The notes beneath the pieces are model-generated. The model was not told the origin of the DNA. It saw nothing but the letters and a program-made list of their open reading frames with translations, and did not search any database. This document shows positions 1 through 64,000 of a DNA stretch of 64,000 bases, in pieces; the stretch's first letter is position 1; each line of letters begins with the position of its first letter. Position numbers and translations under genes: made by a program. Source of the stretch: Antedon mediterranea (taxonomy: Eukaryota > Echinodermata > Crinoidea > Comatulida > Antedonidae). The stretch is from positions 19,140,288 through 19,204,287 of the forward strand of contig NC_092676.1 in assembly GCF_964355755.1 (NCBI RefSeq), given 5' to 3'.

Positions 1-97
1 ATGTTTAAAAGGGTGTTTTTTTTTTTTTTAGAATACGAGATGTATTTTTATTAATGTATGCACCATTATCCATTATCATTTTTTCTTTTGTTAACAG

Positions 98-779
98 CGG
101 CATCGCCGGGCATCGCCGGCCAGGATGCACTAGTCAGTGGGGTAAAAAGAGCACATTAGACGCATTAATTGAACAGTGAGTGTAGGCATGTTTATTTCAA
201 CCTATATATTACTTAAAGATGTATTGTCCCCAAAAACCTACAGATTAATAATTAGAATTTGAGTATACTATTAATCACTTCCGTAGAAAAAGTAATGTTT
301 TCACTTATAAAATGACAAAATAAATGGTTAAATTCAACCAAAAACCCATTTACGCGCAGCTAATTTGACTATATTTTCTTTAAATTACATACATAAATAC
401 ATTCTTTTTCAATCCTATTTTTTTTTAAATGGCATATTCAACAATAACAATAATAATCATTTTTTCAGGGGGACAGTATATCTTTAATAATGATTAACGA
501 CAATATAACTATATATAATTGGTTGGACATAAACTTATCGAAATCTAATCAAAAATATTTTTGTATAGATTAATGGCAAGAAAAGAAGTGTTGGAAGAAG
601 ACGAAAAAGAAGCAGCAGCAGCGAAGGATCGTGATGTGGTAAATGAAAGAAAGGGGTTGAATGAACCGAATTACCAAGACACCAGAGAATATGACGTTGA
701 ACAAGAAAAGGAAATTCGTCTTTTAGATTTTCTGCTTGCCAACAATAAGAAAGACCTAAATTATGAAAGTAAAGATTAA
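98..779 (+). CDS. Secreted peptide precursor A (5' partial), neuropeptide-like
   Basis: Two exons are visible: 98-175 (acceptor ttaacag, donor gtgag) and 569-779 (acceptor tgtatag, stop TAA). The intron is phase 2. Exon 98-175 reads G-IAGHRRPGC-TSQW-GKK: one Cys, then Trp-Gly-Lys-Lys, the classical signal for C-terminal amidation plus dibasic cleavage. The rest, STLDALIEQLMARKEV onward, is an acidic, Lys/Glu-rich spacer ending in RLLDFLLANNKK and then a polar tail. Exon sizes (78 and 211 bp) and phases match gene B at 17,766-18,811 (84 and 217 bp). The proteins align across the GxxGxRxPGCxxQxGKK core and again at the RLL(D/N)xLL C-terminal helix. The first coding exon (signal peptide) should lie left of position 1. 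By inference this is a neuropeptide or peptide-hormone precursor. I do not recognise the family, and a general secreted peptide is the alternative. Confidence 0.72.
213..488. mobile_element. MITE family 1 copy in intron of gene A
   Basis: The ends are TTAAAGATGTATTGTCCCC and an imperfect inverse copy (GGGGGACAGTATATCTTTAA). The interior resembles the other family-1 copies, with tracts such as ATAAAATGACAAAATAAA and TTAAATTCAACCAAAAA. The copy sits between the two visible exons of gene A. No coding capacity. Confidence 0.8.
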
Positions 780-783
780 TAAA
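778..783 (+). terminator. Poly(A) signal AATAAA, gene A
   Basis: AATAAA starts on the second base of the TAA stop codon of gene A. A second AATAAA lies near 862. If the first is used, the 3'UTR is only about 20 bases long. Confidence 0.35.
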
Positions 784-988
784 ATTAACCAAAGGTATAG
801 GCCTTCCAATATACTAGAAAATATTACCGTATGGACACTAATTTACAGAAATATGCCTTTTTAATAAATGTTTGGAGATTTAATTTAATATTTTACCTAC
901 CATTAAATTTCTTTTTGGTGGTGGGACCGAAGTGGTCCACTGCGCTTTTTTGATACAGTGTTTATATTGTAAACGCGCACCATACGTG

Positions 989-1154
989 AAGCTTGGTTTC
1001 TACTTGAACAACGCAACGCAAGTTTTACACGCAACGCAGGCAATTTACCCAATCCGAAGCGAAGGACTTTTTACTGTTGCTTGTGATTGATTAAATTACG
1101 CGCGTCGCGCGTATGTCCATGCGTTGCGTGCTAGAGTGGGAACCAATCAAGCTT
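989..1154. mobile_element. MITE family 3 copy (AAGCTTGG ends)
   Basis: Starts AAGCTTGGTTTCTACTTG and ends AGTGGGAACCAATCAAGCTT. The interior repeats ACGCAACGCAA-like motifs and a TGTGATTGA box. Confidence 0.7.
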
Positions 1155-1759
1155 TAGTGTAATAATCCCTATTGCACGGCTCAAACGAAGCTTGCTTTAC
1201 TGGGATTAGGTGCAAGTGCAGTCCCCCATAACGGCTGTAATAACAAGTGGCTGAATTTGAATCAGAAAACCCTTACCATTTATACGCTGCAGGTTTTAGT
1301 TCAAAGTCGGTGTTATACAAGTTACATTTGGACTTCATAGCATTTGGTATTGTTAAGCCTGCTATGATTAGTATAGTAATACAATACTAAGCTTACCGTA
1401 TTTATTATTACATTAGTAGTATTGTAACACTATGGGGTGTACATGCACTATAAGCCATAGTTGGCCTAATCATGAACTTTACAGGCCACGTCTGTAGCAA
1501 GCATGTATCTGATGTGTTAGTGGTATAGCGCTCGTGCTTTAAATCGTATTAGGCCTACAATTATTACCAACAAATAAAAAAAAAAATTTCAAATTACAAA
1601 CGCATTTAAAAAGGATGGTGGTGAAATTAAATGCGACTATTGGAAGTAACTATGCAATGTTTGAAAAATTAAGATGGAAAAATAAATAAATAGCTTTGAT
1701 ATTGTTTTTGTATGATTTATGAAATGCTTTACTTCAATTGCTTCCATTGGTATGTGTTA

Positions 1760-1868
1760 TATCGGAGGTACATCGGATATATCGGCCGACATCGGAGTTA
1801 TATCGGAGGTAGGGCCTACATCGGATATATCGGCTGACATCTGAGTTATATCGGAGTTATATCGGCGT
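1760..1868. repeat. ATCGGA short tandem repeat
   Basis: Two copies of a roughly 45-bp unit (ATCGGAGGTACATCGGATAT, then ATCGGCCGACATCGGAG) plus partial copies. Confidence 0.7.
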
Positions 1869-3231
1869 TTAGATTTGCCTTAAGTCTGTAGTTTTTATGT
1901 TTCAGTCTTTTATTCCTTTTTCGTGGAATTTATTCAACACATAACATAATAGACTAAACTTAAGATACGTAGTCCACCAGCCGACGTCTGGACACTACAA
2001 AATACGAGCTCACGTATAATACGTATGAAACGCTACATGTGCCAAAATATTTCTCTTTTTACTCACTGCGGTCTAGAACCTAGACTAATCAGAGTTATAA
2101 GAGAGTTAACCGATATAACTCAGATATGTTTATGATCGGTTTAACTCCGTTCTATGATGCGTCCGTTCGTATTGACTGCAGCACCGCCCTCCTAATACAG
2201 GAGTGCCGTTAAAATTGTGAACCATTATCATCCTGTTATTTCACACACACCTATCTCCGATTTTAGGTGAACTTATACTTTGTTGGTCAAATCATTATTT
2301 TATATTCTCGTGTCATTCAAATAAATATAGGCCAAAGTACATTTATCTATTAATGATTTCCACTTAAGTGCTGATGTCATTTAGATAAAAATAACGGACA
2401 CATCTTCATAATGTATATAAAAAGATAGAATACAGGCTAACCTATATAAAGTATTGAGTTGAATCTTATTTAAATCGACTTTGTTTTGTGTTCTGATGTT
2501 TACGTAATACTAAACTAGTTTAAAGAGCAAAACAATGTTAATTGTATTTAGTTCGTTTCGTTTTTATGATGCTGTTATTTTTTATAGGCTAGTATTTATA
2601 TTTTTTGACTATCAGTTAGCTGTTTAAAATGTTGTAAAATTCCAAACAATGTGTGTTTTAAATGCGCCATTCTTCCTTTGCAACACTATTCAGAAAGCGG
2701 CAATCCAGTGTGCTACCCACATTGTAGTCTTAAAAAACGCACAACCCACGGATTGACCCCTATCAATTGTATTTTTATTTGACTGGCACTCGAGTGTTAC
2801 CAGTTTATTTGATAAAGGAGGGCAAAATTCTAGATAACAACCCGACCTTGTTAAACATAATAATTCACAAAGACAACAGTTTTCCAACGGATCCATGGCA
2901 TAGTTAATTTCCTATGACTTGCCAGCAGATATAAAACATTCACCCACGATTATGTCCTTTAAAGCTATAGATACAGATCTCATTTCTTTTCATAACACAT
3001 TTGCATATTATATAAGTATACAATATAGGGTAGCCCTACTCCTTGCGCAAAAGTATTTTACTCCAAGACACGCATACAAAATCAGTGCAAATTTAAGTAC
3101 TGAAATCTCATATCTTAATCGTATATTCAGTGCTCTATAATAGCTGAGGTGGATTTAAAAATGTTGCCTAACATAAGTTGTACGAAAGATGATGGTACCG
3201 TTTGTAGGCCTATAATAATTGTAAACATTGT

Positions 3232-3350
3232 AAAGGCGAATTTACACAGACGAGCGGTAACGGTAAGCGGAAAACCACGTAGCTTGTCCCACGTAGAATC
3301 TTTCTGTCCTGAGAAACCGTTCCGTCCGCAGATGGCCGCGTTGAGTCTTT
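3232..3350. mobile_element. MITE family 4, half copy
   Basis: AAAGGCGAATTTACACAGAC, GGTAACGGTAAGCGG and GTCCCACGTAGAATC match the right half of the 6,627-6,812 element in inverse orientation. The other end was not found, and the open frames across it are not genes. Confidence 0.6.
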
Positions 3351-4869
3351 CAAATGGATGTGTCTTTATAATATTAAACAATCTATTATTTTCAGTACTA
3401 CAATTATTATTCCCCAAAAGTGGAGTCTTATTGGAAAGAATATTATACTTCTAAATTTAGACCCTTATCCTCATTGCACTCATTGTCAGGGTAGTTAATA
3501 TTCTCGATGTGTAGATTTTTAAGGCCCTGTTTAGACCCATAAATAGCTTTAAATTCCGTTCTTCCTCTTTCAGATGATGTTGTTTTGATAAACAATGTTT
3601 TTGTCCTGTATTGCATCATCTAAAATAATTATTTATTTAATAACTTGACATTCCATGTTTCTATCATAAATAACTTACATAGTGAACACACATACTTATG
3701 GTTATAAAACAAATGTTCTCCCCTCTCTTGTTGCCAAAAATACCGCGAAACGCGTAGAATGTGGGCGGAAATTTGATTTGAAGTACTCGCATACATCCCT
3801 CTTATTTAAACAAACGATAACATTCAAGTGAGTGAGAGGGTTATGCCTACGTAATCGGTTAAAAATGATGTGATGACTTTGAAACCCACTAGGTTATCGA
3901 TGAATTGCGTTGAATTTAGGCCTCGACGGATAGGCGTACGTGATTGAAATATAGGAGAGATGAAGAGGAAGGGGCAGGTTTAAAAGAACAAATAAGAATA
4001 TTCCACTCAATTCTGCAGCTGACTGACTGTTGCAAGTCATTGAGATACGTGTCTAGGTGCATTAAATACGTTAAGTTTTGTACTTAATGGCAGCTCTGCA
4101 GAATTGGGTGGATATTCTTCTGTGATACTTTTTATTTATGAACAACGAATATCTATCAGTATACATTTCAAAAATAAACAAATGTATTTTAATTCATCTA
4201 GAAATATTTACGTGGGCGTTGATGTACCAACTACTAAATGGGTTATAACAACAAAAACTTGTTAGTTTTTAAGTTCAAGGTACTCATCCATCAAAGCTTA
4301 TTATTATTTTGACATGTAGCAAAATAAAAGCTTCTCGTTATTTTTTAAAATGGTATGTTTAACTGATTTTAAGTCCGTTTCCGTGAAGTTAGTCTGTATA
4401 TATTCCGGTATGTGGAGGTGTAATGTATAACAAAGGACTTAAGGTTGAGTTCAGCATTTTATTTTGACAATGTTTATGCTCTAGGTCGGAAGTGACGGAA
4501 AGCGACTAACTTATACATAGACCTGTAAATAACTATATGATTATTAAACGATAATATTCTTTATTTTAATCAGACATCCCATTGATGTTCAATGAATGCT
4601 TTTCATTGGTCAAAAGTTTTTGATACGCAGCACGTGATTAATACGGAAATCTAGATAAATACTTCTTTATAAACATTGCGTCATTTAATCTAAAAATAGA
4701 TTATACTACCTTGAAATCAATTAAGGAATGTTTGTATTTTGTTAATTGATGACGTCACGCATTTAAATTTAATCCATGCAGAAACACAGTGCAACGAGTG
4801 AACTTGTAGGATCATAATGCCGAATTATTTTAGGTTCGTTCGTTATTAAAGATCCTATCATACCCTCTA

Positions 4870-5127
4870 AAGCTCTGTCTACACTATCAAACTAGTTTGA
4901 CAAAAAAAGTGTTATATCATCATCATCATCATCATCATCAATAATATATTTATACAGGATAAAACAATCAGATAACAGTGTATCTGTTTTACATTGTGGT
5001 CCTGTCTTATATGCCCAAATATGGTAGTGATATGCCCAAATATGGCAGTGATATGACATCACCAAAGTACATTATGGGCACATCACAGTTTTTGTCACAT
5101 TAAACTTTGATAGTGTAGACAGAGCTT
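4870..5127. mobile_element. MITE family 2 copy
   Basis: Terminal inverted repeats AAGCTCTGTCTACACTATC and GATAGTGTAGACAGAGCTT are perfect. Inside are an (ATC)n microsatellite (about 4,916-4,940) and a duplicated ATATGCCCAAATATGG motif. Confidence 0.85.
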
Positions 5128-5189
5128 AATGCATGTTCTAAAAGTGTCAATCTCCGCGTGATGGACGATTAAAATTACATGAAATGGTG

Positions 5190-5207
5190 GTGGGGGGGGG
5201 GGGGGGC
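5190..5207. repeat. Poly(G) tract
   Basis: A run of G interrupted once near its start (GGTGGTGGGGGG...). It is unusual in such AT-rich DNA. Confidence 0.8.
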
Positions 5208-6626
5208 GTATTTCTAAAAGGTAGTGAAATTGAATGACTAAAGGAAGTTACCCGTCGTAAACTATTAATTAAAATGTATTAAAGTAGAAACATAAAGTAT
5301 TATATATCGTGTCATACCACTGCATTACTATTACTATACGTAAATAGAAGTGTAGACAGTGCAGTATTATATATACTGTACATTATTTCGGTATATGTGA
5401 CTTTCCTCGTATAGTATCGCGGGATACAATGTAGACGCTTGTATACAAGCAAAGGCGCACCATATACACACAACAGGATGCTAAGAAATGTGTTTATTAG
5501 TACTAATATAACACCTTAGAAAACAGACATAAAGGGAAAAGTAATACACGAATAAGTCTATTGGACACATCTTTTCAGTAAAATCAGACGCATGGCTAAC
5601 CGCAACTTGCAGCAAATAACTCTGTAATTAAATTTTACCTTTTGTGTGTTACCCTTTGTGTTATTTCTATTTGCGACACAGGCTGCCCGAGGTCTAGATA
5701 AATAGTTTTTGAGAGTGCTTGAATGGTACAGAAGGTAAGCCACAATTACAGGATTATAGTATAGTAAGTATGTCGATATTTAACTTTTTAGTTCTTTTTT
5801 TTTCTCATAAAGTTATGAATATGGTAGGTAGTAACACATGACTTAACATTTAGAAATACATAAACCAGACCTGGATTACCGGTGTAGTTAGACTTTCCGT
5901 CTAATAATTTACTGTACTTTTTTAAAGGCGCGATTAAGTAAGAGTGGTTAGTTCCACCAAAGCGGTGTAGGAAATATTGATTTGATTTTAAGGGCGTACA
6001 ATTAACAGATCTTTTAAGGTGTTAGACTCTTTAGATATAATCACCGCATATCTACATAAGTAACCGCAATTACAGGACTCTGATAGGACATTCATTATTT
6101 AACTTATTTTTTATATTGTATAAGTTTTGAATAAGTCAATTTATGTTTAGCATGATATAATCATAATAATAATAGTCTATTGATGATCTCGGGATTAAAG
6201 TTAGGCTCTCTGCCACATCAAATGGATTTTGTGTACTTTTCTAAGGTTCAACTGAGAAGTGTTAGTTCTGCCCAGTGGCACAATATTTGATTTTAATGAC
6301 GTATAAATCGCAAATTGTCTGTAGGCCTATTACTGCTAAATAGCGGGAAGACGGTGAATAACAAGTACCAAACATGGAATACCGGAAATCAGGAAATGCT
6401 AGAAGTGAAATCTTTGTTTACCTATACCTAGTTTGATTATTTTTTGTTGTTGAAATGAAACTGATAAAAACAACGATAAGTTGTTAAGTTTCTCAAGTAC
6501 GTAGAAACTCTTTCATCAAAGTTTAAACATCTTTGTTAGCTATTATTATGCAGTGTTAATTTATAAGCTTTATTCCCTAACCTGAGATGATACGACATTT
6601 TTTCAGAAAGAATAAGAAAGCGTATT

Positions 6627-6812
6627 AAGGCCAAGTTTCACAGACAAGCGTTGACGGTAATAAAAATATAGAATCTATGTTGTTCCTTATGACCAATTAC
6701 AACGTGGAGCAGATGGGCGGTTTCCGGTCACCAGGACAGATACGGATTCTACGTGGGACAAACTACGCGGTTTTCCGCTTACCGTTACCACTCGTCTGTG
6801 TAAATTCGCCTT
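6627..6812. mobile_element. MITE family 4 copy
   Basis: The left end AAGGCCAAGTTTCACAGAC is the imperfect inverse of the right end GTCTGTGTAAATTCGCCTT, with GACGGTAA / TTACCGTTACC further in. Confidence 0.75.
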
Positions 6813-6937
6813 TATTAGGTCCACCAGCTATTTCATTGGTTAGTGTTTAATGTGATATGTGTCCCTAAGTCTTGTTCAATGCATTAATCTGAGGATTAGA
6901 AATCAGTCGAATCGAATATTTAGCCTACGCCTCCAAT

Positions 6938-7061
6938 GCTTGGTTTCACCTCGAGATGACGCAAGCGCAACGTAAGCAATTGATCAGTCAAAAGCGATAG
7001 ATTATTCGAACTATCGGTTGTTATGGTCCACTTGCTTGCGTTGCGTCTTTAATGGGAACTG
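6938..7061. mobile_element. MITE family 3 copy
   Basis: TGCTTGGTTTCACCTCGAG at the left and TGCGTTGCGTC..AATGGGAACT at the right, with an AAGCGATAGATTATTCGAAC core. Confidence 0.6.
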
Positions 7062-8197
7062 AACTTTAACCTTTTACATGTTACTGGCTGGTTTAACACT
7101 ACACCATGTCCCACTATGTTGACCTTTGTAAAAGTGTTGCTCATGACACAAAACAGCAAATGTTTGTCTTATTCTTCTTTAACGTTTTTTGAGGATGTGT
7201 TCAATTATCAGTGCATTTTGAAAGAGGTTTCAGTGTTGATTGTATAGTTTCAAAGCGATAAATACACAGTTCAGAAAAAAGGAATAAAGTATTGTGTTTT
7301 TTCTTTCGTAGGCCTACTATTTAAATTTCAATAAATGCGACAATACAACGTTTGTAAACAAATCGTATATTAAAGATAATACAACTGTCCTCTTTGAACA
7401 AATATTTTTTTTCTGTATTTTCAAAGAAGGAACATTTAGTTTTAATTTTCACGGTTAAGTAAAATTAATACAATACTCGGCATATGCTTTCAATTCAAAT
7501 CAGTTTATTAATTAAAACATTATTGTCACACAAAACCACATTATTATTGGGCCGTTACTGAAATAAAAAATAAGAAAATATTTTAAAATCAGTCACTTAC
7601 CAGATGTATTAATCATATACAAGTACTAAAAGTAAACAAAATATTGCCGCAAACAACTAACGAAAATAGTTACAAACTAAAGGTTACTGTACAAGTATAT
7701 ATTTCATTAAAATTTTTATATAAATAAATTTCAAAGTTCGTCTTTAATCAGGTAGGCATGATAGTCAGTAAAAATAATAAACTCGATATCGCAATTGTTC
7801 AAGGCATTGTAATTCAAATAATTGGTTAAATGAAGCTTAGGATCTTAATAGTCTGATGTCTGTTGATTCCTCAAAATATAATGCCAAGGTTAGATTGCTA
7901 ATGAAGAGATCAAAGGTCAAAGTTAAAAAGTCAATTGTACAGTGACATATAGGAAAACTATCCCCATAGAGCCCAAACACATTAGAAAGAAAGGCAACCT
8001 TGCAAGTTTCGTTAATAGCTAAATTTCGATTTGGAATGGTAGAACTGTTAATCTACGCATGCGTATACACATTTCATTTATTATCGTAATTTTGTTGATC
8101 AACTTACGTTCGTCTGATGTCTACCGTACTGAAGCGAAAGCTCTCTAGATATCAGAGCGTAAAATATAACGTTTTTAACTTACCTTATTTGTTTTTA

Positions 8198-8329
8198 GTC
8201 GCGTGGACGCGACTCTATAGTTCACTATGTCGGTCGGTCTGTCGGTCTGTCTGTCGGTCTGTCCGTCTGTCTGTCGGTCCGGTATCACTATGCATTGTAG
8301 CACGCGACTTAATGGCTGTTGGCCTTGTT
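8198..8329 (+). mobile_element. Hairpin-ended GTCGGTC repeat element, short copy
   Basis: It begins with the palindrome AGTCGCGTGGACGCGACT followed by CTATAGTTCACTATGTCGG. A GTCGGTCT/GTCTGTCG minisatellite follows, and it ends CACGCGACT...GGCTGTTGGCCTTGTT. The open frame across it (SVCRSVCRS) reflects the repeat, not a gene. Confidence 0.75.
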
Positions 8330-11300
8330 TGAGATAGCTTTGATGTTCATTTTTCCATTTATAATTTCAATGCTCTGGTACTATAATATAGGCCTAACAA
8401 AGTTTTAATTTTGAAAAAAAAAACAGAAGTTATAAAGAAGCTAAAGTTTAAAAAAAAAGACCCCTTCAGTGAAATGTGTGTTCAACATTCAAACAATTCC
8501 TGTTTTAAATTGTTTGATTCCAAACGCAAATAAACACTTTTATTTTTAGCTCAAATTCAAAAGAAGTTTTAATTTGGAATTTGAAATGTTGTACTATTTT
8601 GTATGTTTTATAGTATTTTAAATATGTTTATACGTATTTTAGCCTAAAGGTATTTTAATATCTTTTGAAAAAATTAAAGTGTCTTAATAATAACTTATAT
8701 CTATGTCTATATTGAATTGCTATATTCCACAGTATTCATGGATGATTGATTTTATTAATTTCGATCGTCACTACTTTGCCCATCTTGAAAATGTTATTAC
8801 AATTTTAAAAATATTGAAATGAATCTATTATTAAATTACAGAAACCAAATTAGGCAAGCGTGTTTTCCCGGAAACTACGTCATGCATTTTTTATCACAAC
8901 GCATTCCAAGACTTACAAAAAAAATGTCCGGAACAAAATTCCATATATTGTACAGTCCATTTAAATTTAAAATCTCTAAGCTAAACTTTAAATGCGGTAT
9001 TATTGCAACATGCCTAGCCTAGTTCGTGTTATTGTTTGCTTCTTTCGTGGGAGTTCTACAACCCGCCTCCAATTTTCTTCATATAATTTTAAAGCATATG
9101 TCAAAACAAGATTTAGTTATTTTTTAGGATTTTTTTTATCCATTATTAAAGACGAAAATTGTTTGCTAGTACGTAAAAAACAAAATCAATGATAGTTCCA
9201 TGAAAAGTTACATAGAAGCCTACGATTTGTAAAATGAAAGTAACTTAAAGGCCAGGTGCGGGCAAACAATTTCTATTGATCATACATTCCAATAATTATC
9301 GATCTATAGTTTCCCCTATGTTTCATAATGTTTGGGATTTTATTTGTGTTACTTGAGCTTTTTAAAAATAAGCACTTTCTTATCAGTGGGGGGATAGTTC
9401 AAATTACACAGTAAAATCTCTATTCTTTTGTACACAAATTTTGTAAAAAGAGAGGCATTTTAAAAAGCTATGAAAAATAAACGGTGTGGTAAAAAATGTT
9501 ATCAGATGACTAAATATAGGTAATATAACTTGAATTTTACATTACTGGTATTTTTATTCAACTTCAGATTTTTATTTTCATGCTATAGCAGAAATTATCC
9601 ACCGTATATCCACCATCTTTTTTCACCTTCTAGAAAGTCACTAGACATGTTATTACATTAGGTTAAACTACCTAACTACTGAAAAAAAGTCTTCCTGGTT
9701 TTTATAGCAGAATTTTTCCAAATTTTGTATTTGACCATATTAAGGGAAATTCATGCTTTTTTCGTTTTGATTTCTGTTACAAATATTTGATTTATGTACA
9801 ATTAACCAGATATTATATTTAAAATTCATGCCTGTATCTGAGCTTTAAAGTTGATCCATATTTTCAGAAAAACCAACAAATTCAATTTCATTGAAAAAAT
9901 TGCGATCTAAAGTTTTGAGAATTTCAGTTACGGTTTTTATTGGAAAAATAAGCAAGTAGATAAATATACTATATGTGGGTGTATCACATTATCTTCCATG
10001 GTTTGGATGTAAATCTCGATTTATATAATTAATAATATTTTATTGGCATAATATGCATATTAAACAATAGAATAGATTTGAAATTGACTTGCTATGTTCT
10101 GTTAATACAAATATGTTTGGTACACTACCTCCTATTATAATTTCAATTTAAGATTAGCCTGCATTTATTATTTATTCATTTATTTAACATCTTTATTACA
10201 CAATAAGGTAAAATAAAAAACTGTTTTGCATTGTGTTCCTTTCTTAAAAAATACAAAATAAATCGGGCGAAAAAAAAATTATATTTTATTTTAAAAATGA
10301 GATAGATATCTAGCTTTGAATGAAGCATTTTTTTGGAGAATATTTAATTTCAGTTTGTAAGCTATTCCATACGGTATTTTAGCGCCTGCAATCAACTCAA
10401 TTTTGTTTTATAATATCGTTGGCGCAAGGCCGTGAACACATTTAGACAAGCTAGGGATAGATTTCTAGAATTGGCAGCAGGACGGTCCAACAACACCCTT
10501 TCCCCAAGAGGTACTGTCTGAATCTTAAAAAGATTGTTGACTTATTCAATGGTTTCAAGACCTACTGGTCTTAATTATGCCAACCATTTGTGAAACCCGC
10601 CAGATTCACAAACTTAATAATAACTGAAATACTAAAATAATATGAGAGCTATTGACCAACAACATAGTACGCATGGTCGTCGTCTGGGGGCCTAAAATCA
10701 AGAAGAATTCGAGTCAAGAGGCATACAAATGTCTACAATAAATTAATATGACGTAACTAGGTCTAGAATTCTGGGTGGGGGTTTGTCTTTTGTCGAGATC
10801 AAAGACCACCTTCACACATAAAAGTATTGTTCAGTGGTTTATACATATTTATTATAAATAATTTTGTTATTGGTGGTAATTGGGAACTATATAACGGTCG
10901 GTTACGCGCTTTATGTCATAATTATTAAATTGGATTTGAAAAATGTATTGAAATTTAAGGTAATTTATAGGCTATTGCCACATTTAAATTTTGTTTGGAG
11001 TGTATGCCGGGGGCGAGCGGTACTAAATGGCCCGTCACAATATTTGAACATTGATAGTCTTTACCACACAATGTCCCGTATACATTCCATTTCTCAACCC
11101 AAAAACTTATCACAAACACCCACGCTATATCTACACTTAAACAAGCACGTCTTTTGATATTCAAATCATTTTGTTCGTGATCAAATTTATATACGTCAAT
11201 TTGTTTGACCCGTGTACCTATTGGTATTCTGATTTCTCTGTGGACGTGTAACACTTTTTATAGTCTCTCTTTAATCCGAAAGGTAAGAATTCTAAAAAAA

Positions 11301-11512
11301 ATTCTCGTTTTTTTATCCACCGATAAAATCTTAAGTGGAGATTCAGTGTAGTTGCAAAGACACGCTTAATAAATGGTTACAAATTTGTCACCGTTTTTAT
11401 TCTTAAAAGATTAAAATACTTATTATATAAAACGGTTATTAGACCTATGTATTGTTGTATTAAGTTGCTGTACAATTTGTGTAAATGATAAAGCTTCTCT
11501 TTGACATTACAT

Positions 11513-11713
11513 AGCTTAGTTTGAGAGTGGTTTAATTAATTTAGTTACCTTAGTTAACTTAGTTTGTTAATTTAGTTACCTATTTAACTTAGTTTGACTT
11601 TAGTTTAGTTAATTTAGTTACCTATTTAACTTAGTTTGACTTTAGTTTAGTTAATTTAGTTAACTTAGTTCGACATTAGTTTAGTTAATTTAGTTATCTT
11701 AGTTAACTTATAG
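11513..11713. repeat. TTAGTTA-rich tandem repeat
   Basis: Repeating TTAGTTTAGTTAATTTAGTT and ACCTATTTAACTTAGTTTGAC units. It is probably the older, more degenerate part of the array that continues at 11,866. Confidence 0.8.
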
Positions 11714-11865
11714 TTTGAGATTGGCTTACATAAAGAGGAAAGTACTCTATTTGAAATAACATAAATAAGTAAAAACAATATCTTAATAGGTCTAATTGAT
11801 ATAAGTGCCGCTGTCAGAACATATTATTTTGTAAATGTTAAACTGTTCATTGCCCTTTTTAAATT

Positions 11866-12290
11866 AGTTTGCCTTTAGGTTTTAGTTAATGTAGTTAGTT
11901 ACCTTAGTTAACTTAGTTTGCCTTTAGGTTATAGTTAATGTTCCCTCCTGTAAGTGGTGAACCATGAGCTCACTGTTGGTTGGGAAATGAATAAATAAAA
12001 TAAAATAAATAAAAATGTAGTTAGTTGCCTTAGTTAACTTAGTTTGCCTTTAGGTTATAGTTAATGTAGTTAGTTACCTTAGTTAACTTAGTTTGCCTTT
12101 AGGTTATAGTTAATGTAGTTAGTTACCTTAGTTAACTTAGTTTGCCTTTAGGTTATAGTTAATTTAGTTAGTTACCTTAGTTAACTTAGTTTGCCTTTAG
12201 GTTATAGTTAATGTAGTTAGTTACCTTAGTTAACTTAGTTTGCCTTTAGGTTATAGTTAATGTAGTTAGTTACCTTAGTTAACTCAATTT
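11866..12290. repeat. 49-bp minisatellite (GTAGTTAGTTACC unit)
   Basis: The unit runs GTAGTTAGTTACCTTAGTTA, then ACTTAGTTTGCC, then TTTAGGTTATAGTTAAT, 49 bp in all. Copies start at about 12,017, 12,066, 12,115 and on. Units right of the insertion at 11,946-12,015 are nearly identical. Confidence 0.85.
11946..12015 (+). mobile_element. Short retroposon-like insertion in minisatellite
   Basis: A unique block (TTCCCTCCTGTAAGTGGTG ... GTTGGGAAATG) ends in (AATAAA)n/(AAAT)n and interrupts the 49-bp tandem array. It looks like a 5'-truncated retroposon tail. Confidence 0.4.
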
Positions 12291-13369
12291 TCGTATGAAT
12301 AATGTTACGGCGCTCTACATAGGATTGCTAAAATAATATGTCTAGTGTTGGACATACATACTGTATATTGTTTTATAGACATACATTTAGTAATGGCCTT
12401 GATAAATCCTGTGCTTATGTTAATTATTTTCAATATGAACAATAAAAAAGTATCATTTTGATGTTAATAATTGTTGTAAAAGTGCCGGTGATTATCATTA
12501 TTATTTTTCTTAATGTAAATGTTAAACTGTTAACTTTGCACATTGCGTTATGTTGCCTCGTTCGCTTTCTCGTATTCCAAGCATATTATTTCGGTACCAG
12601 TATTAAAAAATTAGTGTATTATCAAAATGTATATTAGCTATGTTACGATGTACTTCCAGAAAGTGCAAAGTACATGGTATAATGATTGATCTATGCAAAC
12701 AGAAATGTAAGCCTACTGTGTACATTTTGACAATGTATACATCTATATCAACTATTTCAAACAGTTCATTACTTTGGAGTGTATTTTGATGCATTGGTTC
12801 ATCTAAGTTTTATTCATAACAAAATATACCAATTAATGTTTTTTAGGCCTAAGGATTTTTAGAAATTTGGCTTTTACAATTGAGATGTTTTTCTTATTAT
12901 ACATTTTTTTTTCGTTTCTGTTTACCTTTTATATAATAAGATTAATATGTTTGTCAAGATTTCATTGCTTTAGCAGGCCAAGAAATCATGTAAATCAAGA
13001 AACTCATATCATGTTTCAATCCGTAAATACATTGAAATAGAATAATTTTTAAAATAAATATACCTTTGGGGGACTTGGTTACTGTCCGTATTGTTATATA
13101 AGTTTGTACTAAAAGGCTCCAAACCAATGTAAATAATGCGATGTAAAGAAATTTCTAAATTAAGAAAAGTTACCGGAGTAACTTCAAGTAAAGTAACAGA
13201 ACACATTGGAAATTTGACGTTATGATCGAATTCCCAATTCTGTCTCTTAATTTGGAGTTATAACCATTTTTGTTCGTCTGAAATTATTTAGTCAGCTTCT
13301 GGTAAAATGTGTTTGTAGAGAAAGAAACATACCAGGATGAATCAGCTTATTTCCATGGGCTCATATTAA

Positions 13370-13561
13370 ACAAGGCAATCTAACAACAAGACGATGAGCT
13401 CCAAAGATCAAAGGGTTTATCTGTGGCTGCAACACGATCAGTTCCACGCCCCTTAACAGACAAAAATATGTACAAATGATCTTGCTATTTGTCGCAGACA
13501 GATATAATATCAAAGGACTGTTCCTATCTTGGCAAGGCGAGCTTATCACCCTGTTGTTAAA
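13370..13561. mobile_element. MITE family 5 copy
   Basis: Ends ACAAGGCAATCTAACAACA and TGTTGTTAAATTGCCTTGT are inverse to each other. The interior holds TTTATCTGTGGCTGCAACACG. Confidence 0.75.
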
Positions 13562-13750
13562 TTGCCTTGTGTATTAAACAAGCAATTGAAGTTACCTAAA
13601 ATACATACATTAAAACATGTTTTATATTTCTCTCTATACTTATGATTAACGGTGTGTTTGGAGCAATACTTTCCTTTTGATAGGTGTTAAACGAACGTCA
13701 GTATGGTATTTAGGACGATAACATTCACCACAATATAAATACCGTTTTCA

Positions 13751-14494
13751 GTCGCGTGGAAGCGACTCTATAGTTCACTATGTCGGTCGGTCGGTCGGTC
13801 GGTCGGTCTGTCGGTCTGTCGGTCTGTCGGTCTGTCGGTCTGTCGGTCTGTCTGTCGGTCCGGTATCACTATGCGTTTTTTCGCTTTCTGACCTTATCTG
13901 GATATCAGTTTAATCTAGCTAAGTCAATTTTTCAAAGTATATTCCTTATGGCCAGGAATCGATGTGGTTATGTTTTCACGGTGCGTAATAAAAAATTACG
14001 TGGTCTACGCACGATTTAACGAAATCACGTTTGTAATCATATCTTCACAACCATGAATCACAATTAAATAAAATTTGGTACTCATAAATTTCAGGGCATA
14101 AATCATCATATGGCAATACAATTACGTGCGTAGCGCATGTAACGCATGCGTACGCGCGCTTAAAATGTTCAAAATTTATTTTCGATTAAATAAGAGTACG
14201 TTTCAGGCAATTTTAAGCGTTTACAAAATTGCCATGAGTGCGCAGATTTTGCTTAATGTTATTGCGCACTCTTTTTGCCCGATTTCTGTTTTCTTGACTT
14301 ACTTTTCAACTCGAAATTACGTTATACGAGCACGTCAAAAGTGACAGGCTACGCACGTGTAAATTAAAAAAATATAACTGTTTTTAAACATTTCAACATT
14401 TTTAAACATGTTCAGTAATTTCGGTCAGTTGGTAGGTTGGTCGGTCGGTCGGTAAACACTAAGCACGCGACTGCAGCCATCTATATGGCCTTGT
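13751..14494 (+). mobile_element. Hairpin-ended GTCGGTC repeat element, long copy
   Basis: It begins GTCGCGTGGAAGCGACTC with TATAGTTCACTATGTCGG and a long (GTCGGTCT)n tract, then about 500 bp of unique interior and a second short GGTCGGTCGG tract. It ends GCACGCGACTGCAGCC..TATATGGCCTTGTT. This is the fullest copy, and it holds no recognisable transposase. Confidence 0.75.
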
Positions 14495-14886
14495 TATAAA
14501 TTGACTCAGTTCTAAATCTTATCAATCTGCAGTAAAAATAAATATGTTCCTATTGTATATGTGATACAATGCGCTATAAAATAAGCAGAATAACATTCAA
14601 TGGAGAAACGGTTGTCAATTCACATTACAATTCGGCATAGTCATGAAAAGTCAATGGTCATGGTAGAAACAACAATAAGTGTTGGGTCTTGTTGGGGCAT
14701 TCCTTTCCCTTTGTTAGAAGCAGAACTGCAGTTAGTACTGTTGTGTATTTCCTTCCAGAATGTTTGAATTGATCACGAAATAGTATGTGTACAACTACTA
14801 CTTACTACAACAACTACCACAAGTAAAATGTTGTTACTGTGTTGTTGTTGTTATTTTTTGTTGTTTAAAAGGTGAAAACAGTTTTA

Positions 14887-14986
14887 GTCGCGTGTACGTG
14901 TAACAGCAGCTCACTATGTCGGTCGGTTGGTCGGTCCGTAAACACTAACTTGAGCACGCGACTGCAGTCATGTATATGGCCTTGTT
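14887..14986 (+). mobile_element. Hairpin-ended GTCGGTC repeat element, short copy
   Basis: GTCGCGTGTACGTG start, TCACTATGTCGGTCGG, TAAACACTAACTTGAGCACG and the ACTGCAGTCATGTATATGG end. It lies about 390 bp from the long copy. Confidence 0.75.
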
Positions 14987-14999
14987 TGGGTTAGGCCAC

Positions 15000-17480
15000 C
15001 ACCTAACAGAGCTAAGAAATGTATTTGGCTCACACATCCTATGTTATGAGTTTACTGTGTACATACTTTCTCAATCACGCATTCGCTAAATAAACAATCA
15101 AAAGGGCCAGTCATATTCATTAGCCTACTGATGCCTTCCACGAAAATACAAAATTATTCTGTCTTCGGCTTTCTAAACCTACATTTTAACAATTTCTGTA
15201 GGTCTAATTTATGAATTTGTAAATTATATTTCATTGTATAGGCCTATTTATGTTTATGTCCTTGCCTTCCAGTAACTATACTTCTATATTCGACAATATA
15301 TTTCTATTAATTTTTTTTTGCTTGCGTGCTAACTTGAAACAAATTGTTTTAAATGTTTCGGTCCAGCTAGTCTAGATGCCAGGACTCTCTCGATTACCTA
15401 CAAACAAGAGAGTGTTGGACACTCGTAATTCCTTCAAGACGTGCATACGGGGACGTTAGTTTAGGATAGTATAATTTTAATCCAGACCTTTTTATTTGAA
15501 TTGCCCCGTGTGGGATGATTAACGATTTTTTTTTAATTGAATTGTATTAAATTGTATAAGAAAAGACTTATTATTTCGCTTTTTATTCCATTTTTCACAT
15601 TTTTTTTTAGTTATTTCAAGACATAAATTCTTGTTGAATTGAAAAAGCTATACTGGACGATAAACAAACCTTCGTGATTTTAATTATCTTCTATAAACAT
15701 ATAGGCTTGTTTGTATTATGTTTGTTATTATTTCAAATACCTTGATTTGTAAGAAAATGTATTGTAGGATCAGAAATCAAAAATTATTAATTTCACCTAT
15801 TTAAAACATAGTATACGATCAGTCAGGTGTAGGCTAAATCGTGTTACAATAATTATAAAGGTGTGGAATGCAGGTAAATACACGTATTATTAAAAACATG
15901 TATACAATATAAAGAATTCTGCTAATAAAACTAAATCATATGAATTTAAGTTGTGAATTGTTGAATCATCTAAAGAAAATTATATGACAACGCAGGCGCA
16001 CCCACGATTATTTTTTAAATCGGCTTAGTATGGCATTTTTACGACTTTAGGAGTTCTGATAATGGAGAATTGTGAGTATACTAAAATCAGTGTGTATACA
16101 ATAGACCTACCACAAAGACAGGATAATATTCTTAATATTCTTAAACATCATTATCCTTACCCCCTCACAAAACGTCGCAAAATAAACATTCATTTAGTCA
16201 TAATTATTATCCATAAGGTGTGACGTAAGAATTAACTACAATTCGCTAATGCAAACAATTTTTGTCAAGCCATCTGCGTAGTCGATGTATGGGGTTCGAA
16301 TCGATCCCATAACAAACTACTTTTTACTTTATAGTGAGACAGATTATTTAGAGGGCTAGGTTAAGTTATTAGGGAGTAGTTCGGCTATCTTTCACATAAG
16401 GAGTCCCCAACGTATGTACGAAAACAAATCTCCCCCGGTCCACACTCTTTTTATGATGTGGTTGCAATAAGGTCAGGACAAAGTCTACGTAGTTTTTATT
16501 CGCTATTTCCCAAACGTATTTCAAAGTTAACTCAAAATTTAACTTCAAAATTAACTTAAGAGTCGATTTGGACAAATAAAGAAACGGGAATTAGTGTAGA
16601 GAGCCTATAGGGTCATTAGGTTCGCCATTTCTATTAGAGTAGAACCGACGGTAAAGAAACAGAAACATATGTGTGTAGGCCCGGTAACTCTGATTTTAAT
16701 CCATAGCACGGGTTGAATTCCTTTACAGCACGATCTTTAACAGAACCGTACATTGTAGTACTGTAGTATGAATATCGGCAGAGATACCACGCGTTACCAT
16801 TGGCCGACCATGCACGTCGGGAGTAAACTTTCTTAATCCCGCCATTCTCTGTTGGATTTCATAACACAATACAGGCGTTGAACGAGATAACTTAATTTGA
16901 AAGCATGCCAGACACGCTTTGTAAAATTATTTCACATTGTGTGTTAATGGGTGTCATCAAAGCTTATGATAATAACTTGAATATAAATCTGTTTTATTTT
17001 GGCGCCAACAAAAGACAATCGCTTCAAAGTACAATTATCTGAAGCGATCATCTGAATGATCGCTGTCATAAAGGCATATTAGTGTTGAATAGCTTTGCAT
17101 TTATACTTGCTAATCCATAATAAAAATGTGTGGTTTAATTTATAAATACTAAATTTTGTTTTATATGAAAGTAAAACTCATTCAATTTAACACAGGCCTA
17201 CATCCAATTGTCATACAGTTCAAACGTAAACATTTCACCTTTAAGATTCAAGATTCAATTTTATTTTGCCAATTAAAATGGAAATAATATGCCCAATGTA
17301 ACGGTATTTTTTAAATATTTTGTACGTTCCTATTATAACCAAGTTTTACATGTGGAATAAAGTGTACAAAATTGGGACTGGATAACCACGAGTTCATGCA
17401 GGGTCTTCATTAAGATTGTGTAAGATTCTTCATAAACTTTTTTGTGGTTAACCACCATAAACTTGATCAAATAAATGTTA
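15000..17480. other. Gene-free stretch upstream of gene B
   Basis: Unique AT-rich sequence. A tRNA-like box B (GGGTTCGAATCG) near 16,291 has no matching box A. The promoter and 5'UTR of gene B should lie in or near 16,900-17,765 but no clear TATA box was fixed. Confidence 0.4.
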
Positions 17481-17577
17481 GGGTGCGTTCAGGTGTAGTT
17501 AACTACTTGACAATGTTATTTCATGGGCACAATTAGTAACCAACTTACCTGAGTAAATAAAGTCTGAACGAGCCCTG
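17481..17577. mobile_element. Small inverted-repeat element upstream of gene B
   Basis: AGGGTGCGTTCAGGTGTAG and the inverse-type CTGAACGAGCCCT enclose about 97 bp. It lies about 190 bp upstream of the gene B start codon. Confidence 0.35.
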
Positions 17578-17765
17578 AGATGCACGCTACAACCGCCATG
17601 ATTAATTTAATGTTAATTATATTTTGGTTAAAATCCAAAAGTTTTACATTTTTTTGCAGAAAATGTAAGCCTATGTCGGCCTTCTTGTTTTTTACTACCG
17701 TACTTTCGTATGCAGTTTATTGTCAATTAATTGTCTTTGTTTTTTAAAATAGAAATTGACACAAA

Positions 17766-18811
17766 ATGGATCTTCGAATTACTGTTTTATTCGTGTTGGC
17801 ACTGATGTTTGTAGGTACAGAAGCTCCAGCTCCACCAGGTTGCAAAAAGTAAGTTAATTAACATCTTCTACATTGATGGTGTGATACTACGAAAACAATT
17901 TATCGGGGATACAGGCAACAGACAGACACCTGATTATCATAGGCAAATCCGTAATACAGCTTCTCATGTGCCTGTTAGGTTAAGGATGATACGGGCATCA
18001 CATGAGAAGCACATGAGATGCTGTATCACTGATTTGTACTATGATATTGGACACATTTATACAGTACCGATATTTATATACCGTTTTACATTCACAGCGT
18101 CATTGCTTAGTGTCGAGTTTCGACTTTTGAATCTAAAGTTATATACAATTCTATGTGTTTTAATTGAAATAACCACCCTAGGCTCTAAAGATTTACAATA
18201 CTGTTTTCTCGTTGTTTTCAGTGCAGGCGTTTCCGGACAACGTCCACCGGGTTGCGGTGGTCAGATTGGCAAAAAAGATAAACTACTAAACACATTACTC
18301 GAACGGTGGGTAGCCAAACATATTCCTGTAATACTTATCACTAGAAGCTGTTTTCAATAGATTACAACACCACTGATATTCAAATCACTTTAAAACAGGA
18401 AAATGATTGTAGAATCATGATATTTTTCAGCTCTGTATCTTTGTAACATATTTATATAACAAATACACGAAGTTCAAGTAAGTTAAGTGAAGCTGTTGAT
18501 CATTGTAATAAATGTATGTATTAACTTTCGCAACGTACGTTTGTACTAGTAAAATACATTTCGAAATGATTTCATGATAATGTTTATTTTGTAGATTATT
18601 GGTAAGAGAACTCGAAGCAGAAGTAGCCGAGGAAGAGCAAGCCCTTAAAAGGAAGGCAATGGATAACCCACAAGCCCCAGAAGCGAGAGAGCTTGACAAT
18701 GAACAAGCCCAAGAATTGAGGGACTTAGATGCTGATGAAAAACAACAAGAAGAAACTCGTCTTTTGAATTTACTGCTTGGTTTAAATGGTGAAAGAGATA
18801 TCAAAAAATAA
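17766..18811 (+). CDS. Secreted peptide precursor B, neuropeptide-like, 127 aa in three exons
   Basis: Exons are 17,766-17,848 (ATG to donor gtaagt), 18,222-18,305 (acceptor ttttcag, donor gtgggt) and 18,595-18,811 (acceptor ttgtag, stop TAA). Both introns are phase 2 and the joined frame is open. Residues 1-20 form a signal peptide with hydrophobic core ITVLFVLALMFVG, cleaved probably after GTEA. A Pro/Gly-rich peptide of about 23 residues follows (21-43), with two Cys (26 and 39, each in a PPGC motif), ending Gln-Ile before Gly44-Lys45-Lys46. This predicts an amidated peptide that could be cyclised by one disulfide. Residues 47-127 are a Glu/Lys/Arg-rich spacer with a KRK site near 74-76 and a Leu-rich C-terminal segment (RLLNLLLGL). 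A possible 5'UTR acceptor (aaaatag) lies 13 bp before the ATG. Gene A is the tandem paralogue. The family is not identified. A distant resemblance of RPPGC..Q to the C-terminal part of melanin-concentrating hormone (RPCWQ) is too short to trust, and amidation argues against it. Confidence 0.83.
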
Positions 18812-18812
18812 A
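18807..18812 (+). terminator. Poly(A) signal AATAAA, gene B
   Basis: AATAAA overlaps the TAA stop codon of gene B, the same arrangement as in paralogue A. No closer alternative hexamer was noted in the next 150 bases. Confidence 0.35.
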
Positions 18813-18829
18813 CAAATTATATTGGACAC

Positions 18830-21380
18830 TACGTGGTCAGATTTGAATCTGTGTGCGTTCAAAGCAACTCTCATGCACGTGATTAACCATTCAACCATGA
18901 TTGAACACGTGAGAGTTTTTTTCACATGACTCAACGGATTGACTACGCGGAAACTTACTTGTACACTAAACATATTATATCATATACAAAATGGGATACT
19001 CTTTAAATTAAAACTCTAAGAGCGATTCCAATCATTTTTTCTACTTTCCGGCTAAAATATGTATATTTTGCAAATTTCCAAAATTATATGGACGTATATG
19101 TTACTTTGACAATAGCTGTACATTAATTTTTATATTTTTAAAATATTTTATCGAATGTATAGTATGAATCAAAAGTATTTTACCTTACGTTTGTGCGTAA
19201 TAACTGCACTGTATGCAGATATGTTAAATAAGTGCAGTTGTAATTTCTCTATCGGAAGATAACTAGGTTGTTATACTAAACATCGTACAAAAATGTCAAA
19301 AATTGTCCTCAAAATATACCATGTGATATAAGTGAGTTGTAAAGAAGGTGGCCTTAATTAAAAAGTGCCCCCTGCGTGTATCTGAATAAATTCCATGCAT
19401 TTATTAAAGAATATTAATAATTCTTCTTAGTCAGCATTTTGTTTAATAAGATGTAACGATACAATACCTCTTTCCTATTTTTAAACGAGTTTGTTTATAA
19501 AGGCCAATATTTTAAGATATTCAAAAGTGACTTAAGAAAACACTACAAAACTTACTACAACAAAATAATTATTTGTCTCGAAGAACATCAAATTAAGATT
19601 CTTTGTAAAATTGATTAAATTGCCATAATTATATAAGATGTGTTATTTATAATTAAATAAAACAACTAAGTTACGCTATACAAGTTTCGTAATTGTTGCA
19701 GTATTCACCTGATATCCCTTCCCTTTCACACCAGAGACATTCCGGAGTTGAAAGGGGTATTATATTGAGCCTACCTACAGACGAATCAATTCGCACAAAT
19801 CAAACTCTCAGCTTATGCGCATGCGTATTCATATTTCCATCAAAGTCTTCTTCTTCTTCTTCCAACAAACGCAACCACAGAAGGCCTACAATGACTTCTG
19901 GGTCCATAGCAACGTACATGAGCAATGGTTGTTGAAATGGCGATAGACATTATCATTATTAGCCTATGCATGCGCATTTTCTGTTTCTTCATGAATGTTC
20001 GATTGAAATAAAAGTGAAAAAAACCCCAGAATATACATCCCATTTACCAGTTTGGATTTTTGTAGGCCTATATATCTCGTCCGGCCGGCCTTCTTATCAT
20101 TATAACATAAGCCTATTCCTTTATCTTAACATTTTAAACATAAATCAATTCATTCTTATGTCTCTGGACGGTAATATTTTACTGGTCATGGGTTCGATTC
20201 TTCCTTGCTTCCTCCTCTTTATTTATATTAGGCATGTATAGGCCTACCAAGAACATTACGTAATGTAAACAAAACGTTGTTCCACGTCCGTCGTTAAAAT
20301 ACGCATGCATGATTTAGCGCTGGACGACTAAATGAAAACATTGAATTTAACTTTGTCCGTAAAACGTCGAATAGGCAATGCACTTGTAAAGCTAAGAATA
20401 AAGACAAATTATATTGAAAGGTTAAACGGTTACGTCAGTGGCATAGCTTGAAATTGACAGCTGTTAGCAAGAATGACGGTAACAGTGTAATTTAACTGTT
20501 CAGTTATAACGTAACGGTAACGTTATGCTGATGTACCTGTGGATATAAGCAGTAGGCCTAATGATTGAAGCGAATGATAGTCAAAGATTTTGCCTTTGGA
20601 ATATAATGATACACCAAATAACGAAAACGTAGACCTTGGAATATACAATGCACCAAATAGAGAAGCTTAGACCCATCGAATATAATAACAAATAGCGAAG
20701 GCTTCGGCCGATGGAAATACTATTATAGTATAGTATAATACTGGAGGTTTTATGTTTAAAGCTCAAGTATACAAACTGATATGTGCTTGACATTTTCGGT
20801 GAGTAATTGTTGTTTATTATATTCATTGTAGGCATGACTAATGTCCATTCTTCTGTGCGATGTCTTTCATCGGCCTAAATCTGCATATTCATTTTAATTC
20901 GGTTTTAAACAACGTAAACAAAAACAAGCATGCCTCGCAAATGCTACAGGTGGTATGTACGTAAAAAAAATCATGTCGAGTATGATCAGACAAAAGTTTA
21001 AATAAATTTTCCAAAATTTCTTCAATCAATATTTACGTTAATTTTTTTATATAACCACGACAATATGGAATTTCAAAGTACTAATTATAATTATTATAGT
21101 GAATTAATGTAAATTCATGTGTATTCATGTGTAGGTGAGTAAATAAGGAACTAAATAACAAATTGTATGCTCGCTGACGTCAGATAATTAAATTCTTTAA
21201 AGTAAGAACCCGATTCTGTTGCTGTCGCTAGCCTGTATCTAACTAACTATTGCAAGTCAGTTAAATACAAGTCTATGTGTGTTTTAATACACATGGACTT
21301 GAATTTTAAAATAGTTTTAATATATCCTATCCTTAATTCTTATGGGACATTCTGATTATTCTATTGCATATTAATGTTAT
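18830..21380. other. Gene-free stretch after gene B
   Basis: AT-rich. Contains a box B-like GGGTTCGATTCTTCC near 20,191 (probable SINE relic) and several TAGGCCTA sites. No supported exon. Confidence 0.4.
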
Positions 21381-21395
21381 TATAACTGTAATAGG

Positions 21396-21583
21396 GCATG
21401 CATCACTTTTTGCAACCTGAATATGTGACGTGTAAAGATAAATTTGCCGAACTCGTGTTCGGGCGTTTGAATAGGAAAGTGCCCAATCGCGAACGTCGTG
21501 ATTATCGGCCCCGTGGTTTTATATTTAGAAAGAAGTTAGATTCGTTATTTATTTTTCGAAAACAAAATATACAGCAGTGCTGA
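21396..21583 (+). CDS. Possible terminal coding exon, basic Phe-rich peptide
   Basis: A possible acceptor (ctgtaatag) is followed in phase 0 by 62 codons to TGA, locally richer in C, G and CpG than its surroundings. The peptide begins GMHHFLQPEYVTCKDKF and contains LVFGR (a potential amidation site). It has several paired basic sites (RERRD, FRKK) that would cut out DYRPRGFIF-like and LDSLFIF-like pieces, and it ends in QQC. An AATAAA lies about 310 bp downstream (21,894-21,899). No convincing upstream exon was found. A hydrophobic frame starting at 20,158 could supply a leader, but its donor is weak and the same bases look like a tRNA-type repeat. It may be a peptide-precursor exon or a chance open frame. 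Confidence 0.25.
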
Positions 21584-21980
21584 CAATTAATGACTCAAAC
21601 TTACACATTGATTGATGAATTCTATGAAATATTATTGAAATACATTTTTTATTAAGCTTTAAACAACGAAATTGCTTGAGCTAATTTACTAACGACATGA
21701 TGACTACTATTTTGGCCTACAATCGACTAACGTTCTATAATGTCTGATGTACAGTACCCGTTTTTGCATTTAATAAAAATATATACTATAAATTGCAAAT
21801 GTTAATTCATAATGTGTATATAGCTCCCATTAATAATGAATATGCTACATCTATTAAAAAGTAATCATTGTGTGTGTGTGTGTGTTATAAATTAATAAAG
21901 AGTGACCTAATAAACGCGGCACATTTTGTAAGAATGGAAACGTCATCTTTGTTCTATTTCCATAGATCGTATTATTAAGT

Positions 21981-21986
21981 TTTATT
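21981..21986 (-). terminator. Candidate poly(A) signal of the multi-peptide precursor gene
   Basis: TTTATT on the plus strand (AATAAA on the minus) lies about 425 bases past the TGA stop at 22,409. It fits a short 3'UTR but was not verified. Confidence 0.3.
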
Positions 21987-22408
21987 TAATATTCGCACAT
22001 CTTCTGGACGTAATGTATGATATTTAGTAAATTTAGGCCTAATATAGGCCTAGTTCTCTCGTCACTTAGATGAATAGTAGGCCTAACTATCTTTCATTTG
22101 AAATAGGTTATCTTTGAATCGTACATTTTAGAGCCTCAACACAAGTGTGACTTTGGTAGATTTGAAGTTTTCATTGTATGTGAGATACAGACAACCTTTC
22201 ATTCTAGCAACATAACACTTAGTTAGTTTAATCGTTGCTTATGCAAAGTAGACCAGAAAACCCCATCAAAATCATAGCATATTGTTGCAAGCGTTATGCT
22301 TAACATCGTATATTACATTCCTCAAAAAAACAAAATTATGTCGAATATTTATGTGGATGTCGCCGCTGTTACTAAGAGGTCAAAGTTCATAAATCATCAT
22401 GTTCTTGT

Positions 22409-25400
22409 TCAAAAATCATTTGTTTCCTGTTGCCGTAGAATATCCTCAATGTAGTCACTCTCGTCAAGTTTAGATGGTTGCCCAGTTAATCTGATAATAT
22501 AAATAAACAATTACTGTTTATGTGCAATGTTTATTCATAAGCACAATCTGTAATAACGAGTTCTATGTTGCCAAACCCGACCAAACCCACAGTTTGTTAA
22601 AAAAAATATAGGGTCGTCTTACACCCAACACCCTTTTAGCAGCCTATATACCCTCAACATCCTCACTGGGCACCTACGCAATACATTCTTATATAGCACT
22701 ACCATCGACATTCTCTTTTAGCAATACCACAACGTCTTCTTAGCGTCTACCCTTAACACCCAATTAGCGTCTACTCAATACCCTCTTAACGCCTACCCTT
22801 AACACTTACAAATGTATAAGAATGACTTACGTTGAATCTTGATTAACAATCGCTTTCAAAGAAGCCAAAACTTTAGGATCACGGTACAAGTCTTTTAATG
22901 TATTAATGTAAAACTGCTCACCTCTATAAATAAAGTACCATAAAAATCATTGTTATAGTTTAAATTAATCTAGGCGTTGACACACACCAAACATAATAAC
23001 ATAAATTGTTTGGTCGTGTGAATTGCTTTTGGGGGCGATTTTGATTGTTTACACTGATTCAATAGTTTCAGCCAATCAGAAGAGAGCAATAAACTAGGTC
23101 CCAACCTGAAGGATGAATGCTTAGCGCTAGACATTAACAAACGTATGGACTGGGAGATCAGATAGTAGAAACATTTGTAATAACCGTCTGACAGTGGTCA
23201 CGCAATACAGTCATTACAAAACAAACTTACGTAGCGGTTCTCTTTCCTGTCTCTGCAATTGCACTCATCCTATCATTATTTTGGAGTACACTTCCCATTT
23301 TAGACCAAATAGTTTGATGTGCATTTGGTCGTTTCGCCCTATTGGATAACACACATTTATACATAAATATCCGGTTTGCGATAGCAGGCAGAATGCACAA
23401 ACAACATTATCAATAAACCCCGAATCTTTAAACGCAATCATTATTAGGCCAAACTGGTTATGGTACTACAGTAATTATTAGGAAGACCATTCCACGGTAT
23501 CATAAAAAAAAGTGTGTTATAGCAGTTAGTTAGGCCTACAGGTATTTCTTTGGAAGAAGGAAGTCTTTCCTTCACAGTACAGATGTGATTCCCATTTTCT
23601 GCTGGTCGAGTCGATTGACGTAGGCTACTTTATGCATTTGTAAGAGGCCATCTTGATATCGCTATGTTGTAGGCCCCCTAATTCTACTTGTGATACGGCA
23701 TAATGGTACTTACATTGCTCTTTTCCCCGAATCACTTAGTGAAGTGACACGGTCATCTGTGGCATCTCCTACCATAGTCCATAAACGTTGCTGGGAATCA
23801 GCTTTCTTTCTGTATTGCCTAGGTAACCTAGGTCCAAAAAGTAGTACAAAATCATTCAAAATGGAAACAAAATAAAATCAGACTTTGAATAAGCCATTTC
23901 GCAGTTCTATCAAGTTACTCACTTCCATACAAAAAATTCAGTTATAAAAAAGACAAAACAAACGGTTAAATTGAACTGGCAGACAATTCGATTATTTACA
24001 CTTTTGAACCAATTTTGGTAAAAATGATTATGAAAACTATTATGTGGCTGTATTGCCTAGGTAACCTAGCTTGAAAAAAAAAATATCCATCAATCAGTAG
24101 TTTCAAGTTATCGATGTTTTACGTTTTAATTTACATAATTAAGTTAATTTGCATATACATTTTAGCCGGTGGTAGGAGTGTTATTGTTTAAATTCTGTTC
24201 TTGAATCAGATCATGCTTTTCTTTATGTAGTAAGTGTTAAACTCTGTTTACACTGTCAAACTAGTTTGACAAAATAGTGTGATGTGCCTTGATTGTATAG
24301 TGATGAAATGATTACATCCATTATATGGGGACATCACATTTGATAGTGTAGACTATTTGAATTGTGGTACAAGTGTTTCTTTGAATAAAAACTCTTTCTT
24401 CCACTGGATGGGCAGATCTTCTTAATTTACTACAAAATACAGACGACGTGATTCCAATTGTATTATTTCATTGACTTACGCTCTTTTCCCTGAATCACTT
24501 AGTGAAGTGACACGGTCATCTGTGGCGTCTCCTACCATAGTCCATAAACGATGTTGAGAATCTGCTTTCTTTCTGCAATGGAAAAACAGTATACGGTGTA
24601 GGCCTATATGCATCAGAGATGGTTAGTCTAAACAATTTGTTCAGTCCTCAGTTAGAAACATCGTGTTATAAATTAATCGTATTAAGCATAGCTAAAACGG
24701 TACTGATGATATGTGAGTTTGTCAGTAAATAAACCTCTGCAAAATTGTAGCTTTCTTTAATTATGACGCACCATTTTGTTTTAATTGCATCAAATGTTTT
24801 TGGTAAATTTGTTTACAAGATATATTCAAAATGTCGTCGTCATCTACAACCCGAACTAAACTGTTGTATGCAATGGCCCCTTTGCCATTGACATACTTAA
24901 TGTAATGTCTCATCTGAACCCCGTGTCCAATTGTGTTTACCTATCTCTAACATAATTATAATTTTGAGGATAATATTGAGGTACATACGTTGTTTTATGT
25001 GACGGTAAATATGGATATTCTAATTGTTCTGCTTCCATAAACCTATAATAACAAAACATGTAAACAAATATTATAGTACTTTTCAGAGGGAATGATTCTG
25101 GTAAGGATTACAAGGAACCGTTGGGTATAAGTGTTTCTTTATATTTTTTTGGGAATTGGTACCGTAGTAATATGTAATAATGTTGGTGGTGTATGTCGAT
25201 AAAATATTATTATAGGGACTAGAATAGTCACAATTCTGTATTTTGTCTAGACTAGATGGCGCTATATTACAAGAAGACAACACTAATGATAATTGAATGT
25301 AATGATAGCTTAATAATGTCGTCAGTCATCCGTACCAACAGATAATTAAATATAGTTTAGCAAAATATCAACTGTTAATATTTACCATGGAGTGCGTTTA

Positions 25401-27617
25401 CCGGTTTGCCTTAAAGAGCTAATACTATCGCTACCTGTGCGTACCTTCCCCAATTTGCTCCACAATATGTGTTGAGAATTTTGACGCTTCCTTTAACAGA
25501 AAAATTAAAATAATAAGAAAATATTTGATTAGGCCTATATCTGTATATTATAGTTACGTAATACCAAATGGCAGCCAACCATCTTAGGTAATAGGAACGT
25601 GTTCCGCAGTTGTCTGTCCTTCTCGTAGTTTACTGCAATCTTATGTCTTTTATCTTTTGGAAGAAATATTATTAAAGAAAGAGTCGTAGCTAACAACCCT
25701 GCTAGTTAAATACATTTTTCTTAAATACAGAAACCACATTAGCGGCCCTATGTTTCAATTGGTCTAAACAGAACTAAAAAAACAGAAACAATAACTAATT
25801 CTAATACATTTGAATCATCATCAATATTAGGTCTTATTATTATGTAAACATTACTTACAAAAATATTCAGCAAAATGCTTAATTTAATTTACTTCAGGCC
25901 GTACTTTCTGTTTATTAAAACGTGGATCAGAAATATTTTCAAACTTCTTGGAATATTTTATTCTATTTTCTAATTCGATCATTTATCATTCAAAGTTATA
26001 TATTTTGACAGTCGTACTATTTTAAATTAGCTCAACTTCATTAACCTTCCAAGCTCAAAGGTATTGTTTAATTTCCTTCTGTATGATTGCTAAAAAAATT
26101 ATTATCTTTCTCATAATTTATGAGATATCCTTAAGATGGCGTGCGTCGTATACTGATGAGTTGAGATTGAAGTGATTGTCATGCCCGTCATTGCGCCATA
26201 ATACGAAATATATAAATGTACAGGCAAATGCTAATTGTGCCTAAGAAATGTGTGTTCAGCATCATCACTCACTTGATCATTTAGGTGGCTTAAGGTTTTT
26301 AGACACAAAGGGTCAGAGGTCAAGTCTTGATCGGAAAGAATGTTTAACTTTCGTAGATGTTCCCATCTGTACCGTTCACACATTGTGATTACAGCTGTCT
26401 TGGCAGTCCTCCTAGACTGGTTAAGGTTGGTGATAGTGGTGCGTGAAGGATGTACAATGGTTCACTTGCATCATATTGCTAAAGCAGAGGAATTCCTAAT
26501 GGCTTAAAATCCCACCCAATTTCTTCTTTTAATTGTTCCAAAAACAACTGAACTCAATCCGCTGAGAAACGGTTCCGTCAATAACTTCATTTTTTCTTGC
26601 GATGTGATATCCTTTTTCGATTTTCCAGTTATAAGTTCTTCTTCCATGTGTAGGCCTACCTTCCCAGGCTAAGTAGTAGGCTACACCATCCGCAGAAAAG
26701 GGTTAAATCTGATTGCAGTTTCGTATGATACCTCGTGTTGATATCATTTATTCGGCTTGTTGATTCTAAACTTCAATTTTCAATCCAAATTGTGTCTGAT
26801 AACAGAAATATTTACTCTTTACTAACTTAAAAGACGATTAAAGAAGAAAAGATGCGATACTTACAGCTTAGGATTATTTTCTGTTTCTAGCATTGCATTG
26901 TTGTATACTGGATGTTCCTTCCATAGCAAATCTTCACGAAGCTGTTGCAATCTAGACCATTGAATGAAAGTGTAAAAAGGATGTGACTGTCAAATTACGT
27001 GATTATTATTCCTAGGTGTTAGAATTTTCAACTGTACCTAAGGTACTGAATTAAAATAGACCCACGGTTTATCGGTACTGTATCTAGATTTCTTCAGTAT
27101 CACAGTACAATTTTTTAATACAGCACAATTGACATAAATATAATACTATGGAAAGTTTGGTCATTTAAATTTGAAATTCTGTAAGGACACCAGATTCTAC
27201 CTACAAGCATCTTTTTGGTTTATCGAATAATAGCCTAAATTTCAATTTAAAACTATTATTTCTTATACTTAGACCCTAGGCACAATAAGATAAAAATTCA
27301 TGCATCTTCTTGTCTTCACAAGGTAGAATAGCTTGAATACAGTCTTGGAGATCTTACTAACTAGTAATAACCACTTAAATGTAATTCAATGACATTTGAG
27401 TTCAATTTAGTTCAAAAACGGCTAAAGCCTTTTGAATAAAATGTGCAGATAAAGCCGAATGTATTTATCAAATTACAACACGTGACTTAGAAGGCAAAAT
27501 ATTAAGACTTTTTTCAAACCTGTGTGATTATATTACCTAGTAAATGTAACTTACGATTTATGTTCTTCGTTTTTAATTTCGTTCAGTAAATCGAGAATGT
27601 CTTCTTTAACACCGTTT
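22409..27617 (-). CDS. Multi-peptide amidated neuropeptide precursor (5' exon not found)
   Basis: Nine exons on the minus strand in transcription order: 27,617-27,555; 26,951-26,865; 25,490-25,386; 25,042-24,989; 24,572-24,480; 23,809-23,714; 23,338-23,231; 22,923-22,831; 22,490-22,409 (stop TGA). Each has a clean ag acceptor. The donors are gtaagt-like, with gtaaat after 25,386 and gtatgt after 24,989. Every exon has the form 1+3n+2, so all introns are phase 2, and the joined frame is open for 260 residues. Four exons each encode one peptide of 25-27 residues bounded by KR or KK and by Gly-Lys-Arg (amidation and cleavage). They share the core (Q/H)xxx(L/I)W(S/T)(K/M)xG and a Ser/Thr at the amidated end. 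The first two exons (starting NGVKEDILDLLNEI) and the last two (GEQFYINTLKDLYRD; ending DYIEDILRQQETNDF) are acidic spacers. A signal-peptide exon must lie at higher coordinates. The length and amidation resemble echinoderm PDF-like and other class-B-receptor ligands, but I cannot assign a family. Confidence 0.8.
22618..22812. repeat. Degenerate CCCTTAACAC repeat
   Basis: Imperfect units such as TTAGCGTCTACCCTTAACAC recur with strong C/A bias on the plus strand. It lies in the last intron of the minus-strand precursor gene. Confidence 0.55.
23231..23338 (-). CDS. Exon for amidated peptide 4 of the multi-peptide precursor
   Basis: This 108-bp exon has acceptor caatag and donor gtaagt. After AKR comes a 27-residue peptide, PNAHQTIWSKMGSVLQNND continuing to SAIAET, then Gly-Lys-Arg and TAT. 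It is the last amidated peptide before the two C-terminal spacer exons. Confidence 0.8.
23714..23809 (-). CDS. Exon for amidated peptide 3 (recent duplicate of peptide 2 exon)
   Basis: This 96-bp exon has acceptor atacag and donor gtaagt. It encodes KK, a 25-residue peptide starting ADSQQRLWTMVG and ending LSDS, and Gly-Lys-Arg. Only a few mostly synonymous base changes separate it from 24,480-24,572, and codons stay in phase, so both copies look functional. Confidence 0.82.
23877..24046. mobile_element. MITE family 1 interior relic in precursor-gene intron
   Basis: The interior of family 1 is recognisable (GACTTTGAAT, CACTTCCAT, AAACGGTTAAATTGAAC, CTGGCAG), but the terminal repeats are missing. 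It lies between the duplicated peptide exons. Confidence 0.6.
24239..24353. mobile_element. MITE family 2 short copy in precursor-gene intron
   Basis: Begins AACTCTGTTTACACTGTC with AAACTAGTTTGAC, and ends CATTTGATAGTGTAGAC. Centrally deleted. Confidence 0.7.
24480..24572 (-). CDS. Exon for amidated peptide 2 of the multi-peptide precursor
   Basis: This 93-bp exon carries KK, then a 25-residue peptide ADSQHRLWTMVGDATDD continuing to TSLSDS, then Gly-Lys-Arg. It is nearly identical to the exon at 23,714-23,809: one residue differs in the mature peptide (His here, Gln there), and the two exon ends differ by one codon. The acceptor is ttgcag and the donor gtaagt. Confidence 0.82.
25386..25490 (-). 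CDS. Exon for amidated peptide 1 of the multi-peptide precursor
   Basis: This 105-bp exon begins with the KR that releases the peptide. The mature peptide is 27 residues: QNSQHILWSKLG, then a Lys/Arg/Ser-rich stretch, ending LRQT before Gly-Lys-Arg. It is the most basic of the four and the first in the precursor. With peptide 4 it shares WSK(L/M)G, which separates 1 and 4 from the duplicated pair 2 and 3 (WTMVG). Confidence 0.8.
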
Positions 27618-27639
27618 CTGAAACAATTGTGGACAGAAA

Positions 27640-29165
27640 TGTTGTAAAATATAGGTCTATTAAGCTGGTAATGCTACATACGATATTGCCAGTCTTAAAA
27701 CAAAGACTAAGTGAAACAATGATAATAATAGTACAGGGTATATAATATTTAATTACTGTTACTGGAAACTGCTAATAAACAAAGCTAGTGGGGAATATTC
27801 GTTCTAAAACTTCAGTGAATTTGCTGTTTGATGCTATTCATTTTTATTTGTTAAAATTGTTAACAATAATAAAGATAAATAAAGAACAAGGTAACAAGCA
27901 ATTGGACTACTCGTGAAAGGGAGTAAATATCATATAAAACTACAATAAAATTAAGCAGTATGGTCGACGTTTGTCGAACGATATTGTCAATTAGTTTTAC
28001 ATTTATCCGAATGATAGATGGAACTAAGACAAGACAGCACATTGATGGGTTCTGTCAGTGATCAAGGGATTATTTTGTCCAGTGTCCACCTTAACCAGAG
28101 GAAAGGCATGAGCCAATATTTCTGAGAAAAATACTAGATGCAGGGGCTACCATAATTGCCTGATGGGACACCTTGCTCCATTACAACACCAGATATTCTC
28201 AGATTCCAAGATCTAACCGCGCCCAACTTTCCTTAACTTCGATGATCTGTGGAGAACCGGTGTTTCAACAAGGTAAGGTAATTAATTAAACACTAAAATC
28301 AGAACAATTAGTTTGTTTTTAATTTATTATTTAGGACTAAATATATTAGTTCATTAACCCAGTGGTTTGCCCGCCTATAAACTTATGATTTGTCTAGACA
28401 GCCACTATTGATAGTATCTTACAATTATTTTACATTACATTACACAATTACTTTGTTATTTATGATGTACATATCACTGTTATAAGCGGATCAGAATTGT
28501 ATTAAGTCTAAAAAATGGATCTTACAAGAAACACATAAATTTGATATTGTATGACAACATAAAGGGATTATGATCAATGATAACTGTAATTCTTCGATGA
28601 TATCTTAAAACATTCGAATGTGTTTAGTACGCAGAGAAATGATTTTAATGTTTGTTTTGCTTGTCTGTAAAAATATCAGAGATATAAACAGCAAAAGTGC
28701 TATGACTTCACGGATTACTTAAGTAGGCCAAAACAATAATTATAGAAATAACAAGACAGCCGCGCTTTATCAATGTTTACTAGCCTATAATATATAGCAG
28801 TGACTGTGCACAATTGCGCAGGTTCCCGTTTTTAGAATATAATCATTAGGCCTATAATCGCGACCTAAAGTTTTTACCACGCGCCACTTTATTGAGTAAA
28901 AAAAAAATTATTATGCGCATGCTTACAACAAATTACAATTTGCTCAATAGTTACATTATGCGTTGTAAAAACGTCTTTAAAACTGGTGCTCTTGAATAAA
29001 AACGTCAATATCAATTTGCGTTATTTTAAGTAAAAGTTTTTGTAAAATTGTTCTCTACCAATCCATGTACAGAACATGGGAATACCAATGGCTATAATAT
29101 ACAGTGTTAGTGATGAGAACTGTGATCAGTAATAGTAATTATGTTGTTATTAACTCTTGCAATAA
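27640..29165. other. Region upstream of the precursor gene's first visible exon
   Basis: I searched the minus strand for a signal-peptide exon ending in phase 2 and found none. The frame MCCLVLVPSIIRIN at 28,042 has a possible donor, but in the wrong phase. Confidence 0.4.
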
Positions 29166-29169
29166 TATC

Positions 29170-29719
29170 TTAAAGATGTATTGTCCCTTTGACTAATTCC
29201 AAAAAAATCAAAAATGTTATATTTCGAAAAAAAGTGGGTCATTTTAAAGTATCATAACAGTTATTAACTTTCACCTAAAATTAGTCGAAAAAAAAATCAT
29301 TTAACTGAAATACAGACGTTTTTTTGATCAAAAAATAACTTTGACTTCCAGTCAAAGTTTTCGATCAAAACATATCTCATAATGCAACACGCTTGTTGGC
29401 TACTCTGTATGCATAATCATAAAACTTCCTAGCGATCTGTGTGAAAACACCTTCTCAACCGTGACGGGTGCTAAACAATCAAAATTAGCATCATGCATAA
29501 AATGCATTGTGGTTTGAAATCTTTGTTTACTTTTGCTAGCGACGATTTTCCAGAAGAAATGTAATCTATTTAATTTACCTGTTAATTACGTAAACTTATT
29601 GTTTTTGGCTCAAATTTTCGACTTAAAGTGAATTTTTAATATTACTTTGATATGGCCAATTTAAATTTAGAATATTTTGACCTTCATTTTTTGTGTTTCA
29701 AGGGACAATACATCTTTAA
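29170..29719. mobile_element. MITE family 1 copy
   Basis: Starts TTAAAGATGTATTGTCCC and ends GGGACAATACATCTTTAA, a near-perfect 18-base inverted repeat. At 550 bp it is longer than the other copies, with a divergent central part. Confidence 0.8.
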
Positions 29720-29939
29720 AGAAATACTAGAATAAAAAATGAAACGGTTTTTGTGTGATTTATATTATTTGTAAGCTATGTGGTAACGTGGCTCAAACAT
29801 TTATACTAATAACTATTTTGGCTTTGACCACTTTGACTTTTAATAATGACGTCATACTTTCTAAATATCTCATTACTGTTAATTGTTTGATACAAATTGT
29901 GAGTTGTGTATAGTAACAATTAGAAATGGTCGACCTTTT

Positions 29940-30034
29940 TAAAGGTCAACGTGAATAATTATTATGGAACATTAAAATGGCATATTAAACAAAGAATTTA
30001 ACATTATTTTTCCAGGGGGACAATATATCTTTAA
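29940..30034. mobile_element. MITE family 1, one end only
   Basis: The right half of a family-1 copy, with GGCATATTAAAC-type sequence ending GGGGGACAATATATCTTTAA. The left end was not found. Confidence 0.5.
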
Positions 30035-30870
30035 TAAAGTAATAAGTATCAATATGATATTGTTTTATTTATAGTTATTTTGTAATTTAAGCTTGGGGTT
30101 AGGGTTAATTTTTAAATTAAAAAATAAAAATTGGAAAAAAAAAGTTTCTAGCCCACTGGACTCGAACAATCTAATAACGGTAGGATGCCTGCATCAAGTA
30201 CAGAATTTGAGTCTCGTGAAAGACAATCTATTAAAAAAATGAGAAGGAACCGATTGATCAACTAATTAGAGATAGTAAGGTGTGAGTCGTTAAACCAATA
30301 GGATATGTTACCTTAGTATAGTCTTAACAGCAGCCTACGCACTCGGAACAAACTGCTCATAATAGTTATCCGTCAAATGGTGCTATTAATCTACTATATA
30401 GTTTTGTCGGATTAAACACACGTTTGTTTTACTCTTAATGGTGCGTCTATAAATTTGATTCAATAAATCGACATTTAGTAATTCTGTACTAGTAAATAAT
30501 ACCGTTTTTCCTAAATTACAAACGTCATTGTCGATAAATCTAAGTTACTGGTCAAACCTCAAAGGGGTAAGATTTATCAAACATGATTAGCAAAGAAATC
30601 ATCTTATCCACATACATCACTGAATCCTAAATAATATTATTTTTCAAATTTCATTGATTTTTTTCAATCGGTTTATTTTTTTTACTTTTTTTTTTTCTTT
30701 GTGATTAAATTTTGGCGATTTAGGCCTATAATGTATTTATCACAAACTCTATACATAGGCCTAGAAAAGAAAAGAGAAATAAATGTTTCTAAAATAAAAA
30801 TGATCTTCCTTATTTTTGTCAAATTTTTTTTTTCTAATTTAAAGATAATTTTTTTCTAATATAATATATA

Positions 30871-31147
30871 TCTTAATTGTCCCCCAACAAATAATTCTTA
30901 CAAAATGTTTTGTTGAATATGCCATTTTAATGTTACATGATAGTTATTCACTTTGACCAAAATTGGATAAAAAAAAACTATTTACCTAAAAAATATATTT
31001 TAAATAATAAAATACTCGAATTGGCTGCCAGCCAATGTGGTTTTTGGTTGAAAGTGAATAACTTTATTAAAACTAAATAACCTATTCAAAGTCTGATTCA
31101 ATTAATCTTTATTTGTTATGTTTTTTGGAGACAATACATCTCTAAAT
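30871..31147. mobile_element. MITE family 1 copy
   Basis: Begins TCTTAATTGTCCCCC and ends GGAGACAATACATCTCTAA. The interior is in the opposite orientation to the copy at 213, as judged from GCCATTTTAATGTTACATG near the left end. Confidence 0.7.
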
Positions 31148-31570
31148 GAATATTCTATGAGATAAAAGGAACTGGTTTAATAAACAATCAGACATCAGGT
31201 TTTCAGTTCTTAACTCTCTCGGCATAGTAACAATAAGTCCAACTCATAATTGCTGTTGCTTTTCTCGCATATCTCGCGAGTGTAAAAACGCGTCTAAACG
31301 GTGAAATCACTGTAATTGACTATATCCAGTCATCCAGTTGTGTTTCAACCCGAAATATAAAAAGTATTGATAAATACACTTATATTGAATGTATTTAATA
31401 AGTAATATAATCAATTAATTATATCTACCTGTAGGTATGGATAAAACATTGTTTATACTTTCCTACTACATTTGTTTAATCGTTAGGCCTATACAAAACG
31501 ATATAATTAAAAAAAAGAGATGCATTTAGACCTACTGTTATTTCGTCATCAATTATCTATTACAGTAGGT

Positions 31571-31755
31571 CTAACCAAGGCAATCTAACAACATGACACT
31601 GAGCTCGCCTTGCCTAGATAGAAACTCGAACAGTCTTCTGATCTTATGTCTGGCTGCGACTATACGAACACGTGGAGACGTATGTTAAGGGAATGATCGT
31701 GTCGCAGCCACAGATAAGCCCTTCGATCTCCGGCGCTCAGCTTGCTTTGGTCTAA
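31571..31755. mobile_element. MITE family 5 copy
   Basis: ACCAAGGCAATCTAACAACA at the left; the right end is shortened (GCTTTGGT). GTCGCAGCCACAGATAAG is the inverse of the interior of the 13,370 copy. A further remnant of the end (GGCAATCTAACAACAT) is at about 45,088. Confidence 0.7.
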
Positions 31756-32298
31756 CTTAGTCTACGTGTTTTAGTGTGTGAAACAAGTAACGAGGAAGGT
31801 TGCACTATTAACAGGGTAGAATTTTTACAACTCAATTCAATTCAATTTTAACCTATCGGTGTAACACATTGACATAGAAACAAGTAGGCCTACATGAGTT
31901 ACAATAAATAGTTTTAGCCATTTCCGTTATACATCGGACTATATATTTCCTGTGGGAAAACACCGTCCGATCAACTCGTCAATAAAATATAAACTATGGT
32001 CAATTTTTTGGCAGGTCATTTACGACAGTGTATCCGCCTTTGACAATATGATTTCCCTTGGTGAAACATCTGTCAATTATTGATATCGATAGTGCACATG
32101 CGCAAGTATGATTAAGAAAGCGCCCTCTATTTTACGAACTCTTTCTACTTGTTGAGACTTCGAGTAAAAAACTGCCTAATAATTGAAATGTAGAAATATT
32201 ATACTAGTTGAAATTAATATGACCATATCATAACATTTTTTACAGTTTTGTCGATGAATCTGACCTCAATGTTATAAACAGACGATAACGTCACTTAT

Positions 32299-32760
32299 GT
32301 TTAGTTTTTGGTACTTCACTGCGCATGAATGGGGGTTTACCATCTTTTCTTCTGCTTAATTCGATTCTGTATACTATCGGGCGGTAAATGATGGTTGGAG
32401 TTTATGAGCAGACAAAGGCCTAATTTTCTTCTTCGTCCAGTTTAGTTGTTGGTACTTCCCCTGCGTATCAAGTCTTAAGCGGATCAAATAGTGCAGACAA
32501 ACATATTTTTCTGCTGTTTACTTTGTTTAGTTGTTGGCTCGCCCTGCGTATCAGGTGGTAAATGGTGCTTTATGCGGAAAAAATATCATTTTTTTTTTCT
32601 ATTTTAGTTTCGTATTTCTCCTGCGGTAATCAGGCGGTAAATAGTGGTTAGTGGTTTTGAGCAGGCAATATTCTTTCTTTCCTTGGGTTTAGTTTTTTGT
32701 ACTTCCCCCTGGCGCTAAATGGTGCTTTATGAGCAGACATCATGATTTTTCTGTTCCTCA
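32299..32760. repeat. Degenerate repeat of about 100 bp, four to five units
   Basis: Units contain TTTAGTTTTTGGTACTTC, CCCTGCGTATCAGG, CGGTAAATGGTG and TTATGAGCAGACA, with T-rich spacers, diverged but in constant order. Confidence 0.65.
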
Positions 32761-33865
32761 CCTAGGTTTATTGTCTATTCTAAATAATTTACGTACATCC
32801 ATATACTTGTCACGTTTGTTTATATCATCTCTTAATGTAAGTAAACTCAGAATGCTGTGTCATCGCCCAAGATGCATTGATTATCAATCGTTATATTAAA
32901 TTGATGTGTCGTATGTTGTAAGAAATAATCTTATTAGCTGGATTATCCTGCCATACTTTGTAAATGTGTTCTAATCGGCTGCTTTGAGTGATCGTTTTCG
33001 TGTCACTCACCATGATAAATTTACGAACCATACAATTAAACATTTATCAATACAAGTATGTTGAACGTGAACGAAGTTGGGAAGGATGTGCGTATAATAA
33101 ATCCGATATTTTACTTAGAAGGTTACATTTCAGTTAAGTATCAAGTCCTTTGAATTTATATTTTGTGTTTTTATACTTTGATTTTTATTTCGGTGGGATG
33201 GCCTAGTGGTACGAATCTTATTATTAAGTTGGATTAAAAACTACAATGTAATACTGCCCATATAAAACACGATAGGGCCATAGGCCTACATACCTATTAT
33301 AGAACCATCCATCTAGTTCGTGCCCACAGATGGTTCTCGAATACACAGTAATTTCAGCGTAACAAAACTGGCGATTTCAAATGTACGTACCGCAGGACTA
33401 TAATACATTGTCGTTTACAGAAACGAATAAATAGACACGATGATTTATGTAGTCAACTAAAATTAGCAAAGCAAATTAGCAAAAAGAGCAAAGGTACAAA
33501 GAGGAACAATTTTTAAATATATTCTTTATCCACTCAGTAACGAAATATTTTTTCCATGTTTTATAGGCCTATAAATAATATACCTCTAAATACAGTAAAA
33601 CATTTGCGATTTAATACTTTGTTTATTTTATTTATTTATTTATTTATTTTTTTTTTTTTTTATATTCATTGTACACTAATTTTCCCCGTGTATGGCAAGA
33701 GATTCCTAATTATATTAGAGAACATTCTTTATTTAGTTTAGTTAAAACTGTTACTGTCATAATCGATTGAAATATTAAAGTACATGTCACGATACACCAC
33801 TACGACGTTTATATTTTTGGTAATTATTAATTAATACAAACGTTGAGAAAGAACTGTCAGTATAA

Positions 33866-34150
33866 AGTTTATTTGTATATAATAATGTGTTTATATATCT
33901 AACAGTAGAGCCTATCCACAATCTCAGTAATAAAGTTTATTTGTATATATTTTTATATTACATCTAACAGTACGAACATTCACAGTAAGAAATGTTCCAT
34001 TCAAATGAGGACCAAAAATAGTTAATAGGTATTTACAGTATTGTCAAAGTATTGCAAGTTTATTCTCAAAAGGCCCATATATTTACCTACCGTATGTGTT
34101 AAACCAAGGGCTCATAAATTTACCTACTTGTGTTAAACCAAACTCTGGCA
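33866..34150. repeat. Two local duplications
   Basis: AAAGTTTATTTGTATATA with ATCTAACAGTA occurs twice (33,866 and 33,934). AATTTACCTAC..GTGTTAAACCAA occurs twice near 34,080 and 34,121. Confidence 0.55.
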
Positions 34151-35241
34151 GACTGAGAGATTGGGATGTTCCATTCATCGCAAATCAATACATTTGTATA
34201 ATCGTATATTAAATCTATCAAAATAGTATTTTTTTAAGAAAATCGGCCTGTCTTCAACATTATGATGGTGTACTCTAGCTGTTCAACCGGTTTTTAAACC
34301 GGCTATTAAAAACAATTATCGTAGGAGGAGATAGGAAAATGCGAAGCCTCATCGCATTTTTGTGGCGGGTATTTTTCAAGACGGACATCCATTAGACAGT
34401 GTATACCACGATCGGAAAACACCCCTGGGGAAAATCGTTGAACGTAAATTCGTTTTAATCGTCAATAACTAATTATCTAACTTAATTTAATTAGTAAACA
34501 GGGTTACATCAGGTGGTTAAAATAAGTATCGAAAGTACGAACCAACTTTATATACAATCGAGTAAAAATTCTAGAAGTAAGGCGCGATTTACCGAATTTT
34601 GCCCTTACGTAAATTTATATATAGAAGCAATCATTTATCAAAATGACAATGATATAATAAAACAATAATAAGAATATTAATCATTAAAAAAAATAATAAA
34701 TATTCGACGCGTATATCTATTTGAAATTCTCGAGGGCATTTATTTATTTTTTATTAGTACCATATTTCATCATCGAGGCCTACGTACACGTATCGTATGT
34801 CATTACACTTGATGCGATGAAAACAATTTTTATTAACGTTCGTAATTGCGGTACTAATAAAATGTATCGAATATAATAACATCTTAATAGATTTACTGCT
34901 ATTGTAATTATTAATATATCTATACTAATAATTATGTTTATTGTATGATGTATGGCAGTGTCTTTTTTTTCTATCCACGTTTCACAATCGACATAACACG
35001 TGTTATTCATTTCGTCTGTTTTTTGCGTTTAAGTGATCACTGTCTTCATCATAATTATTTCATACGACAAAATGTTGAACACCATTATTATATATATCAG
35101 TAAATGTAATACCGTATAAAGTGTTTTTTTTAATGACTTTATGTTTGTGATATGCTTGTAGGCAGTGTCGGGCAAATGTTGACAAATCCAATCATAAAAC
35201 TTGAATTGACGTAGCGCAAGGACGTAAGAAGCGCAGAGTAA

Positions 35242-35386
35242 CGCTTAGTTTCCACTAGAGATGCACGCAAAAGACGTAAACGCAACGTAAGTGATTAGAC
35301 CAATCACAAGCGATGTATTTTTCAAACTGTCTCTTGCCAATGGTCAAAACGCTTGCGTTACATCTACGTCGTTGCGGAACCAAGCT
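35242..35386. mobile_element. MITE family 3 copy
   Basis: CGCTTAGTTTCCACTAG at the left and GTTGCGGAACCAAGC at the right, with GACCAATCACAAGCGATG inside. It is the first of two neighbouring copies. Confidence 0.75.
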
Positions 35387-35462
35387 GAAATAATTTGACA
35401 AATCATGACGTGATTATCCGAACCGTGATTGGTCAACTCACTTTCGTTGCGCCTACACCGTT

Positions 35463-35586
35463 AGCTTGGTTCCCACTTGGACGCAATGCAAGGACGTACG
35501 TAAACTCAAAACAATGAGTTGACCAATTACAAGCGGCAGTTCCATCGCGTTGTCTCTTGAGTTGCATCCAAGTGTGAGCCAAGCTT
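35463..35586. mobile_element. MITE family 3 copy
   Basis: AGCTTGGTTCCCACTTGG at the left and CCAAGTGTGAGCCAAGCTT at the right. The region between this and the previous copy (35,387-35,462) also holds family-3 motifs, so the pair may be a rearranged composite. Confidence 0.75.
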
Positions 35587-36269
35587 ACGTTATCGCGTTG
35601 CGGGTATCGTTATGACGCAAGTATCGCACTTGTTAACGTGTTTTCTAGGTATCATAGTAATCTTTCAGTTATCCTAAAACCTTTAATCAATTCGAATTAC
35701 CTCTAGAATTTATAAGCGATATACTGTCGATCATTGAGATTTAAAGTACCTATAGTGCTGGTTCTTCACGTCATTTTAAGTGGATCTAATTAATCGTTAG
35801 ATCACTACACAATCTTCATCCATGTAAATTACGCTGGTGTCGAGAAATAAGACAAAAGAGAACATCACTATGCAACGTTTCCAAGCCCGTATGAAGATTC
35901 TAGGTGGCTAGCTGCCACTCGGCAGATCCGGAGTATAATTGCCTTAATGGATGTACAATTACCCAACTCATTTGCTACAGCTATGCTTACTATGCTAGTT
36001 TGATTACGGGTTAGTGTTCTAATTGCTTTAACAACAGGAATCTATTTATTATACGTTTAAACAGGACGGACCACTCTTGGAATAGCCATTAATTTACTTG
36101 TATATACAAAGTAATGACAGCTTACTGATCAGAATAATGTATACATTAGTGAAGTGTTGCAACATCCTTAATTGTGAGAAGGGCTGGTTACAGGCAGGTT
36201 ATCTCTTTAAAAATAATCGTTACCAAAATTATCTTGATTGTAAAGTCCCCGTATGTAGCACTAAAGCAT

Positions 36270-36434
36270 AAAGCTTGAACCTCATTTTGACGCAACGCAA
36301 GGACGACGTAAACGCACTATTGACCAATCACGACACTGATGGATTAATGCGCGCACCCGAACTGTCAGTTGTGATTGGTCAACTCACTTGCGTTGCGCTT
36401 ACGTCGATGATTTGCATCCAATTAGGAACCCAGC
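36270..36434. mobile_element. MITE family 3 copy
   Basis: AAGCTTGAACCTCATTTTGACG at the left (imperfect) and TTAGGAACCCAGCC at the right. TTGACCAATCACGAC and GTGATTGGTCAACTC form an internal inverted pair. Confidence 0.7.
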
Positions 36435-38799
36435 CTATACTGATGATGAATGATGATATATTGATTGAACTTGATATTTTGTCATGTCAAAATATTAATT
36501 TCGAATTATTGAACACCTCACGATTCTGTGAATAAACAAACATGACCTGGATTCAATTCTTCGAGTTTCAAATCATCTGTTAAACAATTATTGATTGTAG
36601 AAACATGATGTATAACTTATTTCAATTTCAAGACAATCGTAAAAGTATCTTTGCCATGAATTTTATTTTCCATTAAATTTTAAAATCATAAAGTGTTATT
36701 CGAAAATTGAAAGCATTTATTAAATTGTCTTGTGATCGTTATATAACAGCTTTTGTGAAGGCATTAAACAGTGAGTTCACTATTAACTGGTAATGTTGAA
36801 CACTAAAAACTGTTAAGCCTGCTCTTCTCTGTCAAATTAGGTTGAGGTCTGGTTGGTTTCAAAGTTCTTATTGTCACAAAAAGTAGCGTTATTTGCTGAA
36901 AGTTTATTGTAAAAAAAAAAAAATATAACAGTAGAATATTAAAGTCCGTTAGGGCTGAAACAAGGGTGTTCAGTTTTTTCAAAAACACCAAATTTGGTAT
37001 ATAGGTTTTTTTCTACTCTCTACCAATTTAATTTTTGAAGGGCGCCAAGCAAAACGACCTAATTGGCATAATTTAAAAGGCGTACTTTTTAACTTAAATA
37101 CTCTGTATCTTTTTAAACTACTGGTCATGGAAAGTTTATGATAACAACAAAAGGCATTCCTATTTACTTATTCTTGAATAATTAAAACGGACTGGAAGTA
37201 CCATTTTTAAGACATTGTCATATCTCAGGAAAGAGTTTATTTTGGTGTCAAATTATTCAGAATATATAATAGTTACTTTTGTAAATGAAACACTTTCTTG
37301 AAGCGTGTCAATATTTATTGATAATACTTTTCAAACATGTAATTGGCCCACTATGACTAGAACCTAGATAGCTTTAAACAGTGAATTCTGTAAACTATTT
37401 TGTTGTATAGCTGTACAGTAATCATACAGAGGAATTATGTTCCTCCGTATACAGCATCCTAGGTCTTTTGTAGGCCTAGTTATCTTAGTACAGTTGTTAT
37501 ACTGTACATTTCAATATCTCAGTTTCAATTTGCTTTTCATTTCAATCGAAGTTGTTCTGACGTGTATTTACTTATAAACAACATGGAGAAATAACAGGAA
37601 TATCTGAGATAACCCAAAGTACCACGGGAGAATATTTTACCCAATTTGTATTCACTTTGAGATCTTTGCCCAAAGCACGAGTGTAGGGACTTTCAAACAA
37701 ATAGGATGCTATTTAATAGTTCAAATATGGTTTGTATTTCAGTACATTAGAATAAAGTGTATATTCAAACCTCACAAATTTCTTTTTATATGAGATAAGA
37801 ATGTTATAGAGGAACATAATGTTGTACTTTAACATATCGATATGCTTGTCATTCAATATAGACAAATGTCTCTATCTAAAAAAACATTCGTCATTGACTG
37901 TAGGCCAGAGCTTATACATTTTATGTTAGTCCCCCAGTCAGCGTTTCTATTTTTGTCTGAAGTATGAGACACCAATAATTTCGGTCTAGAACCTAGACTT
38001 GCCAGATCTATAACAGTGCCTAAGATACGAACAGTTCAGGATTCAATATTTTGGACATTAATTATGGATTTTTACCGAATGTTGTTTAAACATTTTAGAA
38101 AGAAAACAAAACTTATACTTACTGTGCTTGTGAAACTTGAAATACGATAAAGAAATATATGCATATTGAGAAAATCCAAAAAGAATCCCGAATTCGTAAC
38201 ATCACTGCACAATATTAGACTACTAAAGAAGAAAAAAAAAAAGAATAAATACAAGCAAAATAAATACAAAGATGCATGGAAGATTTGCACAATTCACATA
38301 AGCAACCCGTGTAATCTCTTTTTATTGTTCAATAATCTAGACATACATCAACATGTTGCAGTTAGGAGCTAGAAAGATTTTGTGATATATTGTCACTCTT
38401 CTGTCCTATATATGAACATGACCGAAAGTATAGTTTGTTAATCGTGTTTTTTATTACAGTGAACAGAAATACAGTGTACAATTATAACATTCCTGATGTG
38501 ATGTGACGTCACGATACTAATCGGGGTGTGTACATAATATTTTGTGTGCTATATATAGGCCTACGCGCGTCACAGCGAAGCATTATATGTGAACATTCCC
38601 TCGTTACACTATTAACACATGTACGCCCTGTTAGTACTTATTACTGCTACTGCTACCAATGAACAAATAAACAACATTATAGTTGGCACTTAGAGCATCA
38701 ATCAATATATCAAAATATAAAAATGCTCAAGAAAAAAAGCACCGCTGCGATCGGGTATTGCGCCGCTCGTGTAAGCACCGCGGCACTTTTGATCAGTAA

Positions 38800-38954
38800 C
38801 GCTTGGTTCCGACTAGCGACGTCACGCAAGGAAGTAACGTAATGTAAGTGCTTTGACCAATCACAAGCGATGGATTTTTCGAACAGTGGCTTTTCATTGG
38901 TAAACTCGCTTGCGCAACGCAAGACCGAACGTCTTCTAGTGGGAATCAAGCTTA
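38800..38954. mobile_element. MITE family 3 copy
   Basis: ACGCTTGGTTCCGACTAG at the left and CTAGTGGGAATCAAGCTT at the right, with GACCAATCACAAGCGATGG inside. Confidence 0.75.
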
Positions 38955-38959
38955 AGCTC

Positions 38960-40610
38960 TGTTAAATTGGGATTCGCACACAGTAAGGACTCGGCGCTGC
39001 GCTTATCTGGACTATACTGCACACAATACAAGAACAATAAAAAAACAAAAACATTTGAATAAGCTTTGGCAGTTTATACTATCGTCATTACATCCATCTT
39101 CCCGATTACCATGATATAATGATTATTCTATTAATCCTGTCGTATTTACATTTGTAAAAATTTACTTAAGTTGAAATAACACTAAAACAATATCTTAAAG
39201 AAAACGAGCCAAAAAGGTAAGTCCGAAAATAATTTACATGCAATCGTAATTCTTCGTTCACATAATTACATACTGAAGATCGGATTCACTCTACGAACCA
39301 GGCGTAACGGAATAAGCACAACCATGTCATGCACATTTCTAAATTTTCTCTTCTGATGAATTTTTATCATTGACGCATCTTTCTCGGCCAATTCAATAAT
39401 TTGGGCCATCATAAGTATTCTACTTTTTTTTTCGCAATAATGTGTAATTATTACATTCAATCTATCGTTCATTAAAAAATCATAACGACAATAATTATAT
39501 TCACATCCAAAATCTGCCAATAATTTATCCAATAATATTCAATAAAAAGAAAATAATTTTTTTTTTATATTGCAATTATTAACAAACGATATGCCTACAT
39601 TGGCGCTTTAATATAACTATTGATCTAAAATTCCATTACCAGCATGTGAGGCATTCTAGTTTCTTTCTAGTTTAAAATTCTGTTCATTGATAAAATGTTC
39701 ATTTCCTCTGAAAAATTCTGGTTTAAATATTGCATGTTATCATTAAAATTATGACAATTTTTCTATGATCACAAAGGTTGATTCACACTCTTTTGTCACA
39801 TTTTCAGCGATTCCGGCAAACACGTGTTCGATAATTTACTTGTTATCAATTAGGCCTAAATAAAGTAGGTGTACGTTCTATTATCGTAGACTAATTATTA
39901 TACATTTGATGAACCTTGTGAACAGATCGCTCTCATTGCTTTCATTCTCCAAGAATAGTGCGAAAATAATAATTATGTACTAATTAATAAGAAACATACG
40001 GTGCACGAAGGTAGGAAATTAACCCGTAATTCAAGAATCAAATTGAACGAATACGATATTTAAATTTCTCACTCTCAGCAGTACTGTACGTATAACAACA
40101 CTCTAAACCTTTCACGACTCGTTCCTATGGGCTTCGATTGCCTTAATAATCGCAGACATTATCATAGGGTATCAATTATTTATCAAACTCACAATTTATT
40201 GATATTAGAAGATATTACTTATTTAAATAATATAATGAATGTCCTACTTCAATGAACCAACGAAGTGGTTGTACAATGTTTAATCATTTTTTTAACACAA
40301 TAATCTATCTTCTTAGCGTCTTTCTGCATTACGCTTTACACGGTTGTTCTCCATTTTGTCTGTTTGGCGCAGAATGGTTTAGACCGATTGCATGTGTTAG
40401 TGTATGTAGTTCTTTTTTTGTACAAATATTTTCTTTATGTTTTTGGATGTATCCAGTTATTTAATTTGTACATTAATATGGTAGTATAATCATATGATCT
40501 ATTTTGAGGTGTGTGTAGTTAAAATTCAGAAACATTATGTGATTAAAACACACTAAAATGACTTCTTCTGTTACCTGAACATTGAATCATTTCGATTTAA
40601 AACCACGCTC
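38960..40610. other. Gene-free stretch
   Basis: An 88-codon minus-strand frame (39,266-39,532) has no acceptor before it and no recognised motif. Nothing else was seen. Confidence 0.4.
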
Positions 40611-40619
40611 ACCGTTTTT

Positions 40620-41260
40620 CTTGAGGATATCATCCTCCATCCCCACCTCCCACTCTAGGAACGATTGTGATTGCCTAACACTGTTTTAGTAACAGGCATA
40701 TCCATCTAGCCCCACCGTCTACCATGCGATTCACCACCACACTTGCTATCAAGGATATCCCTCCACGCCCACCACACCAACTCTTCATTCTTAATGATAT
40801 GCATATCCATCCCTCTAGACCAACCGCCACCTATTCATTCTTAAGGATAGGCCTATTCCTCTAGCCCACCGTTAACTTTGGTACCATGCGATTGACCACC
40901 ACACTTGCTCTCAATGATATCCCTCCACGACCACCACCAACTCTTCAATCTTAGGATAGGCCTATCCCTCTATCTCCACCACCAATTCTAGGAACCATTG
41001 TAATTGACCAACACACTTGCTCTCAAGGATATCCCTCCACCCCAACTACCAACTCTTCTTACTGAAGGATAGGCTATCCCTTTGGCCCCCCACTGCCAAC
41101 TTTAGGAACCACGCGATTGAGCACCACACTCTCAGGGATATCCCTTCACGCCCAACAACAAACTCTACATTCTTAAGGATAGGACTATAAACGGCTAGCC
41201 CCCACCACTTACAAGTATTCTCTAGGAACCATTGTAATTGATCAACACACTGTTTTTCCA
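40620..41260. repeat. C-rich degenerate minisatellite
   Basis: AAGGATATCCCTCCAC and CACCAACTCTTC..TTAAGGATAGG recur at roughly 110-160 bp spacing with strong C bias on the plus strand. Open frames on either strand here are repeat artefacts. Confidence 0.7.
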
Positions 41261-42149
41261 AACTCAATATACCGTACATACCGTATCAAACAATTGAAGA
41301 GGAACTATTGATAATTCTGATAATAAAGATGAATACTTCTTACTAATGGAAGCGATGATAACACGGATTAAGACCATGATTTCCAATGCTCATCGATTGA
41401 TTTATTATCAATTTCTCAATTACCATTATTGTAAATGATGATAGTGTCAATAAAGAAGACATTGATTTTAGCCGTGAACTCTTTGACCGTTGTAAACAAT
41501 TAATGGTGTATTAATGAGGTACTCTAAAATTCACTTATAACCAGGCCTACGCAGTAAAAAAATCTGTCTCTCGTTACAGATTCTTCCTCTAGCAGCGAAC
41601 TCATTTTGTTAGATGTTCAATATTTATAAATCAAATTTCCCCACGCTTTATTTTGTACGTCATCTTTTATTTATAGCACGTGAAGAGTTTGTAGCTTCCA
41701 TTTTTTGTTCAATAACATAATATAGATCTACTATTATTATTTGTTTAATAAAGCAACAGTTTTTTACCTACATTTAATAAAATATATTTTAATTTTTAAT
41801 ATATGAATTAATATGTACATTGAACTGAAATCCACAGCGATACACATACATGTATGTTTGTTGCTGAACATTGTTAAGCCATGGAGGAATTATTTATTTT
41901 ATCTAAACAATTCCTCGATGGATTAAAAAAACAGCTATTCAGAGTTAAAATGTTGAAAGTTACTACTGAAGCAGGAGTTTGTGACTGGTTTAATGGCACT
42001 CCACGGGCAAGACATCCATTAGGCCTACACACAGCCCTGCTTCATAAACTCTGCTAGGCCTAGAAGTTGCAATTATACCTCCTCTTATTCCTTATCTTAG
42101 TGGTCACCGGGTTAATTCAAAAGAAAATATTGATGGAATGAAACACTGA

Positions 42150-42545
42150 AGTAAAAAAGCGTACTATTGTAGATGTTTCAATCATTCTTCAAATATGTAA
42201 AATAACTAAAGCAGCATGTAAAATAATTGGCGTAGAAATTGAAAGTATATGTAATCTTTGTGATAAAAAGGCTCTTAATAAATTAGAATGGATAATTAAA
42301 GATGTGACTCATCCACTAAATAGTATTGTAAGTTTTAATTGTAGAATTCGGCAATGCAAAGTTAAAACCAACCGTTTTAGAGACTCTTTTTTCCCATATG
42401 CTTGTCATCTATACAATGTACAGTTTTCAAGATAATTAGTGTTACGTTTTTATATTGTGTTTTAAATTGTATTGTATCTATGTTTCTAAGCTCAGAAAAA
42501 CAAATATCATGTATGTTATGTTATGTGACAAGAAATTCAATCTTG
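42150..42545 (+). mobile_element. Non-LTR retrotransposon 3' end, decayed
   Basis: An open stretch reads ITKAACKIIGVEIESICNLC, then LEWIIKDVTHPLNSIVSF, then KTNRFRDSFFPYACHLYN. This has the form of the C-terminal end of CR1/RTE-like reverse transcriptase ORFs (KIIGVxLxSLxxLYxKR; DxxHPLN; TNRFRxSFxPxAxxxLN). The upstream frame is broken. The 3' part ends in GACAAGAAATTCAATCTTGAATC, a terminal repeat typical of such elements. Inactive. Confidence 0.65.
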
Positions 42546-43268
42546 AATCGTGTATAACAATTTTGAGGAAAAAATGTTCATTCGACTGGTCACTTGAAGA
42601 TCTAGCTATTCAAACTTCAAAATACCAAGTTTAACAACCCATAGCGGTTTACATTATTGCTGTCAGCATTGAGGAGTTGGCTGCTCATGTGAATTATAAA
42701 AATATTACAGGAGTTTATTTGATGCTTAGGTGGTCAATGCTTAAGGTAATTATTACTTATTTTGATCTCATTTCATATATGTACTCTTTGTATCTTTTTT
42801 TTTCTTTGTGTGGAAAATAAATAAATGAAATGAATTATTAATTCGTATAGTGCATGGAACCTTTATCATAAACAATATGTCAGATTGAATACATTTTAAA
42901 TGTAACGCGGTGAACTCTAAACATATCAGTACTGTTTACTATAAATGAATGCGAAAGGTAAAAGATGAGTAAATGTGATATACTGACAAAGTCCATCCAA
43001 TCAGATTTAATAATGTTGTATTTTAATAAGTATTCAATATATTTTTCCTTATTGCCAAAGTCATCCTATCTATATTTTCCAAAAATAGGTCTACAATGTA
43101 GGAATAACTATTGTTATACTAATACTATGCCATATTTTCTAATAATGTATCATTAAGAAACAATTGAGAATTGAATGTATTAAAAATTTTTGGATCTGAT
43201 CTTCATTGTGAGGAGTCTCTTTGTAAAATATTCAATCCAAAAAGAAAATTTTAATATCAACCTATATT

Positions 43269-43603
43269 TTAAAGATTTATTGTCCACCAAAAACAGGAAA
43301 AATGAAGATTAATAAAATCAGACTTTGAATTGACCATTTTGTAGTTTTATCAAAGTTAATCACTTCGGTAGACAAAAAAAACCAAAACAATTATGTTTTC
43401 AGTTATAAAATGACAAAATAAACAGTTAATTCAACCAAAAAACATTAACTGGCAGCCAATTTGACTATTTTTTCAGGTAAATAATTTAGTTTTGGTCCAA
43501 TTTTTGGTCAAAGTAAATAACTATTATATGATATTAAAATAGGCCTACTCAACAACAAGCAATTGTAAAAAAAAGTGTTTTTTTATGGGGACAATATCTT
43601 TAA
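43269..43603. mobile_element. MITE family 1 copy
   Basis: Begins TTAAAGATTTATTGTCCACC and ends GGGGACAATATCTTTAA. The interior has the family tracts (AGACTTTGAATTGACCAT, AACTGGCAGCCAATTTGAC). Confidence 0.8.
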
Positions 43604-44099
43604 GACAATGTTATCCTTAATAATATAAATAATAATATTAATAATAAATATGTACACAAAAGTTCCAATGTTTCCGTTATTTAACATTAAGAACAACAAA
43701 ACATATCATGAAGTATGTACACGTGAATCTTGGTTGGACAATTTATTATCACTTAATTTTGCAGATTTCAATCTTTATGGTTTTATATTAATTATACAGA
43801 TTATTTTTCTATTCTATTATGGCTAGAGTATTAAAATGTATATATTAATTGAACATTACGTTATCTAAGATGGTGTAAGTAACAATACGTGATAACGTCG
43901 TTAGTATAAGATGTAATTGGTAAGGCCATGCAATCTTCTCGAATACAATCAATCCTATGCTAAGTGTTAGTCCATGCGCTTAAGTGTTAGCTTATATGAT
44001 TATTACACGTCTGAGGTGTTGTAAGATTTAAAGACTAATCGACATAGTTCAATGTGTTTAGATAGCATTTTCCGCGAAATTGAAATTACAAACCGCATC

Positions 44100-47000
44100 A
44101 TCAACAACTTGCGAATAACAATTTAAAGTCGAATCAAGTTAAAGACAATCACCCTTTATTTATGTATATAATACTATTTATTATCTTCTTTTTTTTTTCA
44201 TTCGGTTTTCGTGTTTGTATCGTTCCCGTTTTTTAAGTGTTGAGGGTCTCATGCATGTCATCTTCGGCTTTTATGAGTCACCCTCATTAAACAAAGTTTA
44301 ATTTAATTGTTCAGTATTACAGTATGTCAACTGATTTTGAAGGTACCCACATACATACCAGGAGGAGATCGAGATTACTTGCTCTTCCCTTGTAGATATA
44401 CCATGGAGTAAACTCCATGGATATACATACATTACCGAATACGGAAAACATTTTTAAAAGTACAAAACACACTTTATCTATTAATTCATTTATTTCTATA
44501 AGTTGTATAACATATCACAGTACTGATTTTAAAAGTAGATCACAGATATGCCAGGAGAGATATAGATAGGCCTACACATAATACGTCGGAAACAAATGTA
44601 TAACATTCCAAAGAAAATACATAAAAAATGCTAAGTGTGCCACCGATCTAAAGGTGTAATTCCAAATAAATAAATAAATAAATACATGTAATAATTAATA
44701 TGATCCAGTAGGCCTATAGAAGGAAAAGAAGAACAAACAATTGTAAAATGACTTCTGTTTTTTTTTTATTGAAACAATTTGTTTTTATATTGTTTGGAAG
44801 GTTATTCTATGTCTAGTTTCACTGTATAAAAATGTCCCCTTGTACCGGTTTCCAATTTTCTTCCATTAAATTGTTATTCAATTTTGCACTAATTCATTAT
44901 TAGAAATAAATTTGTCACTCAAATAAGATGGAGCCATTTCACTCAAGCACTTAAGAGCACATGTACATTTTATTCTCTCGTAACATTTGCATACAAACTG
45001 TGTCATCATTTCATTTACGGGAGTTTTAATATCAGCAGATGTAACCATGGCGAAATTATAAGTAATTCTTCTATGGAATAACGTACAGGCAATCTAACAA
45101 CATTAGAATAACCAAACATAGTCTATTTTGTAACATTTTATTAATTATTTGCATGCGAAGACAAAGTAAAGCTGGCACTTGCTCTTAATAGAATTTAATT
45201 TAGATGTCTTCTAAACTTATGATATTTTAATTTCAAAATGTTGTTTAAAATAATTCTAATTTGGATTAGCATTATCTAGACAAGTTTCCAACTTTCATCA
45301 CAAATTCCACACGGAATATAGGCCTTACCTCTTATTTTTGTTACGAGTTGACCATTTCTAGCCTAGTTAGTAGGACCAGGCATACTCTTTGCGATACAAC
45401 GCGGCATCACGTTGAGCCTTGAATTGAGTTTACTTAGCTAGGCTAGGCCTAAATGCTAAGCTTACATTTTAAAAGGTGTACAGAGTATACTGTATTTCTT
45501 TATGATTAAGCTACTATAAGTTACAATAATTATTATTATTAGTAAGAAAACGTATAATAGGCCTACTGTGTAGGATTTCAAATATGCTACCTCTAATAAT
45601 AATGAAACGATCCATTTGATGATCTGGGTTTTCTAGTTCCATTTTGGAACTAGAAAACTCAGATCTTGATATCTGAGTTTTCTAGATCTAGAAAAATCAG
45701 ATATCTGAGTTTTCTAGATCTAGAAAACTTTCACCTCTTTTAACTCGACTGTATATTGTTAGTGTTGATTATTTAATATTTTAAATTAGATAATAGAAAA
45801 CATGTAGTTATCTACTACAGTATACCAAAATATTATAAAATATTTAAATTGCAGTGAAGTTGTTACAGTCATAATATGTTGTATATAGGCCTACTTTTGG
45901 AATGATTTTAAATGTACTGTATACCTTTGTCAGATAGAATTAAGAAAGTGAGTTACAACTTATATATTGAATATGATTTATTAGCCTATATACAAAGCAT
46001 TAAAAAAACTGTTAAGATATATGTTGCCAATCTTGCTTTAATTAGCATAATATTACGTATTGTTCTCTCGGGAAAATAATACCAGGCATACAGTAATTAC
46101 TGTATACTGATTATACCCACAACACGTACAGTATATAGTATTTAATGACTAAATAACTTCAGGCAGCGTCACATACTCAAACATCCACACATATACTAAT
46201 GTTTGAGTTCCTAGATACATACAGTCTTGAGTTTTTGTTATGTTAAATCTTCAACTGTTGCTAACAGGAAAATAAATTAACCTGCGTAACCTGGTAATTA
46301 TGCCACTGAGGTACGTGTTAACAAATATTATCATTTATATACACCTAAAGTTAAGTTATAGCGCTATACAAACAATATGACTTATGTTATATAGATGAAT
46401 CCAGCTATTAATGTGGACAACGACTTTATAACGATTCTATTAATGTGTATATTGTCACCTTGAATGTCGCAAATGAATCGTTTTTCTATGTCCAGGAGCA
46501 ATAGCCTACTGTAATGAGAAAAGATCTTATTTTTATCAAAGTTGAAAGATCTATTGCTTGTTTAATAATGCCGAACATTTAATCATTTTGGAGTAATAAT
46601 GGTGATTTATGCAAATCATTAACCACATTTAAGGGATGCTGAAGATACTAGAAATATACCTTAGGCATTTTATTAGTAATAATAGTGCAGACAATAATCA
46701 AGACTCCTTTACCAATATCTCGCATGGCAGACGCGTACTACAACTTTCGAGGACATGTTTTGGAAAATACAAAACAGCAAAAATGAATACGGAATATCGG
46801 AATTCGGAATTCCGTGCGTATCTCACGTGTGAGGAATGCTTATTTTAACAGGCCTACGTTATACATATTTATTTTACAATGTGTAGTAGGCCTACAGTTT
46901 TTTGTCTCTCTTTTTATTTCATATTTTTGTTACATACTTATTTTTAAATATGTAGTACCGTCAGTTTATAAACAGAGATGACAAAATATTCTTTAGAGAT

Positions 47001-47900
47001 AGAATTTTAAAAGTGTTAAGGGGAAAAAGAAAGCACCCGGTACTGATTCTTACATTCCGGGTTCAAATCTAAACTAGGTCACTAGCATGTCTTCATTTCT
47101 GTTTTAAGCTCATTCGTATTAGTAGTACAGTTCTTTTTATGGTATTTTCCCAATCCCGTAACAACTAATAGCAATTAGCCATAATGTATGTTGAGATAAG
47201 GATAGCTATTATTTATCAATTAATTTATATTAGATCTTTTAGTTAAGCTTCGTTTACACAAATGACCTCATACGTGATTGATGGATGATAAATGATGGAC
47301 ATGAAATTATAAACAATTATACTGTTATTCAAATCATTAACTCCTTAACTTACTAGAAAAAATTATATGATGATTTTTAACCGTGAACGATTTTATATTA
47401 GACGTAAAAAAACCTATAATATTACGGTAAATAACTTTACGAAACATCTATCCGATTAAATCAATGATACAATTTGTTATTAAACATTTGCGATACGAAA
47501 TATTTATAAAATGAAGTAGGTGTACGAGAGAGTTCTTAGGTAGGTAGTTTAGGTAGGTAGACGATAAGAATATCCGTGAATACGCAACTTTGTTGTTATT
47601 CTCATGCGTTTTTATAATATCAATTTTGATAGACAAACAAAAAAACTAGAATAAAATTGAAGATTAAAACGGGAAATCTAGATCATAATGTATCCAACGC
47701 TGACGTCATATCCATTGACCACGGATATGCTACGGCAGGTGAAAGAACAATATACATTGCCAATAAAAGTAATTTTCATAAATACCACCAGAGATCTCAT
47801 TATTGGCAGAAGACAATCAGACATCCCGTTATCGGCAGATTTAAATTGAATTGAGTTACATTATTTGTTATAAGTGTACCAATAAATCTGTATTCACTAC
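44100..47900. other. Gene-free stretch with palindromes
   Basis: Contains a small perfect palindrome (TACCATGGAGTAAACTCCATGG at about 44,398-44,421, imperfect centre) and the nested palindromes at 45.6 kb. No supported exon. Confidence 0.4.
45621..45729. repeat. Nested palindromes (CTAGATCTAG centred)
   Basis: GATCTGGGTTTTCTAGTTCC and GGAACTAGAAAACTCAGATC form a stem of about 20 bp around a 5-base loop. Two further stems built on CTGAGTTTTCTAGATCTAG follow immediately. Confidence 0.8.
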
Positions 47901-47919
47901 ATATACGTAATCAACATTT

Positions 47920-48084
47920 GCTCTGTTTACACTAGTTTAAACTAGTTTGACCAAAAAAGTGTGAGGTGCCCAAATATGGTATAGTGGTGTGCCTAAATAT
48001 ATAGTAGTGACATGACATCATCATGTCCATATATAGACACATCACATATTTTGACACATAAAGTTTGATAGTGTGACAGAGCTT
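47920..48084. mobile_element. MITE family 2 copy
   Basis: Begins GCTCTGTTTACACTAG and ends GTTTGATAGTGTGACAGAGC. The interior has the family's GCCCAAATATGG motif. Confidence 0.75.
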
Positions 48085-48510
48085 AGCAATCTATTGAAAC
48101 ATTTTAACATTACCAACGGCAGTTAATTGCGACAAATACCAATGTAGAAAATCATTGTGATGATGATGGCAAAATGGTTGAAACATTTAATTTAGCAGAT
48201 ACACAATTTGTCCAGTTTCATGTTGACATATTCATACAGTGTCACTATGTGTCACATCTATATCATATCGCATATACCATATGCCATAAGCCTAACCTAA
48301 CAAACACATTACCTAATTTGCATATGATGCCATGTGGAGATATATCTATTGCAGAGAATCGTGTGCAATGTTTGCGTACGTTATGTATGTATACTTAGCA
48401 ATATAAGAAGATTTAACAAACTATTCCAGTGATCAAAAAGGCTCAATGATCAACCACAAGCATTCAACAGATTACATTTGTTAAAAATTTTGTCAATATA
48501 AAACCGACAA

Positions 48511-48650
48511 TTTGAGACGTATTGCACCAAAAACATGAAAAATAAAGATTTCTCACGTAAATATTTAGTTTTCAATCAAAGTGAATAACTACTATTAGGC
48601 TTTATCAAATTAAAATGGCCTATTAACAAACAAAAAATGTCATGAGGAAT
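48511..48650. mobile_element. MITE family 1 degraded copy
   Basis: A family-1 interior (AAAGATTTCTCACG, AATATTTAGTTTTCAATC, AAAGTGAATAACTACTATTA) with poor ends. Confidence 0.4.
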
Positions 48651-49700
48651 GAAATTAAAACATGTTTTAAACAAATGTGTTCAAATAACCTTAATTTTAA
48701 ATAATATACTAAACTTTCTACAGATCTCCTTTACATAGGAAAAACAGATACGAACAAGTATAATATTTTAGTAATAAAATAGTTTTAACTTACCTAGAAG
48801 ATAATGTTAAAGAAGAAAGAATCACACGGGAATAAATTGACGCTATGAAATCGTCTCCATCTGTAACGACTCTTAAGTAAGGTGCGAACCTCAATGGAAC
48901 TTGTCGACGCTTCTGATTGGTTAAGAGTGGATGACGACACAAACGCTGGGGGCCAATGGCAGATGAATAATAATAGCATTGTACCTAATAATTATAAAAT
49001 AAAACAAACAATCGAATGAAAATTTAGGTCAGAAACAACTTCTTGGGAGGAGTTAACACGTCGATGTTATTTTTGAAACAATTTAAGCTATCATGGACTT
49101 ATTCGGAAGGTATTTTGTGCTAAAATTAGTCATTTTAATCCGCATTCACAGCCAAAAATTAACGAACTGAAGACAATTTAGATATCAAATGTCCATTAAA
49201 CATATGAGTGTTCAATTATTGTCCGTTTTAAACGTGGGAAGATTCTATGTGTGGTTCCGCACGTGTCATATGCACATTTACCAACACACTCTCGAGAACA
49301 ATTGAAAAAAAATCAACTTTCATATTTGAAACTTTGGAATGCAAAATAGATCGGTCAGATTTGTTATTCATATATTTGATTTTAAAACATTGGATCACAA
49401 TTAAGCGATTTTATATCTGTAATCATTTTAAAGAATACCCATGGAATATTTGAATTTCTCCCCTTGTTTTAGCTACAACAGTTGAATACATTGAATTGTA
49501 GGCTATAGCTATCGAATCCAATTCCCACTGTGCCCTTTTCACACTAGAGACTAGCATCAGAGGTGATGGTAAATAGGCCTAATATATATGCCTAGTAGAT
49601 AGTGACGATTTTTGTCACTTTTGTGGAAAAAAAAACAATTCTCAGCTGGCTCGTCTTGAAATCATGTCCATACATATCCTCCATTCCATGGAATACGTTG

Positions 49701-49849
49701 AAACTCTGTCCACACTATCAAACTAGTAGTGATGTGCCCAAATATTGTAGTGATATGCTTAAATATGGTAGTGATATGACATCATCATTTCTATAAATGG
49801 GTACATCACATTTTTCCCACATAAATGTTTGATAGTGTAGACAGAGCTT
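49701..49849. mobile_element. MITE family 2 copy
   Basis: Begins AAACTCTGTCCACACTATC and ends TTTGATAGTGTAGACAGAGC. The interior repeats GTGATGTGCCCAAATATTG. Confidence 0.8.
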
Positions 49850-50934
49850 AAGAAAACACGACCCTTAACATGCCACTAGCAACTATTTTCTTACAACACC
49901 ATGTACATTGTACTTTCTGATCAATCTTAAAAAATAGAATAACTTAAAACAAGCGTCATTGGACATGTAGGCCTAGGTCTATTTAAATTCTTAACGTCTA
50001 TCTATAGTTGAAAGTGCTAAATTTAAACCGCATGTGTGCATATAGTAATGGCTTTTTAGAAATCGTTGATGCTTTAAAATAAATCTTGACATCTTTATTT
50101 CTCAATTAGTATGCAACTAATTAATGAGCTATATCCACCTTAAGCGATACGTTGGAATGTTCTCAAGGATATGATAACAGAGGAACACATCAAACACTCG
50201 CGCATGTTTGCACAGCGCGCTGCGTTAACTATCCATGACGTCATGGCAATAATAAATTCTATAATAAATTCGTAATTCCACTACTTCCGGTGTTACTTTG
50301 TAGTGGTCAGTTGGTCAGTTAATTAAAGCATGGAGTAAATAAGTCAATGACCAGCAATATATATTATTAGAAAGCGTGTGTTAATTACTCAGAAACAACG
50401 TGGATGACGTGGACGCACTTTAAGAGAAATAGGAAAGTCGTTTACACATACATACAATTATATGAATTTTTATGAAGTCAGCCCTATGTGCAGGAGGGGA
50501 GCGGGGTTGTGAGCTTATAGCTGTTATTATTGTACCTTAAACTATAGTGCTTTCACCTAAATAAATTGACTAGCAAAACTCCGGAGATTACACACACACG
50601 CGCGGGAGGCGTGAAGCCACCATACCTCGTGAGTAGGTCTGGTATGTTTAAACTTTTTGTATTGAAGACGGTAATTTGTTTACACACTGACCAAGTGGCT
50701 AATCAGGCCTGCACAGAGATGCATTTATATATTTATTTCACTTTTGCTCATGAAAACGTGATTTTATTATTATGAATGAATCGACTGATGTTTTACAAAT
50801 TGTTATTAAAAGAATATCGGGGACACGTTAATTGTTTGACCAATTTCAATTAATAAGGATTTAGGATTTCTTTCTTAAAGCAACTCAAATTTATAATCAA
50901 TCACGGGTCATGACTCAGATAAGAATGATCAGTA

Positions 50935-51075
50935 AAAGTTGAGCGGTGGTGCAGCTTGGTGGTTATCAAGCTTGCCCTCCAATTCCAATGTCCGTGGTTC
51001 AATCCTAACATTGGTAATGGAGGTCCAGTTTTCCATCCTGACATAGTTCCAGGATTGTAGCCTAACTCACGACTC
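50935..51075 (+). mobile_element. tRNA-derived SINE fragment
   Basis: A box A-like TGGTGCAGCTTGGTGG is followed about 45 bp later by a box B-like GTGGTTCAATCC, then an unrelated tail. The fold is not that of an intact tRNA gene. Confidence 0.55.
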
Positions 51076-51179
51076 TTTCTATTACACTCCCTAAACTTTT
51101 TATAAGCATTATAAATAATATATTGTTTGAAGGTTTGCATGGCGAAATCAGGAGTGAGGAGGATCAAAGCATATTAATC

Positions 51180-54100
51180 AAAACGTCGAGGAAATCAACA
51201 GTTCTTTCCAGAACTAATATACGTGGTGTACCGCAAACTTTATGTCAGCATGATAAATAAATCATAACATAGTTAAACCACCCTGACGAGTTACTCACTG
51301 TTGGATGTGTATGACAAAAAAAAGATTATTAGCTAGGAAAAGATTACTTTAAAACACATATAATTCAGGTCATTGTGATAGAAAACTAAGTTGGCGCTTA
51401 CGAACTGTTAAGCATCACTACACGCTTCCCTTGGGCATATTTCTAGATCATCAAAAATTAGTTTCCATGCTTTTAAAAATGACATTGATAATGAGAACTG
51501 TGACTTTAGGGAACTGAATATTTCCGTATGTAATATATTACTTACTTATTTAGTCCGACGTACATACCCGAACTTACATGACTAGATTCCTCCATAACTT
51601 CCTATCTGCCATTTTGACAGCCAGTTCATCTCTCATGCATACCAGTATCCGTATCTGTACATCAATGATGTGAGAGCTGGCCTTTCTTGTTTTGCAAGCC
51701 CATGTTTTGGCTACCACAGCAGAACATCTGAAATAATGTCTTTATTTGCGAAACAATGTTCTGAAAATGTTAATTTACTTCTTATTGTTTCTGTTATTGT
51801 TGGAACGGCCAAAGAGCCATATAGTACTTTATTCCTAATGTGTTGTTGCCATTTTATGCACGTAGTAGTTTTGAATGACAACCATCAATTGCTTTCCCAA
51901 GAATTTTTGTTCTTTCTTAACATAGCATTTAAGTTATGAAGAGGTTTAGTCGGTAAAACGTTCAGAAACAAAGTATCCTACAATTTTTTTTTTCGATAAT
52001 AAAATAATATAGTATTAAAAAGTAAAAAATTGCTAATGAAAAGAAGAAAAAAATATAACAAAAGTAAAATAATATGTAAACATGGTACATTTAATAATGT
52101 GTAACATAAAAATCACTGGTGGTGGCATCGTGGAGGTCCCGTTTCCACGATGTATGACTCTGACGATACTAAACATTATCCGTTCGCTATCTGTATGCGA
52201 TTTATGCATAATCATAAATATGACCTATTTATTTTACTGAAAATCAGAATATCAAAAAGTAAGATATTAATTAGATGAATATTGAAATCCTATTTTGAAC
52301 ACTTGTATTGATAACGTCAATGGTAAATTTCCGAACACGTTAAAAAAAGTCAATTAAAACTATATTAGAACACAGCAAATGTAGCCCACACTGCTGCCGA
52401 AATTGTTTTTATGGTAGAATATTTTTTTTCTGTTTTATTTGTCACTGTTGTTCTTTATTTAACTATAGACAGAGTTTCGTGAAATGTTCATATTTTCCAG
52501 ATTTTAACAAATTGTTGTTTGTTTGTTTATGTATCGAATATACGAAGTTTTTTGTTTTGTTTTTTTTTATCTATTGTTTACGATAGATTGATTCTGAAAC
52601 ATATAATGTTCTGTCATGTGACCGTGTGGGGCATTATAACTAATCTAAATGTGTCTCGAGACGGGATTAGGTGAACTATTTCTTTTCTGCGAATGCTGCT
52701 TGATTTTGGAGGACTATTATACCTAGCCTTGCCCCAAGTCTGTAGGCCTATTTATTTTCTTTTTTATTTTAGTCCACCAGTCGACTTTCGACTTTAAAAA
52801 CACAAAGTCCATGAGCGCCACATGGGTGGAGGATACCGGCGCTATATAAGTTTTCATTTATTATTATTATTATTATAATATTTATCTTTTTACTAATATT
52901 CAAAGTCAAAACTCCGTATGGAACCCAGACTATATTGTACCATGCAATATTTCGAAATCTTCTAGAAGAAAGTTACCAATAACTATCTTGAAAATATTTT
53001 AATTCTATTTTAATTAAATGAACTAAAATTATTTTACATATAGCAATCAATGCCATGGTAATAAATCAGTTTCTGTCTAAATCGACCTACCGCTTTTAAA
53101 CAATTATTATGAACTTGATTGCACCCACTCTAAAGAAATACATTATTTATTTTAGCCCACTATGATATAATAATGAAATGAAAAAAAGTAAATCGCGGAA
53201 ATAGCTGGAATTAAATTTCACCTATGTGACATTATGACGTGCCCCAAGTGACAAAATTACTCTCAATACACAGTCGACATAAAAAATGTATTAGTAAGTT
53301 ACGAAAACACTATAAATAATATTTATTTCATTCACAAATTTTGAAATTGATTTTAAAAAGGTGAAAAGGGTAATAGAGTTTTTAATGTAAATACATTCGT
53401 AATGACATTTTTTAAAGCGCTATGTCTGCGTGTCTTTCAATGGGAATTAAATACAGTGTGAATAAACCTTTAGTTTAGTGCCAGTGGAGCATAATTATTA
53501 TGGAATAAGAAACTATGGATAATTAGTATTGAATGAATGAAAAAATACATATTATGGATATTAGATTCTTAGTTTTGACAACTCGACAACTCTCTTTTTT
53601 CCTTTCGTAAAAAGTATACCTTTTATCATTGTATATGCATAAGATTTTTCCTTATAAAATGATGCAATGACCATGTTTATTATATTTAATTATTATTATT
53701 ATATACAAGACAAGTTTTTCTTCATGTAAAATCCACTATTATTGGTATTTTTTTTAGGTTTTATTTTGGGTTTATTTCTGTGAAACGTACAATATCATTA
53801 TCATTATGGTTGAGCATTATTGGGCCAAAATAAATTATATTGTATTATTATAGCTAACATAGAGGGAATTTCCCAGACGACTAAATTGGCGGTCAACGTG
53901 AGGTAAGCGATATCTAAGTACACGGATACAGTTGCTAGTTTTAATGTAACTAATGTAGAAAGATTTACAGTTTATCTTAGGATGTGTGAAGTTACCGGAA
54001 ATATGCTAATTCATTTAAATGACCTTTGAACTGTTAAAGGTAAAACCAAAATCTGTACAAAACCTAGGCAAAAATACAGTATTAGTATTAACTCATTTGT

Positions 54101-54500
54101 GATTATCAAAACATGATTTCCCACAAGACAAGAAACAATTTCCTCTCGATTGTGACACTTATTACACGCACAAACACGTAGTGTACATCTAATCTAATAA
54201 TTACCTAACAAATGTATTGATATTAAACCAATTCAAATTGTAACTGCGTCAAGTTTCTTTGATTTACTCACCATGGATCGAGGAATGGGTACATAATAGT
54301 CGACATTTTAGTTATTTTTTGGCAGAATAGCCCAGTCTAAAGTTTCTCCTAAAGTTTTGGAAACAACTCCAGATGACTATACGTGATTCTCCATCTCTCG
54401 CTCTCCTTTTAAAGTTTCGGTTCAAATTCCACATTATACTTTTTTATTCATTCACCTTTTGCTTTATCTCTCACTTGTTTGCAATTAATGCTTGTGGTTT
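51180..54500. other. Gene-free stretch
   Basis: AT-rich unique sequence with one SINE tail at 52.8 kb. The 89-codon frame at 51,670 has no recognisable domain or splice support. Confidence 0.4.
52805..52882 (+). mobile_element. SINE/LINE 3' tail
   Basis: GATACCGGCGCTATATAAG followed by TTTTCATTTA and (TTA)n is a common 3' end of tRNA-derived SINEs and their LINE partners in invertebrate deuterostomes. Confidence 0.5.
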
Positions 54501-54507
54501 GCGTAAT

Positions 54508-54773
54508 AGATATATTGTCTCCTGAAAATGAATGATTAAAACATTGTTTGTTAAATATTTTAATGTCACATAATAGTTATCCACTGAAAAACTATAATTT
54601 AAAGCAAAAATATGTTTTTGGTTGTTGAGTTTAACCATTTATTTTGTCATTTTATAAGTTAGGCCTAAAACATTTTTTTTAACGGAAGTGGAACTTTTTT
54701 ATAACTAAAAATAACCTTTCCAAAGTCTGATTTTATTAATTTTCATGTTTGTGTGGGACAATACATCTTTAAA
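54508..54773. mobile_element. MITE family 1 copy
   Basis: Begins near ATATTGTCTCCTGAAAATG and ends GGGACAATACATCTTTAA. It holds the family interior in reverse orientation. Confidence 0.75.
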
Positions 54774-55389
54774 CCTATGAGAAACGGTGTACTAATGCGC
54801 TGACAATTGTTCACAATTATTTGTGTTTGATTTGATGGAGGCGTGAATGTGCACATTTGTTTAAAGTATCGCCCATATATTTTCTGAGTAAGGGTGAGAA
54901 ATAAATCATGTCATTTGAATCATTTGTTTATGGTTAGTCAGTGCTTCTTTCTTAATTTTTATGTTTCGTTTAATCTGTGATGTTGTCATTGTATGTTCCA
55001 TAACATCGTCAGTGCGTTATGATGACGTCTTTCTCACTTTGTATACCTTTGCAGAGAGATTTCTTTGAAAATCTAATTAAGTTTACTTTATATACTATAA
55101 CACATCAAACCTTTTGTGCCTAAAAATGTGCTATTGTATGGCACATGTACAAATCATCTTTTGGGAAGTTACATTACACCCTTCGTTCTATATTTTTTTT
55201 TCAACATTCAGAAATTACAATTTTGTTTGTGCGCGCGCCATAGCCGTGTTATTTCAGCCATCTCTAATGAGAGATTTTATTCAAACGGGCCACCAGCCCC
55301 AAAATACAAGTATTACCATGAACATTAGATACAATTGGCGTGGTCTATATATCTTTAAAGTAACACCGTACTATTATGCTTTTGTTGAA

Positions 55390-55736
55390 TTAAAGGTTTA
55401 TTGTCCCCAGGAAAAAGAATGTTTACATTTTTTTTTTAATATGCCTTTTTAATGTCACATAGGCCTAATACTTAATAGTTATCTACTTTGACCAAAAAAT
55501 TAGATCTAAACAAAATTTGTTTACCTGAAAAAACTGTAATTTAAAGCAAATGGTCAAATTGGTTGCCAGCAAATGGATTTTAGTTTAATTTAACCATTTA
55601 TTATGTTGTTTTATAAATGATAACATTTTTTTTGTTTCTACGGAAGTAGTAGTATTAAAACTACAAACTTACCTATTCAAAGTCTGATTTAATTAATATT
55701 CATTTTTAATGTTTTTGGGGGTACAATACATCTTAA
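55390..55736. mobile_element. MITE family 1 copy
   Basis: Begins TTAAAGGTTTATTGTCCCC and ends GGGGGTACAATACATCTTAA. It overlaps the end of a 112-codon open frame, which is therefore not taken as a gene. Confidence 0.75.
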
Positions 55737-55739
55737 GTA

Positions 55740-58220
55740 ATGACCTTAGGTACGTTTGAGATACGATGTAGATGATTCGATCTCTTTCATTGGTGTATAA
55801 ACGGCATATTAAAACAATAATTATTAGTACAGTGCGATTTCCGTCGTTGTAGAATGTATCATAGATCCATAATTATTTGTATATTTAATATGAACTTCAC
55901 ATCATACAGAATGAGCATTAATGTATGGCTGCGTTGAGTCTATTCTTTTTCTATACCAATCGAACAACAGGTAGTTGATCAAGAATAACAGATATATTAG
56001 TTATTATATTTGGGTTGTTGTCTTCTGTTTCTTTAATATGATTTAATGACATTTATTTTAAAGATGTAGCCCTAATTCCAAATTTCACAGGCAATAACCT
56101 CACTGCAAACGTGTATCCGTCAATCACTGTAGTTGTATTATTTCTGCCACTGGATAGGTATTAACCACAGGTTTGATTATTACGTAAATTTTGTGTTGTT
56201 ATTGTCGTACAACCGTCATTTTGAATTTTGTGACGTCATTAACGGTTCTCATTAGCTGCTATACAAATTCCTTATTTCCAAATTTACATTTCCGACTACG
56301 ACTCAATAATGAAAAACAAAATTTGAGTATTAAAAAGGCAATTTATATAGTTTGTTTTGTACTCCTACTTGTACTTCCAATTTTAAACCAATACACATAT
56401 CTGATTGCTGCTCATTTTCTCAAACGATTTTTAGGGATATTTTAAACATCAATTGTAGTTCGTTGATTGACACTTTTTGCACACAACAAAAAGAGAAACA
56501 ACAGAAGATTTTATTTATTTTAAAAAACAGACTAATAGAATATACAAAACACCTGTTGTTATAAAAGTAAACCTGCTATAAAAACAGTAAGAGTTCAGTA
56601 TTATAATGTAGAATTCTTTATAATATGAATATTTCATAATTATTTTAAAATCTTTCCTATTCCTTATTACAAACATCGATGAGTCATTATTACGGTCGTC
56701 ATAATAATACAGTAATAAGTATAACAAATTGTCAGTCATAATATCTAGAGAATATCTAAAACGTATATTTGTATTTTTCTGCATGGAAAAGTTATAATCT
56801 GGGCCTCCGTAGATAAATAACAGCCATGATCCAGGCCTCCGTAGTTTAATACAATGGAATTGAATTAAATGGACCGGTTAGATAGTATATGATATTATCA
56901 ATATCGTTTTAATCATCAATTATTGTCTTCATACTTTTCTCCTCTTCATTTAAAAGGTCTGTTGACCACCTCAGTGATGATCATTAAACGAGTCAGGAAA
57001 TTAACGATAAATGCATCATCATTTTACACTTCATTATTCCTCCAACTATAGATGTGAAGAAATGAGACGAATGACGTATTTAACTAATACGATATGATAA
57101 TAGGAAACAAATCAACTTGCCAACCGATGCTGTAAACAGTCAATTACTTATTTTCTTGTCATTTTTCATATCGTGTAATTACTCCTCCTAATATTATGTA
57201 TTTTAACAGACACTATGTAATGATTGCGCGGATATAGTATGGCCTATCTGTGTGCTAAACATTGAATAGTTTTACTTGTGAAAAGGGAAGTATATTCCTT
57301 ATTAACTATTTTATTTGTGTATGTTTGGTGTAGGTCTATGTAATTTTAAAGTTTTATAGTAGGGGAGCCCTTTTAGTAATATTAATAAAAATGTTCTTCT
57401 GAGGGCCCTACGACACATTAAAAACACAGTAATTTAAAACTCCTTCAACTAACTAAATATTTCCCTTTATAAAATTGACACGTCATTCAAGCTGAGTGCA
57501 TTTGAACAACTGATTTGTTTGGGTTGTTAGATAAATCATGTCTGATGCCACCAAACTTTCGCGCTAAAATCAAAATTGTGAGGCATTTGATAAATAGGCA
57601 AACTTCCTAAAATACCGTGACATATTTCGAGAATTTTGTTTACATATTTTTTTTTGCTCTGCAAATAACAATATATTGACAATATATATTGATGACAGCA
57701 AAAAGCCTTATAATTCAAAATCTCGAGCTATCTGTATCTTCAACATTGGCCAATATATTAAATAGCGCGCCCTCTGTGTGTTTCGGTCAGTTTTTTTTTT
57801 ATAAAGTTTGGTTTTTTTTGTCTTTTTTTTGTATAAATAATTTGGCCCACTAATTAATTAAGGATTTCTCAGATTATGTTTACCTGTTGCATTACTGATG
57901 AAGTTAGGAAAAGCTTGTTTACTCGTTTGTGAAAATTGAATTTTAAATGTAATTGTAAAACTGTTTTTCTAAATGTTTTTCGAAAAATTTAATCCAATAA
58001 CCTTGAATAATCGGATGTTACTTTTTCTTAATTATTATTTTGAAGTTTAAAATGAAAATGTTCACCGTTGGTAAATTATTAATTGTTTTATTGCATAACT
58101 ATTTTTTTATCTGACTGTCGGACCTCAATACTTAAGAGAGAAATACTATTTGGGGGAATTGGCAATATCAGCACTGTGGTGATGTTACAAGAGTATATAA
58201 TATAGATTATCTGATAAAAC
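55740..58220. other. Gene-free stretch
   Basis: AT-rich. Overlapping 60-89 codon frames on both strands at 56.2-56.8 kb are low-complexity and unsupported. Confidence 0.4.
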
Positions 58221-58227
58221 TCATAGA

Positions 58228-58310
58228 AAGTAGGAGTTGTGGCTTGGTGGTTATTATGCTACCAATCCAAGGGTCCTGGGTTCAAGTCCTATCATATGGA
58301 AAGATTTTTT
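58228..58310 (+). mobile_element. tRNA-derived SINE fragment
   Basis: GTTGTGGCTTGGTGGTTATT (box A-like) and GGGTTCAAGTCCTATC (box B) are spaced as in a tRNA head, and similar to the copy at 50,935. Confidence 0.55.
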
Positions 58311-58710
58311 CTAATGACAAATTACTACTACAACTTTACTCCTAAAGACTTGTAATAAGACTTTGTTTATGTAGAGCATCTTGTGTATGTTTACTTGTGA
58401 ACAGGATTGCCAACTTTAAGAAGGATAGTGAATGAATTCCTTGGCAATTTGCCTAAACATATAAAAGCAAAGGAAGCCTTTTGCCACTTTTCTTCTGACT
58501 AATTAGCGACAAGTACGTTTTATTTTCTATACATTTAGGTAGCATTTAAATACTAGACCATACAGACACTTTATTGGTCTCGCATAAAATATACTTGAAA
58601 TTAATACGTTGTTGGCTCATGTCGGCTTATACAAAAATCAAAAGAACCTGCTAAGCAGTGACAGTACATGTTTTGTTTTATAACAACTAAAAGTTAGATA
58701 CTAAAGATAA

Positions 58711-58796
58711 CAAGGCCATATACATGGCTGCAGTTGCGTGCGCAAATTTGAGTTATTGTTTACCGACCGACATTAGTGAGCTATAGAGTCGCGTTG
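58711..58796 (-). mobile_element. Hairpin-ended GTCGGTC repeat element, minus-strand copy
   Basis: It reads, in reverse, CAAGGCCATATACATGGCTG with CAGTTGCGTGC, TTTACCGACCGACAT, and ends CTATAGAGTCGCGTTG. The minisatellite part is reduced to two units. Confidence 0.75.
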
Positions 58797-59514
58797 TAAA
58801 ACGATAATAATGATTCCAAGTGGAGATGAAGTGCATGTTTTGTTTATCAAGATTTCTAAGATGTTTATTAAGTATTAATAGGCCTATTATGTATCAAATA
58901 TTAAAAAAGCAATATTTAAATTTAATTTATGAACAATTAACAAGTAGAATATACAAATTAAAAAAGAATTTATTAACTGTTGATAAAGTTTTGTTTTTTG
59001 TTGCCTATGAATTTATAATTCAATTTATATTTGATTTGATTCGATTTTGAAAATATCAATAAACCCATGTTGTGACGCATTTGGTGTTTTTTTGCAAATT
59101 AATATTGGAAATTTAATACACAATTATATATAATTATCTACTATTTTAAATTAATTTCTCAAAAGATTTTTCATTAGTGACCGATTAACTAGGGTAATAC
59201 AATAAATGGTATATGGTTACTGGTTACTATCCAAGCTATAAATATTCAACTGCCTAATAAAATAACGTTGATTAATTCTAAATAATTAAATTTCTAATCC
59301 TATGGTGAATTGTTCTAATTGTTTTAAATGGAGTCGATTGGAAATTTTAATTTTCCCTACGGAATTCATAACGCTTCCGTATGTGTGTCAGAAACATCCC
59401 TTAAAGGAAATGGACTGTATACGAATACACACATCTATACGTATAGGAACACAGTACTGCGTCTATGATTGATACGTCACGAATGTAAGTAAGTACAGGG
59501 AAAGGGGTAGACAT

Positions 59515-61165
59515 TAAGCACATGTATAACACTCTGACCAATTTGTCCATATCCATTTGTATACTCTAAACACTTTATGGATATAACAGCAGCATCATGT
59601 AAGTAATATTAAAACATTTCCTCTAAAAACTGTTCAACGATTTATGGATATATCAGCATCATGTTAGTAAAGGAGTAGACACTGAAACATTTGTAACACA
59701 CTGAATATTATGGATATAACATCAACATGTTAGCAAACGGGTAGAGGCTATTATGTACGACTCTGAGCAATATATAGATATAACATAATGGAACTAAAGC
59801 GTCTGTAACACTCTAAACACTGTATTGATATAACAGCATGTCATGGTAGCAAACGGGTAGGCACTAAACGTTTGTAACACCCTAAACACTATATGTATAT
59901 AACATCATCATGTTAGCAAACGGGTAGAGACTAAACATTTGTACGTCTATGAGCACTATATAACATCATGTAACTAAAAGGGATAGACACTAACACGTCT
60001 GTAACACTCTAAACACTGTATTGATATAACAGCATGTCATGTTAGCAAACGGGTAGAGACTAAACATTTGTACGTCTATGAGCACTATATAACATCATGT
60101 AACTAAAAGGGATAGACACTAAAACGTCTGTAACACTCTAAACACTGTATGGATATAACAGCATGTCATGTCATGAAACGGGTAGGCACTAAACATTTGT
60201 AACACTCTAAACATTGTATGGAAACGGGTAGGCACTAAAACATTTGTAACACTCTAAACACTGTTTGGAAACGGGTAGACACTAACACGTCTGTAACACT
60301 CTAAACACTGTATTGATATAACAGCATGTCATGTTAGCAAACGGGTAGAGACTAAACATTTGTACGTCTATGAGCACTATATAACATCATGTAACTAAAA
60401 GGGATAGACACTAAAACGTCTGTAACACTCTAAACACTGTATGGATATAACAGCATGTCATGTCATGAAACGGGTAGGCACTAAACATTTGTAACACTCT
60501 AAACATTGTATGGAAACGGGTAGGCACTAAAACATTTGTAACACTCTAAACACTGTTTGGAAACGGGTAGGCACTAAAACATTTGTAACACTCGAAACAC
60601 TGTATGAATATAGAAGCATGTTAGTAAAGGGTTAGACAATAAAACACTTGTAACCCTCTAAACACTGTATGGATATAACAGCATGTCATGTTAGTAAACA
60701 GGTAGGCACTAAACATTTGTAACACTCTAAACACTGTATGGTAACGGGTAGGCACTAAAACATTTGTAACACTCTAAACCCTGTATGGTAACGGGTAGGC
60801 ACTAAAACATTTGTAACACTCGGAACACTGTATGAATATAACAGCCTGTTAATAAAGGGTTAGACAATAAAACGTTTGTAACACTCTAAACACTGTATGG
60901 TAACGGGTAGGCACTAAAACATTTGTAACACTCGGAACACTGTATGAATATAACAGCCTGTTAGTAAAGGGTTAGACACTAAAACGTTTGTAACACTCAC
61001 TGTATGGATATAACAGCATCGTGTTGATAAAATGTTAGACATTCTACATGATGGAAAGCAGGGTAAAAAACATCACCCTGAACACTCAAATGCATCATGT
61101 TAGTAAAAAGGAGGATGGGGTTGGTACAGTACACACTGAAAACAGTAACTCTAATCCATGGATAT
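59515..61165. repeat. Satellite-like array with higher-order repeat
   Basis: Imperfect 45-75 bp units contain GTAACACTCTAAACACTGTA, TGGATATAACAGCATG and AACGGGTAGGCACTAAAAC. A block from about 59,986 recurs at 60,278, a 292-bp higher-order duplication. The outer units are the most diverged. Confidence 0.85.
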
Positions 61166-61799
61166 ATTACAACCATGTCATGTAGTACGTGAGAAAATCA
61201 AACACAGACACATTTTTACTATAGAAATCTACCGTATCTGATTACCTCTTTAATATGTTCCTCATTTATATTACATAGAATTACCGTACTTTCCAAGAAT
61301 TCTCAATTTTAAAGCCTTATATTCATTTGCATCCATTACAATATTCGATAAAAAAAGAACCTAAAGACCTGTTACTTTTGGTTTTGAAAAGGCTTGTGTG
61401 TTGGCTACTGTATAGAAAACTGGTACGCTTTACCAACGACATAGAGCCAAACGATGGATAGAATTACACTTTTATATACAGATCCTTTAGACATTTGTAA
61501 GATCGTTCATGTTAAATTTTCTTTCTTAACCCTGTGTAACAATTATCCCAAACGTTATTTAAACACTTTTTTTTAAATTAACTCATGCAGCCTAAAAGTT
61601 AATAACTTCTTTAATGTACAATATGTATTTAAAAAATATTTCTGCTTTATAATGAAATTGAGAACAAATCATTTCTTTTTTTTAATTATACCTTCTTTAT
61701 AAAAAATATACATGTATATTCATAATGTTTAACTTTTAAATTCAATATAGATTTATTAGTATAGTAATGGATCAGTAATGTTTTAGACATGACAAAATC

Positions 61800-61805
61800 T
61801 TTATT
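61800..61805 (-). terminator. Candidate poly(A) signal of COMMD9
   Basis: AATAAA on the minus strand, about 155 bases past the COMMD9 stop codon. Confidence 0.4.
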
Positions 61806-61960
61806 ATTCTATCACATTATACAGCTTTTATAGTAACTTAATCGTTGCGATATTCTCCCATAATGCATGTCTCATGCGCACAGGAAGACAGCGATTACAA
61901 AAGATACGACCAGTCATTAATTACGTATTAAATCACAGGGAAAAAGATAACGTGTGCGAT

Positions 61961-63949
61961 CTATTTCTTAGTAACAACAGAGTCGAGTTGATCCCGGATT
62001 TTTCCTAATGCATCCAACATGGTATCCAATGTCTGTTTGTTTAATTCTAAATCCACAGATGAATCGCAACTAAATTCTTTATCATCTTTTGCGTTCTCAC
62101 GTGTCTGAAATAAATATAAAATTGAGATTTTAAAGAAAAACATTTAAAGAGAAATTACATATTTAATTAAGAGTAACTTCAAGTAAAAAATTGCTATTAA
62201 ACACAAAATATATTATTATTAATTATTTTGAACTAGTTTTAAAAGATATTATATAACCAAAATGTCATTGAAATTTGAGATGGGCCTATAAACAAATTCA
62301 TCATCTTTTAACCATGACAATAATATGTTATACTTCAGTGCGGTCACTAATTGTATTTTTATTTAAGGCTGTGTTTCCGCAGCCCAAAATGAACTAATAA
62401 TTAACCTGTGGAAATAGGGTTTAACCGATGCCACTCAAGAAAAATTCACTAATAATTATCTCATTCAAATCAGATAATTAACAGATAAATGCAATAATTT
62501 TTAACCTTTGACCTGAAGGGCAAATTGTTGCAATGTGATTGGGCATCTGGTTGTTTGGTAATGACTGATAATGCGGCACTTTCTTGCTTAAAAAATTAAA
62601 CGATAATTTTGTTTTGGCTGCGGAAACACGGCCTTAAACAATATACATTTTAAAATCTGGAGTGGTCCTTTAAAGCAATTATGCGATCAGATCTCTAGTT
62701 TTTGTTTTCATGCTTAATGGCAAATATTTTAATTGAGATTACCAAGATAACCACTTAATCCAGAATAAAATGTTTTAAGATTTTATAGTGATAACATTTC
62801 AGGTATGTTCATTGAAAAACATAATTTGATGTGTCCAACTGAAACAAATGACTTAATCGCTGCGAAACCGCATTTTCACGCTTAATATGAAGCATAAAGC
62901 ATTTGATGCTACCTAATCCATGTAAACTTTCTCCATCAAAGTTATAAAAACAGTAATTGTAGTTTGATAAATAAATTAATAAAATAATAATTTCATCTGG
63001 TTTCAGTTTGGTAACATATTTACAACCATCTGAGAACGAATGGACACCAAGGCTATCAGAAAACCTTATAGTGGCTGTGGTGGAGTACAGTCGATCTCAT
63101 ACAACATATTAACTGATGAAGTTTAGCAGGTATATTTAGAAAAGTTATTTAGAAGATCTTTTTTTTTTCTCCTTTAGCCATCTCTTTCTTTGGAATTGCT
63201 ATTGCTAACAGTAGCACACCATTATTACCACTAAACAAAAGTCATTAACATTTTTAATTGAATAGAAATAATTTATTAATTTTAAGTAATTTAAAGGATG
63301 GTTCATCAATATTTAAATAAGATTATAAGTGTTTTAATGGTTTAAAAACACTATTGTAGAATGGCCCAGGGAGCCCCTGGGGCACCGGTCCAGTTTAAAT
63401 CTGTTAAATCTGATCAATTTTATTAAACTTTATTTAATAACAACTTTTTAAATGCAAGTACCTGAAGGTTTAGGAGACACGTTGGTACCGACATTCGAGA
63501 AATTGAATCGGAACACGTTTTTACATCCACTCTCCAATCAAAATCTACTAGACGTGGTAAGGACACTGAAACAAAAAAGAATTGTAGAAAATTGTAGAGA
63601 ATTGAATATACTGTATATCCTTTAGTGTAATATAACTTTGGGGGTGGGACTATACCGTGGGAAAACCCTAGTTCAGGAAAAAATCATTTCTTGAAAAAAA
63701 ACTGATCTGAACTGGCTAGAGAGAGGTCTACATCCAGACCAAAAGTCAATACTGGGACTATACCTGGGGATATGCATGTTTGTGTTTGTGAAACATAAAG
63801 TAGGGGTGGGATTAGACCCAAAGTGGGATTATACCTGAGGATATACGGTAATGCATTTTAGTTATTGATAATACAACAAAAAGCCTAATATTGTATTTAA
63901 AAGCGTTAGCATACCTTGGTTATTAATAGAACTTTTTCTCCAAGTTGGT
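61961..63949 (-). CDS. COMMD9: COMM domain-containing protein 9, last three exons
   Basis: Exons in transcription order are 63,949-63,915 (acceptor ttccag, donor gtatgc), 63,565-63,462 (acceptor tttcag, donor gtactt) and 62,104-61,961 (acceptor tttcag, stop TAG). Phases are 1 then 0 and the frame joins cleanly. The visible protein reads PTWRKSSINNQ, then VSLPRLVDFDWRVDVKT, then CSDSISRMSVPTCLLNLQ, then an acidic linker, then QTLDTMLDALGKIRDQLDSV and a TKK end. This matches the C-terminal COMM domain of COMMD9 (about 200 aa in vertebrates), including the LVDxDWRVD signature and the terminal TLDTMLDxLGxIRDQL helix. The N-terminal helical domain lies beyond the right edge. COMMD9 is one of ten COMMD proteins of the CCC/Commander complex, which works with Retriever and WASH in recycling cargo from endosomes. 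Nothing suggests a pseudogene. Confidence 0.95.
62367..62633. mobile_element. TTAA-flanked MITE (piggyBac-like) in COMMD9 intron
   Basis: GGCTGTGTTTCCGCAGCC at the left and GGCTGCGGAAACACGGCC at the right are inverse repeats with one mismatch, extending inward as AAAA/TTTT-rich sequence. Both sides are flanked by TTAA (62,363-62,366 and 62,634-62,637), the target-site duplication typical of piggyBac-type transposition. At 267 bp it is non-coding and non-autonomous. Confidence 0.85.
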
Positions 63950-64000
63950 CTGGAAAAAAAATGTTAATTTTTTTTTAAACCAATTAAATAATCAATCATT

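Follow-up and report, generated by a model that had tools for sequence, protein, structure and literature searches.

Nine exons in the crinoid Antedon mediterranea predict a precursor with four amidated peptides, one to an exon

Results

Organization of the gene

The window, i.e. the whole stretch of 64,000 nucleotides that was analysed (Antedon mediterranea, contig NC_092676.1, positions 19,140,288 to 19,204,287), carries nine coding exons on its minus strand, from 27617 down to 22409, in a single open frame that runs through to a stop codon (Table 1). AG/GT borders are present at all eight introns between them, the intron phase is 2 throughout, and the length of every one of the eight internal exons (A to H) is a multiple of three. 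Thus the limits of the gene and the nine exons proposed in the first-pass annotation are borne out. Peptides are found in exons C, E, F and G, one in each, and the remaining five of the nine exons are spacer or tail. Together with the candidate signal-peptide exon the precursor has 286 residues. Because the lengths of the internal exons are all divisible by three and the phase is the same throughout, a peptide exon could be duplicated or skipped without a break in the frame, and the symmetric phase-2 exons would give room for splice variants. At exon D, a second in-phase donor (GTAAAC) is located at 24940 and the frame is open up to it; the long form of the exon, 25042-24941 (102 bases), adds a Tyr-rich stretch, YVPQYYPQNYNYVRDR, ahead of peptide 2.

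Table 1. Features of the precursor gene (positions in the window) and candidate class B1 receptors (positions in the genome, in Mb). Amidation is predicted. Receptor classes are rough placements by summed tblastn bits, as described in the text.
Feature	Position	Strand	Description
Likely first coding exon	38123..38202	-	MLRIRDSFWIFSICIYFFIVFQVSQA, signal peptide, followed by two bases of a split codon; donor GTAAGT in phase 2
Exon A	27555..27617	-	63 bases encoding the acidic spacer NGVKEDILDLLNEIKNEEHK, phase 2 at either end
Exon B	26865..26951	-	Spacer LQQLREDLLWKEHPVYNNAMLETENNPK, 87 bases, phase 2
Exon C	25386..25490	-	Peptide 1, QNSQHILWSKLGKVRTGSDSISSLRQT-amide (predicted), 27 residues, codons 25403-25483
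Exon D	24989..25042	-	Spacer FMEAEQLEYPYLPSHKT
Exon E	24480..24572	-	Peptide 2, ADSQHRLWTMVGDATDDRVTSLSDS-amide (predicted), 25 residues, codons 24491-24565
Exon F	23714..23809	-	Peptide 3, ADSQQRLWTMVGDATDDRVTSLSDS-amide (predicted), 25 residues, codons 23728-23802
Exon G	23231..23338	-	Peptide 4, PNAHQTIWSKMGSVLQNNDRMSAIAET-amide (predicted), 27 residues, codons 23248-23328
Exon H	22831..22923	-	C-terminal tail GEQFYINTLKDLYRDPKVLASLKAIVNQDS, 93 bases, phase 2
Exon I	22409..22490	-	Tail LTGQPSKLDESDYIEDILRQQETNDF plus stop codon
Possible poly(A) signals	22232, 21990, 21653		ATTAAA, ATTAAA and AATAAA, respectively
R1	12.15 Mb		CRH-receptor-like, 134 bits versus 90 or less; PDB agrees
R2	13.60 Mb		Calcitonin-receptor-like, 125 bits versus 95 or less
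R3	13.52 Mb		Ambiguous
R4	30.73 Mb		Ambiguous
R5	35.37 Mb		Ambiguous
R6	C1:13.79 Mb		Glucagon/secretin/PTH group; GCGR 146, VIPR1 141, PTH1R 122, CALCR 109, CRHR1 70 bits

The nine exons have no initiator codon. Upstream ATG codons were scanned as far as position 50000 for a hydrophobic leader followed by a phase-2 donor scoring above 3. Six starts with five donors survived the scan, and the top donor score (6.5) was obtained at 38202-38123, 10.5 kb upstream of exon A, a stretch absent from the first-pass annotation. This stretch has a hydrophobic core, S and A at positions -3 and -1, and the donor GTAAGT. The T-rich tract ending in TTTAG that lies 20 bases ahead of its ATG fits a possible 5′ non-coding exon further upstream. 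With stricter settings one candidate was obtained in the real 22 kb and at least one in 4 of 20 Markov resamples, and because of the latter 38202-38123 is considered the probable, rather than the certain, signal-peptide exon. The 10.5 kb intron behind it may hold a further exon.

Sequence features of the four peptides

The four peptides share the motif (L/I)W(S/T)(K/M)xG. Each is preceded by a dibasic site (KR, KK, KK and AKR in exons C, E, F and G, respectively) and followed directly by Gly-Lys-Arg, the Gly being the putative amide donor. These features agree in all four exons with the earlier description of one peptide of 25-27 residues per exon. W8, G12, D19 and the GKR are invariant in the alignment. 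Peptides 2 and 3 differ at one residue, and peptide 4, GKR included, shares 25-40% identity with peptides 1 to 3. Conservation is higher in the N-terminal half, with a mean BLOSUM62 score of 2.5 in columns 1-12 (about 1.8 without Trp) versus 1.2 in columns 13-27. Cysteines are absent from all four peptides, and calcitonin-type peptides carry two in the N-terminal region. By AlphaFold2, peptide 4 with GKR was modelled as a single helix (residues 3-27, mean pLDDT 72); short peptides are frequently modelled as helices by predictions of this type. The helical hydrophobic moment was not significant in any of the nine segments analysed (p 0.08-0.82).

The introns lie one base ahead of the KR or KK in exons C, E and F, and four bases ahead of the KR in exon G.

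Duplication and constraint of exons E and F

Exons E and F differ in 6 of 30 codons, five of the changes being silent and one a replacement. The dS is 0.30 and the dN 0.014, giving a dN/dS of about 0.05, a rough value as it is based on a single replacement. The repeat covers 101 bases at 92% identity and ends within 8 bases of the exon. When the two exons with 500 bases on each side were compared by BLAST, the aligned rows comprised the exon itself, an acceptor-like segment of 31 bases and three smaller pieces (18 bases, inverted; 27 bases; 14 bases); the top row (329 bases, 100%) was left out, as it is an overlap of the same DNA. The introns can be aligned only in these short pieces, and therefore the duplication is not recent and the coding part has been conserved. 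Gene conversion could be an alternative cause of the likeness. Growth of the family would have proceeded by duplication of phase-matched exons with a single peptide each, E and F being probably the most recent pair.

A 31-base copy (90%) of the acceptor region of exon F is present at 24048-24078 (versus 23810-23840), 238 bases upstream in the E-F intron. No peptide exon was seen in the frame behind it. The copy is perhaps the trace of a further duplication.

Chance occurrence and copy number

The pattern [KR][KR]-x20-32-G[KR][KR] in an open frame, flanked by AG and a donor-like GT, was counted in the window and in 60 resampled versions of its full length (first-order Markov). It occurs four times in the real sequence, exactly at exons C, E, F and G, and in none of the resamples. 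Chance alignment of open frames, or a gene that is dead or whose product is not secreted, would be conceivable for exons joined by prediction; against it stand the resamples, the eight junctions that keep one frame and the low dN/dS between exons E and F, and this explanation is regarded as very improbable. A profile built from the four peptides recovered them among the window frames with E values of 3e-20 or lower, and the next frame had an E value of 0.69, so that no fifth copy was found in the window. When the four joined peptides were searched at the protein level against the 354 Mb genome, no further copies were obtained beyond these four exons at E values up to 10.

Comparison with known peptide families

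The three distinct peptides (peptide 3, nearly identical to peptide 2, was omitted) were aligned and scored against a set of 24 named peptides, of which 20 are class-B ligands, and columns were permuted jointly, a procedure that keeps the relatedness of the peptides. The best p values of the 24 comparisons in ungapped alignment were those of PTHrP (0.006), human calcitonin (0.008), PTH (0.017), crustacean PDH (0.019), MCH (0.028) and glucagon (0.034). In local alignment the best were calcitonin (0.0175) and CGRP (0.05), with PTHrP at 0.11 and PTH at 0.31. For the PDF-type peptides the values were 0.019 ungapped and 0.20 local for PDH, 0.19 for Drosophila PDF, 0.32 and 0.10 for C. elegans PDF1 and PDF2, and 0.84 for cerebrin; TIP39 (0.41), PACAP (0.74), CRH (0.34) and urocortin (0.49) were also compared. 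Since no p value fell below 0.002, there is no significant likeness to any of the 24 named peptides.

An earlier test on the same three peptides, with independent shuffling and 28 named peptides, had given p = 0.0017 for PTHrP and human calcitonin. It was set aside as inflated, because the three peptides are related and independent shuffling thus overstates significance. When PTH 1-27 is aligned without gaps to peptide 4, G12, L15, R20 and I/L24 coincide, which is suggestive to the eye only. A PTH identity, as read from such a hand alignment, received no support beyond chance from joint column permutation over the 24 peptides.

Pfam searches gave nothing for the four peptides and nothing credible for the precursor, whose match to RepB_primase (E 0.006) was below the cut-off and is read as chance. 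The peptide profile run against the PDB matched influenza PB2 in 17 of 17 sequences over a 15-residue stretch (best E 0.016), and the precursor matched four designed-looking PDB proteins at E 0.05 or worse; both are likewise attributed to chance. Genome searches with PF06324, PF01279, PF00123, PF00214 and PF00473 gave no match over the cut-off, and as the calcitonin control was also blank they are uninformative; weak matches below the cut-off were seen elsewhere in the genome for PF00123 (four) and PF00473 (three). DNA patterns for the reported crinoid calcitonin C-terminus and for the sea-cucumber NGIWY peptide did not match the genome. In the window, no Rfam family, no tRNA and no Pfam domain (10 of the 20 open frames of at least 85 residues) were found. 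Phage records gave no tblastn match, as expected. Literature text searches with six peptide fragments found no paper within the searchable text, that is, outside figures and supplements.

The H(S/A)xGxFT-type N-terminal motif, a mark of secretin, glucagon and PACAP, is absent from all four peptides. Their length of 25-27 residues is also short of the approximately 40 residues of CRH-type peptides, and no CRH-like sequence was seen. These results support the first-pass view of a multi-peptide amidated precursor whose family is not obvious, and the search for a significant match to a named precursor, which would have spoken against that view, returned none among the 24 peptides, Pfam and the PDB. 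The PDF-like affinity that had been put forward as an example finds no clear support: PF06324 has no match in the genome, the PDH value is one of 24, and Pfam returned only the sub-threshold RepB_primase hit. Of the wider alternative, a class-B ligand or a new family, the first part stays plausible on weak grounds and the second fits the searches.

Candidate class B1 receptors in the genome

Six hormone-receptor domains were detected in the genome with the Pfam HRM profile, one of them (on C9) in an apparent adhesion GPCR as judged by eye. The six receptor candidates, R1 to R6, are the other five loci and one further gene on C1, each covered in part. To place them, tblastn bit scores were summed for each of five human receptors, a set with no PDF receptor among them; the placement is rough and not based on a tree (Table 1). 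The PDF receptors could be among the ambiguous R3, R4 and R5. The membrane exon of R4 scored 36.5 bits with the CRF receptor versus 34 with adhesion GPCR D1, and by these near-equal values R4 may fall outside class B1. For R6, the DNA taken around the gene contained the membrane exon with the stretch ARNYIHINLFLSFIL alone, and no hormone-binding exon was found there.

Three of the class B1 candidates (calcitonin-receptor-like, ambiguous, and glucagon/secretin/PTH group) lie within about 0.3 Mb at C1 13.52-13.80 Mb. Exons of class-B GPCR membrane domains are dense at C9 18.6-19.0 Mb and C3 33.3-33.5 Mb, many of them paired, among the matches listed. These runs suggest large tandem arrays.

Discussion

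The gene is most likely an as yet unassigned crinoid neuropeptide precursor, as judged from its predicted product. Our main reading, held at a probability of about 0.6, is that its four amidated peptides of 25-27 residues would be ligands of G protein-coupled receptors, with class B1 somewhat favoured. The product would enter the secretory pathway by way of the signal peptide at 38202. Prohormone convertases would cut at the KR and KK sites, a carboxypeptidase would trim Lys-Arg, and PAM would then convert the Gly to a C-terminal amide, so that four peptides would be released. The favoured target would be a class B1 receptor of the PDF/calcitonin, CRH or glucagon/PTH group, for which the genome carries candidates. 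A class-B receptor is a plausible target because of the length of the peptides, their linear amidated form without cysteine, the N-terminal-weighted conservation and the predicted helix, each of these a weak ground. Stronger conservation in the N-terminal half is expected of class B1 ligands. The helical moments, not being significant, weaken the class-B reading.

The strongest competing explanation places the peptides outside class B, as a multi-copy neuropeptide acting on a rhodopsin-class receptor, and it is a tentative but serious one. Many multi-copy amidated precursors serve receptors of this kind, and the helical moment is in keeping with it. Such peptides, however, are usually shorter and have their conserved motif at the C-terminal amide, whereas here it is the N-terminal half that is better conserved.

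Membership in one of the known class-B ligand groups is in each case unlikely. A crinoid PDF, grown from two peptides to four, heads these doubtful assignments: calcitonin-receptor-like candidates are present, PDF receptors could be among such, and NSQHI-LWSKLG of peptide 1 can be aligned by eye with NSELI-NSILG of PDH with one gap. In addition, no PDF- or CRH-type precursor is named for crinoids in the main text of PMC9793003, and the PDF gene of A. japonicus, as described in PMC6586643, comprises four coding exons of which one can be skipped. Yet none of the PDF, PDH and cerebrin values (five protostome peptides, p 0.019 to 0.84) survives 24 comparisons, PF06324 finds nothing in the genome (a search that may be blind to short peptides), and the described starfish and sea-cucumber PDFs are longer and come two to a precursor. 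Slightly less probable still is a peptide acting on receptors of the glucagon/secretin/PTH group, perhaps of PTH type. PTHrP was the top scorer of the 24, R6 is a candidate receptor of the group, and PTH and PTHrP 1-27 aligned gap-free with peptides 1 and 4 by eye give the pooled coincidences S3, Q/E4, L7, G12, K13, R20 and L/I24. In PTH genes an intron lies at the exact position one base before the KR. Phase-2 introns one base before the dibasic site are found in exons C, E and F, and the elephant shark PTH gene is described as having an intron before the KR too; an intron at this place is not decisive by itself. A p value of 0.006 is, however, not significant over 24 comparisons; human calcitonin did equally well, TIP39 poorly, and local alignment weakened both PTHrP and PTH. 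To our knowledge the vertebrate PTH peptides are not amidated, and PF01279 has no match in the genome, though the calcitonin control was blank as well. The specific form of this proposal, in which the four peptides would be the natural ligands of an invertebrate receptor of the group (candidate R6) and the ligand gene would have grown by exon duplication, is given the same low standing. CRH-type peptides are the least probable of these assignments: R1 is CRH-receptor-like and the main text of PMC9793003 leaves a crinoid CRH-type precursor unnamed, but the p values for CRH and urocortin are far from significance, and the starfish CRH is a single peptide of 41 residues as reported in PMC4772807.

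Published precursors were compared with the Antedon gene. The crinoid repertoire given in PMC9793003 (Aleotti 2022) includes calcitonin, eclosion hormone, kisspeptin, luqin, MCH, orexin, pedal peptide, PrRP/sNPF, CCK, VP/OT, heterodimeric hormones, SALMFamides and PCNP1-20. In its main text, the part covered by the text search and separate from figures and supplements, 'PDF-type', 'CRH-type', 'pigment' and 'corticotropin' do not occur. The section on PCNPs describes none with four peptides of 25-27 residues; PCNP11 has one amidated 27-residue peptide in its C-terminal region, and PCNP17 one of 28 residues directly after the signal peptide. A PCNP could still be identical with part of the Antedon gene, the comparison being by description, as the letters are in figures and supplements. 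The same holds for echinoderm peptides at large when a new peptide family is considered, a reading that fits the searches made. Among the unclassified brittle-star precursors, np18, np26 and np27 as described in PMC5627052 do not fit the four-peptide pattern.

The echinoderm PDF precursors (ArPDFP of Asterias rubens, AjPDFP1a/b of Apostichopus japonicus) resemble the Antedon product, as far as described, in having a signal peptide and, set off by dibasic sites, linear peptides roughly 30 residues long; in each pair one peptide carries a Gly for amidation, and a spacer exon is skippable in A. japonicus. They differ in carrying two peptides, of 35 and 29 residues in the starfish (PMC4772807) and of 35 and 32 in the sea cucumber (PMC6586643), versus four of 25-27 here, the sequence comparison being with protostome PDFs alone. 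The sea-cucumber calcitonin precursors AjCTP1/2 are similar in that one peptide is encoded per exon (the third and fourth) and the exons are reportedly used as cassettes by alternative splicing; the exon skipped in A. japonicus compares with the frame-neutral cassettes of the Antedon gene. Unlike the Antedon peptides, AjCT1 and AjCT2 have two N-terminal cysteines. A cephalochordate PACAP/GCG-like gene is described as encoding several class-B type peptides, with three putative mature peptides. These are secretin-family peptides, whereas the Antedon peptides gave p values of 0.034 with glucagon and 0.74 with PACAP. No PACAP homologue was found in echinoderms according to the account in PMC7251081. 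Vertebrate PTH, PTHrP and TIP39 are alike in the intron before the KR site, as described for elephant shark pth2, and in a loose gap-free resemblance; PTH and PTH-L are described with one mature peptide per precursor and mammalian PTHrP with three, in contrast to the four of the Antedon gene. For the cluster B receptors of protostomes the ligand was not known in 2014, as stated in PMC3961327.

The presence of a four-peptide precursor and six candidate class B1 receptors in one genome provides a short, testable ligand-receptor matrix. Among living echinoderms, crinoids are the sister lineage to all the rest. A response by a receptor of the glucagon/secretin/PTH group would throw light on how these hormones arose, and a response by a PDF-type receptor would fill a gap in crinoids. 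If no class B1 candidate responds, the peptides perhaps form a new family with an exon-cassette architecture.

Other observations

A neurophysin family search of the genome gave one locus, at C4 ~25455598. About 8 kb upstream of the neurophysin exon, at C4 ~25447200, a crinotocin-type precursor has a short exon, MQECCRILLVLFALVSLSTACFWRTCPVGGKR, comprising a signal peptide with CFWRTCPVGGKR. The nonapeptide CFWRTCPVG is thus encoded in the genome. CFWRTCPVG-NH2 is the crinotocin synthesised for Antedon mediterranea in PMC9793003, in which Trp-Arg at positions 3-4 is stated to set the three crinoids studied apart from other echinoderms. By this peptide the genome is that of a crinoid, Antedon or a near relative. 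Two repeats were also observed in the window: a 49-base tandem repeat of 5.5 copies with 98% matches at 12014-12284, and, at 59851-60998, a tandem array in which periods of 47, 70, 129 and 292 bases are nested.
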